Origin: an uncultured bacterium
GTDB lineage: Bacteria; Cyanobacteriota; Vampirovibrionia; Gastranaerophilales; Gastranaerophilaceae
Assembly: GCA_949283255.1 (NCBI GenBank)
Contig: CASDRS010000012.1
Span: forward strand, 1 to 64,000
Direction of reading: 5' to 3'
Length of the DNA stretch: 64,000 bases
The notes beneath the pieces are model-generated. The model saw only the letters and a list, made by a program, of their open reading frames with translations. It did not search any database and was not told the origin of the DNA. How positions within the stretch are numbered: the stretch's first letter is position 1; each line of letters begins with the position of its first letter. Made by a program: the position numbers and the translations under genes. Of this stretch, positions 1-64,000 are shown in pieces.

Positions 1-49
1 TGTTAGTTCCATTTCTTCCTACTACTTTTATATTTATTCTTACGGCCAT
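1..49 (-). CDS. Possible 5' end of an unknown minus-strand gene (truncated by window edge)
   Basis: On the minus strand an ATG at 49 opens a frame reading MAVRINIKVVGRNGTN up to the window edge. An in-frame stop lies 27 bases upstream of the ATG, so the frame cannot begin much earlier. There is no convincing Shine-Dalgarno sequence within ten bases. Sixteen residues are too few to assign a family, and the frame could be chance. Confidence 0.3.
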   Translation of the reverse strand, partial: MAVRINIKVVGRNGTN

Positions 50-105
50 GACTCGCTTTTTCTTTAATTTTATTTATTTCCTTTATTAAGTTTGTAAACT
101 CTCTA

Positions 106-134
106 TTGCAATTAAGTAAGTTTTATGCTTACAT
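106..134 (+). promoter_or_regulatory. Probable rpsP promoter (TTGCAA / extended -10)
   Basis: TTGCAA at 106-111 is followed by a 17-base spacer ending in TGC and then TTACAT at 129-134. This is a plausible sigma-70 promoter with an extended -10. It would give a leader of roughly 90 bases that contains several short inverted repeats, including GGAA/TTCC pairings, before the GAAGGAA ribosome site at about 221-227. Confidence 0.45.
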
Positions 135-233
135 GTAAACTGGAACGGGCAATTCCTCTTAGCCTTGTTCAAGGAATGACAACAAGCGGCGGTTGAAATT
201 CCGATTGAGTACTCTAATAAGAAGGAAATTATT

Positions 234-623
234 ATGTTAAAAATCAGATTGAAAAGAATGGGCGCTAAGAAAAACCCATCTTATAGAATCGTTGTTATCA
301 ATTCAACAACAAAAAGAGAAGGTAAACCAATTCAAGAGTTAGGTCATTACAATCCTAAGACTAAGGTTATGCAATTTGATCTTGCATCAGCTCAAGAATG
401 GGTTAAGAAAGGTGCACAGCCAACTGAAACTGTTGCTTACTTGATGAAAAATTGTAACCCTGACGGTACATTGAATTATCAAAAGAAAGAAACAGTTAAG
501 CTTTCTAAGAAAGCTCAGGCTAAAGCTGCTGCTGAGGCTGAAGCTAAAGCTAAAGCTGAAGAAGAAGCAAAGGCTGCTGCTGAAGCTGCTGAAGCTGCTC
601 CGGCTGAAGAAGCTCAAGCTTAA
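234..623 (+). CDS. rpsP: 30S ribosomal protein S16 with a long Ala/Glu/Lys tail
   Basis: This is the small-subunit protein S16, which helps assemble the 5' domain of 16S rRNA. Residues 1-85 carry the family core: MLKIRLKRMG at the start, then RIVVINSTTKREGKPIQELGHY and the NP-K motif region. Family members are usually about 80-90 residues. This one has 129, because residues from about 91 form a low-complexity helix-prone tail of Ala, Glu and Lys. The ATG at 234 is preceded by GAAGGAAATT. It appears monocistronic, with a strong terminator directly downstream. Confidence 0.97.
   Translation: MLKIRLKRMGAKKNPSYRIVVINSTTKREGKPIQELGHYNPKTKVMQFDLASAQEWVKKGAQPTETVAYLMKNCNPDGTLNYQKKETVKLSKKAQAKAAAEAEAKAKAEEEAKAAAEAAEAAPAEEAQA
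520..616 (+). repeat. GCTGAAGCT-type low-complexity repeat in the 3' end of rpsP
   Basis: Imperfect tandem units of GCTGAAGCT and GCTAAAGCT make up most of this stretch and encode the Ala/Glu/Lys tail of S16. Repeats of this kind can change length by slippage, so tail length may vary between strains. Confidence 0.7.
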
Positions 624-652
624 ATTTTTATATTTTGAAAAAGTAAATCAAG

Positions 653-680
653 ATCCCTGCCATTTTGGTAGGGATTTTTT
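653..680 (+). terminator. Rho-independent terminator of rpsP
   Basis: ATCCCTGCC at 653-661 pairs with GGTAGGGAT at 667-675 across a short ATTTT loop (one G-T pair), followed by a run of Ts. Confidence 0.85.
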
Positions 681-782
681 ATGTCATGAAAAAATGTAAA
701 TAATTGATAAATTTAAAAGCGTAAAAATTTTTATGTATTATAATTGAAATGTTACATAATTAATTGGTTAGGGATACTTGTT

Positions 783-2165
783 TTGAATAAGAAGAAATAT
801 TATTTTATAGCAATTGGCGGAGTTGGAATGAGCGGACTTGCCAAATATTTGATAGAAAACGGATGCGAAGTTGCAGGCTCTGATGTATGTGATAGCAAAT
901 ATGTTCAAAAATTAAAAAAGATGGGTGCATTGGTTCATATAGGCCACGATGCAAAAAATGTTCCTGAGAATTGTGTTGTTGTTGCAAGTTCAGCAATCCG
1001 TGAGACAAACCCTGAGATGGTTAGGGCTAGGGAATTAGGCTTACCTGTTTATCACAGGTCAGATTTGCTGGCTGAAATCTCTAGGCAGGGAAAGTTCTTT
1101 ATGGGTTATTCCGGGACTCACGGGAAGACTACTACAAGTGGTTTAAGTTCCTATGTGCTTGAAAAAGCAGGGCTAAAACCTTCTTATGTAGTTGGCGGTA
1201 TTATTCCTGAATTGGATACAAATGCTCATTGTCAGGATGGAAAATATTTTCTTGCCGAGCTTGATGAGAGTGATGGTACTATTGTAAAATATGTTCCTAA
1301 TATTTGTGTAGTAAATAATCTTGAGGCTGATCATTTGGATTTTTATAAGAATGGTCTTGCGTCAATATTGGATACTTTTGAAAAGTTTATTTCCAAAATG
1401 CCTGATGACGGTGTTGTTCTTGTAAATAATGATTGCGAAGCCTCGAAAAGCTTGCATGGACATAAAACTATGACTTTTGGGCTTTCTGACGGTGCGGATT
1501 ATGTCGCAAAAAATGTTGTTTATAACGAAGATTCAACTGTTTTCGATATTTATTTTAAAGGTCAATTTTTAACTGATTTGGAAATTATTTTAAAAGGGAA
1601 ACACAATGTATACAATGCTCTTTCTGTTCTTGCAAGTTTGCATCAGGCAGGAGTTGATTTGGAACTTGTGAAACCGCATTTTGCTACATTTTCAGGTATG
1701 GGAAGACGCTTCCAAAAAGTGGGAGAATTTGACGGGATTTCTTTGTATGATGATTATGCTCACCATCCAACTGAAATCAAAGCAACTCTATCTGCTGCAG
1801 CTAATTTCAAAAACAAGCACGTTATTGCAGTTTTCCAACCTCACAGATATTCTCGTTTGAAAAATTTGTGGAATGAATTTTTAAATGCTTTTGATAATGT
1901 TGATAGGGTTGTTGTTACTGATGTTTATGCGGCTTCTGAAGATAAGATTGAGGGGATTAGCTCGGATAAATTTGTAAAAGATTTGTCTGAAAAACTTTCA
2001 ATTCCTTGCGAATATATTGCGGGTGATATGAAAGAAGTTGCAAAAAAATTGTTCCCAACATTAAAAAATAATGATGTTGTTATCGGTCTTGGGGCCGGCA
2101 CTATCAATGAACTTGGGAAAGAACTTTTAAAGTTAAGCGAAGAGGGGATTAAAGTTGTCTATTGA
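783..2165 (+). CDS. murC: UDP-N-acetylmuramate--L-alanine ligase
   Basis: MurC is the cytoplasmic ligase that adds L-Ala to UDP-MurNAc, the first step of stem-peptide synthesis. The protein shows the N-terminal nucleotide motif GGVGMSG (about residues 12-18), the Mur-ligase P-loop GTHGKTTT (about 111-118), LDESDGT, and the C-terminal DDYAHHPTEI. I chose the TTG at 783 because AGGGA at 770-774 is well spaced from it and the protein then starts MNKKKYYFIAIGG. An in-frame ATG at 744 would add 13 unsupported residues. It is the first gene of murC-murB-ddl-ftsQ, and its end overlaps murB by 11 bases. Confidence 0.96.
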   Translation: MNKKKYYFIAIGGVGMSGLAKYLIENGCEVAGSDVCDSKYVQKLKKMGALVHIGHDAKNVPENCVVVASSAIRETNPEMVRARELGLPVYHRSDLLAEISRQGKFFMGYSGTHGKTTTSGLSSYVLEKAGLKPSYVVGGIIPELDTNAHCQDGKYFLAELDESDGTIVKYVPNICVVNNLEADHLDFYKNGLASILDTFEKFISKMPDDGVVLVNNDCEASKSLHGHKTMTFGLSDGADYVAKNVVYNEDSTVFDIYFKGQFLTDLEIILKGKHNVYNALSVLASLHQAGVDLELVKPHFATFSGMGRRFQKVGEFDGISLYDDYAHHPTEIKATLSAAANFKNKHVIAVFQPHRYSRLKNLWNEFLNAFDNVDRVVVTDVYAASEDKIEGISSDKFVKDLSEKLSIPCEYIAGDMKEVAKKLFPTLKNNDVVIGLGAGTINELGKELLKLSEEGIKVVY

Positions 2166-3057
2166 GGTCAGAGAAAATTTTGCTGTTGATAAACTGACGA
2201 GTTTTAAGATAGGCGGTAAAATAGGGCGTGTTTATTTCCCGACGTCTGTTCAAGAATTCGTTGAAGTTGCTGAAAAAGAGCCTGATGCTGAGGTTTTTGG
2301 GAATTTTTCCAATACTCTTGTGTCTTCAGATGGTTATGATGGGGCAATTATTGTAACTACTAAGATGAAGAATGTCAGTGTTGAGGGAACAAACTTTAAG
2401 GCTGAATGCGGTGTAAAGAGTCAGATGTTAGCAAAATTGGCTTATGAAAACGGGTTGAGCGGATTTGAGTTTATGATTGGTGTTCCGGGCTCTTTAGGCG
2501 GGATGATATTTATGAACGCTTCGGCTCGAGGTCAGTGTGTTAGCGACAAGTTGAAGAATGTAACTTGTTGGTCTAAGGAAAAGGGATTGATTGTTCTTTC
2601 TAAAGATGAGATGGGTTTTGAATATAGGACTTCTCGTTGTCAGGCTGAGGATATTATAATTCTGGCAGCAGAGTTTGAACTTGAAACAAAGCCGTTAGAT
2701 GAAATAAAGGCTCTAATGGATTCTAATCTCGACTTTAGAAAATCTCATCAGCCGTCTTTGGCTCTTCCTAATTGCGGAAGCGTGTTTAGAAATCCTGAGG
2801 GAAATTCCGCAGGTCGTTTGTTGGATGCTGCCGGTGCAAAAAATTTCGAAGTCGGCGGGGTTCATGTTTGGGAAAACCATGCGAATTTTATTATAAATTC
2901 TAGTGCAGGGACTTCTGAAGATGTTTTGGAGATTATGTGCAAGATGTTTTTGGCAGTGAAAGATAAGTTTGGAATTGAATTGAAGCCTGAGGTCAGATTT
3001 TTGGGTGGAAAGAATTTAAGAGAGGTTGAATTATGCAAGATATTGAATATAAAGTAA
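2155..3057 (+). CDS. murB: UDP-N-acetylenolpyruvoylglucosamine reductase
   Basis: MurB is the FAD- and NADPH-dependent enzyme that reduces UDP-GlcNAc-enolpyruvate to UDP-MurNAc. The sequence has the FAD-binding stretch GVPGSLGGMIFMNA, YRTSR, the catalytic-serine motif NCGSVFRNPEG, GGVHVWENHANFIIN, and a terminal LKPEVRFLGG holding the conserved Glu. At 300 residues it is of the short (type II) class. It starts with TTG at 2155 inside murC, with AGAGGGG just upstream. The 3' end overlaps ddl by 25 bases, suggesting translational coupling. Confidence 0.95.
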   Translation: MSIEVRENFAVDKLTSFKIGGKIGRVYFPTSVQEFVEVAEKEPDAEVFGNFSNTLVSSDGYDGAIIVTTKMKNVSVEGTNFKAECGVKSQMLAKLAYENGLSGFEFMIGVPGSLGGMIFMNASARGQCVSDKLKNVTCWSKEKGLIVLSKDEMGFEYRTSRCQAEDIIILAAEFELETKPLDEIKALMDSNLDFRKSHQPSLALPNCGSVFRNPEGNSAGRLLDAAGAKNFEVGGVHVWENHANFIINSSAGTSEDVLEIMCKMFLAVKDKFGIELKPEVRFLGGKNLREVELCKILNIK

Positions 3058-3986
3058 ACAAGGATGCGAAAATAGCTGTACTTTGCGGTGGGATGTCTTC
3101 TGAAGCTGAAGTTTCCATGCGTTCAGGAAAAGGGTGTTTTGAGGCTTTGAAAAGACTTGGATACCACAATGCAGAGATGGTAGTTGTTGACAAAAATATT
3201 GCTCAAAAATTGGCTGATGGAAAATATGATTATGCATTCAATGCTTTGCACGGCAAGTATGGTGAAGACGGATGCGTTCAGGGTATTTTGGAAATTTTGC
3301 AAATTCCTTATGCAGGATGCGGTGTTATGTCTAGTGCAATTTGTATGAACAAAGAGTATACAAAAAGAGTTTTGTCAACTTGCAAAGATATTCCGCTTAT
3401 TAAGTCTGTGTTTGTCAGAAAAGGTGAAGATGTTGTTAAAGCTTGTGAAGGGTTAAGATATCCGCTTATTACAAAGCCTGTTTGCGAAGGTTCAAGCTTT
3501 GGTATGACTAAGGTTAATACTCCTGATGAACTTGTTCCTGCTTATGAAGAAGCGATTAAGTTTAATGCGGATGTATTGATTGAGGAATTTATTGACGGAT
3601 TCTTTATTACTGTCGGAGTGTTAGAAAAAGACGGAAAGGCTTTTGCTACTGAAATATTAGAAATAAGACCTAAAAATGAGTGGTACGATTTTGAGGCAAA
3701 ATATACAAAAGGCATGTCTGATTTTATAGTACCTTCTACTGCTTTGTCTGAGGAAGCTACAAAGAAAATAAAAGAAATTGCGGTCAAAGCTCACGAAACT
3801 GCAGGATGCAGTGGGGTTTCAAGAGTTGATTTTATGGTTATGAATGATGAACCATATTTCCTTGAAATTAATACAAGTCCTGGAATGACTGAAACCAGTG
3901 ATTTGCCTGCTCAAGCAGCTGCTATGGGTATTAGTTATGATGAACTTGTTCTTTTAATTTTGAACAGTGTAGGTTTGAATAAATAA
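3033..3986 (+). CDS. ddl: D-alanine--D-alanine ligase
   Basis: Ddl is an ATP-grasp ligase that makes the D-Ala-D-Ala end of the peptidoglycan stem. Visible motifs are LCGGMSSEAEVSMRSG at the N-terminus, HGKYGEDGCVQG, KPVCEGSSFGM, the grasp loop EEFIDG, and the metal-binding FLEINTSPGMTETS near the C-terminus. The ATG at 3033 follows GAGAGG and lies inside murB. The length (317) is normal. In this operon it supplies the dipeptide used after the MurC-F steps. Confidence 0.96.
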   Translation: MQDIEYKVNKDAKIAVLCGGMSSEAEVSMRSGKGCFEALKRLGYHNAEMVVVDKNIAQKLADGKYDYAFNALHGKYGEDGCVQGILEILQIPYAGCGVMSSAICMNKEYTKRVLSTCKDIPLIKSVFVRKGEDVVKACEGLRYPLITKPVCEGSSFGMTKVNTPDELVPAYEEAIKFNADVLIEEFIDGFFITVGVLEKDGKAFATEILEIRPKNEWYDFEAKYTKGMSDFIVPSTALSEEATKKIKEIAVKAHETAGCSGVSRVDFMVMNDEPYFLEINTSPGMTETSDLPAQAAAMGISYDELVLLILNSVGLNK

Positions 3987-3993
3987 GGTTGAG

Positions 3994-4860
3994 ATGGAAG
4001 AATTTCAAGACGAAAATCAAGAAGAACAGATTATTGATCCCGTAAAACTTGTTAAAAAAGTTCGGAAATCAAGAAAGGTTCGTAAAGGGCGACGCAAGCA
4101 AACTGTTTTTAGAAAGTCGTTTCGCTTTTTTATGACTATCTTTTTAATTTTTGCGCTTGTTTATGTTTCTAAAATGCCTCAGTGGTATTTGAATAAAAAT
4201 GCTTATACAACTGCTAACAACAATACAATAATTATTGAAAATAACAGAATAGTTAAACCTTACAGAATTTTAGCATTTTTAAAGTTGCATAAAGTTCCTG
4301 ACAAGCCTATTTATATGATGAAAACAGCGGATATTGAAAGGGATATTAAAAAGCTCCCTCCAATAGAAGATGTTTATATCAGAAGGTATGCTTTCCCTGC
4401 AAGATTACAGATTATCGTAAAAGAAAGAGTGCCTATAATTTCAATTGCACCTTCCGAAAACGTACCTCCTGTTGCTGCGTTTGCAAAAGACGGGACTTTA
4501 ATCGGGCATGAATTTATGCCTTTGAGTCCTGATATTAAAACAATAAAAGTATTATCTTACGGCAACAAGGGTGATGATTATCAAAAATGGGATGTAAATA
4601 AAATAAACGAGATTGCTAAAATTGCTAGATATGTATCTTTATATTCGAAAGAGCAGGTTGAGTATATTGATATGAGAAATCCTTATGATGTTTATGTCAA
4701 AATTAAGACTGTTAACATCAGATTAGGAAAGCTTGATGCTGGAGTTTATGACAGGATTAAGCGTATACCGTCAATATTGCCTCAGGTGAAATTGACTGAT
4801 GCAAAAATTAAATATCTTGATTTGAGCTGGGAAAAAGTTAATTACCTGAAGCTTGAGTAA
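3994..4860 (+). CDS. ftsQ: FtsQ-type cell division protein (POTRA domain)
   Basis: FtsQ is a single-pass membrane protein linking early and late divisome components. A very basic N-terminal cytoplasmic tail (residues about 19-44) precedes one membrane helix at about 45-60. A POTRA-like domain then contains the pattern 'IERDIKKLPPIEDVYIRRYAFP' followed by an IIVKERVPI strand. Position after ddl is the classic place for ftsQ. No ftsA or ftsZ follows; the gene instead ends 23 bases inside a convergent flavoprotein gene. Assignment rests on topology, the POTRA pattern and synteny. Confidence 0.85.
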   Translation: MEEFQDENQEEQIIDPVKLVKKVRKSRKVRKGRRKQTVFRKSFRFFMTIFLIFALVYVSKMPQWYLNKNAYTTANNNTIIIENNRIVKPYRILAFLKLHKVPDKPIYMMKTADIERDIKKLPPIEDVYIRRYAFPARLQIIVKERVPIISIAPSENVPPVAAFAKDGTLIGHEFMPLSPDIKTIKVLSYGNKGDDYQKWDVNKINEIAKIARYVSLYSKEQVEYIDMRNPYDVYVKIKTVNIRLGKLDAGVYDRIKRIPSILPQVKLTDAKIKYLDLSWEKVNYLKLE

Positions 4861-5974
4861 TTCCCATAGCTGCGACATACGCTGTTGACCAGCAGTTTTG
4901 CAAATTGTATCCGCCGCAAAATCCGTCTACATTTATTACTTCTCCGCAAAAATATACCCCTTTTTCAAGTTTTGATTCCATAGTTTTAGGGTTTATTTCG
5001 TTTAAATCTACACCTCCTGAAGTTACGACTTCTCCGCCTTTTGCAGGGCTGATAACTGTTATTGTAAAATTATGCAGTTTATTTAAGATTTCATCTCTTG
5101 TTTTGCCGTCAATCAGGTGGCATTTTTTATCAGGGTTTTGCAAAATGTATTCTGCAAGATTTTTTGGGATAAATTCGGCAAGAAGATTTTTAATAGTTTT
5201 ATGTGGATTTTTGTTCATCAACTCTTGCAGATTTATTTCTTCGCAAAGGTCTAGGTTTAATTTGTATGGGAAATTTTCTCTTGCTTTTATTGAGGAAATT
5301 TTGTATATTAAAGGTCCTGTAACTCCTTCGTGTGTAAACAAAATATCATCCTGAAAACCTTCCGCTCTTACATTTCTTACACTTATTCCGGCTAGAGATT
5401 TTAGATTTTCTGCTGTTTTTAGTGCCGTGAGTGCAGGTTTTGGGGCTATGATATTGTGTCCGAGGAATTTGGCGCAGTCATATCCGGCATGGCCTCCTAG
5501 TGCAATAACAATTTTATCAAATTTATAACTCCCGTTATCTGTTACAATTGTAAGCGGGTTTTTATTTATCCTTAGGGCTCTTTCTTTTTTAAATGTTGTT
5601 TTCTTTAATGCATTTAAAAGTTTTTCTCTAACTTCTTTTGCACTGTTCGAAGTTGGAAAAATTCTTAAATCATCTTGAGTATAAGTTTCGATACCAAGTC
5701 GGTTAAAGATGTCGATAGTGTCTGCAGTTGAAAATCTTGAAAAAATTGAATACAAAAACTTTTCTCCACGCGGATAATTTTTTGCAAGTTCTCTAAAATC
5801 ATATTCAGCATGTGCAAGATTACATCTTCCGCCGCCTGTTGGAAGGATTGTTCTTAGCGGAGAGCCGAAGTCGAATAGTGTAACATCAAATTTGTCCTGA
5901 AGAAAGTATGCACAAAAGCACCCTGCAGGTCCTGCTCCAATTATTCCTATCTTATATGTCGACTCTTGTTCCAT
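4838..5974 (-). CDS. NAD(P)/FAD-dependent oxidoreductase, HI0933/YhiN/BaiN family
   Basis: The N-terminus has the dinucleotide-binding motif GIIGAGPAGCFCAY. This is followed by the family-specific LPTGGGRCNLAHAE and a C-terminal motif ending CGEVINVDGFCGGYNLQ. The family is widespread flavoproteins of mostly unknown substrate; BaiN acts on bile-acid intermediates in a clostridial gut species, but the family is much broader and that role cannot be assumed. At 378 residues it is slightly short but complete. It lies directly downstream of folK and overlaps it by 23 bases; its 3' end overlaps ftsQ on the other strand. Confidence 0.85.
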   Translation of the reverse strand: MEQESTYKIGIIGAGPAGCFCAYFLQDKFDVTLFDFGSPLRTILPTGGGRCNLAHAEYDFRELAKNYPRGEKFLYSIFSRFSTADTIDIFNRLGIETYTQDDLRIFPTSNSAKEVREKLLNALKKTTFKKERALRINKNPLTIVTDNGSYKFDKIVIALGGHAGYDCAKFLGHNIIAPKPALTALKTAENLKSLAGISVRNVRAEGFQDDILFTHEGVTGPLIYKISSIKARENFPYKLNLDLCEEINLQELMNKNPHKTIKNLLAEFIPKNLAEYILQNPDKKCHLIDGKTRDEILNKLHNFTITVISPAKGGEVVTSGGVDLNEINPKTMESKLEKGVYFCGEVINVDGFCGGYNLQNCWSTAYVAAMGITQASGN

Positions 5975-6458
5975 ATAAAAATACCATCTCAGGATTTTCT
6001 AAATCATTATGTAGTTCGCTTATTGCCTTATGAAGAACAGGATGTTCAAAATCAGGGATTAACTCCAAAAGAGGAACTAGAGTAAATGCTCTTAAGTGTA
6101 AATATTTGTGCGGAATTGTGAGAGTTTCATCTTGTATGATTTCTTTTCCATAAAACAATATATCTATATCTATTGTTCTGTCAGAATATCCTGCCGTTTC
6201 TTTTGGGGTTCTGCCAAGTTGTTTTTCAATCCTTTGGCATTCTGTCAAAAGCTCGTGTGCACTTAGTGATGTTTTAATTTCGATGACAGCATTTACAAAC
6301 CAAGTGTCTGTTGCCATATTCCATGGCTCAGTTTCGTAAAAAGCTGAAGTTCTCACAATAGTAATATTGTCAGTCAAATTAAGCAGGCTTGTTGCCTGTT
6401 GGATATAGCCTATTCTATCACCCTGATTTGAACCTAAACTTAAGTAAGCTATTGTCAT
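5952..6458 (-). CDS. folK: 2-amino-4-hydroxy-6-hydroxymethyldihydropteridine pyrophosphokinase
   Basis: FolK transfers pyrophosphate from ATP to the pterin alcohol in folate synthesis. Motifs seen are LSLGSNQGDR at the N-terminus, YETEPW, LGRTPKET, and the signature RTIDIDILFYG, followed by IPHKYLHLRAF. The length (168) is typical. No folB or folP is adjacent. The start codon has no Shine-Dalgarno sequence, and a strong promoter sits so close that transcription should begin at the ATG itself. Confidence 0.95.
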   Translation of the reverse strand: MTIAYLSLGSNQGDRIGYIQQATSLLNLTDNITIVRTSAFYETEPWNMATDTWFVNAVIEIKTSLSAHELLTECQRIEKQLGRTPKETAGYSDRTIDIDILFYGKEIIQDETLTIPHKYLHLRAFTLVPLLELIPDFEHPVLHKAISELHNDLENPEMVFLYGTRVDI

Positions 6459-6464
6459 AACAGT

Positions 6465-6493
6465 ATTTTATTAATTTTTTACATATGTGTCAA
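6465..6493 (-). promoter_or_regulatory. folK promoter with leaderless geometry
   Basis: On the minus strand a perfect TTGACA (6488-6493), a 17-base spacer and TAAAAT (6465-6470) precede the folK ATG by six bases, which places the expected transcription start on the A of the start codon. Confidence 0.7.
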
Positions 6494-6567
6494 TAAATAA
6501 TTGTGATTATTTTTAAGATTGTTAGCAAAATTTATTATTTACTAATTTTATTTGTTTGGAGGTATAT

Positions 6568-6954
6568 ATGAAAATTAATTATGAACCTATATCAGACAAA
6601 TTTTGTACAACAATAAAGCATTCTAAAAATTCAATCTGCTATGTGAAAAGAAATCCTGAAACAAATAAAAGACTTTCTCAATTGACAGTTTATAATTCCG
6701 GTTCTAAAAAAGGTCAATATATTTATCATTCATACGAAAACAATGGAGATATTATTACATTAAAATATGACCCTGAAATATCAGCAAGATCCCTGTTAAT
6801 CAAAAAACGAGGTGAGCAAGAAACTTTGCTTAGTACTCTGTATAGCGGAATAAAGGGCTTATTCGAATGGTACAAAGATATATATAACCCTGCAGGGAAG
6901 AGGGTTAAACAAGTTATCTGTACTTCCGGAAAAATTTATGAGCACGAATTTTAA
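6568..6954 (+). CDS. Hypothetical protein, 128 residues
   Basis: I do not recognise this family. The start at ATG 6568 is set by a strong GGAGG at 6558-6562; an upstream in-frame TTG at 6556 would overlap that site. There is no signal peptide or membrane helix. The sequence is rich in Lys, Tyr and Ser, with a central beta-rich look (repeated short hydrophobic strands such as QLTVYNSG, DIITLKYD). Its 3' end overlaps the convergent TPR-NHL gene by four bases. Confidence 0.75.
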   Translation: MKINYEPISDKFCTTIKHSKNSICYVKRNPETNKRLSQLTVYNSGSKKGQYIYHSYENNGDIITLKYDPEISARSLLIKKRGEQETLLSTLYSGIKGLFEWYKDIYNPAGKRVKQVICTSGKIYEHEF

Positions 6955-7808
6955 AGCTTGTATCTTATAACAGAATTACCGCCCTGCGATGAGATAAACA
7001 ATAATCCGCCATCCAGATGCAGGCAATATGGCTTGATTACGTGTCCAAGAACCTGAGTAATTACGCCTGATGGAGTAATTTTTACGATATTATCGATATT
7101 GTAATTTGCTACATAAAGATTTCCGCTGTCATCTGCAACCATGCCCATAGGTCCGTTTAATTTCGGACTTTTTACGTAAATCTTTCGCTCACCTGCAGGC
7201 GTAATTTTGGTAATGGAATTATTGCTGAAGCTTGCAACATATACATTGCCGTTTTTATCTGTTGTAACTCCTGTCGGGCTGATTATATTCCCGTAGCTGC
7301 CGCTTGTTTGCGGAATCTTTGGGCGTTCAGCTTCCAATTTTGCTTTTTGCTCAGCCTGTATTGTTTGAAGGTCTGTATTCATTGCAAGTGCAAGCTGTTG
7401 AGCTTTCGTTATTACAGGACTGGTTGGCGGAATAATAGATAAATACTGCTTTGCATTATCAGTTTGTCCGAGTCTGAAACTTAGATTGGCAGCATTATAA
7501 ACAGCTTCGTAGTCAGTCGGTTTTCTGACCATTATTTGTTTGAAAATTCCGAGAGCTTCCGCATCTTGATCCATTTGTTCATATACGACACCAAGATTGT
7601 AATATGCATCTATATAATTGGCATCAAGAGCGATAGCCTGCTGAAATGCACCGACAGCTTCAGTATATTGACCCTGTCTGTAAAAATCTACACCGCGATT
7701 GTACATTAATTTTGCATCATTATTTATTTCAGCCACAGCTATAGTGCTTGTGGCCAAAATAATAATGAATGCTGTCAATAAAAGTTTTTTTACCATATTA
7801 AATTTCAC
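6951..7808 (-). CDS. Secreted TPR protein with C-terminal NHL repeats
   Basis: A signal peptide (about residues 5-27, hydrophobic core LLLTAFIIILATSTIAVA) leads into two to three TPR units, such as YNRGVDFYRQGQYTEAVGAF and AYYNLGVVYEQMDQDAEAL. A short linker is followed by about three NHL beta-propeller blades of the form PTGVTTDKNGNVYVASF...ITKI. Both modules bind proteins or other ligands; no enzyme is visible. Three blades are too few for a closed propeller, so it may multimerise or be incomplete. The start is GTG 7808 or ATG 7796. It overlaps the end of malQ, suggesting co-transcription. Confidence 0.8.
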   Translation of the reverse strand: MKFNMVKKLLLTAFIIILATSTIAVAEINNDAKLMYNRGVDFYRQGQYTEAVGAFQQAIALDANYIDAYYNLGVVYEQMDQDAEALGIFKQIMVRKPTDYEAVYNAANLSFRLGQTDNAKQYLSIIPPTSPVITKAQQLALAMNTDLQTIQAEQKAKLEAERPKIPQTSGSYGNIISPTGVTTDKNGNVYVASFSNNSITKITPAGERKIYVKSPKLNGPMGMVADDSGNLYVANYNIDNIVKITPSGVITQVLGHVIKPYCLHLDGGLLFISSQGGNSVIRYKL

Positions 7809-9660
7809 TTAACTCTTCGATTAACTTATGATTTTTGTCAGCAAAATCTTTGCCTCTTGCTATTATAGCAAGTTTCAAGATATTTGCAAGATTGATACAG
7901 TGGAGAGATGTGAAATTGTCCGGTAGTCTAAGACTCCAGTTTGCATCTCCTGCTGTTCCAGGTCTGTTGTATACATCATAAATGTTGAAGTAGTCTGTGA
8001 AGAATATTTGAATATTTTCTGCTTTTGATGCAAATATTTCAACTAACTTTGTTTGAGCCAAGAATTCTGCATTCTTTGTTAATTCAACAATTAATGCATC
8101 TTTATCTGACCAGTCAGGGAAATCTAAATCTTCAACAAGATTTTTTACATGCAAATATCCCTCATGTGTATTTACAACTGAATCTGCCCACATCTTTATC
8201 GGCTCATTATCGTGTGTACCAACCATTGCCCAGCATTTTTCGTCTATATTTTTGCAACGATAAGGGTCAAGTGGTTTTTCAGGTTCAGTGAACTGAGTCA
8301 GCTTCATACCCTGAAGTCCGTATTCTTTCATTACGGCTGCTACAGGATTTGTTAAAGTTCCCAAATCTTCGCAGACAATTGAATCTTTATCCAAGCCTTC
8401 TTCTTTTGCAGCTGCGATAACGATTTTTTCAATTAAACGTCCGTATAATTTTATCTGTTTTTTAGAAAGTGTTTTTACACGTTTTTCTTTGTCCGCCTCA
8501 AGCTCCATGTCCAAGTCATCCATTGTTGCAATTGCAAATTTCTTTAAGAACGGATGTTCAGGAGAAGAATACAATCTTCCTGCACCTTCTTCGATTTTAG
8601 GTTTCTTACCTGCTTTGTATACCCATGGATCAATCAAGCCTACAATGTGGTCAATTCTTACACCACCAGGGTTTTCTTTGAACATTTTTTTGAATAAGTT
8701 CTTCATCAAAATGCCGCCTTCATCTAATGAGCCATCTGCTTTGTATAATTTTTCAGGGTTCATTACAGGAAATCCCCAAGCTTGACCGTCTTTTGAAAAA
8801 TAATCAGGAGGACATCCAAGTCTCCATCCATCAAGGAATAATGATTGATATGCCCAACAATCTCTATCTGAGAATGCTACCTGACGGTCTGCTATCATTT
8901 TTATTCCTTTTTTCTTTGCATATTCAGATGTCTTTTGGTTTTGCTTTGCTAGGACAAACTGTACAAATTTGTAAAAATCAATTTCATCTGCATATTTTTT
9001 AGAGATTTCTTCAATTCTTTTGCCATATTCAAGTCCTTCTTCGATTGATTTCGGATTGAATAAGTTTTTGTCCATTTCAGAGTTCCAAAGTGGCCAATAA
9101 TCGTTGCCGTGCTCTAGAGAAAGAGCTTCGTACAAGCTGTCTTTGTCAAGCCAAGAATCGTTTTCTCTTTTGTAGATTTCAAATTCTTTCATTAACTTTT
9201 TATCATTTCTTGCTTTAAAGTTATTCCATGCTTCTAACAAAGCTTCATCTTGTTTTTTATAAATATATGAGTATGCAGTTTTGTTTGTATCTTTATTAGG
9301 GTTATTATTTACAATGTCATTGAAGGTTTCAACAGACAATATATTTAACCATTCTTTTTCAGTAAGTTGTTTAAGGTCTATAAATAGCGGGTTGCCGGAA
9401 AATATTGTCCCTGTATATGGTGAAGAATCACATCCTTTAGTTTTGCCTGCAGGTCCAAGCTGAATTGAATTGAAAATTCCGCTTGCCCAATCTATTACTT
9501 CTTTCCCACCGTTGGAGTTAATGGTACCAAAGCCGGTGTTTTCTCCAGCTGCTGCAGGAAAGCTTCCTCCGTGTATAATAAAAGCAAAATTCTTTTTCCC
9601 TAACGCTTTTAATGCTTTTTCAATAGTTTTTGTCGCATTTTTTTCTAATGTGCAAACCAT
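7798..9660 (-). CDS. malQ: 4-alpha-glucanotransferase (amylomaltase, GH77)
   Basis: MalQ moves alpha-1,4-glucan chains between acceptors in glycogen or maltodextrin metabolism. The N-terminus has the GH77 pattern SPYTGTIFSGNPLFIDL. The catalytic residues are in GGVRIDHIVG (Asp nucleophile), IVCEDLGT (Glu acid/base) and the GTHDNEP Asp. At 620 residues it is longer than many bacterial amylomaltases (about 500), with the extra length mainly in Lys-rich insertions. The ATG at 9660 follows AAGGAG. It is first in a two-gene unit with the TPR-NHL protein. Confidence 0.94.
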   Translation of the reverse strand: MVCTLEKNATKTIEKALKALGKKNFAFIIHGGSFPAAAGENTGFGTINSNGGKEVIDWASGIFNSIQLGPAGKTKGCDSSPYTGTIFSGNPLFIDLKQLTEKEWLNILSVETFNDIVNNNPNKDTNKTAYSYIYKKQDEALLEAWNNFKARNDKKLMKEFEIYKRENDSWLDKDSLYEALSLEHGNDYWPLWNSEMDKNLFNPKSIEEGLEYGKRIEEISKKYADEIDFYKFVQFVLAKQNQKTSEYAKKKGIKMIADRQVAFSDRDCWAYQSLFLDGWRLGCPPDYFSKDGQAWGFPVMNPEKLYKADGSLDEGGILMKNLFKKMFKENPGGVRIDHIVGLIDPWVYKAGKKPKIEEGAGRLYSSPEHPFLKKFAIATMDDLDMELEADKEKRVKTLSKKQIKLYGRLIEKIVIAAAKEEGLDKDSIVCEDLGTLTNPVAAVMKEYGLQGMKLTQFTEPEKPLDPYRCKNIDEKCWAMVGTHDNEPIKMWADSVVNTHEGYLHVKNLVEDLDFPDWSDKDALIVELTKNAEFLAQTKLVEIFASKAENIQIFFTDYFNIYDVYNRPGTAGDANWSLRLPDNFTSLHCINLANILKLAIIARGKDFADKNHKLIEELSEI

Positions 9661-9702
9661 ATTTAACCCTTTCTCCTTATAGACTATAACAATAACAAGT
9701 TG

Positions 9703-9731
9703 ATGGTAGCATGAGTACTGAGTTTTTGCAA
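9703..9731 (-). promoter_or_regulatory. malQ promoter (TTGCAA, extended -10)
   Basis: On the minus strand TTGCAA (9726-9731), a 17-base spacer ending in TGC and TACCAT (9703-9708) give a good sigma-70 promoter with an extended -10, with a leader of about 36 bases before the malQ ATG. Confidence 0.6.
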
Positions 9732-9774
9732 GTGTCTCAAATCTAGTTATAATGGTCGATTTTTGTAAAGATGC

Positions 9775-9803
9775 TTGACTTTTTTTGAAATATCATATAG
9801 AAT
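9775..9803 (+). promoter_or_regulatory. Pseudopilin promoter
   Basis: TTGACT at 9775-9780, a 17-base spacer and TAGAAT at 9798-9803 are close to sigma-70 consensus. The resulting leader is about 100 bases long and carries a duplicated CTTAAGAG block at 9853 and 9891. Confidence 0.7.
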
Positions 9804-9913
9804 GCGTATTAGTATTGTATATATAACTAAAACACAACTCTTTTAGATTTATCTTAAGAGGAGAGTAAGAAAAGATTCGTACAAAGTTTACTTAAGAGAA
9901 AGGTGAAAAGATT

Positions 9914-10492
9914 ATGACAAAACGTTTCGGTTTTACTTTGGCAGAAGTATTGATCACACTTGGTATCATCGGTGTTGTAGCCGCAATGACTATGCCAACA
10001 TTATTGAATTCAACACAAGGTGCACAATATAGAACAGCTTACAAAAAAGCTTTGTCTGTATTGTCTCAAGCAGTTGTATTGAACGTAGCTCTTGATGATT
10101 ATGACTTGTCTCAAGCAACAAAATCAGGTTCTGATGGTGAAGCTGATGGAGCAGCATCTCTTTACAACTTGTTCAACAACAGAATGAACGTAGCAAGAGT
10201 TTGTGGTGCAAACGAAGCTTGTGCATCAAGTGACCAATGGGAAATTGAAGATGACGTTGAGTTTGGTAGTGCTGACAACTACACATACTTCTTCAATGAT
10301 GGTATTACATTAACATTCCCATCAGATGCACAAGGATGTACTGAAGGAAGCGCAATTGATGGTGCTGTTGAATGTCTTGGTATTATCGATGTTAACGGAA
10401 GCAAGAACCCTAACAGATTGGTAACTTGTGATAACGGTACAAGCGGTGACGATTGTAAGGTTACTAACCCTACAGATGTTTTACCCAGTTAA
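9914..10492 (+). CDS. Type IV pilin-like / type II secretion pseudopilin, frameshifted near its 3' end
   Basis: The N-terminus is a textbook class III prepilin signal: short basic leader MTKRFG, cleavage before F, E at +5, then a hydrophobic helix (FTLAEVLITLGIIGVVAA, ending in MTMP). The rest is a small Cys-containing, Asn/Asp-rich globular domain. A strong promoter and a compact terminator make it monocistronic and probably abundant. As written it stops at 10490-10492 after 192 residues. Dropping one T from the TTTT run at 10479-10482 would extend it to 214 residues, ending VLFGGK at 10556, directly before the terminator. Filament-forming function is inferred from the signal. Confidence 0.9.
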   Translation: MTKRFGFTLAEVLITLGIIGVVAAMTMPTLLNSTQGAQYRTAYKKALSVLSQAVVLNVALDDYDLSQATKSGSDGEADGAASLYNLFNNRMNVARVCGANEACASSDQWEIEDDVEFGSADNYTYFFNDGITLTFPSDAQGCTEGSAIDGAVECLGIIDVNGSKNPNRLVTCDNGTSGDDCKVTNPTDVLPS

Positions 10493-10559
10493 GATGTATG
10501 ACCAATCTATCGTTCCTAACACTCAAGCTGCAAGAGCTGTATTGTTTGGCGGTAAGTAA
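10482..10559 (+). pseudogene. Out-of-frame C-terminal tail of the pseudopilin
   Basis: In the next frame this segment reads YPVKMYDQS... to ...RAVLFGGK and stops at 10557-10559. It has no start or ribosome site of its own, and it joins the preceding pilin frame after a one-base deletion in TTTT. It is best read as the natural C-terminus displaced by an indel (real mutation or assembly error). Confidence 0.7.
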
Positions 10560-10594
10560 TTCGGGTTTAGTTAATTTAATTAGTTTAACTATAC

Positions 10595-10625
10595 AAAAAG
10601 CGGAATCAATTGATTCCGCTTTTTT
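10595..10625 (+). terminator. Terminator of the pseudopilin gene
   Basis: AGCGGAATCA and TGATTCCGCT form a perfect stem with a two-base AT centre, flanked by As upstream and six Ts downstream. The convergent ileS may also use it in reverse. Confidence 0.9.
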
Positions 10626-10680
10626 GTTACTTTATTATTTTATATCTAATCCGTTATCCGTTAGTTAAAAACGAAGATTT

Positions 10681-13491
10681 TTATTTTATGGCCTGTTCAC
10701 AATCTTCGCAAATTCCGTTACTGTTAAGTTTGCGATATTTCCAGCAACGTTCACATTTTTCTCCTTCTGCTTTTGTAACCCAGACTATGTAATCGTCTTC
10801 TTTGTATTCGTTAATTACATTTGCAGGTTTTTCTTCTGTGACGTAAGCCTGTGATGTGATAAATATATTGCATAATTCATCTTCATTTGCTTTTAATACG
10901 CTGTCATTTTTAGTATTTACATAAACAGCAACTTCAAGTGAACTTCCAACAAGTTTTTCTGCTCTTAAAGGTTCAATTGCTCTGCTTACAACTTCCCTTG
11001 CTTTAAGAATTTCTGTAAAATCTTGTTCTAATTTTTCATTATTCCATTCACTGTGTACTTTTGGCCATTCTGTCAAAAGTACGCTGATTATACCATCTTT
11101 TTGGCACTCAGGAGTATTCATCCATATATCTTCAGCTTGATGAGGCATTACAGGAACCAATAATCTTACTAATGTTTGTAAAATTTCGTACATAACAGTC
11201 TGGCATGCCCTGCGTGATATTGATTTTTTGCCTGCTGTGTATAATCTGTCTTTTACAATATCAAGATAGAATGAACTCAAATCAACTGCTGCAAAATTCT
11301 GTAACTGTTGGAAGTATTTATAAAATTCATAGTGTTCAAATGCTTCCGTTACGTTTTCAACAAGCTGATTTAATTTGTGTAGTGCAAATTTATCCAGTTC
11401 CTTCAAATCTTCATATTTCACGTAATCAACTGATGGGTCAAAATCAAATAAGTTTCCAAGCAAAAATCTTGCTGTATTTCTTGTCTTCTTAAAGATTTCA
11501 ACAAGTTGTTTTACAATGTTATCACCGATTTTTGTATCATTTCTGTAATCGACGGATGCAGCCCATAATCTCAAAATGTCAGCTCCGTAATTTTTGATAA
11601 TATCATCAGGTCTAATATAGTTACCTAAAGATTTCGACATTTTTCTGCCATCTTCACCAAATACAAAACCGTGAGTTAATACCTGTTTGTATGGTGCTTT
11701 CCCTTCAGTTGCAACTGATGTTAACAATGAAGATTGGAACCAGCCTCTATGTTGGTCTGAGCCTTCAAGGTACATATCAACAGGAGTTGTTCCTAATTCT
11801 GATGATCTTTTTTCTACAACAGCTCTCCAACTTACACCTGAATCGAACCATACATCCATAATGTCATTTTCTTTTCTGAAATGAACTTTTCCGCATTTAG
11901 GACATACAAAACCTTTAGGTAATAATTCTTCAGCACTGTATTTTACCCAAGCATCAGAGCTTTCTTTTTCAAAAATTTCTGCAACGTGATTGATAGTTTC
12001 ATCTGTTACAATTACTTCTCCGCAATCTTCACAATAAAATACCGGAATAGGCACACCCCAAGCTCTTTGACGAGAAATACACCAATCTGAACGGTTTTCA
12101 ACCATGTTAGAAATTCTTGCTTCCCCGCCTGCAGGAATCCATTTTACATCTTTGATTGCTTTCAAAGCTTCATCTCTGAATTTTTCAACTTTTACAAACC
12201 ATTGCGGTGTTGCTCGATATATTACAGGGTTTTTGCATCTCCAGCAGTGCGGGTAGCTGTGGCTTATATCTTGTTGTTTTAGAAGTGCTCCGCAATTTTT
12301 AAGTTTTTCTATAACTATGCTGTTGCCTTTATAATATGGTACACCTTCCAAATCTTTGTCATTTACTTGATCTGTCCAGCATCCACGGCTATCTAAAGGT
12401 GAAAATACTTCTATTCCGTATTTGCAGCCTACTTCGTAGTCCTCAAGACCGTGTCCCGGAGCTGTGTGTACAGAACCTGTACCTGCATCAAGTGTAACGT
12501 GTTCCCCTAAAATTATCGGAGATTTTCTGTTTGCTAGCGGGTGCTTTGTATTCAATAATTCTAAATCCTGTCCTGTGCAAGATCCGAGAACTTTTATGTC
12601 ACTTTCTTCCCACTCAACATCATTTAAGAATGAGCCAAGTAACTCTTGAGCTACTACGTAAATATCATTCTTATATTCAAAGAATGTGTATTCAAATCTA
12701 GGGTGCATGCTGATTGCCATGTTTGAAGGAATTGTCCAAGGGGTTGTTGTCCAGATGATTGCGTATAAATCCTTGTTACTTTCAAACCCTGCTGATTTGA
12801 ATGCTTTTTTCTTATCTTCTTCTTCAAACTTAAATCTTACGTATATAGAAGTTGATGTATGGTCTGCATATTCGACTTCCGCTTCAGCTAGTGCAGTTTC
12901 GCAGGATGCACACCAATATACAGGCTTAAGCCCTTTTTCGATGTATCCTTTTTTGTACATTTCTCCAAAAACTCTAACCTGTTCTGCTTCATATTCAGGA
13001 GCTATAGTTACGTAAGGATGTTCCCAGTCTCCCCAAACGCCAAGACGCTTGAATTCACTTTCTTGTCCTTTAAGATTTTTATGTGCAAATTCTCTGCATA
13101 ATTGACGTAATTCATAAGGTGTTACGGCATTTCTTCCGCCTTTGATGTTTTTTACGACTTTATTTTCTATCGGAAGTCCGTGTCCGTCATACCCTGGAAC
13201 GTAAGGGGCATAATATCCTCTTTGGGATTTGTATTTAACGAGAATATCTTTTAAGATTTTGTTTAATGCTGTACCGACGTGAATTTTTTCACTGCTTAAG
13301 TATGGAGGTCCGTCGTGCAAAATAAATTTGTTTGTTTTATCTCGTCCTTCAATACTCTTTTGGTAAATATGGTTTTCTTCCCAGAATTTTTGAATTTCAA
13401 GTTCTCTCACTGTAGCATTCGCTCTCATAGCTAATGTTGTCTGAGGGAGGTTCAAAGTATCTTTGTATTCTGTTTTCACGTCATTACTCAT
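10681..13491 (-). CDS. ileS: Isoleucyl-tRNA synthetase
   Basis: IleRS charges tRNA-Ile. The protein has HDGPPY near the N-terminus, the editing-domain motif GTGSVHTAPGHG, the KMSKS loop as RKMSKSLGN, and a C-terminal zinc site CERCWKY...CEDC. At 936 residues it is full length. The class I HIGH motif reads HVGT (in KIHVGTALNK), an unusual change of the second histidine, and the usual WDCHGLP is YDGHGLP. AAGGAT precedes the ATG at 13491. It starts six bases after the symporter gene, so the two are co-transcribed. Confidence 0.96.
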   Translation of the reverse strand: MSNDVKTEYKDTLNLPQTTLAMRANATVRELEIQKFWEENHIYQKSIEGRDKTNKFILHDGPPYLSSEKIHVGTALNKILKDILVKYKSQRGYYAPYVPGYDGHGLPIENKVVKNIKGGRNAVTPYELRQLCREFAHKNLKGQESEFKRLGVWGDWEHPYVTIAPEYEAEQVRVFGEMYKKGYIEKGLKPVYWCASCETALAEAEVEYADHTSTSIYVRFKFEEEDKKKAFKSAGFESNKDLYAIIWTTTPWTIPSNMAISMHPRFEYTFFEYKNDIYVVAQELLGSFLNDVEWEESDIKVLGSCTGQDLELLNTKHPLANRKSPIILGEHVTLDAGTGSVHTAPGHGLEDYEVGCKYGIEVFSPLDSRGCWTDQVNDKDLEGVPYYKGNSIVIEKLKNCGALLKQQDISHSYPHCWRCKNPVIYRATPQWFVKVEKFRDEALKAIKDVKWIPAGGEARISNMVENRSDWCISRQRAWGVPIPVFYCEDCGEVIVTDETINHVAEIFEKESSDAWVKYSAEELLPKGFVCPKCGKVHFRKENDIMDVWFDSGVSWRAVVEKRSSELGTTPVDMYLEGSDQHRGWFQSSLLTSVATEGKAPYKQVLTHGFVFGEDGRKMSKSLGNYIRPDDIIKNYGADILRLWAASVDYRNDTKIGDNIVKQLVEIFKKTRNTARFLLGNLFDFDPSVDYVKYEDLKELDKFALHKLNQLVENVTEAFEHYEFYKYFQQLQNFAAVDLSSFYLDIVKDRLYTAGKKSISRRACQTVMYEILQTLVRLLVPVMPHQAEDIWMNTPECQKDGIISVLLTEWPKVHSEWNNEKLEQDFTEILKAREVVSRAIEPLRAEKLVGSSLEVAVYVNTKNDSVLKANEDELCNIFITSQAYVTEEKPANVINEYKEDDYIVWVTKAEGEKCERCWKYRKLNSNGICEDCEQAIK

Positions 13492-13496
13492 CTTAT

Positions 13497-14843
13497 TTAT
13501 CCTTCTTTTACTTCAATTTCTTCTGTTGCTAATTTTGTTTTTTTACAATCTCGACTTGTTAATGTTCTTATATTTTTTGCGTCAAGTGTTGCTTCTTTTG
13601 TTTGGGAAACAAATTGTCTCATTTTATCATAATTGAAAACATTTTCCCATCTTGCAATTACTACTGTTGCAACGCAGTTTCCAATCAAGTTAACTGTCGT
13701 TCTTCCCATATCAAGAATTTGATCTATACCAAGCAATATTGCAACACCTACAATCGGAATGTTGAAGCTTGCCAGTGTCCCTGCAAGTACTATCAGAGAA
13801 GCTCTCGGAACTCCTGCTACCCCTTTACTTGTCAGCATAAGTGCAAGCATAATTATTATTTGCTGGTTAAGGTCAAGGTTTATTCCGACCAACTGTGATG
13901 AAAATATTACTGCCATTGCAAGATATAATGTACTTCCGTCAAGGTTAAAAGTGTATCCTGTCGGCATAACAAATCCGACAATGTTTTTCGGAACTCCAAA
14001 TCTTTCCATAATTTCCATAGCTTTAGGAAATGCAGCTTCTGAGCTGGCTGTTGTAAATGCAAGAAGTGCAGGTTCTTGAAGTGCTTTTATCAAACTTCTG
14101 AAAGATATATTTACAAGCTTGCAAGCTATAAATAAAACTACTACAACAAATAGTGCAAAAGCTAAATATAGAGCACCGATTACTTTAAAATAATTTTTCA
14201 AAACAGCCAACCCGTTTGCTCCAACGGTTGCAGCTATTGCACCAAATATCCCAAGTGGTGCAAAATACATTACATATTCGGTAAATTTGAACATTATCTG
14301 GGAAACTGAGTTTAGAAAATCCAATACCGGGCGAGCCTTTTCTTTACAAGCACACATTGCAACTGCAAAAAATATTGAAAATACTACAATCTGAAGTAAA
14401 TTTCCTTGAGACATAGCATCAAACAAACTTGTTGGGAAAATATTAGTAATCATTTCACCAACGGAAGTGTGCGCGTGTGTAGCTGCCATAAGTCCTGCGG
14501 TTTGCATCTGAACTGCGTGCTCTGATGTCCCCATTACAAACCCTACTCCTGGTTTGAATATGTTGGCCAAGCATAAGCCTATTGCCAAAGCCAAAGTAGT
14601 AACTACTTCAAAATAAACAATGGTTTTTAACCCGATTTTACCAAGACTTTTAGCATCACCGTGTCCTGCTATTCCCACAACTAAAGTTGCAAAAAGTAAC
14701 GGTGCAATTATCATTTTTACCATTCGCAAAAATATTGCAGCGAACGGATGCATTCTTACTGCAAAATCAGGGGCAAAATGTCCAACAAGTATACCCAAAA
14801 TAAGTGCTATAAATATTAGGGCTGTTAATTTAGAATGTTTCAA
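13497..14843 (-). CDS. Dicarboxylate/amino acid:cation symporter (SDF/DAACS family)
   Basis: This is a membrane carrier of the glutamate/dicarboxylate family that moves acidic amino acids or C4-dicarboxylates with Na+ or H+. It shows about eight hydrophobic segments, the serine-rich re-entrant loop TASSEAAFPKA, and the signature GFVMPTGYTFNLDGSTLYL. The substrate cannot be fixed from sequence. The start is TTG at 14843, preceded by GAGG with seven-base spacing. It leads a two-gene unit with ileS, an unusual pairing of uptake and tRNA charging. Confidence 0.92.
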   Translation of the reverse strand: MKHSKLTALIFIALILGILVGHFAPDFAVRMHPFAAIFLRMVKMIIAPLLFATLVVGIAGHGDAKSLGKIGLKTIVYFEVVTTLALAIGLCLANIFKPGVGFVMGTSEHAVQMQTAGLMAATHAHTSVGEMITNIFPTSLFDAMSQGNLLQIVVFSIFFAVAMCACKEKARPVLDFLNSVSQIMFKFTEYVMYFAPLGIFGAIAATVGANGLAVLKNYFKVIGALYLAFALFVVVVLFIACKLVNISFRSLIKALQEPALLAFTTASSEAAFPKAMEIMERFGVPKNIVGFVMPTGYTFNLDGSTLYLAMAVIFSSQLVGINLDLNQQIIIMLALMLTSKGVAGVPRASLIVLAGTLASFNIPIVGVAILLGIDQILDMGRTTVNLIGNCVATVVIARWENVFNYDKMRQFVSQTKEATLDAKNIRTLTSRDCKKTKLATEEIEVKEG

Positions 14844-14937
14844 TTTGGTACCTCAATAAGATTATATACCAAACATAGAATTCATTCTAATGTAATGCTA
14901 CATTTTTAATAAAAGTTAAAATAAGAAGCAGGACGCG

Positions 14938-15558
14938 TTATTCGTATTTTGTCTTCATTGTATCTTGTGTTGCATATTGCTTATATAATCTGCCTTCCGG
15001 AGTTATGTTGTATAGAAATAAGTTCGGGTCAGGACAGGTCTGCTTATCGTAAAAACAATCTTCACCTTTTCTTCTGTCTGTGGTCCTGAATACAATGCCC
15101 AAATCAGTATTAGTTGCGAAATTAGAAATTGGCAACTTCCATTTTATTCCGTCGGCAGATGTAAAATTCCAGTTGGCAGAAGATGAACAGTCGATGTTTG
15201 TTCCCGGATAAAGACTAAATTTGCTTGCAAACAGTTCGCAAAATTTTGTTTCCCCGCCATAGTATTTCCCGTTTTCCAAAACCTGGTCGGTATTTCTTAA
15301 CCCATAGATCATTTCTGTTTGTATAGTTCCATTTTCAAGGGTTGTGCTGACTTTTTTTACCGGATAGTAGTCATCATTGTTCACAATGTCTGAGACTGTG
15401 TGTTCAACAATATAGTCGCCTTTTTTGTGCAAAGTTTCGCTCTTATCTGGAATTACAAAAGTCATAACAGGCATAGTAATTCCGGCAATCATACCTACTA
15501 CTGCTAAGCAGATTAAAACTTCAGCTAGCGATATTGCTCTTTTTGTTCCATTAATCAT
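14938..15558 (-). CDS. Second type IV pilin-like protein, atypical cleavage site
   Basis: A short basic leader ending KRA is followed by ISLAEVLICLAVVGMIAG and then ITMP, the prepilin layout with E at +5. The residue before the cut would be Ala, not Gly. The C-terminal domain has several Cys residues (CSSS, CFYDKQTCPDP) that could form disulfides. I place the start at ATG 15558; a TTG at 15576 is possible, but would consume the GGAG likely used as ribosome site. It could be a minor pilin or a competence-type pseudopilin; the presence of dprA in the window fits transformation. Confidence 0.82.
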   Translation of the reverse strand: MINGTKRAISLAEVLICLAVVGMIAGITMPVMTFVIPDKSETLHKKGDYIVEHTVSDIVNNDDYYPVKKVSTTLENGTIQTEMIYGLRNTDQVLENGKYYGGETKFCELFASKFSLYPGTNIDCSSSANWNFTSADGIKWKLPISNFATNTDLGIVFRTTDRRKGEDCFYDKQTCPDPNLFLYNITPEGRLYKQYATQDTMKTKYE

Positions 15559-15794
15559 ACTCTTTCGTAACTCCAAGATTTAATTGTATTTCTTACTTAT
15601 ATATCCATTATAACCCCTTTTTTGCTTTTGTACAAGTAGGGTTTTTCTTTTGTATTTTTTTTGATTACATTTCGTAATATTATAATGTTTCATTCTTGCC
15701 TTTAGCCCTAAAATTGTACTAAAATAAAAATAAGTCATGTATTTATTGGGCATGGGTTTTTATAATAAACATAGGGATATAAACGGAGGTTAGT

Positions 15795-17795
15795 GTGAAC
15801 TTAGTGGAAGACAAATTAAACTTATCTGAAAATGCTATAAAAGTTCTTGAGAAGAGATATTTGAAGCGTGACAAAGACGGCAAATGTACCGAAACTCCTG
15901 CTGATATGTTCAGAAGAGTTGCTAATACAATTGCTGCAGGAGATTTGAAATTCGGTAAATCTCAAAGTGATGTTGATAAACTTGCAGACAAGTTTTATGA
16001 AATAATTACAAATTGTTATTTCATGCCAAACTCACCAACATTGATGAATGCAGGCCGTGAACTTGGTCAATTGGCTGCTTGTTTCGTATTACCTGTAGAA
16101 GATTCTTTGGAAGGTATTTTTGAAACTGTTAAAAATACTGCTTTGATTCATAAATCAGGTGGTGGTACAGGATTTTCTTTCTCAAGATTAAGACCTAAAA
16201 ATAGCGTTGTTCGTTCTACTATGGGCGTATCTTCCGGTCCTGTATCTTTTATGGAAGTTTTCAATGCTGCTACTGAAGCAGTTAAGCAGGGTGGTACAAG
16301 ACGTGGTGCCAATATGGGTATTTTAAGAGTTGATCACCCTGATATTTTAGACTTTATCAATTGCAAAAGTGACAACAACAAATTGAATAACTTCAATATT
16401 TCTGTTGCGGTTACAGATAAATTTATGGATGCTTATCTTGCTGGCGAAGATTATGACTTGGTTAATCCGCAAAATAATCAGGTTGTAGGCAGACTCAGTG
16501 CAAAGAAAGTATTTGATATGATTGTAGACGGTGCTTGGAGAAATGGTGAACCGGGTATCGTATTTATCGATAAGATGAATGCTGACAACCCTACTCCGCT
16601 TGTAGGTCAAATTGAATCTACAAACCCTTGCGGTGAAGTTCCGCTTCTTGCTTATGAAGCTTGTAACCTTGGTTCTATCAATCTTGGCAGAATGGTTGAT
16701 GAAACTCCTGAAGGTAACAAGATTAATTGGAAGCGTTTGGCTGATGTTACTAGAACTGCAATCAGATTCTTGGATAATGTTATTGAAGTTAACAACTATC
16801 CGTTGCCTAGAATTTCTGAAATGGTTAGAAATAACCGTAAGATTGGTTTAGGTGTTATGGGTTGGGCTGATATGCTTATGAAAATGGGCTTGTCTTACGC
16901 TTCTGAAGAAGGTACAAAGCTTGGTGCTCAGGTTATGGAATTTATTGACTATGAATCTAAGTGCGAATCTATTGAACTTTCTAAAGAACGTGGTCGCTTC
17001 AACAACTTTAAGGGTAGCGTTTACGACAATCAAAAATTCCTTACTAACAAGTATAAAGGTAAGTCTGCCGGTGTAATCTCTGATGAGCAGTGGGCTGATT
17101 TGGATGCTCAAATTGAAAAATACGGTATTAGAAATGCTACAACTACTTGTATCGCTCCTACCGGTACTATTTCAATGATTGCTAATGCATCTGGCGGTGT
17201 TGAACCTTTGTTTGGTTTGGTATTCTCCAGATTAATCATGGATGGCACTGAAATGCTTGAAATTAACCCTATATTTAAAGATTATATGGTTAAAAAAGGT
17301 TTGTACAGCGAAGATTTGATGAAACAAATTGCTAAAGACGGTTCTATCGCTCATATTAACGGTATTCCTGATGAAATTAAGCATATATTTGTTACAGCTC
17401 ATGATGTTTCACCTTACTGGCATGTTAAGATGCAGGCTGCATTCCAGCTTCATACCGACAATGCTGTTTCTAAGACTGTAAACTTTGAGGAAAATGCAAC
17501 AAGAAAAGATATCGAAGAAGCTTATATACTTGCTTACAAGAACAATTTGAAAGGTATAACAGTTTACAGAAACAATTCTCGTCAGTTCCAGCCTATGAAT
17601 TTGGATGACAAGAAAAAAGAAACAAAAGCTGAAGAACCTGTTCAATCTAAAGTTGAAGAAGTAAATGAAACAAAGGAAGAATACAATCCAACAGGTGAAA
17701 TTAAGAAAGTAACTTGTCCTGAATGCGGAAATACAATTGAAATGGCTGAAGGATGCTTTATCTGTTTGAATTGTGGGTATTCCGGTTGTTCATAG
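15795..17795 (+). CDS. nrdJ: Adenosylcobalamin-dependent (class II) ribonucleotide reductase
   Basis: NrdJ reduces ribonucleotides to deoxyribonucleotides using B12, an oxygen-independent route. Motifs include FMPNSPTLMNAG, AACFVLPVEDS, KSGGGTGFSFSRLRP, QGGTRRGANMG, the active-site NPCGEVPLLAYEACNLGSINL, and a C-terminal zinc-ribbon-like tail with CPECGNT and CLNCGY that probably supplies the redox cysteines. At 666 residues it lacks the ATP-cone found in longer forms. The start is GTG 15795 with GGAGG at 15785-15789. No cobalamin riboswitch is seen upstream. Confidence 0.94.
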   Translation: MNLVEDKLNLSENAIKVLEKRYLKRDKDGKCTETPADMFRRVANTIAAGDLKFGKSQSDVDKLADKFYEIITNCYFMPNSPTLMNAGRELGQLAACFVLPVEDSLEGIFETVKNTALIHKSGGGTGFSFSRLRPKNSVVRSTMGVSSGPVSFMEVFNAATEAVKQGGTRRGANMGILRVDHPDILDFINCKSDNNKLNNFNISVAVTDKFMDAYLAGEDYDLVNPQNNQVVGRLSAKKVFDMIVDGAWRNGEPGIVFIDKMNADNPTPLVGQIESTNPCGEVPLLAYEACNLGSINLGRMVDETPEGNKINWKRLADVTRTAIRFLDNVIEVNNYPLPRISEMVRNNRKIGLGVMGWADMLMKMGLSYASEEGTKLGAQVMEFIDYESKCESIELSKERGRFNNFKGSVYDNQKFLTNKYKGKSAGVISDEQWADLDAQIEKYGIRNATTTCIAPTGTISMIANASGGVEPLFGLVFSRLIMDGTEMLEINPIFKDYMVKKGLYSEDLMKQIAKDGSIAHINGIPDEIKHIFVTAHDVSPYWHVKMQAAFQLHTDNAVSKTVNFEENATRKDIEEAYILAYKNNLKGITVYRNNSRQFQPMNLDDKKKETKAEEPVQSKVEEVNETKEEYNPTGEIKKVTCPECGNTIEMAEGCFICLNCGYSGCS

Positions 17796-17800
17796 ATAAA

Positions 17801-17880
17801 AAAGTCTTGTGGAGTTTTTGTTACTCTGTAGAGACTTTATAAATAAGAATTTGCCTCAAATATCTCTGGTGTGAGGCAAA
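17801..17880 (+). other. Two stem-loops in the nrdJ 3' untranslated region
   Basis: AAAGTCT...AGACTTT (17801-17838) and TTTGCCTCA...TGAGGCAAA (17850-17880) form two successive stems between the nrdJ stop and its terminator. Neither has its own T tract. They could protect the 3' end or be the body of a small 3'-derived RNA. Confidence 0.5.
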
Positions 17881-17900
17881 TAGAGAGAGAGAGTTAATTA

Positions 17901-17934
17901 ACCGCCACTGTTACAACAAGTGGCGGTTTTTTTA
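17901..17934 (+). terminator. Terminator after nrdJ
   Basis: ACCGCCACT pairs perfectly with AGTGGCGGT and is followed by seven or more Ts. The next gene begins only about 22 bases later. Confidence 0.92.
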
Positions 17935-17943
17935 TATTTATGG

Positions 17944-17955
17944 TAATTTCCTTTT
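17944..17955 (+). promoter_or_regulatory. Possible extended -10 promoter giving a leaderless glycosyltransferase mRNA
   Basis: TGG-TAATTT (hexamer 17944-17949) lies six bases before the ATG at 17956, and there is no Shine-Dalgarno sequence. No good -35 is seen because the position overlaps the nrdJ terminator, so this is the weakest of the six such cases in the window. Confidence 0.35.
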
Positions 17956-18762
17956 ATGACTGTTTCTATTATTTTAACAAGTTATAATTACGGTAAGTAT
18001 CTAAAAGATACTATTACTTCAGTGGTCGCTCAGACTTACAGGGACTGGGAATTGGTGATTATAGACGATTGTTCTGATGATAATTCTTTTGATATTATTA
18101 TGGAGTTTGCAAACTTAGATAGCAGAATAAGAGTTATTAAAAATCACATTAATCAGGGGCTTGCAAAAAGCCTGCAAACGGCATTATTAGCGGTTGCAGG
18201 CGAGTGGGTTGTTTTTTTGGAAAGTGATGATTTATTAAAAGGGGATTACCTTGAAAAAAAATTAAAAGTTGCTGAGGAGTATCCGTCTGTTGGTTTAATT
18301 TACAATAATGTTGAGTTTTTCGGGGATGATAGCTTAGTAGCTGAGAAAAAATTTAGTTCATTAATTACCAAAAATAAGAAGCTTCATTTTCCAAGGAATA
18401 TGTTTTACAAATTAGGTTATGAAAATTTAATTTTAACGATGTCTTCAGTGATGGTAAAAAGGCGATATTTAGATGAGTTAGATTTTGAGACTCCTATTGA
18501 TAAGCTTTTGGATTGGTATTTGTATATTCAGCTTGCAAGAAAGACGGATTTTTACTATTTAGATGAAAAATTGACTTTATGGAGACAGCATTCGGACAGT
18601 TACCTTAATAAGGATAGAAAAATTAAATTCAGGTTTGCCAATATTGAAGCTTATTTGCTTGTATTAAAGCGAGAGCCGTGGAATTTGAAATTAGTGTTGT
18701 ATATTATATTTTCTACATTTTTAATGTGTATGAAAAGATTAAGTGTATATTTGAGCAAATAA
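17956..18762 (+). CDS. Glycosyltransferase family 2
   Basis: This is a GT-A fold transferase that would add a sugar from an NDP-donor to a surface glycan or lipid. The N-terminus shows SIILTSYNYGKYL, DWELVIIDDCSDD, and the metal-binding ESDD in VVFLESDDLLKGD; later WRQHSDSYL is typical of this subgroup. It is a short, soluble protein of 268 residues and stands alone, not in a polysaccharide cluster. Donor and acceptor are unknown. It has no ribosome site. Confidence 0.9.
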   Translation: MTVSIILTSYNYGKYLKDTITSVVAQTYRDWELVIIDDCSDDNSFDIIMEFANLDSRIRVIKNHINQGLAKSLQTALLAVAGEWVVFLESDDLLKGDYLEKKLKVAEEYPSVGLIYNNVEFFGDDSLVAEKKFSSLITKNKKLHFPRNMFYKLGYENLILTMSSVMVKRRYLDELDFETPIDKLLDWYLYIQLARKTDFYYLDEKLTLWRQHSDSYLNKDRKIKFRFANIEAYLLVLKREPWNLKLVLYIIFSTFLMCMKRLSVYLSK

Positions 18763-18796
18763 AAAAATGAGCCCTTTTAAAAAGGACTCATTTTTT
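18762..18796. terminator. Bidirectional terminator between the GT2 gene and rpmB
   Basis: ATGAGCCCTTTT and AAAAGGACTCAT form a stem with one mismatch, with A and T runs on both sides, serving both convergent genes. Confidence 0.8.
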
Positions 18797-18813
18797 AAAC
18801 TTTAGTTCTAAAA

Positions 18814-19005
18814 CTATATAGCTTTTTGAACTTTTCCTGCTTTTAAACAAGATGTGCAAACTCTGATTCTTTTAGTTTGACCGTTTACAACAGCTTTAAC
18901 TGATTGTAAGTTAGGTTCTTGTGTGTGCACAATTTGTTTATGCGAGAATGTTAATTTTGCTGCTTTAATCGGCGCTTTGCCGCATATTTCACAATGTTTT
19001 GCCAT
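18814..19005 (-). CDS. rpmB: 50S ribosomal protein L28
   Basis: L28 is a small large-subunit protein. The 63-residue product starts MAKHCEICGKAP and keeps two cysteine pairs (CEIC and CTSC), the zinc-binding form of the protein. The start at 19005 follows AAGGAAATAATATC; the reading frame is open upstream but that part is not L28. It is monocistronic, with its own promoter and a shared terminator. Confidence 0.96.
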   Translation of the reverse strand: MAKHCEICGKAPIKAAKLTFSHKQIVHTQEPNLQSVKAVVNGQTKRIRVCTSCLKAGKVQKAI

Positions 19006-19042
19006 GATATTATTTCCTTTTCTAGCTAGTTTGCGTACCATA

Positions 19043-19070
19043 ATCATATCTTAAAAAAGATAAAAATCAA
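19043..19070 (-). promoter_or_regulatory. rpmB promoter
   Basis: Minus-strand TTGATT (19065-19070), a 16-base spacer and TATGAT (19043-19048) form a good sigma-70 promoter. Confidence 0.55.
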
Positions 19071-19115
19071 GTCACATGTTAAATTAGGTTAAGCGAGGTG
19101 TTTTGTGGGTCGTTT

Positions 19116-20342
19116 TTATTTGAGCAAATTTGACCAGTCTTTTGATAATTTTTCCAGTATTTGTTTTGTATCTCCTTGATTTAGTAGGATTTTTTGGACT
19201 GCGGAATTTATCAAGTTATTAATATCTTTTTGATTTTGTGAAGATTTCAATGCAGGTTCAATTTTATCCAGTTGTTTTGCACTCAGCACTCTTGCTTTTG
19301 CCATCAAATCAGACGGATCATATTTCGTATAAAAATCGTCATTCAGAGCTTCTTGGTTTACGGCTATTATGTTAGTAAGCCTTGCAAGTTCAAGCTGATT
19401 TTGTGTATTTGTAAGATATGTTGCAAATTTTATTGCTTCATCTTTATGTTTTGCCTTTAGCGGAACAACAAAATTCATAAGAGAAAAATCGTTTTGTCCG
19501 AGTCTACCTTTTATTTGCGGAGCTACGTCTGTATTTTCGTAAGTAGATGGCGCATTTTCTTTTATCATATTTAAGAAATTTGCTCCGGCTTGAAACAGAA
19601 CTATGTTTTCAGACATATATTTTTCCAGAGCTTCTCTATGGGTTTGGGTAATTGATTCTTTTGGGATAAGGTTTTTGTCATATAAATTCTTAAAGTATTC
19701 AAAAACTTCCAAAGATGTATTGCTAGTTATAGTTTCAGGAGAATTTACACCGTATTTATTCAGAATTTTTAACATAGTGTCATTTTCCGTTATGTTCGGC
19801 AAAAACACGTAGGCTCCTGTTTTGGATTTGATTTGTGAGGCAACTTGTCCGGCTTCGTCGTATGTGAGCGGAACATTCACACCTGCCTTGTTAATTAATT
19901 TCTTGTTATATATAGTGATAGCTGATGTTGCATACCAAGGGAGAGAATATAGTTTGCCGTTATATTTTAGTGAATTGATAATTTCAGGGTTGTATTGTGT
20001 GGCATTTTTTTCTCCAATCTCGTAGAGCGCTCCTTTTTGTGCCAAAACTGCCGAAAAATCAGGGTTAAGATTAATTAAATCAGGCGGGTTGTTACTCAAA
20101 ACTGATGCAAGTGTTCGTTTTTCGCCTTCTGAAAATGGGACATCAATCCAAGTTATTTTAATATTAGGATTTTCTTTCTCAAAGTTGTTTATGACATTAT
20201 TCATATAGTCGGAAAAATCACTCATTTGCAGAGTCCAAAATATGACTTCGTTGTTATTTCCTTTTTTATGAAAAACTTGAAAACAAACTCCTGCACATAT
20301 TGCGATGATAATTATTCCGATAAAAAGTCTTAATTTATTCAT
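19116..20342 (-). CDS. Extracellular solute-binding protein (family 1, sugar type), orphan
   Basis: This is the substrate-binding part of an ABC importer. An N-terminal hydrophobic helix (about 5-22) is followed by a mature domain with typical features: VIFWTLQMSDFSDY, NPPDLINLNPDF, YSLPWYATSAITIYNKKL and NFVVPLKAKHKDEAIKFA. No canonical lipobox is clear, though cysteines are present. The length (408) is normal. No permease or ATPase gene is adjacent, so it must serve transporters encoded elsewhere. The ATG at 20342 follows AGGGG. It is divergent from rarA with only 43 bases between starts. Confidence 0.88.
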   Translation of the reverse strand: MNKLRLFIGIIIIAICAGVCFQVFHKKGNNNEVIFWTLQMSDFSDYMNNVINNFEKENPNIKITWIDVPFSEGEKRTLASVLSNNPPDLINLNPDFSAVLAQKGALYEIGEKNATQYNPEIINSLKYNGKLYSLPWYATSAITIYNKKLINKAGVNVPLTYDEAGQVASQIKSKTGAYVFLPNITENDTMLKILNKYGVNSPETITSNTSLEVFEYFKNLYDKNLIPKESITQTHREALEKYMSENIVLFQAGANFLNMIKENAPSTYENTDVAPQIKGRLGQNDFSLMNFVVPLKAKHKDEAIKFATYLTNTQNQLELARLTNIIAVNQEALNDDFYTKYDPSDLMAKARVLSAKQLDKIEPALKSSQNQKDINNLINSAVQKILLNQGDTKQILEKLSKDWSNLLK

Positions 20343-20370
20343 AGCACCCCTGATTTTTTTAAATAATCTA

Positions 20371-20385
20371 TGCTATGATTATACT
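20371..20385 (+). promoter_or_regulatory. Extended -10 promoter of rarA, leaderless geometry
   Basis: TGC-TATGAT (hexamer 20374-20379) lies six bases before the rarA ATG at 20386. On the other strand TATAAT at 20378-20383 overlaps it and could serve the divergent solute-binding protein gene. Confidence 0.5.
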
Positions 20386-21618
20386 ATGAATAACTTATTT
20401 ACGGAACTCGAAAATCAGAATAAACAAATTCCTCTTGCCGAAATTTTGAGGCCAAAGACTCTTGAGGAATTTTTAGGGCAGAGTAATGTTATATCTCCGA
20501 ATAGTCCGCTTTTAAATTTGCTGAAAACACAGAGACTGTTTTCAATGATTTTTTGGGGAACTCCCGGATGTGGAAAAACCACTTTGGCAAGATTAATTGC
20601 TACAAAGACAAATGCTAATTTTATTGAGATTTCGGCCGTAACATCAGGTGTTAAAGATATAAAGGATGCTGTCGAGAGTGCCAAAAGGGCTCTTCGAGAT
20701 GGTGTAAAGACTATTTTGTTTATAGATGAAATTCATCGATACTCAAAGACCCAGCAGGATGCACTTTTACCACATCTGGAAAATGGAACTTTGTTTTTAA
20801 TCGGTTCGACTACGGAAAATCCATCTTTTCAGGTTGTTCCTGCTCTTTTATCAAGAGTTCAGGTAATCAGATTAAACTCTATTGATGATGAGAGTATGTT
20901 TAAGATTGCAAAAAGAGGGTTTGCTTATCTCGCAAAGGCATATTCGCCTGTGGATATAGAAAGCGGTGTGTTCGATTTTATAATAAACCTCGCAAGAGGA
21001 GATGCTAGATATGCATTGAATGTAGTTGAAAATGCTTATTTTGCAAGTGATTTGAAAGATGGCAGACGCAGTCTTACTGTCAGGATTATTGAAGAGATTT
21101 GCCAGAAGCGTAATACCAGATATTCTCAACAGGAACATTATGATTGTGCTTCTGCTTTTCAAAAAAGCCTTAGAGGCAGTGATCCCGATGCGGCAATATA
21201 TTATTTAGCCAAAATGATTGCGGCTGGTGAAGATCCAAGGTTTATTGCAAGAAGACTGATTGTTTGTGCTGCAGAAGATGTCGGAAATGCCGATCCAATG
21301 GCGTTGACGGTTGCTGTTAGTGCGTATAAAGCGGTAGAGCTTGTAGGTTTGCCTGAAGGAAGAATCCCTTTAGCTCAGGCTGTTATTTATGTCGCTCGGG
21401 CAAAAAAATCTAATGAGACAGTTTGTGCTATTGATAAAGCTCTTGCGGATATTGATAACGGAAATGATTATCCTCCGCCAATGCATTTGAGAGATGCTCA
21501 TTACAAAGATGCCTCAAAGTACGGCTTTGGGATTGGATATGTTTATTCACATTCGGATCCTGATTATGAACAGCAATTTTTACCTGATGAGTTGAAAAAT
21601 CGCAAGTATACAAGATAG
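20386..21618 (+). CDS. rarA: Replication-associated recombination ATPase RarA (MgsA)
   Basis: RarA is an AAA+ clamp-loader-like ATPase that acts at stalled forks. It shows LRPKTLEEFLGQ, the Walker A GTPGCGKTTLARLIA, Walker B LFIDEIHR, sensor region GSTTENPSFQV, and the C-terminal DAAIYYLAKMIAAGEDPRFIARRL typical of the family. I chose ATG 20386 (410 residues), where the family's N-terminus begins. There is no Shine-Dalgarno sequence, and a -10 hexamer sits just upstream. Confidence 0.95.
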   Translation: MNNLFTELENQNKQIPLAEILRPKTLEEFLGQSNVISPNSPLLNLLKTQRLFSMIFWGTPGCGKTTLARLIATKTNANFIEISAVTSGVKDIKDAVESAKRALRDGVKTILFIDEIHRYSKTQQDALLPHLENGTLFLIGSTTENPSFQVVPALLSRVQVIRLNSIDDESMFKIAKRGFAYLAKAYSPVDIESGVFDFIINLARGDARYALNVVENAYFASDLKDGRRSLTVRIIEEICQKRNTRYSQQEHYDCASAFQKSLRGSDPDAAIYYLAKMIAAGEDPRFIARRLIVCAAEDVGNADPMALTVAVSAYKAVELVGLPEGRIPLAQAVIYVARAKKSNETVCAIDKALADIDNGNDYPPPMHLRDAHYKDASKYGFGIGYVYSHSDPDYEQQFLPDELKNRKYTR

Positions 21619-21619
21619 T

Positions 21620-21928
21620 TTAGTGGCTTATACAACTGTTTAAATAGTCTATTGTGCTTACTTTTTCATCATATAGGTATTTTATGAAGTTTAAGTATGC
21701 CTGATCGTATGATGTTATGATTAAGTTTATTTCAAATCCGTCTGTACAAAACGGCTCGTAATCGTAGACAACATAACTGTTATATTTGCTTTTCCACTCT
21801 TTTCTTTCTACTCGGCTATTGTTTTCTTCAACAATGTCTTCAAGCCAATTTACTATATCTTTATTCACATTTTTCATTTCCATGCGATTGTATTTATTGC
21901 AATCGTGACAATTGTTTTCAGTAAACAT
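21620..21928 (-). CDS. Hypothetical protein, 102 residues
   Basis: I do not recognise the family. The start at 21928 is supported by GGAG eight bases upstream; the open frame continues upstream but lacks support. It begins MFTENNCHDCNKYNRMEM, with an early Cys pair, then an acidic, charged domain with no signal peptide or membrane segment. It ends two bases from the convergent rarA stop. Confidence 0.6.
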   Translation of the reverse strand: MFTENNCHDCNKYNRMEMKNVNKDIVNWLEDIVEENNSRVERKEWKSKYNSYVVYDYEPFCTDGFEINLIITSYDQAYLNFIKYLYDEKVSTIDYLNSCISH

Positions 21929-22160
21929 AAAAAATACTCCAAAAATTTCTATATAAAAATTGTAGTTGTTTTTATTGCTCAAATAATCCCACCTAGGTCT
22001 AAGTTGATGTAGTAATATCTGGTAATTTTTTTTGATTTTGTAATGTAAACATTTGTAACACATAAAAATATTATTCTTAAAGTTTTACCCTTAAAAAGCC
22101 GTAAACCAACATGTACGACTAGGAAATATTACCAAAACTGAAAGGAATAAGTATACAACA

Positions 22161-23792
22161 ATGGGTTTAGCGGCATCACAAGCTAGATTATTGACTATCA
22201 CAGCAAGGAAATCTGACTGTGAATATCAATCTATGGCATATTCTCATCAGAAGATTGCCCTCTCCCGTGATATGAATATCGTATCTGCGGAATATCAAGA
22301 TGCCTTGGCTCAAACTAAGTTAGTTTATGATTTTTACGGAACAGGAGATACAAGTACTCAACTATCTTACGGTTTATTAATGCAACCTTCAAAACTAAAC
22401 GATTATATGCCGTCTCCAATAACAGATACTGCCGGCAGAGTTGTTTTAGATGCAAAGTTGGCAGCAGCCGCTGCAGCAGCAGGGATTCCTCAAGAAGGTT
22501 TGGGATGTACTCCATCTTCTGATATAAGAAATAAATTTATTCAGGGTCTTATTGATAACGGTATTTTAACCGCAGCTGTCGGAAACGGAATAAAAAATAT
22601 TCAATATAACCCGCAAGCAGGTTTAGGTTCAATAGACACAATAGATTATGTGGAAAAAACAGTTTCTTATGATGATTTTGTAAATAATTATTTGTGTAAT
22701 ATCGAATTTGATTTTAATGATTTGATTGCTAATACAGGTGGTTCTGACCTTAACTTGTACAATTACTCAAATAATACTGAAGTAATAGATCCGGGTTCTG
22801 AGGGTGCAGTATTAACATTGTCTCAAATTTTGAATGGTGACTATGCTTTAATTGGTTGGTTATGGGATAATGATAACTGGGTATCAGGATTTGGTTATGC
22901 CGGTGCCGTTGATAAAGTTGGTTCATCAAGTTATTGGGATGTGTTATTTGAATCATTGGCATCATACGTAGATACAAATGATGCTTATACCCTTGCAGCT
23001 TTGGAATACGCTAAGAGAGAAACTTTAAAGAAAGTTGAATGTCTTGGTGTTGGTACTGATAAAGATGCCAATAAATTTGATATTTCAAACTCTGCTTATG
23101 AGTGGAAGAGCAGTCACTCAGGACAAGATGATGTATATAGTGAAGTAAGAGACAGAACGGATGATTATGTCGGCTTCGTTTATTGTCATAACAAGAAGGG
23201 CTGGAAAGATGATTATAACCAAGGTTATGGTATCGATATCAGTAGTATGACTAAAGCTTACTTTACATATTTTGCACAGTATATGGAAGGTTTAGCTACA
23301 TCCAACTATAAAATAAACAACGAAAAGAGTAACTGTAATTTCGTTGATGATAACTTCGCGTTTACGATTATTGAAGGTGCAGATACTTCAGGTGACAGCG
23401 TATTGATGGCAAGTTTCTATGATATGTTGTTCAACCAAATTGCGACAAAAGGTTGGGTACAAAATGAAAAGGTTAATGACCCTGAATATTTGCAGACAAT
23501 GCTTCAAAATGGTACAATGTATATTTCAACAATAGCTGATGATAACTATTATTATCAAGGTAATTATGCTACAAATTCTTACATCAAGGAAATAACTGAT
23601 GAAGAAGGTATTGCACAAGCTGAAGCTAAATATAATCGAGAAAAAGAAAAGATTAATGCAAAAGAAAATATTCTTGATATGAAGATGAAGAATCTTGATA
23701 CAGAAATCTCAGCACTTACTACAGAATACGATACGGTTAAGTCAGTAATTTCTAAGAATATTGAAAAGGCCTTTAAGCGTTATAACGCTTAA
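22161..23792 (+). CDS. Large protein with terminal helices and variable centre (flagellin-like layout), unknown function
   Basis: The 543-residue product has no signal peptide. Residues 1-55 (starting MGLAASQARLLTITARKSD) and the last 60 or so (ending SVISKNIEKAFKRYNA) are predicted helical with heptad-like spacing. Between them lies a large Asp/Asn/Tyr-rich, beta-like region with a poly-Ala patch near 98-108. Terminal helices around a variable core are the layout of flagellin and hook-type proteins, which self-assemble and are exported without cleaved signals. No flagellar gene is in the window. The resemblance is of organisation only. It is monocistronic, preceded by AAGGAATAAG. Confidence 0.8.
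   Translation: MGLAASQARLLTITARKSDCEYQSMAYSHQKIALSRDMNIVSAEYQDALAQTKLVYDFYGTGDTSTQLSYGLLMQPSKLNDYMPSPITDTAGRVVLDAKLAAAAAAAGIPQEGLGCTPSSDIRNKFIQGLIDNGILTAAVGNGIKNIQYNPQAGLGSIDTIDYVEKTVSYDDFVNNYLCNIEFDFNDLIANTGGSDLNLYNYSNNTEVIDPGSEGAVLTLSQILNGDYALIGWLWDNDNWVSGFGYAGAVDKVGSSSYWDVLFESLASYVDTNDAYTLAALEYAKRETLKKVECLGVGTDKDANKFDISNSAYEWKSSHSGQDDVYSEVRDRTDDYVGFVYCHNKKGWKDDYNQGYGIDISSMTKAYFTYFAQYMEGLATSNYKINNEKSNCNFVDDNFAFTIIEGADTSGDSVLMASFYDMLFNQIATKGWVQNEKVNDPEYLQTMLQNGTMYISTIADDNYYYQGNYATNSYIKEITDEEGIAQAEAKYNREKEKINAKENILDMKMKNLDTEISALTTEYDTVKSVISKNIEKAFKRYNA
23773..23792 (+). repeat. Perfect 20-bp palindrome ending on the stop codon
   Basis: TTAAGCGTTATAACGCTTAA is a perfect inverted repeat whose last three bases are the stop codon of the 543-residue protein. 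No T tract follows, so it is not a standard terminator. Confidence 0.6.
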
Positions 23793-23808
23793 TAAATCAC
23801 TACGACAC

Positions 23809-23837
23809 TTGCGCTCGATATGATATTATGCTAGACT
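23809..23837 (+). promoter_or_regulatory. pyrF promoter
   Basis: TTGCGC (23809-23814), a 17-base spacer ending in TGC and TAGACT (23832-23837) form an extended -10 promoter with a leader of about 20 bases. Confidence 0.5.
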
Positions 23838-23864
23838 GTCTCTATAAACTAGATGGAGACGGCT

Positions 23865-24623
23865 ATGATTAAACCTACTTGTCCTAAAGATAGAATTATT
23901 TTGGCACTTGATGTTGAAACTTTAGAGGAAGTCGAAAATTTAGTAAATGAATTGAAAGATTATGTCGGATATTTCAAAATAGGTTTGCCGTTGATTGTGA
24001 ACTATGGTTTTGAGGCTGTTCGATTGATTGAAAGATTGGGCGGTAAATGTTATTATGACAGCAAGTTTCATGACATCCCGAACACTGTACAAAAAGCTTG
24101 TATCAGTCTTGTAAAAAACAATGTACATTTTTTTAATATTCATATACAAGGCGGGTCGAAAATGGTAGCAGGCAGTGTAAAAGCCGCTAAGGCTGCCGCC
24201 AAGCGTATGGGCAAGGAACCACCTGTAATTTTGGGTGTGACATTGCTTTCTAGTTTTGGACAGCGTACTCTTACTACTGAGCTTTGTGTAGATAAAAATA
24301 TTGAAGATTATGTTTTACAGCTAGCAAAAGTTGCTTATGAAAATGGTCTAAACGGTGTTGTTGCAAGTGCTGAAGAAGCCAGACGCATCAGAAAAGAAAT
24401 TCCTGATAAAGATTTTATTATAGTTTGTCCAGCAACACGTCCAACTTGGTCATCAGTAAATGATCAAGTTCGTGTCGATACTCCTTACAGTGCCATTATG
24501 GCAGGAGTAGATTATTTAGTTGTCGGCAGACCTATTACAACTGCTGAAGATAGAGTTGTTGCCGCTAAATTAATTATCGATGAAATTACTAATGCTTTGG
24601 AAGGTAATGAAGCTTTAGTTTAG
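23865..24623 (+). CDS. pyrF: Orotidine 5'-phosphate decarboxylase
   Basis: PyrF makes UMP from OMP, the last step of de novo pyrimidine synthesis. The sequence has IILALDVETLEE, YFKIGLPL, the catalytic Lys/Asp array YYDSKFHDIPNTV, and near the end YLVVGRPIT, the phosphate-binding loop. The start at ATG 23865 is favoured because GGAG at 23855-23858 is six bases upstream; an ATG at 23853 overlaps that site. It stands alone, and its stop overlaps convergent hydF by four bases. Confidence 0.95.
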   Translation: MIKPTCPKDRIILALDVETLEEVENLVNELKDYVGYFKIGLPLIVNYGFEAVRLIERLGGKCYYDSKFHDIPNTVQKACISLVKNNVHFFNIHIQGGSKMVAGSVKAAKAAAKRMGKEPPVILGVTLLSSFGQRTLTTELCVDKNIEDYVLQLAKVAYENGLNGVVASAEEARRIRKEIPDKDFIIVCPATRPTWSSVNDQVRVDTPYSAIMAGVDYLVVGRPITTAEDRVVAAKLIIDEITNALEGNEALV

Positions 24624-25828
24624 ATTTTGTTTTGAAGATTAAAAATCTCTAATGCTCTTGGTAAAATTCCAAGGCAATATGATATTGTAATTCCATAGTT
24701 GGTAATAGGTACGCCTGCATTGTTTGCTATTAGTATTCTTGATAGAATTTCTCGTCTGTTTGTCATGCAAGCTCCGCAGTGAATAATCAGTTTGTATCCT
24801 TTTATATCTGGAAAATCGTGTCCGGCATAGTTGTCTATAACAAGATTTTTCCCTGTTTTGTTTTTTAAAAATCTAGGGATTTTTACACGCCCGATATCAT
24901 CTTCAATTGCGTGGTGAGTACAACTTTCAAGGATAAGAACTTTATCTCCGTCTTCTAGTGTGTCAATAGCTTTTGCACCTTTTACAAATGCTTCAAGATC
25001 ACCTTTTAATCTTGCAAAAAGTATTGAGTATGATGTGAGTTTTATATTTTCAGGAACAATTTCATTAACCTCTTTGAATGCTTGTGAATCAGTTATAACA
25101 AGAGCCGGAGGTTCTTTGAGATTATCTATAGCCTGTTTTAATTCTGTTTCCTTAACTACGTAGCTGAGGCAATCACTGTCTAGCATGTCTCTGATGGTTT
25201 GTACTTGCGGGAGAATAATTCTGCCTTTAGGCGCTTCCTTATCTATAGGTATAACTTGAATTACAGTGCTTTTTGGCGGAACAAGGTCTCCTGCAATTTT
25301 GGGTGAATTGATAAAATCTTCAGGCAACAGTTTTACTATTTCAGCCTTAAATCTGAATGTGATTTCTTTATCTGTCATAGCTGATGTTTTTAGAACGTGT
25401 GGAGTTATTGTATAAATTTCATCAAGCTTCTTCTCATCAATTTCTTGGATGTCGGTTTTGTTTACAATAACAATATAAGGAATTTTCAATTCATCAAACT
25501 TTTGCATCAAGTTTTTTTCATACTCGTCTATTCCTTTATAATCACAAACGATTACGGCGACATCTGTACGGTTAATAATTTTCATTGTTTTTTCGATACG
25601 CTTGTCGCTTAGAGATGTAGTATCATCAATACCTGCGGTATCAAGAAATCTTACAGGCCCTATCGGCAAAAGCTCCATTGACTTTTCAACAACGTCAGTT
25701 GTTGTGCCTGCAATTTCTGAAACAATTGAAATGTCCTGATTTGTTATTTTGTTAAGAATGGAAGATTTCCCAACGTTAGTTTTTCCAAAAATACCAATAT
25801 GCAATCGTTGTGATTTTAATGTAGACAT
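24620..25828 (-). CDS. hydF: [FeFe]-hydrogenase H-cluster maturation GTPase HydF
   Basis: HydF is the scaffold that carries the two-iron precursor and loads it into the hydrogenase. The N-terminal GTPase has GIFGKTNVGKSS, a GTT switch, DTAGID and NKTD. The C-terminus has the [4Fe-4S] ligand pattern CTHHAIED ... IIHCGACM. At 402 residues it is normal. HydE and HydG are not in this window, and the hydrogenases it serves lie 16 kb away. It begins 23 bases after the rpsO terminator, so it may be expressed by read-through. AGGGAGAG precedes the ATG. Confidence 0.95.
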   Translation of the reverse strand: MSTLKSQRLHIGIFGKTNVGKSSILNKITNQDISIVSEIAGTTTDVVEKSMELLPIGPVRFLDTAGIDDTTSLSDKRIEKTMKIINRTDVAVIVCDYKGIDEYEKNLMQKFDELKIPYIVIVNKTDIQEIDEKKLDEIYTITPHVLKTSAMTDKEITFRFKAEIVKLLPEDFINSPKIAGDLVPPKSTVIQVIPIDKEAPKGRIILPQVQTIRDMLDSDCLSYVVKETELKQAIDNLKEPPALVITDSQAFKEVNEIVPENIKLTSYSILFARLKGDLEAFVKGAKAIDTLEDGDKVLILESCTHHAIEDDIGRVKIPRFLKNKTGKNLVIDNYAGHDFPDIKGYKLIIHCGACMTNRREILSRILIANNAGVPITNYGITISYCLGILPRALEIFNLQNKI

Positions 25829-25850
25829 ATAAATTTAATTCTCTCCCTTT

Positions 25851-25885
25851 TTAAAAAAGAACGGCACCCTCAAAGGGTGCCGTTC
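25851..25885 (-). terminator. Terminator of rpsO
   Basis: GAACGGCACCCT (25859-25870) and AGGGTGCCGTTC (25874-25885) form a perfect 12-bp stem with a CAA/TTG loop; on the minus strand it is followed by six Ts. Confidence 0.93.
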
Positions 25886-25896
25886 ACTTTGAAAAA

Positions 25897-26166
25897 TTAA
25901 CCTCTGATACCAAGTTTTTTGATTAGTTCTCTGTATCCTTCAAGATTTCTGCTCTTAAGGTAAGATAACAATCTCTTTCTTTTACCTACCATCATCAAAA
26001 GACCTCTCTTTGTAGCGAAATCTTTTTGATTAGATTTTAAGTGTTCTGTTAATTCGCTGATTTTCTTTGTGTACATAGCGATTTGAACTTCAGCAGAACC
26101 GGTATCTTTTTCATTGGCACCAAATTCTTTAACAATGTCTTGTTTGTTTTTCAAGTTAATTGACAT
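25897..26166 (-). CDS. rpsO: 30S ribosomal protein S15
   Basis: S15 binds the central domain of 16S rRNA. The 89-residue product has the family pattern [46 protein letters not shown] and [12 protein letters not shown]. The start at ATG 26166 follows AAGGAAAAATTATT. A leader of about 50 bases could host the usual autoregulation, but no structure is certain. Confidence 0.97.
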
Positions 26167-26225
26167 AATAATTTTTCCTTTTATTTCGTATGAGTACAAA
26201 TTGGGCGTAAGCACTCTACACGTTG

Positions 26226-26254
26226 ATGATAATATGATAAAAGAAAAAAATCAA
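26226..26254 (-). promoter_or_regulatory. rpsO promoter
   Basis: Minus-strand TTGATT (26249-26254), 17-base spacer and TATCAT (26226-26231). A second TATCAT at 26234-26239 makes the exact -10 uncertain. Confidence 0.5.
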
Positions 26255-26283
26255 TACATGAAAAGCTTATGTGTAAACAAAAC

Positions 26284-26805
26284 TTAAGATAGGTTAATGC
26301 TTGCGTCAGCAATCATACCTGACTGAAATGCTCTTAATGAAGCTTTTGAATCAGATACCATGTGTTCACCTGCAAGTTCACGCGCTAATGTTGCATTTGA
26401 GGTTCCTTTCATAAGGTCTCTTAACTTGTTTTGTGCATTTGCGATGTTACTTTCAAGCAGTGAACTGGTGTTTCCTGCGGCATATTCGTTTTGTAATTTT
26501 TCTAATTCGGATTCAGCAGCTTCCTGTGCGGCAACTGCTTCTTGCTCAGCTTTGCGTGCCAATTCGTATGTTTTTTCGCTTACTTCTTTCTTCTTGTCAG
26601 CTTCTTTGGATCTTGCCCATATACTGTCTCGAATACTAAGCGGTACTGATTTGAAATCCGATGATTTTGCAAACGAAAATAAAGCGGTTGACTTCATCGC
26701 TTTTACGTATGAGGTGAGATATTTTTGATAATCTCCGCCGTATTGCGCTTTGAGTTCCGGATTTTTTTCAAATTGTGAAAGTGTTACAAATTGTACTTCA
26801 GCCAT
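26284..26805 (-). CDS. Hypothetical coiled-coil protein, 173 residues
   Basis: I do not recognise the family. There is no signal peptide or membrane helix. Residues about 70-130 are a strongly charged, Ala/Glu/Lys-rich coiled coil; the flanks are mixed, beginning MAEVQFVTLSQFEKNPELKA. AAGGGCTTGCT precedes the ATG. It lies between ompH-like and rpsO genes on the same strand with gaps over 100 bases, so it is probably transcribed alone. Confidence 0.7.
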   Translation of the reverse strand: MAEVQFVTLSQFEKNPELKAQYGGDYQKYLTSYVKAMKSTALFSFAKSSDFKSVPLSIRDSIWARSKEADKKKEVSEKTYELARKAEQEAVAAQEAAESELEKLQNEYAAGNTSSLLESNIANAQNKLRDLMKGTSNATLARELAGEHMVSDSKASLRAFQSGMIADASINLS

Positions 26806-26914
26806 AGCAAGCCCTTTTAACTTATACTCTGTATATATAAAGTATTTCGCTTCTAGTAAATTGCGCTTTTTAAAACGAAATATTAAGTTTTGTTACGACT
26901 GATTATAACCTGTT

Positions 26915-27376
26915 TTACTTGATATCTTTGGCTATTATGTCAGTGATGTCATCTCCTCCATAGAAAACTATTGTTTTAGGAAGCACGAGATCGTAATTCA
27001 TACTTTTGGCTTTTTCAACTACAGTATTTCTGATTTCAGAGTCGATTTGTGTAAGCTTTTTATTATATTCGGTGTCAAGATTAAGTTTTTGTTGGTTGAT
27101 TTCATTTCTGTATTTTTCTTCTAATTGAGCAATTTTGTTAGGATCCGTCTCTTTTGAAATTTCACTTCTGGCTTTTTCAATTGTAGCCTGCATTGCCTTA
27201 ATCTTATTTTCTTGTTCGGCCTTAAGAGATTTGACGGCAGATGAATTTGCAACGATTTTTGTTGCATCAACTACAGCAACTTTCGGAGCTGTGTCTGAAA
27301 TTGCTATGTTGTTTACCGAATACCCAAGGCCAAATGCCAGCGCAACTATTACTGCAATGTGAAATTTTTTGTACAT
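26915..27376 (-). CDS. OmpH/Skp-family periplasmic chaperone
   Basis: A signal-type N-terminus (hydrophobic residues about 7-22) is followed by VAVVDATKIVANSSAVKSL, a pattern typical of OmpH/Skp, then a long Lys/Glu/Gln coiled coil and a short C-terminal strand region (LVLPKTIVFYGG). Skp trimers hold unfolded outer-membrane proteins in the periplasm, which fits the LptD-like barrel in this window. The size (153) is typical. It is usually found near bamA or lpxD, but here it is isolated. GAGAGGGG precedes the start. Confidence 0.88.
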   Translation of the reverse strand: MYKKFHIAVIVALAFGLGYSVNNIAISDTAPKVAVVDATKIVANSSAVKSLKAEQENKIKAMQATIEKARSEISKETDPNKIAQLEEKYRNEINQQKLNLDTEYNKKLTQIDSEIRNTVVEKAKSMNYDLVLPKTIVFYGGDDITDIIAKDIK

Positions 27377-27513
27377 AATTAAACCCCTCTCTTTCCGTGT
27401 TTCAAAGCTATTTTTTATCGCAAAACCGTATTAGACAATTACCATGTTGGGGAGATTATTTGCATATTTACATTGTTTGTAATACTATTAAAGTGAACGT
27501 AAAAGGAGAAATT

Positions 27514-27762
27514 ATGGCACAACAATTTAATCCGCAAAACATCAAAAAAAGAACTTCAGTTTTAGTTTTTATTAAGGGCACAACAGCGCCTTTAGTTTTG
27601 TATGTTGAAAACCCTCAAGAACTTTATACTGAATTGACTCAACTAATGAAAACAACAAGTAATGTACTTGTTGAAAAAGAAACACAAGGACCTTTGAAAA
27701 AGGTTTGTTTTGCGGCAAATCAAATTGCAGCTATAGCTATGCAGGAAGAACAATACGTATAA
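27514..27762 (+). CDS. Hypothetical protein, 82 residues, first gene of the yceD-rpmF-fab run
   Basis: I do not recognise the family. The start at ATG 27514 is supported by AAAGGAG; the frame upstream is open but unsupported. The product begins MAQQFNPQNIKKRTSVLVFIKG and has two or three beta-strand-like segments, no signal and no membrane helix. It ends ten bases before yceD, so it is probably part of that operon. Confidence 0.75.
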   Translation: MAQQFNPQNIKKRTSVLVFIKGTTAPLVLYVENPQELYTELTQLMKTTSNVLVEKETQGPLKKVCFAANQIAAIAMQEEQYV

Positions 27763-27772
27763 AGTCAGCAAA

Positions 27773-28264
27773 ATGTCGAACATTGTAACTATAGAAGAAA
27801 TAGAAAATTCGGATGAAAAGACCGTATATTATGATTTTAGCCAAAATATCGAAGGAATAGATTCCGTCGGTCCTATAAGTGCGGAGCTTACCCTAAAATC
27901 ACTTGGCGATTTTATAGAAGTGAGCGGAAATGTTAAGGGAATTTTAAAATTAACATGTGATTTATGCTTAAAGGAATTTGAATATAATCTGGATTTCGAT
28001 TTGGATGAAATATTCGCAAAACACGCATTATTAGATAATTACGGACAAGAAACCGAAATAAAAGACGGGCAATTTATAACAGATTTGAACGGTGAAGATA
28101 AAATTGATATTTATGACTTATTGTATCAATCTGTAATATTAAATTTACCAAATAAAAAAGTTTGTGGTATAAATTGTAGTGGAGATAATTTTTCGAAAGA
28201 AGAAGAATTATCCGATCCGAGGATGGATGTATTTAAAAACATTCAAATACAACCGAAAGATTAA
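27773..28264 (+). CDS. yceD: YceD/DUF177 family protein
   Basis: YceD proteins precede rpmF in most bacteria and are linked to 23S rRNA maturation. The sequence has ILKLTCDLCLKEFEY (the first CxxC), a Leu/Pro stretch LNLPNKKVCGINCSGD with the second Cys pair, and a closing DPRMDVFKNI typical of the family. It starts at ATG 27773 with no strong ribosome site, so it may be coupled to the upstream small gene. Confidence 0.9.
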   Translation: MSNIVTIEEIENSDEKTVYYDFSQNIEGIDSVGPISAELTLKSLGDFIEVSGNVKGILKLTCDLCLKEFEYNLDFDLDEIFAKHALLDNYGQETEIKDGQFITDLNGEDKIDIYDLLYQSVILNLPNKKVCGINCSGDNFSKEEELSDPRMDVFKNIQIQPKD

Positions 28265-28295
28265 ATAGTAGTTAAAAATAAAAAGGAAAAGAAAA

Positions 28296-28628
28296 ATGGC
28301 AGTACCAAAGAAAAGAACAGGACATTCCGCTCAAGGACATAGAAGAAGTAACTGGAAGGCAACAACTCCGGAGACTACAAAATGCCCAAATTGCGGAGCA
28401 ACAGTTTTGACACACACAGTTTGCACAGAATGCGGAACTTATAAAGGAAAACCGGTAAGCTTGAAAGATAGAAAAGAAGAAGCTGTAAAAGAAGAAAAAC
28501 CGGCTAAAAAATCAACTAAAAAAGCTGCAAAAGCAGAAGAAAAAGTTGAAAAGGCAGAAGAAGTAAAAGCTGAAGAAAGCAAGACTGAAGAAGTTAAAGC
28601 TGAAACAGAAACAAAAGAAGAAAACTAA
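28296..28628 (+). CDS. rpmF: 50S ribosomal protein L32 with a long charged tail
   Basis: Residues 1-57 are a normal zinc-binding L32 (MAVPKKRTGHSAQGHRRSNW, then CPNCG and CTECG). Family members usually end near residue 60. Here about 53 more residues of Lys, Glu, Ala and Thr follow, to 110 in total. AAAGGAAAAGAAA precedes the start. It sits in the conserved yceD-rpmF-plsX order that ties ribosome and lipid synthesis together. Confidence 0.95.
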   Translation: MAVPKKRTGHSAQGHRRSNWKATTPETTKCPNCGATVLTHTVCTECGTYKGKPVSLKDRKEEAVKEEKPAKKSTKKAAKAEEKVEKAEEVKAEESKTEEVKAETETKEEN

Positions 28629-28702
28629 TTAAGATAAATGAGGTTGGAAGGAAACTTTCAACCTCAGTATCAAATTTATAAGAGACTTTGAGAGAGGGAA
28701 AC

Positions 28703-29758
28703 ATGACAAGAATAGCAGTAGATGCAATGGGTGGCGACCACGCTCCTCATGAGATAGTAGCAGGAGCTGTTTGGGCAGCACAAGAATATGGTGTTGCAAT
28801 TGAATTAGTTGGTAAGCAAGACAGAATAGAACAAGAGCTTGATAAGATTACCCACGAAGGTTTTTATTCTGATTGCGGTAAGGCAGGAAAGCAATACCGT
28901 ATAAAAATCGATACTAGCAAGCTTGATATTAAAATAACTCATGCTTCTGAAATTATCGAAATGGGCGAAGCTCCTGGACAAGCTATTCGTAAGAAGAAAA
29001 AGTCATCAATAGTTTTGGCTGTAGCTGCTGTAGCAGAAGGCAGTTCAGATGCAGTTGTTGCTGCAGGTTCAACCGGTGCGGCTATGGCATCAAGTTTGTT
29101 CGGTTTAGGCAGATTGCAAGGTATTGACAGACCTGCTATTGCTGTAACCTTGCCAACGATTAAACGTCCTATCGTAGTTATTGATGGTGGTGCTAACAGT
29201 AATTGTACTCCTGAAATGTTGATGCAGTTTGCTATCATGGGTGCAACTTTCTCTAAAAACGTTCTTGGCATTGAACATCCGAGAGTTGGTGTTTTGAATA
29301 TCGGTGAGGAAGCAGGTAAGGGTAATGAGCTTGCTCAGGCTACTTACAAATTGTTAGAAGAACATCAAGATAAGATTAATTTTGTTGGTAACATTGAAGG
29401 TAAAGAAATATTCTTGAGTGTTTGTGATGTTGTTGTTTGTGACGGATTTGTCGGCAACGTTGCATTGAAAGTTACTGAAGGTACTTCTTCAATGTTATTC
29501 AGAATGTTGAAACAAGAATTTAAGGTAGATTTGCTTGGTAAGATTATAGGTCTTCTTGCAAAACCGTTTATGAAAAGAATTTATACTAAAATAAATTATG
29601 AAGAATTTGGCGGTGCGTTACTTTTGGGCGTAAAGGGAATAACAGTAATTTCTCACGGTCGAAGCAAAGCTTATGCTATTAAAAATGCCGTAAGAGTTGC
29701 GAAGGACGCTGTTGAATCAGGTGTTAACGAAAAAATAGCAAGATTTCATGAGGAATAA
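28703..29758 (+). CDS. plsX: Phosphate acyltransferase PlsX
   Basis: PlsX converts acyl-ACP to acyl-phosphate for phospholipid synthesis. The N-terminus reads MTRIAVDAMGGDHAPHEIV, followed by HASEIIEMGE, KKKSSIVLA, AGSTGAAMASSLF and VGVLNIGEEAGKGNE. The ATG at 28703 follows GAGAGGG; an in-frame TTG at 28688 would include that site. The length (351) is typical. It is followed after three bases by fabH. Confidence 0.96.
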   Translation: MTRIAVDAMGGDHAPHEIVAGAVWAAQEYGVAIELVGKQDRIEQELDKITHEGFYSDCGKAGKQYRIKIDTSKLDIKITHASEIIEMGEAPGQAIRKKKKSSIVLAVAAVAEGSSDAVVAAGSTGAAMASSLFGLGRLQGIDRPAIAVTLPTIKRPIVVIDGGANSNCTPEMLMQFAIMGATFSKNVLGIEHPRVGVLNIGEEAGKGNELAQATYKLLEEHQDKINFVGNIEGKEIFLSVCDVVVCDGFVGNVALKVTEGTSSMLFRMLKQEFKVDLLGKIIGLLAKPFMKRIYTKINYEEFGGALLLGVKGITVISHGRSKAYAIKNAVRVAKDAVESGVNEKIARFHEE

Positions 29759-29761
29759 ATA

Positions 29762-30772
29762 ATGACAGATAAATTAATACCAGTTAAAATTGCGGGAGTT
29801 GGATACAGTTTACCCGAAACAGTTATCACAAACGATGATTTGACAAAATTATATGAAACTTCCGACGAGTGGATTTACACAAGAACCGGAATCAAAGAAA
29901 GAAGAGTTGTTTCTGGTGAACAAAATGCTATTGATTTAGGTTTTGAGGCAGCTCAGAGAGCTTTGGAAAAAGCTAAGATGAATCCTGATGATATTGATTT
30001 AATTTTGGCGGCTTCTTCTGCTCCACCTGATTTGTATCCTGCAATTGCCTGCCACATCCACCAAAGGTTGGGTATATCTAAGCAAATTCCTGCTTTTGAT
30101 ATTACTGCTGCTTGTTCAGGTTTGATTTACGGTATGAGTATTGCAAAGGCTTATATCGCATCAGGCATGTACAAAAATATATTAATTGTTGCGACAGATA
30201 ACAATTCACGTCTTGTAGATTGGACTGACAGAAGTACTTCAATCTTGTTCGGTGACGGTGCTGGGGCTATGGTTATGACTCCGGCTGAAGACGGTGTTGA
30301 TGATATTATTGCGATAGATATTAAAGCTGACGGTAATTACGGTAATTTGATTGAGCTTTCATTTGACGGTAAAAATTGTCCGCTTGTTGAGCAATATCAA
30401 GAAAAGCCTAAGGGCATAAGAATGAACGGCCGCGGTGTTTATACATTCGTTGCTAAAATTTTGCCTCACTATGTAGAAAATCTTATATTAAATGCAGGCA
30501 TGAAGGCTGATGATATTGATTATTTAATTCCGCATCAGGCTAATATCAGAATTATTCAAGCTGTTCAGGAAAGATTGGGTTATCCTGATGAAAAGGTTGT
30601 TACAAATATTAAGTATTACGGTAATACTTCAGCAGCATCTATTCCTATCGCTTTGGCTGAAAGTGTAGAGAAGGGTAATTTGAAACTTGGAACTACAGCT
30701 GTGCTTTGCGGATTTGGCGCTGGCATGACTTGGGGCGGAGCTATTGTAAGGCTTAGAGAAGGTATTTGCTAG
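29762..30772 (+). CDS. fabH: Beta-ketoacyl-ACP synthase III
   Basis: FabH condenses acetyl-CoA with malonyl-ACP to start fatty-acid synthesis. The catalytic triad is visible: Cys in DITAACSGLIYG, His in LIPHQANIRI and Asn in YYGNTSAASIPIA. TGIKERR near residue 40 and LFGDGAGAMV are also typical. GAGGAATAAATA precedes the ATG. It is the last gene before a terminator, so fabD starts a separate transcript. Confidence 0.97.
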   Translation: MTDKLIPVKIAGVGYSLPETVITNDDLTKLYETSDEWIYTRTGIKERRVVSGEQNAIDLGFEAAQRALEKAKMNPDDIDLILAASSAPPDLYPAIACHIHQRLGISKQIPAFDITAACSGLIYGMSIAKAYIASGMYKNILIVATDNNSRLVDWTDRSTSILFGDGAGAMVMTPAEDGVDDIIAIDIKADGNYGNLIELSFDGKNCPLVEQYQEKPKGIRMNGRGVYTFVAKILPHYVENLILNAGMKADDIDYLIPHQANIRIIQAVQERLGYPDEKVVTNIKYYGNTSAASIPIALAESVEKGNLKLGTTAVLCGFGAGMTWGGAIVRLREGIC

Positions 30773-30814
30773 TCTTGGCAAGTTTCGTTTCAAGTTTATG
30801 AATTATAAATTTTA

Positions 30815-30848
30815 AAATAAGGTACTTTTTATGAGTACCTTATTTTTT
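30815..30848 (+). terminator. Terminator after fabH
   Basis: AAATAAGGTAC and GTACCTTATTT form the stem, followed by a T run. It separates the plsX-fabH unit from fabD. Confidence 0.85.
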
Positions 30849-30885
30849 AATATGACATAATTTTTGCTTAAGTTTATTATTATAG

Positions 30886-30913
30886 TTTACTTTTCATGTG
30901 TTTATAGTATAAT
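30886..30913 (+). promoter_or_regulatory. fabD promoter
   Basis: TTTACT (30886-30891), a 16-base spacer and a perfect TATAAT (30908-30913) precede fabD by about 67 bases. Confidence 0.6.
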
Positions 30914-30980
30914 AACTGTAGGGTTATTAAGATTTAGCAGGTTAGTAAGACTTGCCTGTTACGTATGAGAGGGATAATAT

Positions 30981-31928
30981 ATGACAAAAAAAATTGCGTT
31001 TTTATTTCCTGGTCAAGGGGCTCAGTCCGTTGGTATGGGAAAAGATTTGTATGATACTTACGGTATTGCAAAAAACGTTTATGATACGGCTGACAAAATT
31101 TTAGGTAAAAGCATTACAACTTTATGTTTTGAAGGTCCTGAAGAGGATTTGAAACAAACAGTTAATACACAGCCTTGTATTGTAACTACGTCTATTGCTG
31201 CGTTAGAATCGTTTAAGTCAGAATTAAATATTTCTCCTGATTATACGGCAGGTCATAGTTTGGGCGAATATTGTGCAATGTATGCTTCAGGCGTAATGTC
31301 TTTGGAAACAACATTAAGAGCAATCCAAAAGAGAGCTGATTTGATGGGGCAGACAAAGGGTGGTGCAATGTCTGCTATATTGAATGCTCCTGAAGGTTCT
31401 GTAGAAGAAGCTATCAACGAAGCATCTTCTGTAGGATATGTAGACGTTGCAAATTACAATTCCCCTGTACAGGTTGTAATCACTGGCGATGAGGCTGCTG
31501 TTGCAAAAGCAGGCGAAATTTTACTTGCAAAAGGTGCAAGAAGAGTTGTTCCTCTTGCTGTATCAGGTGCTTTCCATTCAAAATTTATGGAAAATGCCGG
31601 CAAAGAATTTGAAGGTTTTGTAAAGGATCTTGAGCTTAACAATGCAATAGTTCCTGTTATAACAAACGTCGATGCTTCAGCTACTTCAGAAGCTTCAGAA
31701 TTTAAAAAGAAAATGCCAAGACAAATATATTCTTCAGTTCATTGGACTCAGACTATCCAAAAAATGAGAGAAGAGGGTGTTGAAATCTTTATTGAAATCG
31801 GACCTGGTAAAGTTCTTGCAGGATTGAATAAGAAAATTGCTCCGGAAGCAAAGGTATTTAACGTATTCGATAAGGCAAGTTTGGAAAGTACGATAAGTGC
31901 TTTGAAGGAAGAGTTGGCATTAGTATAG
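30981..31928 (+). CDS. fabD: Malonyl-CoA:ACP transacylase
   Basis: FabD loads malonate onto ACP. It has FLFPGQGAQSVGMG, the nucleophile motif GHSLGEYCAMYASG, QKRADLMG, and the His in VSGAFHSKFM. The length (315) is normal. GAGAGGGATAATAT precedes the start. It begins the fabD-fabG-acpP-fabF order. Confidence 0.97.
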   Translation: MTKKIAFLFPGQGAQSVGMGKDLYDTYGIAKNVYDTADKILGKSITTLCFEGPEEDLKQTVNTQPCIVTTSIAALESFKSELNISPDYTAGHSLGEYCAMYASGVMSLETTLRAIQKRADLMGQTKGGAMSAILNAPEGSVEEAINEASSVGYVDVANYNSPVQVVITGDEAAVAKAGEILLAKGARRVVPLAVSGAFHSKFMENAGKEFEGFVKDLELNNAIVPVITNVDASATSEASEFKKKMPRQIYSSVHWTQTIQKMREEGVEIFIEIGPGKVLAGLNKKIAPEAKVFNVFDKASLESTISALKEELALV

Positions 31929-31990
31929 TTTAGAATAAATGTAAGTTGGGCTTATCTGTCCGACAAAGAAAATAATAAGGAGAAAGATTA

Positions 31991-32722
31991 ATGACAGAAA
32001 GAAAAATTGCTTTAATTACAGGCGGTTCACGCGGTATAGGTTTGGCTTGCGCTTTGGAACTAGCAAAGGCAGGCTGCGACATTATTATCAACGATATTTG
32101 TGATGCAGAAAAAGCTCAACCTGCATTGGACGAAATTAAAGCTTGCGGTGTAAACGCTTATTTTTACAGCTTTGATGTTTCAAACGATGCTGCAGTTCAA
32201 GAAAATGTAGATAAAATGATTGCTGATCATGGTAAAATCGACATTTTGTTAAACAACGCAGGTATAACAAAAGACGGTTTGTTTATCAGAATGGATATGG
32301 AACAATGGGAACGTGTTATTAAGATTAACTTGACAAGTGCTTATTGTGTAACTCACGCTGTAATCAAATACATGATGAAGGCTCGTCAAGGTTCTATTAT
32401 TAATATGTCAAGTATCGTTGGTCGTCATGGTAACGCTGGTCAAGCTAACTATTCAGCTTCAAAAGCAGGTTTAATCGGTTTGACTCAAACTTTGGCAAAA
32501 GAATTCGGTTCAAGAAATATCAGGGTAAATGCTGTATGTCCTGGATTTATTCAAACAGCTATGACTCAAGATCTTGCTAATATCGATGAATATCTAAAGG
32601 CTATCCCTATGAAGAGACTTGGTACTCCTGAAGATATCGCTAAAGTTGTTAAATTCTTGGCTTTGGATACTGACTACGTCACAGGTCAGGCTATCGAAGT
32701 TGCAGGCGGTTTGATGATATAA
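31991..32722 (+). CDS. fabG: 3-oxoacyl-ACP reductase
   Basis: FabG is an NADPH-dependent short-chain dehydrogenase that reduces the beta-keto group. It has ITGGSRGIGLA, LLNNAGIT, the catalytic Ser in INMSSIVGRHGN, and the YSASK catalytic pair, ending in a GGLMI tail typical of FabG. AAGGAGAAAGATTA precedes the ATG. A separate acpP promoter lies just downstream. Confidence 0.95.
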   Translation: MTERKIALITGGSRGIGLACALELAKAGCDIIINDICDAEKAQPALDEIKACGVNAYFYSFDVSNDAAVQENVDKMIADHGKIDILLNNAGITKDGLFIRMDMEQWERVIKINLTSAYCVTHAVIKYMMKARQGSIINMSSIVGRHGNAGQANYSASKAGLIGLTQTLAKEFGSRNIRVNAVCPGFIQTAMTQDLANIDEYLKAIPMKRLGTPEDIAKVVKFLALDTDYVTGQAIEVAGGLMI

Positions 32723-32768
32723 TCTAAGTAAAGATTTTTAACAAAACGCGTCTGTTTTTGTAAATATC

Positions 32769-32797
32769 TTGCAAAATAATTTTGTGCTAGATATAAT
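32769..32797 (+). promoter_or_regulatory. acpP promoter
   Basis: TTGCAA (32769-32774), a 17-base spacer and a perfect TATAAT (32792-32797) lie between fabG and acpP, so acyl carrier protein can be made independently of the rest of the operon. Confidence 0.75.
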
Positions 32798-32845
32798 AAG
32801 ATTGAAGTAAATTCGTAATACAATTAAATTAATGAGGAAAAGAAG

Positions 32846-33076
32846 ATGAGTACATTAGAAAAAGTTAAAAAAGTTGTAGTAGATCAATTAAGCGTTGACG
32901 AAGCTTTGGTTACTCCTGAAGCTAGCTTCACTGCTGACTTGGGTGCTGATTCTTTAGATACAGTTGAATTAGTTATGGCTTTCGAAGAAGAATTCGGTTG
33001 CGAAATTCCTGATGAAGAAGCTGAAAAGATTCAAACAGTTCAAGACGCTGTTAACTATATCGATTCTCACAAGTAA
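32846..33076 (+). CDS. acpP: Acyl carrier protein
   Basis: ACP carries growing acyl chains on a phosphopantetheine arm. The attachment serine is in [20 protein letters not shown]. The 76-residue, acidic product is standard. It has its own promoter upstream and a long hairpin downstream, which fits the need for more ACP than for the enzymes around it. ATGAGGAAAAGAAG precedes the start. Confidence 0.98.
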
Positions 33077-33138
33077 TTTGTTAAAATATTAAGTGCATTT
33101 CAGATGGTTATTGCATTATAGAATCGAAAAAAAGTGTA

Positions 33139-33172
33139 CGAGGGTGAAAATTGAATATTAATTTTCCCCTCG
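33139..33172 (+). other. Long stem-loop between acpP and fabF
   Basis: CGAGGG-T-GAAAATT (33139-33152) pairs with AATTTTCCCCTCG (33160-33172), a 13-bp stem with one bulged T and a 7-base loop. No T tract follows, so it is more likely an RNA-stability or processing element than a full terminator. Confidence 0.65.
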
Positions 33173-33206
33173 AACATTTATTAATTAGAACAAAAAAGGT
33201 AAAGAG

Positions 33207-34460
33207 ATGACTAAGAGAAGAGTAGTAATCACAGGCATGGGTGCCGTTACTCCGTTTGGTGTCGGCGTTGATAAGTTTTGGAACAGCCTTGTGGAAGGAA
33301 AAAGCGGAATTAGTACTTCCGAATTGATAGATATTTCAAAGCATGTAGTTAAGATATCCGGTGAAGTTAAGAACTTTAACCCTGAAGAATATCTTGAACC
33401 TAAAGAAGCAAAGAAAATGGATAGATTTATCCAATTTGCTATGATTGCGGCTGATGAAGCTGTTAAAGATGCAAAATTGGAAGAAGTAAAGGATGTTGAC
33501 CCTTATAGAATTGGTGTAGTTGTTTCAGCTGCAGCAGGCGGTTTTAGAACATTCGAAGATAACCATATTAGAATTTTGGAAAAAGGACCTAATAAATGTT
33601 CTCCGTTTACAATTCCTATGATGATTGTAAATATGGCTTCAGGCAGAATTTCTATGAGATATGGTTTTAAGGGCATAAATAAAGTTGTTGTATCTGCTTG
33701 TGCAACGGGTACTCACTCTATCGGTGACGCTGCTCGTTCTATCCAATATGGAGATGCTGATATTATGGTTGCAGGTGGTTGTGAAGCTACTATTTGTGAT
33801 GTTGGTATTGGTGCTTTCTCAAGTGCAAGAACTTTATCTAAGCGTAACGATGAACCTACAAAAGCTTCTCGTCCTTATGATAAAGACAGAGACGGTTTTG
33901 TTATGTCAGAAGGTGCCGGCGTTGTAATTTTGGAAGAATATGAACACGCTAAAAAACGTGGTGCGAAGATTTATGCTGAGGTTGTCGGCTATGGTCAAAC
34001 AGCTGATGCTTATGATGTTGTTGCTCCTTGTCCTGAAGGTAAGGGTGCTACAAAATCTATGGAATTGGCACTGGAAGATGCAGGTATGAAACCTACTGAT
34101 GTTCAATATATTAATACTCACGGTACAAGTACAGGTTTGGGTGATATCGCTGAATCTCATGCTGTTGCCAGAGTTTTTGGTGACAGAAAGCAAAATCCTA
34201 ATTTGCTCGTAAGCTCTACTAAGAGTATGCACGGACACTTGCTTGGTGCTACCGGTGCTGTTGAATGTATTGCTTGCGCTAAGGTTATTACTGAAGGTAT
34301 TGTTCCTCCTACTATTAACCTTGATAATCAGGATGAAGCTGTTGCTGATTTGGATTATGTTCCTCATAAGGCTAGAAAAGCTACAGTTCATGCGGCTTTA
34401 TCTAATTCATTCGGATTTGGCGGACAGAATGCTTCTATTATTTTAAAAGAAGTAAAATAA
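33207..34460 (+). CDS. fabF: Beta-ketoacyl-ACP synthase II
   Basis: FabF elongates acyl-ACP with malonyl-ACP. The catalytic Cys-His-His set is present in VSACATGTHSIGDAA, NTHGTSTGLGD and SMHGHLLGATGAVE, and the C-terminal NSFGFGGQNAS closes the thiolase fold. At 417 residues it is normal. It ends the fab run and is followed by a strong terminator. Confidence 0.97.
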   Translation: MTKRRVVITGMGAVTPFGVGVDKFWNSLVEGKSGISTSELIDISKHVVKISGEVKNFNPEEYLEPKEAKKMDRFIQFAMIAADEAVKDAKLEEVKDVDPYRIGVVVSAAAGGFRTFEDNHIRILEKGPNKCSPFTIPMMIVNMASGRISMRYGFKGINKVVVSACATGTHSIGDAARSIQYGDADIMVAGGCEATICDVGIGAFSSARTLSKRNDEPTKASRPYDKDRDGFVMSEGAGVVILEEYEHAKKRGAKIYAEVVGYGQTADAYDVVAPCPEGKGATKSMELALEDAGMKPTDVQYINTHGTSTGLGDIAESHAVARVFGDRKQNPNLLVSSTKSMHGHLLGATGAVECIACAKVITEGIVPPTINLDNQDEAVADLDYVPHKARKATVHAALSNSFGFGGQNASIILKEVK

Positions 34461-34482
34461 TTTACAATTTAAGTTTAAAATT

Positions 34483-34514
34483 ACGGGATGGCTTATAAAG
34501 TCATCCCGTTTTTT
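34483..34514 (+). terminator. Terminator of the fab operon
   Basis: ACGGGATG and CATCCCGT form a stem around GCTTATAAAGT, followed by six Ts. Confidence 0.9.
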
Positions 34515-34549
34515 GTTGTAAATATATAAATTGATAAATTTAATTTTTA

Positions 34550-35389
34550 CTACAAGTTTTCTAGCAGTGCTATTTTCATATCCGAGAAGCTTGGAGTTTT
34601 TCCAAACCAGATTTCTTGTGCCGATACGGCTTGATATACAAGCATGTCAACTCCGTTTATTGTTTTGTAGCCCAATTCTTCCGCAAGCTTCAAGAGAATT
34701 GTTTTTCTTGGATTATATATGATATCGTACACAACAGCTCCTGACGGTAATGTTTTTAGAACATCCTTTTCCACAGGAGTTAAGTCGGCTGATTTGCCTT
34801 GCATGCCTATTGGTGTTGTGTTTACAAGAATATCGTATTTTGATAAATCTCTCATGCGGTCAATTTGGTATGAGCAAAAAGTAATTGATGGGAATTTTCT
34901 TCTGACGTATGCCATATAATCCATCGCGTTTGGGATACTTCTTGTGTAAATTCCAATCTCTTTTATTCCTCTGTCATACAAGCCCATAACAGCTGCACGG
35001 CTTGCCCCGCCTGTTCCAAGTACTGCTGCTGTTTTCCCGTTAAGATCTATATCGTCAGGTATTGCTTTTTTAAAACCTAAAACGTCTGTATTATACCCTT
35101 TCATTGATTTGTCGGAATTGATTTTTACAGTATTTATTGCACCTGTTATATCTGCATATTTATCAACTTCATCAACAAACAATGCGACAGGTACCTTATG
35201 CGGGATTGTTACATTAAAGCCAGAGTATCCGTTGTATTTCAAATCTTTTATTCTGTCAATGAGGCTCTCCGGTGATGTTTCAAGTGTCTCATAGGAGGCA
35301 TTTATACCAATACTTTTAAATCCAGCTCTATGGATAACTGCTGACATTGAATGTCCTAGCGGATATCCGATAACTCCAAATTTTTCCAT
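34550..35389 (-). CDS. aroE: Shikimate dehydrogenase
   Basis: AroE reduces 3-dehydroshikimate with NADPH in aromatic amino acid synthesis. Visible are GYPLGHSMSAVIH at the substrate site, GFNVTIPHK with the catalytic Lys, GAINTV, the nucleotide motif VLGTGGASRAA, and NTTPIGM. The length (279) is usual. AAAGGAGGG precedes the ATG. It is the last gene of the lptC-lptA-TPR-dprA-topA-aroE run. Confidence 0.96.
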   Translation of the reverse strand: MEKFGVIGYPLGHSMSAVIHRAGFKSIGINASYETLETSPESLIDRIKDLKYNGYSGFNVTIPHKVPVALFVDEVDKYADITGAINTVKINSDKSMKGYNTDVLGFKKAIPDDIDLNGKTAAVLGTGGASRAAVMGLYDRGIKEIGIYTRSIPNAMDYMAYVRRKFPSITFCSYQIDRMRDLSKYDILVNTTPIGMQGKSADLTPVEKDVLKTLPSGAVVYDIIYNPRKTILLKLAEELGYKTINGVDMLVYQAVSAQEIWFGKTPSFSDMKIALLENL

Positions 35390-35402
35390 ATTCCCTCCTT
35401 TT

Positions 35403-37691
35403 TTACGATTCTTCTGATTGTGTGTCAGAATCTTCTGCTAATTCTTTTTTAAATTTACACTTAATATTGGAACATTTTAGTGTCGTTCCCTTTTTGGTTA
35501 CCACTTTACCCAGTAGGGATCCACATTCAGGGCAAGTTTCGCCAGTCGGTTCATTCCACATTACAAAATCGCATTCAGGATATTTGTTGCAGCCGTAAAA
35601 TACGGTGCCGCGTTTGGACTTACGTTCTATTATTTCTCCCTCTCCGCATTTTGGACATTTTACACCTGTCGTTTTTACGACAGCTTTTCTTGCTCCGCAT
35701 TCAGGGTTTGTGCATTCCATATATTTCCCGTAAGGTCCTGTTTTATATATCATATCTGAACCGCATTTTGCACATTTTTCTTCGCAAACTTCTTGTTCCG
35801 TTGATTGTGTTTCGCCACCTTCGTTTATCGCATTAAGCGACATTGCAGTTTGACATTCAGGATATCCGGAACAACCCAAAAATAGTGTTCCTTTTCTGCT
35901 TGTTCTTACCAACATTGGTCTGCCGCATTTTGGACATTTTACGTTAGTTTCGATTTTGACTTTTTCTCCGGTTGCCATTACCTTGTTTACGTTGTCCATA
36001 AACGGGGTATAGAAATCTGCAAGAACTTTATTCCAGATAGCTTTTTTCTCCGCAATTTCGTCTAATTTTGTTTCCATCCCGGCAGTGAATTTATAATCCA
36101 TAATATCTGCAAACTGGTTGACAAGTTGTTTGGAGACTGTTCTGCCTAAAATTGTCGGTTTAAGGGCTTTGTCTAATTTTTCAACATAACCTCTTGTTTG
36201 AATTTTGGTGATAATAGATGCGTAAGTTGATGGACGACCTATACCATATTCTTCAAGAGCTTTGACAAGTGTAGCTTCTGAATATCTTGGAGGCGGCTGT
36301 GTAAAGTGTTGTTTTGGTGTTACTTTTCTGCAGCTTAAAACGTCATCTTTATTCAAATCAGGAATTTTTTCTTTAACGTTGTTTTCATCTTCTTCCGCGT
36401 CATTATATAATTTTAAAAATCCGTCAAACGTAATCTTGCTTGTGCTTGCTTTTAGAGTATAATCTCCGGCTTGGATTTCTACTGATTTATTTGCAACTTC
36501 TGCACAAGTCATTTGTGATGACATAAACTTGTTCCAGATAAGTTTGTATAATCTGTATTGTTCGTTTGATAAATATTTTTTTATGCTGTCAGGCGTGCGT
36601 TCAGGGTATGAAGGACGGATAGCTTCGTGCGCGTCTTGTACGTTTTGTTTGCCTTTAGCATATACGTTCGGCTTTTCAGGATAGTATTTTTCACCGTAAT
36701 TTTTTAGGATAAAATCCTTTGCCATTACTTGCGCATCTTCAGAAATTCTGACACTATCGGTTCTCATATATGTAATCAAACCGACTGCTCCGTTTTCAAG
36801 CTCAATACCTTCATATAATTTTTGTGCAATTTGCATCGTTTTTTGTACGCCATAGCCCAGTTTTGAGCTGGCTTCTCTTTGTAAGGTTGATGTGATAAAC
36901 GGTGCTGTTGGTTTTCTTTTTGTTGTTCTGTTTGTGATTTTTGAAACTTTGTATTCCGTTGATTTATCACTTAAATATTCGACAATCTTATTGGCTTCTT
37001 CTTCGTTATGGATTTCGACTTTTTTGTCTTTATATTTTGAAAGTTCAGCCTCAAACATTCCGCCGTCTTTTTCAAGTTCTGTATGGATTGACCAATATTC
37101 AACAGGAACAAAAGCTTCAATTTCATCTTCTCTTTCGCATATCATTCTAAGTGCGACGGATTGAACTCTTCCTGCAGACAGGTGATAATTCCCCATCTGT
37201 TTCCACAGTACAGGACTAAGTTTATAACCTACAAGCTTGTCTAATATTTGACGAGTTTGTTGTGCTTTGACTTTATCCATATCGATTGTTCTTGAATGTT
37301 CAACAGCATATTTCACTGCTTTAGGGGTAATTTCGTTAAATTCTATTCTGAAAACTTTATCTTCAGGTACGTCAAGAACTTGTCTGACATGCCATGCTAT
37401 AGCTTCTCCCTCACGGTCCGGGTCGGATGCCAGATAAACTTTGTCGCTGTGTTTTGCCAAATCATTCAGTTTTGTTACGACTTTTTTCTTTTCCGGAATT
37501 ATTACGAATGTTGGTTCAAATCCGTTGTTCACATCAAACCCGAGATTCTTTTGCGGAAGATCTCTGATATGACCAAAGCTTGCTTCTATTTGATATCCGT
37601 CACCCAAAATCTTTTTTATTGTCTTAGATTTTGCAGGAGACTCGACTATTACTAATGCTTTCTCTTTTTTTGCTGTTGTTTTTGTTGCCAT
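35403..37691 (-). CDS. topA: DNA topoisomerase I with four zinc ribbons
   Basis: TopA relaxes negative supercoils. The TOPRIM domain starts ALVIVESPAKSKTIKKILG and includes DPDREGEAIAWH; the active-site Tyr is in GLITYMRTDS. The C-terminus has four cysteine ribbons of the CPKCG...C..YPEC type, one more than the three typical of E. coli TopA. The length is 762. AAGGGAAATA precedes the start. dprA is 42 bases upstream, and the pairing of dprA with topA is common in bacteria. Confidence 0.97.
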   Translation of the reverse strand: MATKTTAKKEKALVIVESPAKSKTIKKILGDGYQIEASFGHIRDLPQKNLGFDVNNGFEPTFVIIPEKKKVVTKLNDLAKHSDKVYLASDPDREGEAIAWHVRQVLDVPEDKVFRIEFNEITPKAVKYAVEHSRTIDMDKVKAQQTRQILDKLVGYKLSPVLWKQMGNYHLSAGRVQSVALRMICEREDEIEAFVPVEYWSIHTELEKDGGMFEAELSKYKDKKVEIHNEEEANKIVEYLSDKSTEYKVSKITNRTTKRKPTAPFITSTLQREASSKLGYGVQKTMQIAQKLYEGIELENGAVGLITYMRTDSVRISEDAQVMAKDFILKNYGEKYYPEKPNVYAKGKQNVQDAHEAIRPSYPERTPDSIKKYLSNEQYRLYKLIWNKFMSSQMTCAEVANKSVEIQAGDYTLKASTSKITFDGFLKLYNDAEEDENNVKEKIPDLNKDDVLSCRKVTPKQHFTQPPPRYSEATLVKALEEYGIGRPSTYASIITKIQTRGYVEKLDKALKPTILGRTVSKQLVNQFADIMDYKFTAGMETKLDEIAEKKAIWNKVLADFYTPFMDNVNKVMATGEKVKIETNVKCPKCGRPMLVRTSRKGTLFLGCSGYPECQTAMSLNAINEGGETQSTEQEVCEEKCAKCGSDMIYKTGPYGKYMECTNPECGARKAVVKTTGVKCPKCGEGEIIERKSKRGTVFYGCNKYPECDFVMWNEPTGETCPECGSLLGKVVTKKGTTLKCSNIKCKFKKELAEDSDTQSEES

Positions 37692-37732
37692 TATTTCCCT
37701 TGTGTAATTTCAGCTATTTAAGCTGTACCATC

Positions 37733-38815
37733 CTAAACTCTTTTATACCTATCGCCGGTTACCTGTTTTATTATGCCTTTAAGCTCCATCGTTGTCAAGT
37801 TTAACAACAAATCATTTGTGTTAATTTTTGTGATTGAACTTATTTCATCAAATCCCTTTTCTTCTACCTCAAGTGCATTTAATATTTTTAATTCTGTTTC
37901 GTTTAAATCAGATAAATTCATTTTTAATTGTTCGCAAGGTTTTACTTCCCAATTCAAAGCTTCTAAAATATCATCAGCATTTGTTACAAGTGTGGCTCCG
38001 TTTTTGAGAAGTTTATATATCCCTTCTGTATTTGGATTTGAAATCAACCCCGGAATACACATAAGTTCTCTGCCCTGTTCAAGGGTTAGGTTAGCTGTAA
38101 TTAGTGCCCCGCTTTTTAATGATGCTTCTGCAACTAATGTTCCGTACGAAAGGCCTGATACTATTCTGTTGCGTTGTGGAAATCTGAATTTTAACGGTTC
38201 GAATGTCGGGTAATATTCGCTTACAATCATTCCGCAGCCGTTTTCGATTTCTTCATACAGCTTTTTGTTACTTGCAGGATAAGTATAATCAAAACCGCTT
38301 GCGATTACTCCGATTGTTTTTAAATTGTGTCTTAATGCGCTTGTGTGCGCAGAAGTATCTATTCCCGAAGCCAGACCTGATACTATGCAGATATCTGTTC
38401 CTTCTAGTTCGGATACAATTTTTTCTACTGCATCTCTTGCATTAAAACTGGCTTTTCTTGATCCTACTATAGCAAGTGTTTTTGTAAAATTACAATCTTG
38501 CGGGTTCCCTTTGTAGTACAAGACTGCAGGCGGATCCGATATTTCTTTCAGCAATTGCGGATAATTTTTATTTTCGAGTGTATAATATTTTATCCCGCGA
38601 TTTAATACTTCATCAATGGTTTTGTCTAAATCGATATTTTTTCTTTTTTCTATGAAAGTTTCGGCTTTCTTTACGCTAAGCCCTTCAATTTGCGACAAAT
38701 CAGACATGGAAGCATTATATGCAGTTTCAATGTCTCCAAAATAATTATAAACTCTTTGAATAAATGTACTGTCAATCTGTTCGATTGATGACAGTGCTAT
38801 CCAATATTTATCCAT
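37733..38815 (-). CDS. dprA: DNA processing protein DprA
   Basis: DprA protects incoming single-stranded DNA and loads RecA during natural transformation. The Rossmann-like core has AIVGSRKASFNARDA, IVSGLASGIDTSAHTSAL, FPQRNRIVSGLS and EASLKSGALITA. An N-terminal helix-hairpin-helix-like part and a C-terminal winged-helix flank it. The length is 360. Its ATG overlaps the stop of the upstream TPR gene by one base (TAATG), so translation is coupled. Confidence 0.95.
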   Translation of the reverse strand: MDKYWIALSSIEQIDSTFIQRVYNYFGDIETAYNASMSDLSQIEGLSVKKAETFIEKRKNIDLDKTIDEVLNRGIKYYTLENKNYPQLLKEISDPPAVLYYKGNPQDCNFTKTLAIVGSRKASFNARDAVEKIVSELEGTDICIVSGLASGIDTSAHTSALRHNLKTIGVIASGFDYTYPASNKKLYEEIENGCGMIVSEYYPTFEPLKFRFPQRNRIVSGLSYGTLVAEASLKSGALITANLTLEQGRELMCIPGLISNPNTEGIYKLLKNGATLVTNADDILEALNWEVKPCEQLKMNLSDLNETELKILNALEVEEKGFDEISSITKINTNDLLLNLTTMELKGIIKQVTGDRYKRV

Positions 38816-39585
38816 TAATTCTTTTTCTTCTTAATTCTTTCTATAAGTTCTTTTACGTTTTTGATTTCTTCTTCAGGAAGTTCCATCTCTAAGTAATCTT
38901 CCAAATATTCGATTGCATCATCGTAATCGCCTCTTGCTAAAAATAAGATAGCCACTTTTTTATATGCTTGTCTGAAACCTGCATCGTGAGCAATTGTTTT
39001 CAGATAGTTTGAGATGGCTTTATCAACTTCATTGTTTGCTTCATAGGCTTGTGCAAGGCTGAAATATATGTATGGATTATCTTCCTTAAATTCTAAGATG
39101 TTTTCAAAATTCTCGATTGCCAAATCATAATTTCCGAGTTCAAAATGGATTTTGCCTAAATCATAGTATGCATCATAATTTTCAGGTTGTTTTTCCAATA
39201 TTTTCTCTAACTCATCTATCGCTAAATCGAGCCTGCAATCTTCCATATAAAATCTTGCAAGAAAATGTGCCAAAACCATGTTATCAGGCATTTCATATAT
39301 GCCTTGTGATAATAATTCTATGCCGTTTGCGTAGTCTTTTTTCCTATAGTAAATATCTGCAAGGTTTATATAAACTTGCGGTAATTTTGGGTTCAATTCT
39401 ATTGCTTTTAAAAAGTTATCTTCCGCTTTTTCATCGTTTGCAACACTCGCATAACACTGACCGATATTATTGTAAATTTCTGCAGTGGGTTTTTCTGTTT
39501 CAACTACAGAACTGAATGCATCTATTGCTTTTTCATATTCGCCTTTTTTGTATAAATCTATTGCTTTTTCTATTTTTTCGTTCAT
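38815..39585 (-). CDS. TPR protein, cytoplasmic
   Basis: The product is almost entirely TPR repeats, about six, such as AIDLYKKGEYEKAIDAFSS and AYYDLGKIHFELGNYDLAIENF. There is no signal peptide, so it should be a cytoplasmic scaffold. I chose ATG 39585, six bases after AGGAG; a TTG at 39588 is also open. It lies between lptA and dprA in one run. The partner protein is unknown. Confidence 0.85.
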   Translation of the reverse strand: MNEKIEKAIDLYKKGEYEKAIDAFSSVVETEKPTAEIYNNIGQCYASVANDEKAEDNFLKAIELNPKLPQVYINLADIYYRKKDYANGIELLSQGIYEMPDNMVLAHFLARFYMEDCRLDLAIDELEKILEKQPENYDAYYDLGKIHFELGNYDLAIENFENILEFKEDNPYIYFSLAQAYEANNEVDKAISNYLKTIAHDAGFRQAYKKVAILFLARGDYDDAIEYLEDYLEMELPEEEIKNVKELIERIKKKKN

Positions 39586-39598
39586 CAAAATCTCCTAA

Positions 39599-40585
39599 CT
39601 ACAAGCCTAAGGTCATTCCTGAGCTTTCGCTGCTATCACCTTCGCTTGAACCAATATTTTTGATAACTGTTCTTGTGTTACCTTCTGCTTGGAAGTCTTT
39701 TGGATTTAAACTCATTTTTATTTTGTCAGCATATATTGTACGTACACCTTGTGTTATGCTTGATCTTCCGATAAAGTATACATCATTCGGTTTGCCTTCT
39801 TTGTTAGGGTATACGTTAATTTTTGGTCCTCTTGCGTAGTAATCGTCATACCAAATTCTTACATTTCCGCTTGCAGAGAATGTATTTTTGTCTTGTGTAA
39901 ATTCTTGAACATTGGATTTCAATGTTAATTTTTTACCGTCATTGCTTATATAATTTGAAGTTGTATTTCCTGTTGCAAGTAAAATTTTTGATGCTGAGTT
40001 ATAGAAAAATTTGTCCGCAAATGAGTCATTGGCTTGTTGTTTTATTCTGCCGTTTCCAATTAATTCAAGAGTTTTCAAATCTCCGTTTTTATCTGTTTTG
40101 ATAATTGCTTTGTTTGAATATGTTTCAAGCTCTTTATATTTCATCGTAACGTTGCCTGTAGCTGTCATAATGCCCGTTTTTGTGTCATATTCCTGAACAT
40201 CAGAGTTTATTACAACTATTGGAGTTTTGCCGTCAAATACTACTGACTGAGTGTCGCCTTCAGCTCTTATTATTTTTGTAATTAGTGAAACTTTTAATAT
40301 ATTTGCTTTTACTTCACGCTTTTTATTCTTTTTTACTTCATAAGCATAAGGTTTGTCGTAAAATGTTGCAGTATCAAGGTTTTGTTGTTCGTTAACATTT
40401 ACGTCTGCACTGTTGCCGACAACTTTCAAATCATCTACGGAAACTTTTACATCTCCTTTGAACTTGATTTTATTATCACTCTCAGAATATGTTTGAGATT
40501 TTGATTCAATAACCAAATCTGAAGCTTGCGCTATTATTCCCAATGAAAACATTAATACAGCTATTGTGATTAGTAGTTTTTTCAT
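39599..40585 (-). CDS. lptA: LptA/OstA-like periplasmic lipopolysaccharide carrier
   Basis: LptA-type proteins form a beta-jellyroll bridge that carries LPS from inner to outer membrane. A signal peptide (MKKLLITIAVLMFSLGIIAQA) is followed by repeated OstA-like strands such as YSESDNKIKFKGDVKVSVDD, TGIMTATGNVTMKYKELE and NTFSASGNVRIWYDD. At 328 residues it is much longer than E. coli LptA (185), so it probably holds two OstA units. The start overlaps lptC by four bases. AAGGAGAAAAA precedes the ATG. Confidence 0.85.
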   Translation of the reverse strand: MKKLLITIAVLMFSLGIIAQASDLVIESKSQTYSESDNKIKFKGDVKVSVDDLKVVGNSADVNVNEQQNLDTATFYDKPYAYEVKKNKKREVKANILKVSLITKIIRAEGDTQSVVFDGKTPIVVINSDVQEYDTKTGIMTATGNVTMKYKELETYSNKAIIKTDKNGDLKTLELIGNGRIKQQANDSFADKFFYNSASKILLATGNTTSNYISNDGKKLTLKSNVQEFTQDKNTFSASGNVRIWYDDYYARGPKINVYPNKEGKPNDVYFIGRSSITQGVRTIYADKIKMSLNPKDFQAEGNTRTVIKNIGSSEGDSSESSGMTLGL

Positions 40586-41172
40586 TTTTTCTCCTTGGTA
40601 TCGTACATTTTAGAAACAGTTTTTCCTTTGATTTTAAATCTGTTAAAGTCAGGACTGATTTCAACAGTTTCTGCGGTGGCAAGAAATTCATCATTTCTCG
40701 TAATTCTTACGTGTCCGGTTGCAGTTACGGGTTTGTCATTGCCTGACCATACTACACGGTCTGCTTCAAGTGAAGTTCCGTCTTTTATCACGATGTGGGT
40801 ATCTTGATATAAAATAATTTGTTTTCTTTCTGCGCTGTAAGAACCTTTACTTGATTCAAAGCTCATTGAAACTTCATTATTTTCATCAAAGAAATTCCCG
40901 ATGCAGTTGTTTAGTAGTGCTACTCCGTTATCACTGTCGTAGGAACCGGATTCGCCATATATTTCCCAATATTTGTGATCATTTTTGGTTTCAGTAAGTA
41001 TTATACCATTAATTTGAGCTTCTTGCCTGTCTTCAGCTCCTGTAAGCTGGCTTCTGTTAAAGTTGTGCGTAATAACACCTGCTGAAATAAATGCCCAAGC
41101 CAAAACTCCAACTAATGCTAATGCTGCAGCAATATATGCCTGCTTTTTCTTACTCAAATTCTTCCATTTCAT
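40582..41172 (-). CDS. lptC: LptC-like inner-membrane LPS transport protein
   Basis: LptC anchors the LPS bridge to the LptB2FG exporter. The product begins MKWKNLSKKKQAY, has one membrane helix (about residues 13-31), then a jellyroll-like domain with NGIILTETKNDHKYWEIYGESGSYD and EADRVVWSGNDKPVTATGHVRI, matching LptC and OstA patterns. I chose ATG 41172 (196 residues), since upstream in-frame codons give no sensible N-terminus. It has no ribosome site, and a -10 hexamer sits seven bases before the ATG. Confidence 0.82.
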   Translation of the reverse strand: MKWKNLSKKKQAYIAAALALVGVLAWAFISAGVITHNFNRSQLTGAEDRQEAQINGIILTETKNDHKYWEIYGESGSYDSDNGVALLNNCIGNFFDENNEVSMSFESSKGSYSAERKQIILYQDTHIVIKDGTSLEADRVVWSGNDKPVTATGHVRITRNDEFLATAETVEISPDFNRFKIKGKTVSKMYDTKEKK

Positions 41173-41179
41173 AATAAAA

Positions 41180-41207
41180 ATGATAGCACAAAAAATCTTA
41201 CTGTTAC
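41180..41207 (-). promoter_or_regulatory. lptC operon promoter, leaderless geometry
   Basis: Minus-strand GTAACA (41202-41207), a 16-base spacer ending in TGC and TATCAT (41180-41185) lie seven bases before the lptC ATG. Confidence 0.5.
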
Positions 41208-41340
41208 ACATCATATAAACTTCTGTTACGATTTGTTTTTTATATCGGTTTTGGGGGTAATTTATCAAGAATGAATATGACTTTTGAGTAAATTTTTACA
41301 AGTCTGTTGTTATTATGATTTTCTTTATAACTTAAAATCC

Positions 41341-41369
41341 TTGCTTAATCTTTTTTAATAATGTAATAT
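41341..41369 (+). promoter_or_regulatory. Promoter of the hydrogenase island
   Basis: TTGCTT (41341-41346), a 17-base spacer and TAATAT (41364-41369) precede the first gene of the island, with a short leader carrying TGAGGAAATT as ribosome site. Confidence 0.55.
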
Positions 41370-41393
41370 AGTTAGTATCAATATGAGGAAATT

Positions 41394-41642
41394 ATGGCGA
41401 AATTAGAAATAACTGTTTGTATGGGTAGCTCTTGTTTTGCAAGAGGAAACGATCAAAATTTAGAATTTATCGAAAATTATATTAAGGAAAAAGGTCTGGA
41501 GGCAGAAATAGATCTTTCAGGTGCGCGTTGTTCAGGTGATTGTGCTGAGGGTCCTAATATTTTTGTTAACGGCGTAAAATACAGCAATGTTGATTTAGAT
41601 AAAATTAAAGAAATTCTGGATGAAGCATGTTCTGTTAAATAA
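41394..41642 (+). CDS. Thioredoxin-like [2Fe-2S] ferredoxin (NuoE/HydC C-terminal type)
   Basis: The 82-residue protein is a stand-alone version of the [2Fe-2S] domain of NuoE and HydC. Its four ligands are in VCMGSSCFARG (Cys-x4-Cys) and ARCSGDCAEGP (Cys-x3-Cys). It should pass single electrons between the hydrogenase-like proteins and a partner. It is the first gene of the island. A paralogue with the same ligand spacing is at 44672. Confidence 0.88.
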   Translation: MAKLEITVCMGSSCFARGNDQNLEFIENYIKEKGLEAEIDLSGARCSGDCAEGPNIFVNGVKYSNVDLDKIKEILDEACSVK

Positions 41643-41727
41643 ATTCACTTGTGTGGATTTAGCGTCTGTGCTATTCTGAAATAGTGGTTTTATTATATAA
41701 AATTGGTGTTACATAAAGGAGTTAGGA

Positions 41728-43464
41728 ATGGATTCACAGTATCCTGTTTATACATTAGTAAATGAATGTCACGACTGTTATAAGTGTATTCGAGAATGTC
41801 CTGTTAAAGCGATTAAGATAGAAGACGGGCATGCCAGTGTTATTCCGTCCAGATGTATAGCCTGCGGTAATTGTGTAAAAGCTTGTCCTTCCAATGCAAA
41901 AAGAGTTAGGACTGATATTGATCAGGTTAAAAATTTGCTTATCGCTCAGAAAAAGGTATTTGTATCTTTGGCTCCTTCTTGGAGCGGGGTATTTGATTAT
42001 TCGCCATACAAAATGATTTCTATACTCAAGCGATTAGGTTTTGCAGAAGTTTCAGAGACTGCACTCGGTGCTCAGGAGGTATCTATTGAGACTGCAAAAA
42101 TTCTCAACGGTGCCGAAAAGGGTTTGTATATTTCAAGTGCTTGTCCTGTAATTGTTGATTTTATAAGACTTTATCATCCTGAATTTATAGACTGTATTAC
42201 GCCAATCGGCTCTCCTGCAATGACGCATGCGAAAATGCTTCGTGAAAAATATGGGGATGATATTTCTATAGTTTTCATCGGGCCTTGTATCGGTAAGAAA
42301 AATGAAGTTAAATATGCAGGATTATTTGATGTGGCATTGACTTTTGAAGAGTTAAAGATGTGGATTAATGACGAGATTGTTGATATCGCATCTGTTTTAT
42401 TTGATAAAAAGAATGCATTTGTTCCTTACAGTGCAAATGAAGGTTCTTTGTATCCTATTGACGGCGGGATGAATGAAACTTTGAGACGAATCGGTATCAG
42501 GCATGATATTCAACTTATGGATATATGCGGGCTGAATAATTTTGAGCGTGCATTGAATAATTTGAAGCCAGAATTGATAAATAAAGTAATTTTTGTTGAG
42601 GCTCTTGCTTGCGAGGGCGGATGTATCGGCGGACCTTGTATTTCTACGGATAAGGCAGGAATTAGCGTAGTTTCAAACATTTTGTCCAATGTGAAAGATA
42701 GAGATGATATTCCGAAAGAACCTGATGTATTGGTTCCTTATCCGATTAAAAAAGGAAAGATTGTAACTTCCGAGTATCCTCTTGAAGATATTCTGAAAGC
42801 TTTAAAGAGAATCGGTAAACATACTGTAGATGATGAACTTAACTGCGGGGGATGCGGTTATGCAACTTGTCGAGATTTGGCAAAAGCTTTGTTGGATGGA
42901 GATGCAGAGACTTCCATGTGCGTTTCTTATATGAGAAAAATCGCTATGAGAAAAGCCGCTGCTCTTGTAAGGTGTATGCCTGCAGCTGTTGTTATGGTTG
43001 ATAGAAATTTGAATATTCTTGAAGCTAATGACAGTTTTATGAAAATGTTTACAGGCGATATGTATGAAATATTTAAGGCACGTCCTGATGGTATGGCTGG
43101 TGCTGCTATTGATAGAATTATAAGTTTTTCGGAATTGTTTAAAACTTGTTTAAATTCCGGTAAAGATTTGCACAAGGAACGTTATGCCGTTAAGGATCGT
43201 TTATATGATATCAGTATTTTTACTATTGAAGAAAACGAAATTGTTGGTGCGGTTATAACTGATGTTACGCAATCAGAGACTAACAGAGAAAAAATTTCAC
43301 AGAAAGCTCATGAAGTTATTTCCAAAAATATTTCTATCGTTCAGGAAATCGCCTGTCTTTTAGGTGAGCACATGGTAGAAACTGAAACGTTATTGAGTTC
43401 TATTGCAAATGACTTTGATACAGCAAGCGACAATGGTACTGATAATCAAAATAATGATAAGTAA
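41728..43464 (+). CDS. Sensory-type [FeFe]-hydrogenase-like protein with PAS domain (HydS-like)
   Basis: In order: two [4Fe-4S] ferredoxin motifs (CHDCYKCIRECP, CIACGNCVKACP, residues 14-60), an H-cluster domain with L1 SSACPVIV, L2 FIGPCIGKKNE and L3 ACEGGCIGGPC, an extra Fe-S motif CGGCGYATCRDLAKAL...C near residue 370, then a PAS-like domain (about 415-520). The L1 motif is normally TSCCP; here the proton-relay Cys is Ala while the cluster-ligand Cys remains, as in HydS-type sensory hydrogenases. It should therefore sense H2 or redox state rather than turn over quickly. AAAGGAG precedes the ATG; the phosphatase gene follows after 11 bases. Confidence 0.9.
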   Translation: MDSQYPVYTLVNECHDCYKCIRECPVKAIKIEDGHASVIPSRCIACGNCVKACPSNAKRVRTDIDQVKNLLIAQKKVFVSLAPSWSGVFDYSPYKMISILKRLGFAEVSETALGAQEVSIETAKILNGAEKGLYISSACPVIVDFIRLYHPEFIDCITPIGSPAMTHAKMLREKYGDDISIVFIGPCIGKKNEVKYAGLFDVALTFEELKMWINDEIVDIASVLFDKKNAFVPYSANEGSLYPIDGGMNETLRRIGIRHDIQLMDICGLNNFERALNNLKPELINKVIFVEALACEGGCIGGPCISTDKAGISVVSNILSNVKDRDDIPKEPDVLVPYPIKKGKIVTSEYPLEDILKALKRIGKHTVDDELNCGGCGYATCRDLAKALLDGDAETSMCVSYMRKIAMRKAAALVRCMPAAVVMVDRNLNILEANDSFMKMFTGDMYEIFKARPDGMAGAAIDRIISFSELFKTCLNSGKDLHKERYAVKDRLYDISIFTIEENEIVGAVITDVTQSETNREKISQKAHEVISKNISIVQEIACLLGEHMVETETLLSSIANDFDTASDNGTDNQNNDK

Positions 43465-43475
43465 AGGGTCGAAAA

Positions 43476-44639
43476 ATGTTTATTGACATAGATTGCAGTC
43501 AAATGAAAAAATATAATCAAAATGCTTACGGGGATTATTTTGTGTCAAAAAGATATCCTGATGAAGCAAGATTGGTTGCGGTTTTGTCAGACGGGCTCGG
43601 CAGCGGTATCAAGGCAAATATTTTATCTTGTATGACTGCGACAATGCTTTTGCAGTTTATATCTAATGACCAAATCCCTATTAGACAGGCTGCGGAAATT
43701 GTTATGAATTCGTTACCGGTGTGTAAAGTTCGTCATATCAGTTATTCTACTTTTTCAGCTATAGATTGCTATGATGACGGAAATGCCAAAATTGTTGAAG
43801 AAGGTAATCCTGAATTTATTTGGATAAGAGATGGCGAAGTTATGACTCCGCCTTATGAGACTATTCAGTCAAAAACTTTTAAAAATCGTCGGATGAAAGT
43901 TTACAAGATAAAATTAAAACTCGGAGACAGATTAATCTTTTGCTCGGACGGGGTTACTCAATCAGGACTTGGTGGCGGAAGGTTGAAACTCGGTTTGAGG
44001 CGTGAAGGTTTAATCGTACTTTTAAAAGATAAATTGGCCGAAAATCCTGAGGTTTCAAGTTCAGAGTTTGCAAATTATATTGTAAATCAGGCAAGAAACA
44101 TTGAAACGGACAGAAAACCTAAAGATGATATTTCTGCTTGTGTACTTTATTTTAGAGAACCTAGAGAAGCGTTAATATTTACGGGCCCTCCTTTCCATCA
44201 GCAAAAGGATAAAGAATATGCTCAAATGTTCCAAAACTTTAAGGGCAAAAAAGCTATTTGCGGTGGAACAACGGCTAATTTAATTTCAAGAGAACTGAGT
44301 ATTCCGATAAGAATGGATTCTACTATCAGTGTTGGAAAACTGCCGGCAATTTCATATATGGACGGGGTTGATCTTGTAACAGAAGGTATTTTAACTTTAA
44401 CAAAAACTTTAGAATACTTAGAAAACGGTACGTTAGATATTGACAACGCTGCAGGAAAGTTGGTAAAATTTTTATTGGATAGTGATTGTATCCATTTTAT
44501 GGTAGGCGCAAAATTAAACCAAGCTCATTATGATCCTGCTCTGCCAATTGAAATAGAAATACGTAAAAATATTATTAAAAAAATGGCTAATGTCCTGCAG
44601 GACAAATATTTTAAAAAAGTTGATGTACAGTACATGTGA
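43476..44639 (+). CDS. SpoIIE/PP2C-type serine phosphatase with extra C-terminal domain
   Basis: The first 230 residues hold a PP2C-like metal phosphatase: LSDGLGSGIKAN, FCSDGVTQSG and a closing PKDDISACVLYF, all with the metal-binding Asp residues. The last 150 residues, starting near EPREALIFTGPP, form a separate domain with KAICGGTTANLISREL and no phosphatase motif; I cannot name it. Such phosphatases commonly act on anti-anti-sigma factors or Ser/Thr kinase targets. Position directly after the HydS-like gene suggests the sensor controls it. Confidence 0.88.
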   Translation: MFIDIDCSQMKKYNQNAYGDYFVSKRYPDEARLVAVLSDGLGSGIKANILSCMTATMLLQFISNDQIPIRQAAEIVMNSLPVCKVRHISYSTFSAIDCYDDGNAKIVEEGNPEFIWIRDGEVMTPPYETIQSKTFKNRRMKVYKIKLKLGDRLIFCSDGVTQSGLGGGRLKLGLRREGLIVLLKDKLAENPEVSSSEFANYIVNQARNIETDRKPKDDISACVLYFREPREALIFTGPPFHQQKDKEYAQMFQNFKGKKAICGGTTANLISRELSIPIRMDSTISVGKLPAISYMDGVDLVTEGILTLTKTLEYLENGTLDIDNAAGKLVKFLLDSDCIHFMVGAKLNQAHYDPALPIEIEIRKNIIKKMANVLQDKYFKKVDVQYM

Positions 44640-44671
44640 GGAAATTCCTCGTCAAAGAAAGGTAAATTAGA

Positions 44672-44929
44672 ATGGACAAAAAAATTAGTGTTAAGGTATG
44701 TTTAGGGACAACTTGTTTTGTAATGGGGTCAGCAAATTTGCAGGAATTAATTGATACTGTTCCGGCTAAATATGGTGATAAAGTTGATGTTTCAGGTGTT
44801 CCTTGTTTGGGCTTGTGCTCAATTGACTGGGAATTTTCAAAAGCTCCTTATGTCAAAGTTGATGATGAAGTTATCAAGGAAGCAACTGTTGAAAAAGTTT
44901 TAAAAGCAATTGATGAAAAATTAAAGTAG
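44672..44929 (+). CDS. Second thioredoxin-like [2Fe-2S] ferredoxin
   Basis: An 85-residue paralogue of the protein at 41394, with CLGTTCFVMG and VPCLGLCSIDW supplying the four ligands at the same spacing. It lies just before the group B-like hydrogenase, so each hydrogenase-like protein in the island has its own small [2Fe-2S] partner. AAAGGTAAATTAGA precedes the start. Confidence 0.88.
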   Translation: MDKKISVKVCLGTTCFVMGSANLQELIDTVPAKYGDKVDVSGVPCLGLCSIDWEFSKAPYVKVDDEVIKEATVEKVLKAIDEKLK

Positions 44930-44975
44930 TTAAGTTAGGATTTACATCTTAACGGAAGTAGAAAAGGAAAAGAAA

Positions 44976-46454
44976 ATGGTAATGAATGCCCCTAGACAAA
45001 CTTCACATTTAAAACGTGAAATTTTGATAAGATTAATAAAAGCATTTTATACTGATGATTTCGGAGAAAATGCCAGATTAATCCCTTATCAAATGCGTCC
45101 TAAAGATTTTGAAGCACCTTATAGGTGTTGCGTATATAAAGAACGTGCAATTCTTAGAGATAGAACTATTGCAGGTTTGGGTTTGTCCATAGAAGAAACT
45201 GATGACAGTATTCACATGGCTGAGCTTGCAAAGAAAGTTCTTGAAAGAGAAAAACCTGAAGAAAATCCGCTTACGGTATTGCAGACGGCTTGTAAAGGTT
45301 GTGTTCCTTCAAGAATATATGTAACGGATCTTTGTCAGGGTTGTGTGGCAAGACCTTGTGTAAATACTTGTAAATTTGGTGCTATCAGTGTTAAGAACGG
45401 TAAGTCTGTTATTGACCCTGACAAGTGCAAAAACTGCGGTATGTGTGCTCAGGTTTGTCCTTATCAAGCAATTACAAAAATTATCGTGCCTTGCGAAAGT
45501 GCTTGTCCTGTTGGCGCAATTGCTAAGGATGAGAACGGGCATGCTAAGATTGATTTTGACAAATGTATTTCTTGCGGAAAGTGCGTAAGCGCTTGTCCTT
45601 TCGGAGCTGTACATGAAAAAAGTCAAATTATTGATGTCTTAAAAACTATTAAGGCTGGCAAAAAGGTTATTGCAATGGTTGCACCTGCTATGTTCGGTCA
45701 GCTTCCTTGTTCACCAAAACAGTTGAAAGAAGCTATTCAAAAACTCGGTTTTGCTGATGTTTATGAAGTTGCGCAAGGTGCGGATGTTACAACTAAAAAT
45801 GAGGCAAAAGAATTCGAAGAGAGACTTCTTAAAGGTGCTGAATTTATGACAACTTCTTGTTGTGCAGGATATAATGAGCTCGTAGACAAGCATATTCCTG
45901 AACTCAAACCTTTCAGATCAGATACGAGAACTCCTCTTTATTACACTGCTGAAATTGTTAAAAAAGAACATCCTGATGCAGTAACGGTATTTTTCAGCCC
46001 TTGTGTTGCAAAACGTCGTGAAGCATTGAAAGATGATAATGTAGATTACGTTTTGAATTACGAGGAAGTAGGTGCTTGGTTAATCGCAATGAATATTAAG
46101 GTTGAAGATTGCGGAGAATCAAGCTTCAAGACAGAAGCTTCAGCTGAAGGTAGAAATTATGCAGTAACAGGCGGTGTTGCAAAAGCTGTTAAGACTCTTG
46201 TACCTGAAGAAATTCCTGTTTATCCTGTTATGATTGACGGGTTAAATAAACAGTCAATTCGTGATTTGAAAAAATATGCTAAAAACGGTGAATGCGAATT
46301 GGGTAATTTGATTGAAGTTATGGCTTGTACTGGCGGTTGTCTTGGTGGTAATGCTAATGTTAACGCTTACAAACCTGCACTCAAACAGCTTACAAATTAT
46401 GTCAAAGAAAGTAAGTCTATCAAGGAAACTGAGGAAGCCGGAGAAAAGGCATAA
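44976..46454 (+). CDS. [FeFe]-hydrogenase, group B-like
   Basis: The N-terminus carries a distinctive cysteine array (CKGCVPSR, CQGCVARPCVNTC) followed by ferredoxin motifs CKNCGMCAQVCP and CISCGKCVSACP. The H-cluster domain has L1 TSCCAGYNE, L2 FFSPCVAKRRE and L3 MACTGGCLGG. Both adjacent Cys of L1 are present, so it should be catalytically competent, unlike the gene at 41728. The layout fits group B enzymes, which are little characterised. L1 has Ala where most have Pro. It would evolve or take up H2 with ferredoxin. HydF for its maturation is at 24.6 kb. Confidence 0.9.
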   Translation: MVMNAPRQTSHLKREILIRLIKAFYTDDFGENARLIPYQMRPKDFEAPYRCCVYKERAILRDRTIAGLGLSIEETDDSIHMAELAKKVLEREKPEENPLTVLQTACKGCVPSRIYVTDLCQGCVARPCVNTCKFGAISVKNGKSVIDPDKCKNCGMCAQVCPYQAITKIIVPCESACPVGAIAKDENGHAKIDFDKCISCGKCVSACPFGAVHEKSQIIDVLKTIKAGKKVIAMVAPAMFGQLPCSPKQLKEAIQKLGFADVYEVAQGADVTTKNEAKEFEERLLKGAEFMTTSCCAGYNELVDKHIPELKPFRSDTRTPLYYTAEIVKKEHPDAVTVFFSPCVAKRREALKDDNVDYVLNYEEVGAWLIAMNIKVEDCGESSFKTEASAEGRNYAVTGGVAKAVKTLVPEEIPVYPVMIDGLNKQSIRDLKKYAKNGECELGNLIEVMACTGGCLGGNANVNAYKPALKQLTNYVKESKSIKETEEAGEKA

Positions 46455-46491
46455 GATTTACTTTACAACTTTGATAAATAGTTTATCTATG

Positions 46492-46521
46492 AAAAGCCCT
46501 GAGTTATTTTCGGGGCTTTTT
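46492..46521 (+). terminator. Terminator of the hydrogenase island
   Basis: AAAAGCCC and GGGCTTTT form the stem, followed by Ts. Confidence 0.8.
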
Positions 46522-46566
46522 AGTATTTTGGTGATGTGTTATTAATTGTAAACTATTATCGGTTTT

Positions 46567-46595
46567 CTTGTTTTTTTGTGTTTTCCGGATATAAT
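46567..46595 (+). promoter_or_regulatory. uppS promoter
   Basis: A perfect TATAAT at 46590-46595 with CTTGTT/TTGTTT about 16-17 bases upstream; the leader is about 27 bases. Confidence 0.55.
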
Positions 46596-46628
46596 TAATT
46601 CGGTAAGAGTAATAGAGCGGAATATATA

Positions 46629-47369
46629 ATGGCAACAAAAACTTCTGATGAACAGATTATTGGATATGTAAAAGATACAGATTTGAAACATATTGCAATA
46701 ATTATGGATGGAAATCGTCGTTGGGCAAAGGAAAGAAATTTACCTTCCGCATTCGGGCATAAAAAAGGTGTTGATGCTTTAAAAAAGATTATGCGTGCTT
46801 GCGATGATTTTGGCGTAAAGTATTTAACAGTTTATGCATTTTCTACTGAAAATTGGAACAGAAAAAAAGAAGAAGTTGATTTTCTGATGGATTTGCTCGG
46901 GCAAACTATTAAAAATGAATTAAAAGAGATGCATGAAAATGGTGTAGTGATTAATTTTATTGGTGATTTATCAAAGTTGAGCGAAAAATTGCAAAAGATT
47001 TTGGCTCATGCTGTTGAAGTTACTAAAAATAACAGTGGCGTACATCTTCAGATTGCATTCAATTACGGCTCACGTGATGAGATGGTTCATGCAGTGAAAA
47101 AGATAGCTGAGTCGGTAAAAGATAGCAAACTTAATATTGATGATATTTCTGAGGAGTTAATCTCTGATAATCTTTATACAAGTGAGCTTCCTGATCCTGA
47201 TTTGTTGATAAGGACTGGTGGCGAGATGAGAGTTTCTAATTATTTGTTATGGCAGATTGCTTACTCTGAATTTTATATTACAAAAACATTGTGGCCTGAT
47301 TTTGACAAAGAGGCTCTTGCTTGTGCAATAGAAGAGTTCCATAATCGTCAGCGCCGTTACGGAAAATAG
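46629..47369 (+). CDS. uppS: Isoprenyl (undecaprenyl) diphosphate synthase
   Basis: UppS makes the C55 lipid carrier for peptidoglycan and LPS O-chain synthesis. Motifs are HIAIIMDGNRRWAKERN (catalytic Asp), GHKKGVDALK, YAFSTENWNR and LLIRTGGEMRVSNYLLWQ near the C-terminus. The length (246) is typical. It is followed by rdgB with little gap; no cdsA follows, which is the more common neighbour. Confidence 0.95.
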   Translation: MATKTSDEQIIGYVKDTDLKHIAIIMDGNRRWAKERNLPSAFGHKKGVDALKKIMRACDDFGVKYLTVYAFSTENWNRKKEEVDFLMDLLGQTIKNELKEMHENGVVINFIGDLSKLSEKLQKILAHAVEVTKNNSGVHLQIAFNYGSRDEMVHAVKKIAESVKDSKLNIDDISEELISDNLYTSELPDPDLLIRTGGEMRVSNYLLWQIAYSEFYITKTLWPDFDKEALACAIEEFHNRQRRYGK

Positions 47370-47380
47370 GAGTGTTGAAT

Positions 47381-47959
47381 TTGAAAATAGTCTTTGCAAC
47401 TTCAAATCCACATAAGTTGAAAGAGTTGAAGGAGATAGCTTCTTCTTTCGGGGTAACAGATATTGAGTTTGTTTTGCCCGGTGAAGGTTTTGATCCTGTT
47501 GAAGATGGCAAGACTTTTGAAGAGAATTCTCTTATAAAAGCTAGGGAAGCTGCAAAGTTGACCGGATTGATGGCTTTGGCAGATGATTCAGGATTGTGTG
47601 TAGAGGCATTGAACGGAGAACCGGGAATATATTCTGCACGTTATGCGTCTACTCCTCAAGAAAGAATTGATAAGTTGTTAGATGCAGTTAAGCCTTTTGA
47701 TAACAGAAAAGCTAAGTTTGTATGCGCAATGACACTTGTTGATAAGGATGGGAAAATCCTTTTTGCAGATAGAGGCGAATGTTTTGGCAGTATTGCGTTT
47801 TCTCAAGCCGGAACTCACGGGTTTGGGTATGATCCGATATTTTTGGTTGATGGTGAGGATGGGCTTACTATGGCGGAGCTCGATGATGAGAAGAAAAATG
47901 AAATTTCTCATCGAGGCCGTGCTTTGAGAAAAGTTTTGAGTTATCTGTTAAAAAAATAG
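47381..47959 (+). CDS. rdgB: XTP/dITP pyrophosphatase (Ham1/RdgB)
   Basis: RdgB removes deaminated purine nucleotides from the dNTP pool. It begins KIVFATSNPHKLKEL, then has FEENSLIKAREAAK, ALADDSGLCVEALNGEPGIYSARY, GFGYDPIF and SHRGRALRK, all classical. The start is TTG 47381, supported by AGGAG at 47368-47372; upstream GTG 47372 and TTG 47375 are also in frame. The AGGAG lies over the uppS stop, so the two are coupled. Confidence 0.95.
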   Translation: MKIVFATSNPHKLKELKEIASSFGVTDIEFVLPGEGFDPVEDGKTFEENSLIKAREAAKLTGLMALADDSGLCVEALNGEPGIYSARYASTPQERIDKLLDAVKPFDNRKAKFVCAMTLVDKDGKILFADRGECFGSIAFSQAGTHGFGYDPIFLVDGEDGLTMAELDDEKKNEISHRGRALRKVLSYLLKK

Positions 47960-48062
47960 TTTTGTTAAATTTGTTATTATGAAATAACCTCAGTGGGTAA
48001 TTTATCCTTTGGTGTTTTGGTTGTTAGATTTTAGTGTGGCAATCAAAATCAGAGGAGGCTTG

Positions 48063-48818
48063 ATGAGCAGTTCAGCTATTTGTGAAAAAACTTGTGAGAA
48101 TAATAAGTTCGGAATTCTTGTCAATTCAAAGTTTTTGGGTGATTTAAAAGAAGAGCGAGATTGTGGTGAAACTTTGAAAGAAACTGTTTTTCGTCATAAC
48201 GGAACTTCTGTTGAAAAAATTATCGAATATGATCAAAATACAGGTGTGAAAGTAAGGATTACAAATTATGATTATTTTGATGATAAGAAAGTTAAATCCG
48301 TTGAGGAATTTGATTTAGAAACAGGGGTTAGAAAAAAAGTTACAAGTTATACTCTGTTTAAGTCTGTGACAGAATTCGATATTAAAACAGGCAAGAAAGT
48401 TAAGACGACAAATTATGATATAAAAAATGAAAGTAAAAAAACTTCTGTTTATGATTTTGATATTGAATTAGAAAAAATTAGCCGTGTTACTATATACCGC
48501 TCAGACGGCAATGCTGTAAGCATGGTGAAAGAAATCGATCCGTCTACAGGGTTGGTTGTCAGAAGCGTAAGCTACAAAAAAGGTTCTACCGCAATAAGTT
48601 CAGTTTCAAAATACGAATTTCAAGGTGATAAAACAGTAAAAACAACTTTTTATTATAATACTCCGATATATTTTACAAGTCCTGCGGTGTTTGATAAGAA
48701 AGTTGTGGCTGATACTCTTAACAAAAAAGTTCTGGATGAATCAAGTAAGAGAAGAGTTGAGCGCTTGATAGATTCTCTGTATAGAAACAAAATGAATTTT
48801 TCTTCAATTTCTGTTTAA
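48063..48818 (+). CDS. Tandem-repeat protein resembling DUF2963 repeats
   Basis: About five imperfect units of 25-30 residues run from residue 60 to 200, each with an E-[FY]-D-x-x-T-G-x-x-x core, such as VEEFDLETGVRKKVTSY and VTEFDIKTGKKVKTTNYD. This pattern resembles DUF2963 repeats known from phytoplasmas; the resemblance is from memory and by eye. There is no signal peptide. The start at ATG 48063 follows AGGAGG; the frame is open upstream but lacks support. Function is unknown; beta-strand repeats of this type often mediate binding. Confidence 0.75.
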   Translation: MSSSAICEKTCENNKFGILVNSKFLGDLKEERDCGETLKETVFRHNGTSVEKIIEYDQNTGVKVRITNYDYFDDKKVKSVEEFDLETGVRKKVTSYTLFKSVTEFDIKTGKKVKTTNYDIKNESKKTSVYDFDIELEKISRVTIYRSDGNAVSMVKEIDPSTGLVVRSVSYKKGSTAISSVSKYEFQGDKTVKTTFYYNTPIYFTSPAVFDKKVVADTLNKKVLDESSKRRVERLIDSLYRNKMNFSSISV

Positions 48819-48891
48819 AAATTTTCAAAATCGGACTTGCAAAGATGCTACGAAAGTAGTATAATGCAAATGTGATAAAGGAGTGTGTGCC

Positions 48892-49290
48892 ATGTTTAAT
48901 ATGAATTATGATTTTAGCAGTTCATATAAAAATGTTATGAACCAGCAAAAACAGGCTCTTATAAACAGAAATTACAGTGAAATATATTCGCACGAGATGG
49001 CTCACAAAACGGCAGGCGGAAATCTTGCAGGTTCAATAGTAATCGAGAGAAATGCTGCAGGTATTCCTGTTGCGGGTCATGTTCCAATTAAAATGCCGGC
49101 TTTGGATAAGAATAATCCGCAAAAAACAATCAATGATGCAGACACGGTAATTCGTTCGGCAATGGCACCTTCAGATCCTTCTTCTCAGGATTATAAGGTC
49201 GCAAATCAGGCTAGAAATATCAGAAGTCAGGCAATGCAGATTAAAAATCATAATCCAAATTTAGGTAAAAAACTTGATATTCAAGCTTAG
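48892..49290 (+). CDS. SprA-related putative metalloprotease, short form
   Basis: The core YSHEMAHKTAGGNLAG contains an HExxH zinc motif with the AGG typical of the SprA-related family, followed by VAGHVPIKMP and a C-terminal helix with ADTVIRSAMAPSDPSSQDYKVA. Family members are often longer, with a disordered N-terminus; here only about 30 residues precede the motif. No signal peptide is seen. The ATG at 48892 follows AAGGAG by eight bases. A third metal ligand is not obvious. It is convergent with rsmG with a four-base overlap. Confidence 0.75.
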   Translation: MFNMNYDFSSSYKNVMNQQKQALINRNYSEIYSHEMAHKTAGGNLAGSIVIERNAAGIPVAGHVPIKMPALDKNNPQKTINDADTVIRSAMAPSDPSSQDYKVANQARNIRSQAMQIKNHNPNLGKKLDIQA

Positions 49291-49886
49291 TTTGATTTCT
49301 TTATTATGACAAGGTTTCTCGTGTGATTTTCCTCTAAAGGTAAATCATATTCAATAATGTCAATAAGCTTGGCTTTATATTTTTCCATAGCTTTTTTTGC
49401 GTTGTCTAATTCTTCTTTGGCTTTTACGGATTTGTACGCAATAAAAAATCCTTCAGGTTTTAATCGTGGAATTGCGTATGGAATAAGTTTGTCCATTGAT
49501 GCTACTGCACGTGATGTTATTATATCGTATTTTTCTGAGATGTTTTCTACTCTGTCGCATATTGTTGTCAAGTTTGTAAGCTGAAGCTTAGATTTTATCT
49601 CTTCTATTGCATTGATTTTCTTTCTTATGCTGTCAAGTGCCGTAACTTTCAAGTCAGGATATCGAATTGCGATAGGTACAGACGGAAAGCCTCCGCCGGT
49701 GCCAAAATCCAGTAGGGTTTTTGCTATCGGTGATATTTTGTATTGTTCGAAAAATTTTTCAATAGCCAGACTGTCGCAGATATGCTTTTCCCATAAAAGT
49801 TTTTCATCGTTTTTGGAAATTAGGTTTAGTTTTTGATTTTCTTCCAAAAAAATTTTTATGTAATTCTCAAATAAATTTTTATCCAT
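49287..49886 (-). CDS. rsmG: 16S rRNA (guanine527-N7)-methyltransferase
   Basis: RsmG methylates G527 of 16S rRNA using S-adenosylmethionine. The product has NQKLNLISKNDE, the SAM motif LLDFGTGGGFPSVPIAI, LDSIRKKINAIEEI and ITSRAVASMDKLI. The length (199) is usual. I prefer ATG 49886, with AAGAGAT just upstream, over an upstream in-frame start at 49904. Its start overlaps the end of the TPR-ATPase gene by eight bases, so the two are co-transcribed. Confidence 0.94.
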   Translation of the reverse strand: MDKNLFENYIKIFLEENQKLNLISKNDEKLLWEKHICDSLAIEKFFEQYKISPIAKTLLDFGTGGGFPSVPIAIRYPDLKVTALDSIRKKINAIEEIKSKLQLTNLTTICDRVENISEKYDIITSRAVASMDKLIPYAIPRLKPEGFFIAYKSVKAKEELDNAKKAMEKYKAKLIDIIEYDLPLEENHTRNLVIIKKSN

Positions 49887-52314
49887 TTGTAATCTCTTTT
49901 TCAAGTTTGTCGAATTCTTCCGTTCCGAGTCTTATTCTTAAATCATTTATTCTTGTCTCTATTTTTTCTCTGTTTTTAAGTGTGGCTTTTTCATCGGTTT
50001 TTTGAAGAGCATTTAAGTAAGACGCAAGTGCTGTTTTGTAATCTTTTCTGATAATACAAAAATCGCCAAGTTCAACATTTGACCTTACAATATAATAAGG
50101 GTCTTCAAGAGCTTTTGCTGTTTCAACTGATTTTTTGAAATACTCAAAAGCAGTATCAGGTTCTTTGCGTCTGTATAATTCTGCAAGTTTTGTTGAAGAA
50201 ATATATATTCCGCTTAAGTTATGGTTTGTTTCATCGAGTCTTAGGCTTTCTTTATAATATTTTATCGCCAAGTCTTTTGCGCCCGTATCATCAAAAATCA
50301 TTGCAAGATTTACCATAGCTGATGACAGGTATTCGTTATCTTTGGTTATGTCAAGACATCTCTTGTAAAGCTTAACTGCGACTTCTGTTTCGTCTATTTC
50401 ATCGCATACTGCCCCGAATTTGAAGTACAATTCGGCAAGGAGTTTCTTATTTGTGCGAGGTTCAATCAGTTCAAACGCTTTTTTGTAATTGTTATATGCT
50501 GATTTTAAATCATCACCAGAAATATTTGCCATTGCAATATGAGCTTTTATTCTTATATCGTGTGAAATATTTTCTTTTGATGAAATTATGTCATTTAAAA
50601 TTAATTTTGCTTTATCGTGTTTGTATGTGATATAGAAAATATTTGCAATTCTGAGTCTGATTTCGTTTACACGTTCTATGTCTCCTGCAGTTGTGTAGTA
50701 ATCAAATGCCATATCGTAATATTTTAACGCATTAAACCAATCTGAGGTTTGTTCATAGCATTTAGCAATTTTCGGATATATTCTCGATACCATAGACGGG
50801 AAATTGTCATCATCTTTCATTGTTAATGCCAATTGGTAGAATGCCAGTGCCTTTTTAAAATTGAAGTTTTGTTCTTCATTATTCGCTCTGTTGATGACTT
50901 CCATAAACGGAAGTTTAGTTTCTTCAGGAGTCAGAACTTTGTTTGAGTAATCTATATATCTGTTAATGGAATTTGCAATTCCTGACATAATTTTATCTTC
51001 ATCTTCTTCAGAATCAAAAATAAATGAGATGTTTTTAATTTTTTCCTCTTTGGTTTGAACATGTTCAATCGGAGGTTGTACGATTTTATCAGTTTCAGGA
51101 ATATCGTAGTTACATTTTGAATCCGCAGAATATTCAAGAGCTTCTATTGCTGTTTCGCCCAAAGTTTTGAATTGAGGTTTTTTAGGTATAAATAAAGTAT
51201 GGTATTCAATTTCTGAGCGCATAGTTTGTCTTGATATAAGCAAGTCTCTCTCGAAAGGTTTTAGCGGAAGCTGTGTTGAATATAAATCAACGCAAGCTTT
51301 GTGTAATTTTACCGCAACATTATCCGGAATAGAGTTCATTGAAATTTCTTTATAGTAATCTTGCAAATATATCATTTCTTTTTCTTTTGATAAAAGAAGG
51401 TTTTCTATAAAGAAGTCTATTCTTTCTTTGTTGTAAAGATTAACCGTTTTTAGAAGTTTGAGACTTATCGGATGTCTTAAGATAGTCAATAATCTGAACA
51501 AATGTCCGCTCACAGGATCAACAAGAGCAAGGGCTTCTCTCAGGATGAAGTCATTGTATGAAAGGAAGCTTTTTGTAAATCCGTCCAAAAATTTTATTAG
51601 CGTAAGTTTGTGAGCATTAATAATTCTTGCCGATAATCTCACATATAGAAAATATCCCCTTGTATATTTGTATAATTCATCCGAAACAGGGCCAATCATT
51701 TTTATGCCTTCAGCTCGAAGGTATTTTTCATACAAGCTTTTTTCAAGCGCTAAAATTGTAGTTTTTTCAAAAGAGATTTTGTCTATAAAATCTTCGTAGT
51801 TGAAGGTTCTTGCGATAATAATTGTTTTAATGTGTTCTTTTTTTGAAATGTGAAAAATAAAGTCAAGGATTTCTTGCTTGTTATCTTTTAGAACACTTTC
51901 AAATGAATTGATTATTATAACAATGGGTAGGTTTATGCTGTTAAAATATGATGCGATTTTTTGAGTAAAATTTTCACTTCTGGTTTTAGGTTGTTTGATT
52001 ATGTCTTTCATTGTAAGGTTTTTGAAATCCTCAAAAAATGAAAGCAAAATGTCATCCAGAATAGTTGTCTCAAAACAATTGTATTCAAGAATGATTGTGT
52101 TTTGTGCAAGAAATTTAAGAGAATGATTAACGATTTGAGTTTTTCCGGTACCCATAAAACCGTTTACAAGCATAAGCGGAGTATTGCTTTCGTAAAAACT
52201 ATATATTTTTTCCAGTTGCTTTTTGTTATTTTCTAATAAAAATTGGTTGATTCCGCTAAGTTCGGTTTTTGTTAGATTTTTAGTATCAAAATTCTCCGTA
52301 AATTTCGTTTCCAT
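49879..52314 (-). CDS. P-loop ATPase with C-terminal TPR array (STAND/AAA-like)
   Basis: The N-terminal domain (about 20-330) has Walker A GFMGTGKT (52-59) and a Walker B-like strand IVIIINSFES (131-140) in which Asn stands where Asp is usual. A middle winged-helix-like part leads to about seven TPR repeats (about 470-800). This layout is shared by STAND signalling ATPases and ORC-like regulators. No effector domain is seen, so it may be a regulator or scaffold rather than a defence protein. It is first in a transcript with rsmG and has no ribosome site. Confidence 0.82.
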   Translation of the reverse strand: METKFTENFDTKNLTKTELSGINQFLLENNKKQLEKIYSFYESNTPLMLVNGFMGTGKTQIVNHSLKFLAQNTIILEYNCFETTILDDILLSFFEDFKNLTMKDIIKQPKTRSENFTQKIASYFNSINLPIVIIINSFESVLKDNKQEILDFIFHISKKEHIKTIIIARTFNYEDFIDKISFEKTTILALEKSLYEKYLRAEGIKMIGPVSDELYKYTRGYFLYVRLSARIINAHKLTLIKFLDGFTKSFLSYNDFILREALALVDPVSGHLFRLLTILRHPISLKLLKTVNLYNKERIDFFIENLLLSKEKEMIYLQDYYKEISMNSIPDNVAVKLHKACVDLYSTQLPLKPFERDLLISRQTMRSEIEYHTLFIPKKPQFKTLGETAIEALEYSADSKCNYDIPETDKIVQPPIEHVQTKEEKIKNISFIFDSEEDEDKIMSGIANSINRYIDYSNKVLTPEETKLPFMEVINRANNEEQNFNFKKALAFYQLALTMKDDDNFPSMVSRIYPKIAKCYEQTSDWFNALKYYDMAFDYYTTAGDIERVNEIRLRIANIFYITYKHDKAKLILNDIISSKENISHDIRIKAHIAMANISGDDLKSAYNNYKKAFELIEPRTNKKLLAELYFKFGAVCDEIDETEVAVKLYKRCLDITKDNEYLSSAMVNLAMIFDDTGAKDLAIKYYKESLRLDETNHNLSGIYISSTKLAELYRRKEPDTAFEYFKKSVETAKALEDPYYIVRSNVELGDFCIIRKDYKTALASYLNALQKTDEKATLKNREKIETRINDLRIRLGTEEFDKLEKEITNG

Positions 52315-52320
52315 ATCGTT

Positions 52321-52349
52321 AATATACCTGATTTTTTAATATTTTGCAA
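52321..52349 (-). promoter_or_regulatory. Promoter of the TPR-ATPase gene, leaderless geometry
   Basis: Minus-strand TTGCAA (52344-52349), a 17-base spacer and TATATT (52321-52326) lie six bases before the ATG, so the transcript should start at the start codon. Confidence 0.6.
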
Positions 52350-52420
52350 ATTTTTGTATTAAAATTTGCCAAATCAAATATTTTTATAGTAAAATGTCAA
52401 TAGTGATACAAGGGGAATTT

Positions 52421-52525
52421 ATGGAATTTTTTAGAAAACATCAAAAAGCAATTATTGCAATAATAGCAGTTACTTTTATCGCCTGGACAGTAGGTTTAAT
52501 GATGATACCTCTTGTTTTTAGATAG
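52421..52525 (+). CDS. Small membrane protein, 34 residues
   Basis: AAGGGG six bases upstream of an ATG opens a frame reading MEFFRKHQKAIIAIIAVTF and on through WTVGLMMIPLVFR to a stop. A short basic N-terminus followed by one hydrophobic helix of about 22 residues makes a single-pass membrane peptide. It resembles the isolated N-terminal anchor of PpiD-type proteins but is far too short to be one. It ends seven bases before the M23 gene and probably leads that operon. Confidence 0.7.
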   Translation: MEFFRKHQKAIIAIIAVTFIAWTVGLMMIPLVFR

Positions 52526-52532
52526 GTAAGAA

Positions 52533-53678
52533 GTGGATATAAACAGACTTGTGAGAAAATTATTTATAGGGCTTTTGGCGACTTTTGTTATATTTGCGGG
52601 AGTGCCTCAGTTTGCTATGTGCTCCAATGCCTCAATAAAGCAAAGGTTGCAGCATAATCAGGTCAGAATAAAGTCCACCAGAGAAAAAATTCATACGTTG
52701 AAAATTCAAGAACAACGTGAGAAAAGTAAGCTTGTAAATAACCAAAAGAAATTGGAAACAACTTCTTCAAATCTAGAAGCTTCAAAGCAAAGATATTCAA
52801 ATATGGATGCGAAACTTCGTGATATGGAAAATAAGTATGCATCAGCTACAAGAGAGTTTAATAATTATGATGCTACAATTAAAAATCGTATAAGACAAGT
52901 TTATAAGACACAGCGTACAGGCATGTTTGATTTGATATTCAAGGCAAAAGACCTTAATGCAATGCTGGATGTAATATATTTTGAACGTATTGTTATCAGA
53001 AACGATTATAAGCGCATGATGGCATTAAAGATGCGTGCAATAAAACTTGCAAAAATGAAGGCTGATATAGAAGCACAAAAACGCTATTTGGCTCAGTCAA
53101 TACAAGAGATAAATTCTCAACAGAAGTCCATACAGCGCGCAATTGCTCAGAATCAAGACATGATTCATAGGTTGAAAACAGACAGAGCTGCTTATGAGCG
53201 TTCTGAAAGAGAGCTTGCAAGACAGTCTCAGAGTTTGCAGGCAATGTTGAGCGGATACAGTCATTCAACTGTTAAAATTTCATCAACTGGTTTTATGAAA
53301 CCTATTGGTGGTAGAATAACTTCACCATTCGGATGGAGAACTCACCCTATATTTAAGAGTCGTACATTCCATTCAGGGGTCGATATTGGTGGTCCAAATT
53401 ACGGAAATATTCATGCTTCAAACTCAGGCAGGGTAATATATACCGGTTGGTATGGCGGTTATGGAAAAGTTGTTATTATAGATCACGGTGTTGTTAATAA
53501 CAAACCGACAACTACTCTATATGCTCACATGTCTTCCATAACTGTACGAAACGGACAGAATGTTAATAAAGGTCAAGTTATTGGTCACGAAGGTACAACA
53601 GGTTACAGTACTGGACCTCATTGCCATTTTGAGGTTAGAATAAACGGTAAACCTAACAATCCGTTGAATTACATCTAA
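52533..53678 (+). CDS. Murein hydrolase activator / M23 endopeptidase (EnvC/NlpD-like)
   Basis: A signal peptide (about 1-31) is followed by a long coiled coil (about 35-240) and a C-terminal LytM/M23 domain. The domain has SPFGWRTHPI, the metal ligands in FHSGVDIG, LYAHM and HCHFEVR, all four expected residues, so it may be an active endopeptidase, unlike EnvC, which has lost them. It is the first large gene of an envelope operon with lptD and lipid A genes. The start is GTG 52533 with AGGTAAGAA upstream. Confidence 0.92.
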   Translation: MDINRLVRKLFIGLLATFVIFAGVPQFAMCSNASIKQRLQHNQVRIKSTREKIHTLKIQEQREKSKLVNNQKKLETTSSNLEASKQRYSNMDAKLRDMENKYASATREFNNYDATIKNRIRQVYKTQRTGMFDLIFKAKDLNAMLDVIYFERIVIRNDYKRMMALKMRAIKLAKMKADIEAQKRYLAQSIQEINSQQKSIQRAIAQNQDMIHRLKTDRAAYERSERELARQSQSLQAMLSGYSHSTVKISSTGFMKPIGGRITSPFGWRTHPIFKSRTFHSGVDIGGPNYGNIHASNSGRVIYTGWYGGYGKVVIIDHGVVNNKPTTTLYAHMSSITVRNGQNVNKGQVIGHEGTTGYSTGPHCHFEVRINGKPNNPLNYI

Positions 53679-53691
53679 TAAGGGAATAGTT

Positions 53692-56049
53692 TTGAATAAG
53701 AAGTTAGCTTTAACATTTTTAATACCATTGATGATGTGTGCGGTTCCTGCTTATGCTGAGATTACACACAGTGGTAATTTTTATGAAGGAAACGAGTTAG
53801 AGGAACAACAGCAAGAATTTTTTGAAAGCGGTATAATGAAGCCTTTAGCTGAGCCTAAGGATAGCACTGATGTAATTCATTCCGGTGAAGATTTTGAGAG
53901 CCCTATTTTGAACTATAGCGGCACTTCAAGTGATGGTCCTCATTCCTCAGGTACACCTTTGTTTAAAAAATATCGTATTAAGATAATGAACTATTATCGA
54001 ACAAAGGCTTATGAAGAGGCTCAACAGCTTTTAAAAGAAGAAGAAGAACGATTAAAACAACTTGATAATCCTGATTCGGGAGAAGTTAGTGATGAAGAAC
54101 TGGAAGAGTTGACAAGTCGTAATTTAAAAAAGATTTATAAAGATGAGAATGATGAAGAAGTAGAAATTTCAAATTTTCAAAAATTTAAAAATTTCTTTAA
54201 GCGTAAAGATAAAAATGCTTCAACTAAAAAGACCAAGGTAGATGAGAGTGATAAAGAAAAGGCTCAAGAATCTGTGGAAGGTCAGGATATGGAGCTTTCC
54301 GGTGGGGTAAAAGAAGTCGTTGCGCAGAAAGATATCGTTTTGGATTGCGATAAAATGAATTATGATGATGCAACTGCGGATTTGGAAGCTACCGGCAATC
54401 CTGTATTATCATTCCCGCCTCAGGGTGTTACGATTAAGGCGGACAAGCTTGTTTATAATACCGAAAGTAACATCATAAAAGCTTATGGCAATGTTGAGAT
54501 TATAAAAGACGGCACCCCTATATATGGGGATTACATTCAAATTAATATGAATGATGAAACTGCACTTGTAACAAATATGCAAGCACGTAAAATGAACATG
54601 CTTATTAATGCTAAAAATGTTACAGCGTCTGAAGATAGTGTAATTTTGGAAGATGGCTCTATGCGTGGTGATAAGAGTTATGTTTTGACTCTTCGTTCAA
54701 GAATGATAGGTCCGAGATTAGAGCAAATGATGATCGCTGAGGATGATCTTTCTTCTATCACAGGTAAGGATGGTATAAAGGTTAAAGTAAAAGCGAATGA
54801 AATATATGTAACGGCGAAAAAAGATCATGATATTGTAACTGTTAAAGATGCCGATATATATATGCATGATAATCATATTATGCGTTTTGGTTCATTTACT
54901 GCTCATACAAATAAAAACCATGAGTATTTTGAAGCAAATTATCCGGAACTGGGTTCTAAACCTAGATTGGGTATGTTTATAGGTCCTGGATTTGTTTTTG
55001 ATTCTCCTTATGGTGGTGGTACTTTTAAAGTTATTCCATTTTTAAATTATAAAAATGACCTAGGTGTAGGTGCCGCTTTAAAATATAGAAGCGGAACAAA
55101 TTACACTGAAGCATACTATGGAACTGCAGAGAATATTTTTGTATTAAAAGGACGACAGTTCTTAGATGATCATTTGTACATGCAATATGGTATAAATTCA
55201 TACTTAGAAGATTGGTGGATGGGTAGTGGTATGTCAAAATACCAATTAGAAGCTGTGTATAGAGATTCTGCTACAATCCCGAATACTTTAGGAAATTATT
55301 CTGCAAAGTTTAGACAAAGAATTACTGCCGGTTATGTACAGGATAGTGATTATAACAGAAAAAATGAGCACTTTAATTCCAATGGTACGATGGGTACTAT
55401 GCGTTTTAAGTACATGGCAGAATTGGCACAAAATTTGTATAATTATAAAAATGAAGAAAAACTTATTCAGGCAAGTTTAGCTTGGGTATTACAGGGTAGT
55501 GCAGCTCTTTATGGAACCGGTGACACTCAGTTTATTGGTAGAACAGGTCCTATGCTTCATACTCAATACAAACGTTGGATGCAGGATTTTGGGTATTTCT
55601 TGTCAGCTTATGATGATAATACACCTCTTCCTATTTTTGATACATACCGTTATGGTAGATCCAATATATTTGCAAGAGAATCTTTAAGATTGAATAAGTA
55701 TCTAACTGTATCTTGGGTTACTTCAGCAACTTTATCTAATGATTCACCAAACGGAAAAATATTCCAAGAAAATGGTTTTTATTTAGCATTAGGTCCTGAT
55801 GACTTGAAACTTATGTTAGGTTACGATTTTGTTCGTGAACAGACAATATTCTTGTTTACAACTGCGATTGATATGAAGGGTACTAATGTTGATTTTAAGA
55901 AAATGGTAATAAAGAATCCGGAAAGACTTGCTCGTGATGATTCCGAAAAAGTTGAGCTTGTAAACTTTGACAAACCAAAAGAGCAAAAAGTTAAGAGGAC
56001 CCATGCTGAGGTCATAAATATTGAAGATCCGGATAGGGAACAGATATAA
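53692..56049 (+). CDS. lptD: LptD/OstA-like outer-membrane LPS assembly protein
   Basis: A signal peptide (MNKKLALTFLIPLMMCAVPAYA) leads to an acidic, Lys/Glu-rich linker (about 40-200) and an OstA/LptA-like N-domain (about 215-330; DCDKMNYDDATADLEATGNP, YGNVEIIKDGTPIYGDY). A C-terminal half rich in alternating aromatic strands follows, as expected for a beta-barrel. LptD inserts LPS into the outer leaflet. The long charged linker is unusual. The start is TTG 53692 with AAGGGAATAGTT upstream. It precedes an aldolase and lpxI-lpxB. Confidence 0.85.
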   Translation: MNKKLALTFLIPLMMCAVPAYAEITHSGNFYEGNELEEQQQEFFESGIMKPLAEPKDSTDVIHSGEDFESPILNYSGTSSDGPHSSGTPLFKKYRIKIMNYYRTKAYEEAQQLLKEEEERLKQLDNPDSGEVSDEELEELTSRNLKKIYKDENDEEVEISNFQKFKNFFKRKDKNASTKKTKVDESDKEKAQESVEGQDMELSGGVKEVVAQKDIVLDCDKMNYDDATADLEATGNPVLSFPPQGVTIKADKLVYNTESNIIKAYGNVEIIKDGTPIYGDYIQINMNDETALVTNMQARKMNMLINAKNVTASEDSVILEDGSMRGDKSYVLTLRSRMIGPRLEQMMIAEDDLSSITGKDGIKVKVKANEIYVTAKKDHDIVTVKDADIYMHDNHIMRFGSFTAHTNKNHEYFEANYPELGSKPRLGMFIGPGFVFDSPYGGGTFKVIPFLNYKNDLGVGAALKYRSGTNYTEAYYGTAENIFVLKGRQFLDDHLYMQYGINSYLEDWWMGSGMSKYQLEAVYRDSATIPNTLGNYSAKFRQRITAGYVQDSDYNRKNEHFNSNGTMGTMRFKYMAELAQNLYNYKNEEKLIQASLAWVLQGSAALYGTGDTQFIGRTGPMLHTQYKRWMQDFGYFLSAYDDNTPLPIFDTYRYGRSNIFARESLRLNKYLTVSWVTSATLSNDSPNGKIFQENGFYLALGPDDLKLMLGYDFVREQTIFLFTTAIDMKGTNVDFKKMVIKNPERLARDDSEKVELVNFDKPKEQKVKRTHAEVINIEDPDREQI

Positions 56050-56681
56050 TGAAATCAATAGACGAATTAAAAAAAGAAATAATTTTATATGGAAAGTTGG
56101 CAGAAGAAAAGAACTTAACTCCGGGAGTTTCCGGGAATATGTCAGCCAGATATGATGATAAAATACTTATTACATCTTCAGGTTCTGCGAACGGATATTT
56201 GGATGAAGACGATTTTGTTGTAATAGATTTTGACGGTAATGTGGTAGAAGGTAATAAAAAACCTTCAAGCGAAAAATTATTGCATTGCGCATTTTATAAA
56301 ATGCGAGAGGATGTAAATTATATTATTCACATGCACAGCCCGTATTTAAGCTCATTTGCTTCAGCAGGCTTGGCGTTAGATGAGCCTATTATGGCTGAGA
56401 ATGTATTTTATTTTGGCAAGATTCCGCTTGCTGAATACGGACTGCCGTCATCTGTGGATTTGGTAGAGAAGACTGCAAAATATTTTAAGGAATATAATGC
56501 TGTTTTGATGGCAAACCACGGTTTTGTAGTTGGTGATGTCAGCATAAAAGATGCGTTTTTAAAATTGACTCTTGCAGAATCTTATGCACAAGTTGTTTTG
56601 AATACAAAAATTCTAGGCGGTGCTAAGATTTTGAGTGATGAGCAGGTAGAAGAGATTTACAAATTAAGAAAAAAAATATAA
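56049..56681 (+). CDS. Class II aldolase/adducin family protein
   Basis: The fold signature is present: TPGVSGNMSARYDDKILITSSGS at the substrate side, the zinc ligands HMHSPYLSS and the later MANHGFVVG. Members split sugar phosphates (FucA, AraD) or dehydrate methylthioribulose-phosphate (MtnB). The substrate cannot be fixed here. Its ATG overlaps the lptD stop by one base (TAATG), so it is translationally coupled to LPS assembly genes, which hints at a role in making or modifying a surface sugar. Confidence 0.85.
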   Translation: MKSIDELKKEIILYGKLAEEKNLTPGVSGNMSARYDDKILITSSGSANGYLDEDDFVVIDFDGNVVEGNKKPSSEKLLHCAFYKMREDVNYIIHMHSPYLSSFASAGLALDEPIMAENVFYFGKIPLAEYGLPSSVDLVEKTAKYFKEYNAVLMANHGFVVGDVSIKDAFLKLTLAESYAQVVLNTKILGGAKILSDEQVEEIYKLRKKI

Positions 56682-56700
56682 CAGAAAAGAGGATTATAAA

Positions 56701-57516
56701 GTGTCAATAGAATTAGAACATAAACAGGGATTGATAGCAGGTGACGGAACTTTACCGGTAAAAATGGCTCAGTATGCAAAAGAAAACGGTTTTGATGTTG
56801 TTTGTATTTCATTGGCGAACGATAATTTGTCACAGTTAAAGAAGTACTGTTCAAAAGTTTATTCTTGTCATCCGGGTGAAGTTAACAAAATTGAAAAAAT
56901 ATTGATGGATGAACAGCTAAAACAAGTTACATTTTTAGGCAAAGTTCATAAGAGAGTATTGTTGCAGCTTCATAAATTTGATTCAAGAGCTATTGAGATT
57001 TTGAAGACAGTAAAAAGATTGAATGACGATGAAGTCATGTTATTGATTGTCAGTGAATTTGAAAAAGCAGGTATAAAAGTTCTTGATCAGACAATCTTTA
57101 TTAAAAATTTGATGATACCTGCCGGAGTTTTAGGAAAGCATAAACCTACAGAAGCGCAGATGGCAGATGTAAATTACGGTTTTTGGTTAGCCAAAGAAAT
57201 GGGTAAAGTAGATGTAGGTCAATCTGTTGTAATCAAAGATAAAATGGCAATGGCAGTTGAGGCAATAGAGGGAACTGATGCATGTATTAAGAGAGGTTCA
57301 AAACTTGCAAAAGGCGGAGCTACCGTTGTTAAAGTTTCAAAGCCGAAGCAGGATAAGAGGTTTGATATCCCAGCAGTTGGTTTGAGAACTTTGAGAACAA
57401 TGCGCAGATATAAAGCATCACTTTTAGCGGTTGAGGCTAATGAGACTATAATTGTAGATCAGGAAAAAGTTATTAAATATGCAGATGATCATAATATAGT
57501 AATAATGGCAGTGTAG
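56701..57516 (+). CDS. lpxI: UDP-2,3-diacylglucosamine pyrophosphatase LpxI
   Basis: LpxI hydrolyses UDP-diacylglucosamine to lipid X, the step done by LpxH in enterics. The N-terminus reads GLIAGDGTLPVKMAQYAKENG. The C-terminal half has KMAMAVEAIEGTDACIKRG, GGATVVKVSKPKQDKRFDIP and VGLRTLRTM, typical of the family. The start is GTG 56701, after AGAGGATTATAAA. lpxB follows after five bases, as is common for lpxI. Confidence 0.93.
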   Translation: MSIELEHKQGLIAGDGTLPVKMAQYAKENGFDVVCISLANDNLSQLKKYCSKVYSCHPGEVNKIEKILMDEQLKQVTFLGKVHKRVLLQLHKFDSRAIEILKTVKRLNDDEVMLLIVSEFEKAGIKVLDQTIFIKNLMIPAGVLGKHKPTEAQMADVNYGFWLAKEMGKVDVGQSVVIKDKMAMAVEAIEGTDACIKRGSKLAKGGATVVKVSKPKQDKRFDIPAVGLRTLRTMRRYKASLLAVEANETIIVDQEKVIKYADDHNIVIMAV

Positions 57517-57521
57517 GTATT

Positions 57522-58649
57522 ATGAAAAAGATATTTATCATTACAGGTGAGTATTCCGGAGACATCCACGCAAGTTGTGTTGTAAAAGCTTTGAGAGCAA
57601 AATATGCTGATGTTGAAATTGAAGGCATTGGCGGTGAAAATTTGCGGGCTTGCGGAGTAAAACTTTTTTCTGACCAGAAAAAAATGGGCGCAATGGGAAT
57701 TTCTTTTAAAATTCTTGTTGACCATTTACTGTTGGGAAAAAGAGTTGTTGATTATATAACTAAAGTTTATAAGCCTGATTTGGTATTATTAGTTGATTAT
57801 GGCGCATTTAATCTGAATGTTTCCAAATTTTTGAAACGTGCCGGAATAAAAACTTTTTATTATATTCCTCCGCAGGTATGGGCAAGCAGAAAATGGCGTA
57901 TTAATACGATAAAGAAGAATATTGACGAGGTTTTGTGTATATTTCCTTTTGAGTTGAAATTGTATGAAGATCTCGGTATAAACACTCATTATTGCGGTCA
58001 TCCTCTTGTATCACAATTACCCCCAAAGGCTGACCGCACGGAGTTTTTTACAAAGCACGGCTTTGATCCTTCAAGAAAGTTGGTATCAATATTTCCGGGA
58101 TCAAGAGAATTTGAGCTGAAAAATTTGGCAAGTGTGTTTGTAAAATCTGCAAAACTTTTGCAGAGCAAGCATCCAGAGTTGCAGTTTTGCATATCTCACG
58201 CCCCAAATTTGTCAGCTGAAGTATATGATAAATATTTTAAAAACACTGATTTTAAGATAATAAAGGGTGAAAACCAAGCACTGTTGAGTGTATCCGATGC
58301 TTTAATTTTGGCATCAGGAACGGTTGCGCTAGAGGCGTCTTTATATCAGACCCCTATGATAATTGCTTATAGAGGGCCATTATTGTTTTATTGGATATAT
58401 TTGCTTGTCAGATGTATAAATATGGTTTGCCTCCCGAATATTATAAGCGGGAAATTTATTGTTCCGGAAATATTAGAGCATAATGTTACTGTAGAAAAAA
58501 TTTCTTATAATATAGAGAAGCTTTTGTATGACAAAAAGGCCAGAGAAGAGCAGATAGAAGAGCTTGGAGGAGTAAAAAAACTTTTGTCTGACAAGGTTTC
58601 AAGTGAAGAGGCTGCAAGGGTTATTGCAGAAGAGTTGGATTTAATATAA
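57522..58649 (+). CDS. lpxB: Lipid-A-disaccharide synthase
   Basis: LpxB joins lipid X and UDP-diacylglucosamine into the lipid A disaccharide at the inner membrane. Motifs are IITGEYSGDIHASCVVKAL, GIGGENLRACGV, PPQVWASRKWRI, PFELKLYEDLGI, FPGSREFEL and LILASGTVALEASL. The length (375) is normal. It completes the envelope operon. Confidence 0.96.
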   Translation: MKKIFIITGEYSGDIHASCVVKALRAKYADVEIEGIGGENLRACGVKLFSDQKKMGAMGISFKILVDHLLLGKRVVDYITKVYKPDLVLLVDYGAFNLNVSKFLKRAGIKTFYYIPPQVWASRKWRINTIKKNIDEVLCIFPFELKLYEDLGINTHYCGHPLVSQLPPKADRTEFFTKHGFDPSRKLVSIFPGSREFELKNLASVFVKSAKLLQSKHPELQFCISHAPNLSAEVYDKYFKNTDFKIIKGENQALLSVSDALILASGTVALEASLYQTPMIIAYRGPLLFYWIYLLVRCINMVCLPNIISGKFIVPEILEHNVTVEKISYNIEKLLYDKKAREEQIEELGGVKKLLSDKVSSEEAARVIAEELDLI

Positions 58650-58717
58650 CTTAAAAAATAGTTTTATTATCGCAAATATTTTGTTACTAATGTTTTTATT
58701 ATAACAGAAGGTTTATT

Positions 58718-60349
58718 ATGCTCAATTCTGTAAATAGTAATAATTTTGGTCAAAATGTATTTCGGGATTTTACTAAAAATACCGATAATACAAGGTTTTT
58801 TATTACTCCAAAAGAGCTTGAAAAGAAGGAACCTTCTACTCATAAAGGGAGAAATTTAGCTTTTGCAATCGGGAGTTCCGCATTATTTGTAGGTGTGGGA
58901 TTTTTGGTATTGATGAGAGGTTTGCCTAAAAATACTTCCAAATATTTGGAGAATGTTAAAGACTTTTTGGAAAAACGTCTTGAAAAATCTGTTCTTAAAG
59001 GTTCTGACAGATGGAATGAATTTTACATTTATTCTATACGAAAATTAAATACTTTTATAGATAAGGCTCAGAGCATAAACAACTTTACATCATTGAAGGA
59101 TGTTTTGTTTAAATTCTTGATGGATAAGACAAAGACCGGTGCAAAAATTCACAAGAATATATCAGATTTCTTTGAAAGGATTTCAAGGCGTACTGTTAAA
59201 AGTTCATATAAGAGCACAGGCAAAAAATTTGCAAAAATGTTTGCTTCTTTTGATAATTTGGATGCTCGTTTATTGAAAAGCAATCCAGATGAAATAATTA
59301 CGATTAACGGGAAATCTCTTCCAAAGCGCAAATGGGTTGAAATAGCTCAAGCGCACAGAAAGAATATTAAAAGTTCTGTAGAGCAATTTATATCAGCTCC
59401 AAAACAAATAAACAGGTATAAGCAAATTAAATCAACAACCTCAAGACTTTATGAACAATTCTGGGATGAAAGCTTTAAAGATTTTTGGTCAAAGAATAAC
59501 AAATTCCGTCGTCGTGAAATGTGGCAAACATTTATTCCTGAAGAAAAGATTTCTGCAGGAAAAACCAGTCTTGCAGAGCAGGCATTGTCAATAAGGAACA
59601 AAATTACATATACTAATGCAGATAAAATAAACCGAATTAATGAGCAGTTAAAGAAGATGGAGGAATTAGTTTTACCTTCAGATAGAGAAGGGCTTGATTT
59701 AGTCAAGAAATTAAAATGGTTCTTGAAAAATCCTGATGGTCTGGAAGAAAACTATGACTTATTTAAGAAAGAGTTGGCGAAACTTTTAGACAGACCGTTA
59801 CAAAAAGACTTAGACAGTAGTATCATTGCACATCAGAAAAATTTGAGACAATCTTATTTTAAATCAATAACGGATTTGATGGAAAACAAAGATTGTGGTG
59901 AATTGCAGGAAATGCTTTCAATATATGAAAAAATTTCTCCTTATGAATTGTCTTTAATAAAACCTCAGGTACAAAAAACTGTTAAAGCATTTGATAAATC
60001 ATTGAATTTGGAAACTGTAGAATTCTTTGATAAGGTAAGGGACTTGGCATTAGGTTCAGCTCCGACAGATTTACTTTCAATTATTTCATCAGGTGCAATG
60101 ATTACTTACGGCTTAACTGAGGCAAAAGATGCTGATGAAAGAATGTCTGTTACGTTAAAAGCAGGAATCCCGATTATTGGTGCTATCGGAACATCTTTAT
60201 TCTGTACTGCAAGATTAATTTCCGGTGGAAAAGCAATGATATTTGGTGCATTATCAGGTTTTGTTCTTAACAAAATCGGCAGTATTACGGACAGTTTGCG
60301 CAAAAAATATGCTAAAAATCCTTCAAATAGTCAAGTTGCTAAGGAATAA
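58718..60349 (+). CDS. Large hypothetical membrane protein, 543 residues
   Basis: I do not recognise the family. A polar N-terminal 45 residues is followed by a hydrophobic helix (about 50-68). A long, strongly basic, helical middle (about 75-440) comes next, and a C-terminal hydrophobic hairpin or pair of helices (about 445-515) ends the protein. No enzyme motif is seen. This places a large charged domain on one side of the membrane. GAAGGTTTATT precedes the ATG. It lies alone between lpxB and dgt, with about 70-base and 50-base gaps. Confidence 0.75.
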   Translation: MLNSVNSNNFGQNVFRDFTKNTDNTRFFITPKELEKKEPSTHKGRNLAFAIGSSALFVGVGFLVLMRGLPKNTSKYLENVKDFLEKRLEKSVLKGSDRWNEFYIYSIRKLNTFIDKAQSINNFTSLKDVLFKFLMDKTKTGAKIHKNISDFFERISRRTVKSSYKSTGKKFAKMFASFDNLDARLLKSNPDEIITINGKSLPKRKWVEIAQAHRKNIKSSVEQFISAPKQINRYKQIKSTTSRLYEQFWDESFKDFWSKNNKFRRREMWQTFIPEEKISAGKTSLAEQALSIRNKITYTNADKINRINEQLKKMEELVLPSDREGLDLVKKLKWFLKNPDGLEENYDLFKKELAKLLDRPLQKDLDSSIIAHQKNLRQSYFKSITDLMENKDCGELQEMLSIYEKISPYELSLIKPQVQKTVKAFDKSLNLETVEFFDKVRDLALGSAPTDLLSIISSGAMITYGLTEAKDADERMSVTLKAGIPIIGAIGTSLFCTARLISGGKAMIFGALSGFVLNKIGSITDSLRKKYAKNPSNSQVAKE

Positions 60350-60363
60350 TTGTATGCTACAAT
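60336..60363 (+). promoter_or_regulatory. dgt promoter
   Basis: TTGCTA (60336-60341), a 16-base spacer ending in TGC and TACAAT (60358-60363) form an extended -10 promoter overlapping the end of the previous gene. Confidence 0.5.
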
Positions 60364-60401
60364 AAGTCCATGACTGATTTATAAGAAGAAGGATTTATAT
60401 T

Positions 60402-61436
60402 ATGCCACAATTTACGGATGTAACAAAAATAAGAGAAAGCTTAGAAGATAGAGAATTTGATATATTAAGTGACATAGCAACAAAAGCAAGAAATTCAAAA
60501 GGTCGCAAACGTAAAGAAGAAGAATGTTCAATAAGAACATGTTTCCAGCGTGATAGAGATAGAATAGTGCACTCAAAAGCTTTTAGACGTTTGAAACATA
60601 AAACGCAAGTATTTTTATCTCCATTTGATGATCATTTTAGAACCCGCCTTACACATACTTTAGAGGTTTCACAAATAGCAAGGACGCTTGCACGTTCGCT
60701 CAATTTGAATGAGGATTTGACTGAGGCGATATCTCTCGGACATGATTTGGGCCATACCCCTTTTGGTCATTGCGGTGAAGGGGTGTTGAATGAACTTGTA
60801 AAAGGTGGATTTCACCATAATATACAGAGTGTAAGAGTTGTCGAAGTTTTGGAAAATTTGAATTTATGTGCAGAAACAATTGACGGAATTTTGACACACA
60901 CTTGGGGGTATACTCCGAGAACTCCTGAGGCGCAGGTTGTTCAGCTTGCGGATAAGATTGCTTATATCAACCACGATATTGAAGATTCAATTCGTGCAGG
61001 TCTGATTTCAGAAAGCGATTTGCCAAAGGATTGCATAAAATATTTTTCATCAGTGCAGAGCAAAAGATTAAATAAGATGATTATGGAAGTTATAACAAAT
61101 TCTATCGGAAAATCAACCATTGCAATGAGTGAAGAGGGTTGGCATTATACAACAAAGCTCAGACAGTGGATGTTCGACAATGTCTATACTGACGATTCAC
61201 CTGCGAAGGTTGAGGAGAAAAAGGCTCGTCGAGTTGTTCGAGAATTATTTTTCCATTATTGTGAAATGTTAAAACCTATTTGCGAAGAAAGCAAAATAGA
61301 ACGAGTTGTAACTGACTACATTTCAGGCATGACAGACAGGTATGCGGTTGAGAAGTTTAAGGAAAACTTTATTCCGATAGGGCTTCAATGTGGAGCAAAA
61401 GAGGATTATCTGTTCAAGCTTGCAAAAGGAATATAA
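60402..61436 (+). CDS. dgt: dGTP triphosphohydrolase-like HD protein
   Basis: This HD-domain hydrolase converts dNTPs, chiefly dGTP, to nucleoside and triphosphate. It has FQRDRDRIVHSKAFRRLKHK, RTRLTHTLEVSQIARTLAR (His ligand), the HD pair in SLGHDLGHTPFGHCGE, and a later Asp in QLADKIAYINHDIED. At 344 residues it belongs to the shorter dGTPase-like group. AAGGAT precedes the ATG. It ends at a bidirectional terminator shared with era. Confidence 0.93.
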   Translation: MPQFTDVTKIRESLEDREFDILSDIATKARNSKGRKRKEEECSIRTCFQRDRDRIVHSKAFRRLKHKTQVFLSPFDDHFRTRLTHTLEVSQIARTLARSLNLNEDLTEAISLGHDLGHTPFGHCGEGVLNELVKGGFHHNIQSVRVVEVLENLNLCAETIDGILTHTWGYTPRTPEAQVVQLADKIAYINHDIEDSIRAGLISESDLPKDCIKYFSSVQSKRLNKMIMEVITNSIGKSTIAMSEEGWHYTTKLRQWMFDNVYTDDSPAKVEEKKARRVVRELFFHYCEMLKPICEESKIERVVTDYISGMTDRYAVEKFKENFIPIGLQCGAKEDYLFKLAKGI

Positions 61437-61467
61437 AAAAATACCGGTTTTTAAAGCCGGTATTTTT
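61435..61467. terminator. Bidirectional terminator between dgt and era
   Basis: AAAAATACCGG and CCGGTATTTTT form a stem with A and T runs on both sides. Confidence 0.88.
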
Positions 61468-62356
61468 ATTTTTCACTTTCGTATCCGAAATTTTTAAGAG
61501 CGTTTTGTTTTTTACGCCAATCTTTTTCAACTTTAACTTCCAGCGATAAGAAAACTTTTTTCTCGACTATTTTTTCTAACTCAATTCTGGCTTCTGTTCC
61601 TATTTTCTTAAGCAAAGATCCGCCTTTGCCGATTAAAATTCCTTTTTGACTCTTTTGTTCACAATAAATTGTTGCGTAAATTTTGTCGATATCTTCTTGT
61701 TCAAAATAGTTTTCAATTTTTACGGCAACGGAATGAGGAATTTCATCAGATGTATTGAGAAGAATTTTTTCACGAATAATTTCTTCCGTAACATCTCTCA
61801 TTGTCTCTTCAGTAACAACATCTTCGGGATATAAAAGATCTCCTGTCGGAAGTTCTTTATAGATGTTTTTTATAAGAGTGTCTATATTTCTACCGGTTTT
61901 GGCAGAAATCTTTACGACAGGATAATTTTGATTAAACAAGGTTTTGTAAGAAATCAAATTTTCTTCAATTTTGTTTAATTTTTTGACCTTATCAACTTTA
62001 TTCATAACAATAATAATCGGAATATTTGTTTTTAAAATATTTTCAGCAATCCACTTGTCACCCTTTCCGGCAGGTTCAGACCCGTCAACCAGAAACAAAA
62101 TCAAATCTGCATCAGGTACGGCGACTTTAGTTTCGTCAAGCAAAAATTCTCCGAGCTTATTAAGCGGTTTATGTACTCCCGGAGTATCAATAAAAACAAT
62201 TTGCCCTTGATCGGTTGTGTAAATTCCTTTAATTCTCTTTCTTGTAGTTTGCGCTTTGTCAGTTGCAATAACAATTTTCTGCCCAAGTATACAGTTGAGC
62301 AGTGTAGATTTACCCACATTGGGACGTCCAATTATCGCTGTAAAACCACTTTTCAT
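61466..62356 (-). CDS. era: GTPase Era
   Basis: Era is a GTPase with a KH domain that helps 30S assembly by binding the 3' end of 16S rRNA. It has IIGRPNVGKSTLLN, a TTRKRIKG switch, DTPGVHKPLN, NKVDKV, and in the C-terminal KH domain GILIGKGGSLLKKIG. The length (296) is typical. There is no ribosome site before ATG 62356, and a -10 hexamer lies six bases upstream. Confidence 0.97.
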   Translation of the reverse strand: MKSGFTAIIGRPNVGKSTLLNCILGQKIVIATDKAQTTRKRIKGIYTTDQGQIVFIDTPGVHKPLNKLGEFLLDETKVAVPDADLILFLVDGSEPAGKGDKWIAENILKTNIPIIIVMNKVDKVKKLNKIEENLISYKTLFNQNYPVVKISAKTGRNIDTLIKNIYKELPTGDLLYPEDVVTEETMRDVTEEIIREKILLNTSDEIPHSVAVKIENYFEQEDIDKIYATIYCEQKSQKGILIGKGGSLLKKIGTEARIELEKIVEKKVFLSLEVKVEKDWRKKQNALKNFGYESEK

Positions 62357-62362
62357 AAATAT

Positions 62363-62391
62363 ATCTTAACATAAAAGTATCAATTTATTAA
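62363..62391 (-). promoter_or_regulatory. era promoter, leaderless geometry
   Basis: Minus-strand TTAATA (62386-62391), a 17-base spacer ending TGT and TAAGAT (62363-62368) lie six bases before the era ATG; the TG makes an extended -10. Confidence 0.5.
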
Positions 62392-62462
62392 CAAATTGGC
62401 AATTTTTTAAGTACTAAGTTATTATAATATATATAGTGGGAAAATATTAGCAGGTTTATAAA

Positions 62463-64000
62463 ATGGTAAAAACTACACGTAAAATAGTGATATGTCTGGT
62501 TTTAGGTTTGACATTCAGCGCGATGGGAACATTTGCGAATAATTTAACTCAACTTGACATCAAGAAAAGTACTTCTTTAGATTCAACGTTGAATGTTACA
62601 ATCTATACAAGTTCACCGTATGATGATAATGTTGCAGTTTCCAAGAAAGCGGATAACAAGTACGTTATCATAATGCCTAATGTCTCAGGTGTAGTTGGTG
62701 AAAAACCTGATTTATCCGGCTTGCACGATATAATTTCCGGAATAGATGTAAAATCTGTACAAGATGGCGGAAATGGCTATACAAAAGTTACATTAACCAC
62801 AACAAAACCTGTTTCTATCAGAACTGCTACGAAAAAAAGTGCCCCGCTTACGGCAGAGCAAAAGGCTTATAAGAACCTAATTGCGCAATCAAGAAAAACA
62901 AAACCTGCATTAAATAAAACTACTGCGCATAGTACGGCTGCGCCCACTACTACTGTAAAATTCAGTGCTCATAATCAGGAACATTCAGCTCAAAATAGTG
63001 CGCCAAAGCCGGATAACGTATTGGCATCTTCCTCTTTAAAAAATTCAGTAAAAGAGGTTAAGGACCAGTTAAAACCGAAATCTAATAAACAGGTAGAGAC
63101 AACCCAAGGCAGACTCAAATATGATACAACTTCATCCGTAAAGGAGCCAGTTACAACTGTAAAAAGAGATGTGAATGAAGATATAGAAAAGCATGTTCCT
63201 GCAGCATTCAGAGCGCTCGCAGAAGCTGCAGCTTCACCTGAAGAGACAAAAACTCAAGAAGTTTCCAAAACTAAGGAAGTTACTAAAAACGATAATGCTA
63301 TAGATAATGTAGAAAAATCAGTCAATGCAATATCTGCTAAAAAAGTCTTGAGTGATAAAATAGACAAAAGATTTTCAGCTAATGTTCTAACAACAATTTT
63401 AATATTGCTGTGCTCAGGTTTTGGATTGACTTTGTTGTTCAGATTGATAAAAAAATCATTGGAACACTCACAGATTTTAAAGCAATCATTTAAAGAAAAC
63501 TTGTTATCAAAACCTGCAGAAGTAGAAACTTATGATGATATTGTTAATGACAAAGATTTGAATTGGCAGGAAAAATATCAGAAATTTATAAATAATACAA
63601 AAGTTCAAGATACCGGTAAGAAAATACTAAAACATATTGGCGGAGGCGAGTACAAATTTGTAAATGAAACTAATTCAATAGAAGAGCCGACAATTGCCAA
63701 AAATGTCAAAGATACTAATAATACCGATACTCAAATAGGAGAAAGCGATATCTTTGATATCCCTGAGACAATGGGTTCAGCACAATTGAAGCCAAAGAAA
63801 GCAAACAAGTTTAAATCATATAACAAAACTGCAAAAGACAGTTCCCCTGATAGTATCCCACCTATCAAGAAAGTAAAAAATCAGGATTTAAAACCGCAAA
63901 AAGCGCCAAAACTTCAGATCGTAGAAGATGATTATAAGGCTTTGGAAGAATCTTTGGAACGCTCATTGCATCAGGCACCTGATAAAGAGGCATTTGATAT
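62463..64000 (+). CDS. AMIN-like domain membrane protein (3' end beyond window)
   Basis: The frame opens at ATG 62463 after AGCAGGTTTATAAA and stays open to the window edge, at least 512 residues. A signal-like hydrophobic segment (about 8-25) is followed by a beta-rich domain (about 30-125; LDSTLNVTIYTSSP, NKYVIIMPNVSGVV) that resembles AMIN domains, which bind peptidoglycan in PilQ and AmiC. A long Lys/Thr/Ser-rich linker leads to one membrane helix (about 308-329) and a polar C-terminal part. The type of protein is a guess; a pilus or wall-linked role is possible. Confidence 0.7.
   Translation, partial: MVKTTRKIVICLVLGLTFSAMGTFANNLTQLDIKKSTSLDSTLNVTIYTSSPYDDNVAVSKKADNKYVIIMPNVSGVVGEKPDLSGLHDIISGIDVKSVQDGGNGYTKVTLTTTKPVSIRTATKKSAPLTAEQKAYKNLIAQSRKTKPALNKTTAHSTAAPTTTVKFSAHNQEHSAQNSAPKPDNVLASSSLKNSVKEVKDQLKPKSNKQVETTQGRLKYDTTSSVKEPVTTVKRDVNEDIEKHVPAAFRALAEAAASPEETKTQEVSKTKEVTKNDNAIDNVEKSVNAISAKKVLSDKIDKRFSANVLTTILILLCSGFGLTLLFRLIKKSLEHSQILKQSFKENLLSKPAEVETYDDIVNDKDLNWQEKYQKFINNTKVQDTGKKILKHIGGGEYKFVNETNSIEEPTIAKNVKDTNNTDTQIGESDIFDIPETMGSAQLKPKKANKFKSYNKTAKDSSPDSIPPIKKVKNQDLKPQKAPKLQIVEDDYKALEESLERSLHQAPDKEAFD

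Follow-up and report, generated by a model that had tools for sequence, protein, structure and literature searches.

A paralogous protein family of gut Gastranaerophilales: candidate substrates of a probable second flagellar-type apparatus without motility

Introduction

Gastranaerophilales, inhabitants of animal and human guts, have received little study. In a 64,000-nucleotide stretch of DNA from one of them (hereafter the window), the gene for a 543-residue protein, p01, lies among rarA, a gene for a solute-binding protein and pyrF, which we take, by their appearance, to be housekeeping genes. The question that this locus raises is what a protein laid out like a flagellin, with a long helix at either end and a large insert between them, is doing in such surroundings. 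A first-pass annotation had ventured a lineage-specific, self-assembling surface filament exported by a non-Sec route, and this reading is partly supported by our results, with the support lying outside the window.

The flagellar genes of Gastranaerophilales have been read, in the parts of three papers that treat them (PMC3787301, PMC4040986, PMC5877343), as a flagellum that is either present or partly lost. Within the published literature that we covered, preprints being outside its scope, we found no second or non-flagellar type III system tied to Gastranaerophilales, Vampirovibrionia or Melainabacteria, including in the portions consulted of PMC7018530, PMC7203096, PMC11319675, PMC9868349, PMC5877343 and PMC4451040. 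Our analysis separates a true flagellum, which judging by flagellin occurs in 58 of the 146 genomes sampled from the taxonomic family, from a second apparatus, X, whose FlhA class is also found in flagellin-negative genomes, and which published work appears to have taken for an incomplete flagellum. We lean towards p01 being an axial, or tip- or filament-like, substrate of X, a non-motile flagellar-type apparatus, and consider it likely that X exports p01 in some form.

Results and discussion

A signal-less protein with long terminal helices

The p01 coding sequence (22161..23792, + strand; 543 aa, ATG start) is an open reading frame carrying both motifs of the family described below, and inspection places a ribosome-binding site, AAAGGA, about 14 bases 5' of the start codon (22141..22146, +). 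An AlphaFold2 model and the motifs together delimit an N-terminal helix at residues 2-49 (22164..22307, +), with the conserved N-motif MGxAASQAR, and a C-terminal helix at residues 481-542 (23601..23786, +), with the C-motif LDTExxALxTEYDxVKxVIxKNxExxFKxF; the model and alignments set between them an inserted centre of mixed alpha/beta character (residues 50-480; 22308..23600, +). The N-terminal helix is a possible export or assembly segment. The ORF call and the model confirm the architecture first described, of long terminal helices around an acidic centre, and the composition of that centre is indeed acidic and rich in Asn and Tyr (59 Asp plus Glu vs 27 Lys plus Arg over 429 residues; 8.4% Asn, 7.9% Tyr). 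By eye, no Sec signal is present at the start, MGLAASQARLLTITARK, in agreement with the protein having been called signal-less.

The heptad-like spacing attributed to both ends fares less well: the hydrophobic moment of the C-terminal helix exceeds that of shuffled sequences at 100 degrees (p 0.02; 0.16 at 102.9 degrees), whereas that of the N-terminal helix does not (p 0.86 and 0.59, respectively). We dropped strong heptads as an argument for p01, hydrophobic-moment support being weak and confined to the C-terminal helix. That the layout goes beyond chance follows instead from the recurrence of both ends at ten loci of the same genome and in 145 of 146 genomes of the taxonomic family. Elsewhere in the window, 2.5 kb from p01, a 173-aa coiled-coil-like protein is encoded at 26284-26805 (-); among the 80 named loci of p01 relatives, L068 and L069 alone hold a relative of it, also 2.5 kb past the p01 relative.

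A paralogous family with conserved ends and diverse centres

The genome from which the window derives (1.82 Mb in 22 contigs, 95% complete) yielded ten loci when searched with p01, p01 itself included, and these are scattered. The ten paralogues range from 272 to 763 aa and share an N-terminal stretch, MG(L/M)(A/S)A(S/G)QA(R/K), and a C-terminal stretch close to LDTE..AL.TEYD.VK.VI.KN.E..FK.F, with centres that differ; a further, probable member of 110 aa (L030 10233-10565) emerged from a local search, weakly, at E 0.003 against a profile of the C-terminal end. With a profile built from the ten (A1), matches were obtained in 145 out of a sample of 146 genomes of the taxonomic family, among them all 126 good ones, the sole negative genome being 85% complete; copy numbers per genome in this sample are lower bounds, as nine candidates at most were scored in each. 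At class level A1 matches 70 of 146 genomes, 52 belonging to the same family (f1) and 18 to families f3, f8 and f9. The ten copies and this distribution bear out the proposal of a lineage-specific paralogous family, which is a large and hitherto unnamed one of non-photosynthetic gut cyanobacteria. The 80 named loci represent the best 80 of 483 confirmed stretches; most are labelled Candidatus Gastranaerophilales, Melainabacteria or "uncultured bacterium", and the few that are labelled otherwise (e.g. Brachyspira, Fusobacterium, Clostridiaceae) we take to be mislabelled assemblies.

In the sister families the members are short. Re-searching 11 of the 18 positive genomes outside f1 gave matched open frames of 110-147 aa, except one of 226, and pairing N- and C-terminal matches by position gave three to seven short proteins per genome. 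Twenty-five short forms from sister-family loci, out of 27 distinct proteins from which two near-duplicates were left out, align from their start without a gap, all at 109 aa, with a mean column identity of 75%; in each, a short turn joins the N-motif helix to the C-motif helix and nothing else is present. In the large f1 members an extra domain is inserted at the hairpin turn, whilst short members also occur in three named f1 loci (110 to 116 aa from the likely start). We infer that the 109-aa two-helix protein is ancestral, and that the large inserts would have been added and diversified later in the f1 lineage.

The insert of p01 itself is kept in its relatives, with the whole sequence, centre included, retained in 41 of 58 alignment rows (A4) at 39-68% identity; among the ten paralogues, by contrast, the centres are dissimilar, as would be expected of proteins with distinct functions. 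Together with the scattering of the genes and the GLUG motifs of one member, this would fit soluble effectors or adhesins secreted through X, whose terminal helices would serve as an export or chaperone handle with no filament being formed. The conserved N- and C-terminal ends and the 109-aa members consisting of helices only are better suited to axial subunits, and we regard effectors or adhesins as rather unlikely. GLUG motifs are typical of extracellular proteins, and two of them lie in the centre of paralogue p08 (676 aa; L027 6532-8562, +); they are equally an argument for the axial-substrate reading.

Predicted structure and the search for known relatives

The p01 model, built with 58 relatives, has a mean pLDDT of 87 and a pTM of 0.54, and in it the helices at 2-49 and 481-542, on either side of the mixed alpha/beta centre, are predicted to lie against each other as an antiparallel pair, much as those of flagellin do. 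In a VIA structure comparison the flagellar filaments 9n59 (Z 9.1, rmsd 3.2, 106 residues), 7sn4 (Z 9.0, rmsd 2.2, 105 residues) and 7sqd (Z 8.8, rmsd 2.3, 104 residues) and the FliD cap 9gnz (Z 8.6, rmsd 3.5, 116 residues) stand near the top of the list, each match using both ends of p01. This likeness is not specific, since PrgA (Z 9.1) and the ATP-synthase gamma subunit (Z 8.9) tie with the filaments, and for long helices a Z below about 13, such as the values near 9 of the filament matches, may reflect a common arrangement. Foldseek returned nothing below E 0.001 for the p01 model.

A short member of 116 aa from locus L071 (pLDDT 75, pTM 0.57; helices 2-49 and 64-113) is modelled as a generic helical hairpin that reaches Z >= 8 with 395 of 738 chains, many of them unrelated, and which is therefore not discriminating. 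Bacterial flagellin is absent from the 50 matches listed for it, Foldseek found none below E 0.001, and its structural matches include prefoldin, ESCRT-III/PspA, EsxA/EsxB and LXG-associated hairpins. Could the family then consist of WXG100- or LXG-like substrates of a type VII secretion system? A hairpin of about 100 aa, present in several copies and lacking a signal peptide, would fit, as would the EsxA/EsxB and LXG-associated matches of the short form. On the other side, there is no WXG100 Pfam match for p01, nor among the matches listed (25 of 57 families) for the short forms, inspection finds no WxG at their hairpin turn, and the inserts sit at that turn and are not C-terminal fusions; we judge type VII substrates very improbable.

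Sequence comparisons place p01 in no known family: searches of Pfam, NCBIfam and PHROGs gave either nothing or sub-threshold matches alone, and a PDB sequence search gave nothing usable. For the short forms, we attribute the Pfam matches to coiled-coil chance, and those of the PDB sequence search are coiled coils, the best being a designed one (E 0.0003). We rejected p01 as a member of the flagellin family, there being no flagellin match in Pfam or NCBIfam. The same two collections hold no rod or hook match for p01, and Flg_bb_rod and Flg_bbr_C, specifically, gave no Pfam match. Profile methods agree: hhalign of the 109-aa profile against the flagellins of ten relatives stays below 1% probability, and profile-profile comparison of the short form shows no relation to FliE, nor to the FlgB, FlgC, FlgF/G-like and FlgE-like proteins of its own and related genomes. 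What stands of the flagellin-like description is thus the layout, conserved terminal helices with an insert between them, and not homology by sequence or profile; this lack of a detectable relation to known axial proteins counts against the axial-substrate reading.

Genes of a probable second flagellar-type apparatus

The genome encodes FliE, FliF, FliH, FlhA, FliO, FliP, FliQ and FliR, a FliM/N-like protein with two FliMN_C stretches, FlgC, FlgF/G-like proteins and a FlgE/F/G-like (hereafter FlgE-like) protein, as well as FlgB-like and FliJ-like proteins that fall below cut-off (that of Pfam for the former). An E. coli FlhB query had no match in about 298 kb of the genome, a sample chosen around the family and type III genes, and neither FlhB nor FliI of X was located within it, a point against the axial-substrate reading; both are named among shared Melainabacteria genes in section 36 of PMC3787301. 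At the position of FliG stands a 362-aa protein with no match. A second, 328-aa relative of this protein occurs in genome G005 (L199 1621-2607), and in genome G167 three ORFs between fliF and fliH (L188 5775-8086) are alike by eye.

Flagellin_N, MotA_N and FlgI have no match in this genome, 95% complete as it is, or in five genomes of the same genus. Among the 146 genomes of the taxonomic family, flagellin is found in 58, MotA_N in 56 and FlgI in 54, and every MotA_N-positive and every FlgI-positive genome belongs to the flagellin-positive set. FlhA, on the other hand, is present in 145 of the 146 (in good genomes, 126/126 vs 48/126 for flagellin) and falls into two score classes: a flagellar class of 847-885 bits, listed for 57 genomes, which are 57 of the 58 with flagellin, and an X class of at most 736 bits, listed for flagellin-negative genomes including this one. 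At least 37 of the 57 hold the X class beside the flagellar class. The FlhA of the genome studied here scores 706.9 bits against an NCBIfam FlhA cut-off of 772.1, and 587.5 bits as SctV, also below cut-off (692.25).

A midpoint-rooted tree of 22 FlhA sequences separates flagellar FlhA, including that of E. coli (100/100), from side X (100/100), although E. coli sits on a long branch and long-branch joins may be false. Side X splits in turn into X1, with f1, f3, f8 and f9 (100/100), and a second part with one sequence of f4, one of f5 and two of f6 (100/99). The FlhA classes and tree, and the confinement of MotA_N and FlgI to flagellin-positive genomes, lead us to regard X as a system in its own right that accompanies the flagellum, and not as the flagellum's wreck; lacking MotA and the P-ring, X would not be a rotating flagellum. 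Functionless remnants of a decaying flagellum would be in keeping with the incomplete flagellar sets described for several Gastranaerophilales in the relevant parts of PMC4040986, PMC3787301 and PMC5877343. However, FlhA is present in 145 of 146 genomes, with the X class beside the flagellar class in at least 37 flagellated ones; FlhA-X forms a branch of its own; and the frames listed are open, with no stops. We give decay the least credence of all the explanations considered.

Co-occurrence and gene neighbourhood

Across the class, all 70 A1-positive genomes have a match to the FlhA family, while A1 is found in none of the 52 FlhA-negative genomes (70/70 vs 0/52), bearing in mind that many of the 70 are close relatives. 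In one of them, G045, the best FlhA-family match is far below full length (E 2.8e-48); among the 18 positives outside f1, full-length X-class FlhA is listed for 17, and the 18th genome is 56% complete. Conversely, A1 detects no member in 24 FlhA-positive genomes of f4, f5 and f6, among them some whose FlhA falls on side X of the tree, which weighs against the axial-substrate reading.

The remark that no flagellar or type III genes lie nearby holds for the window, where type III protein queries from the same genome match no ORF. It does not hold further afield, since the genome encodes such genes, and in some relatives they lie near the same gene. The p01 relative is divergent from fliM-O-P-Q-R in L078, L079, L080, L087, L088 and L115, with 85-209 bp between the ORF ends; in L086, the stretch from fliF to flhA begins 4.0 kb from it; and in L135 and L137 fliR is 7.4 kb away. 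Two points on this count argue against an axial substrate: 71 of the 80 loci show no X gene within the flank covered, and the six loci with adjacency, belonging as they do to related genomes, amount to few events.

A sigma-28-type promoter motif shared by the family

The sigma-28 consensus is TAAA-N15-GCCGATAA. A motif scan finds a putative sigma-28 (FliA)-type promoter of p01 at 22078..22105 (+), 83 bp before the ATG, reading TAAAGTTT-N12-GCCGTAAA (TAAAG-N15-GCCG); the family promoter resembles the consensus and is one base longer. All ten members in the genome have TAAA(G/T)-N15-(G/T)(C/T)CG upstream with one spacing, six as exact TAAAG-N15-GCCG and four with one mismatch, at 52 to 84 bp from the start (131 bp in one case). 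Within the ~298-kb sample the exact motif occurs at nine sites, six of them at family members; in the window it is seen twice against 0.25 expected, and the loose motif seven times against 4.8.

The motif was defined on these ten members. In the loci of other genomes, the loose motif with spacer 15 lies within 150 bp upstream of 63 of 86 members vs 8 of 782 controls, which are the remaining genes there (Fisher p 6e-67), and the exact form 37 members vs 3 controls. Other spacers from 11 to 19 give 0 or 1 among members, but 6 at spacer 14, and 1 to 8 among controls; the promoter is kept in 50 of 68 members once similar upstreams are removed, and base-shuffled upstreams of members give 0.3 matches on average. 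By type, it is found in 44/53 p01/p02-like, 5/5 p05-like and 6/8 p10-like members, and is rarer in the mixed remainder (8/20 vs 55/66 in the three recognised types). In the three sister families it precedes 2 of 27 short members, at spacer 14; this and the lower frequency in the mixed remainder tell against the axial-substrate reading.

The flagellins of relatives have the motif in 7 of 26 cases, also at spacer 14. The family's spacer-15 site is thus more than a copy of the flagellin promoter, which again tells against an axial role, and the spacer-14 flagellin promoters may be read by another factor or in another setting. A FliA/WhiG-family sigma factor is encoded in the genome (L149 5855-6766; TIGR02479, 238 bits against a cut-off of 189.6), 2.8 kb from the rod genes, and we infer that this FliA-type factor reads the TAAAG-N15-GCCG promoter. 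Sigma-28 regulons also include secreted non-structural proteins, a further point against an axial role. With a flagellar-type type III export apparatus, a sigma factor of this type and a matching promoter before p01, the non-Sec route that had been postulated is at hand in the same genome.

An alternative is that the members stay in the cytoplasm, as coiled-coil or cytoskeletal proteins, and have no more than control by the sigma factor in common with X. In its favour, export of the family is a deduction, and the short form is a generic hairpin with prefoldin and ESCRT-III/PspA among its matches. Against it stand the way in which the family tracks FlhA, the type of promoter and the adjacency to export genes in some relatives, and we find this explanation quite improbable.

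Other genes in the sequences covered carry the exact promoter. One, for a 122-aa protein (L151 15277-15645, +), has it 61 bp upstream; its product could be an anti-sigma factor or something else belonging to the regulon. Those three control genes in which the exact form was seen (L072 2551-4380, 609 aa; L080 13160-13657, 165 aa; L110 7552-8190, 212 aa) may likewise be part of it.

A possible organelle and its place among known systems

The case for p01 as an axial substrate of X is cumulative, and is built on the ten-member family, its two-helix forms in sister families, its co-occurrence with FlhA, the separate branch of FlhA-X, the apparatus genes of a genome without flagellin, MotA_N or FlgI matches, the promoter, the adjacency to fliM-fliR in 6 of 80 loci and the co-alignment with filaments and FliD; what stands against it, beyond the points given above, is that the outer membrane would have to be crossed without a P-ring. 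We can picture the following sequence of events. Once the basal part is built, the FliA/WhiG-type sigma factor would turn on the family genes at their common TAAAG-N15-GCCG promoter; the products would leave the cytoplasm without a Sec signal via FlhA-X/FlhB/FliPQR, energised by FliH/I/J; their terminal helices would pair as an antiparallel coiled coil and stack onto a rod and hook of FlgB, FlgC, FlgF/G and FlgE-like proteins; and the domain inserted at the hairpin turn would be shown outside the cell. Export by X, assembly and surface display are all deductions from genomes and models.

How do the family and X compare with what is already described? Flagellin, FliD and hook-associated proteins are, like the p01 family, signal-less, with conserved terminal helices, a variable insert, several paralogues and a sigma-28-type promoter, and the p01 termini co-align, though not specifically, with 9n59, 7sn4, 7sqd and 9gnz. 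The family differs in showing no sequence or profile similarity to them, in residing in a genome with no flagellin match, and in its promoter spacer of 15, vs 14 in those flagellins of relatives that have the motif. X, for its part, shares with the flagellum FliE, FliF, FliH, FlhA, FliOPQR, the FliM/N-like, FlgB-like, FlgC, FlgF/G-like, FlgE-like and FliJ-like proteins and the FliA-type sigma factor, and departs from it in the genome lacking MotA_N, FlgI and flagellin matches and in an FlhA-X that lies on another branch and below the NCBIfam cut-off.

Non-flagellar type III systems (injectisomes, including the early branch of Myxococcales in the part of PMC3459982 that concerns it) likewise combine flagellar-type export with absence of motility. 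Unlike them, X retains FliO together with rod, hook-like and FliM/N-like genes of the flagellum, and its FlhA has a higher score against the FlhA family than against SctV (706.9 vs 587.5 bits, both below cut-off). Buchnera offers another parallel: according to the part of PMC8109811 that describes them, its flagellum basal bodies and flagellar export genes come with no recognisable secreted proteins. X differs in having a candidate substrate family with a common promoter.

A wider proposal, which we put forward tentatively and hold to be somewhat less than evenly balanced, is that gut cyanobacteria and their sister families possess a flagellar-type surface organelle of a third kind, distinct from both flagellum and injectisome. 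Its X basal body would be non-rotary, with an FlhA lineage of its own and a sigma-28-type regulon, and would be topped by a multi-subunit filament or tip of the new family, in which the ancestral unit is the 109-aa hairpin and each Gastranaerophilales genome displays about ten different domains; what has been reported since 2013 as "partial flagella" would be this same organelle. If our reading of X and its candidate substrates is right, the flagellar export machine has been put to yet another use, this time with substrates that can be named; the old question of what filament-less flagellum-like systems secrete would become directly testable; and gut commensals would gain an overlooked surface or secretion system.

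Two further observations concern possible accessory proteins. On contig C9 of the same genome, a 492-aa protein (L023 10916-12394, -) matches the C-domain of FlhA over its last 340 residues (142 bits), without the membrane part, and matches to the FlhA C-domain only are listed for many f1 genomes; X may have in it a second protein for docking substrates, or a chaperone. Next to the family member of L024, at 5967-8736 (-), lie genes for three proteins without Pfam match (257, 498 and 165 aa, the first with CPHGLPLGACPICNG), which are candidates for chaperones or regulators; the cluster is conserved in 10 of the 80 named loci.
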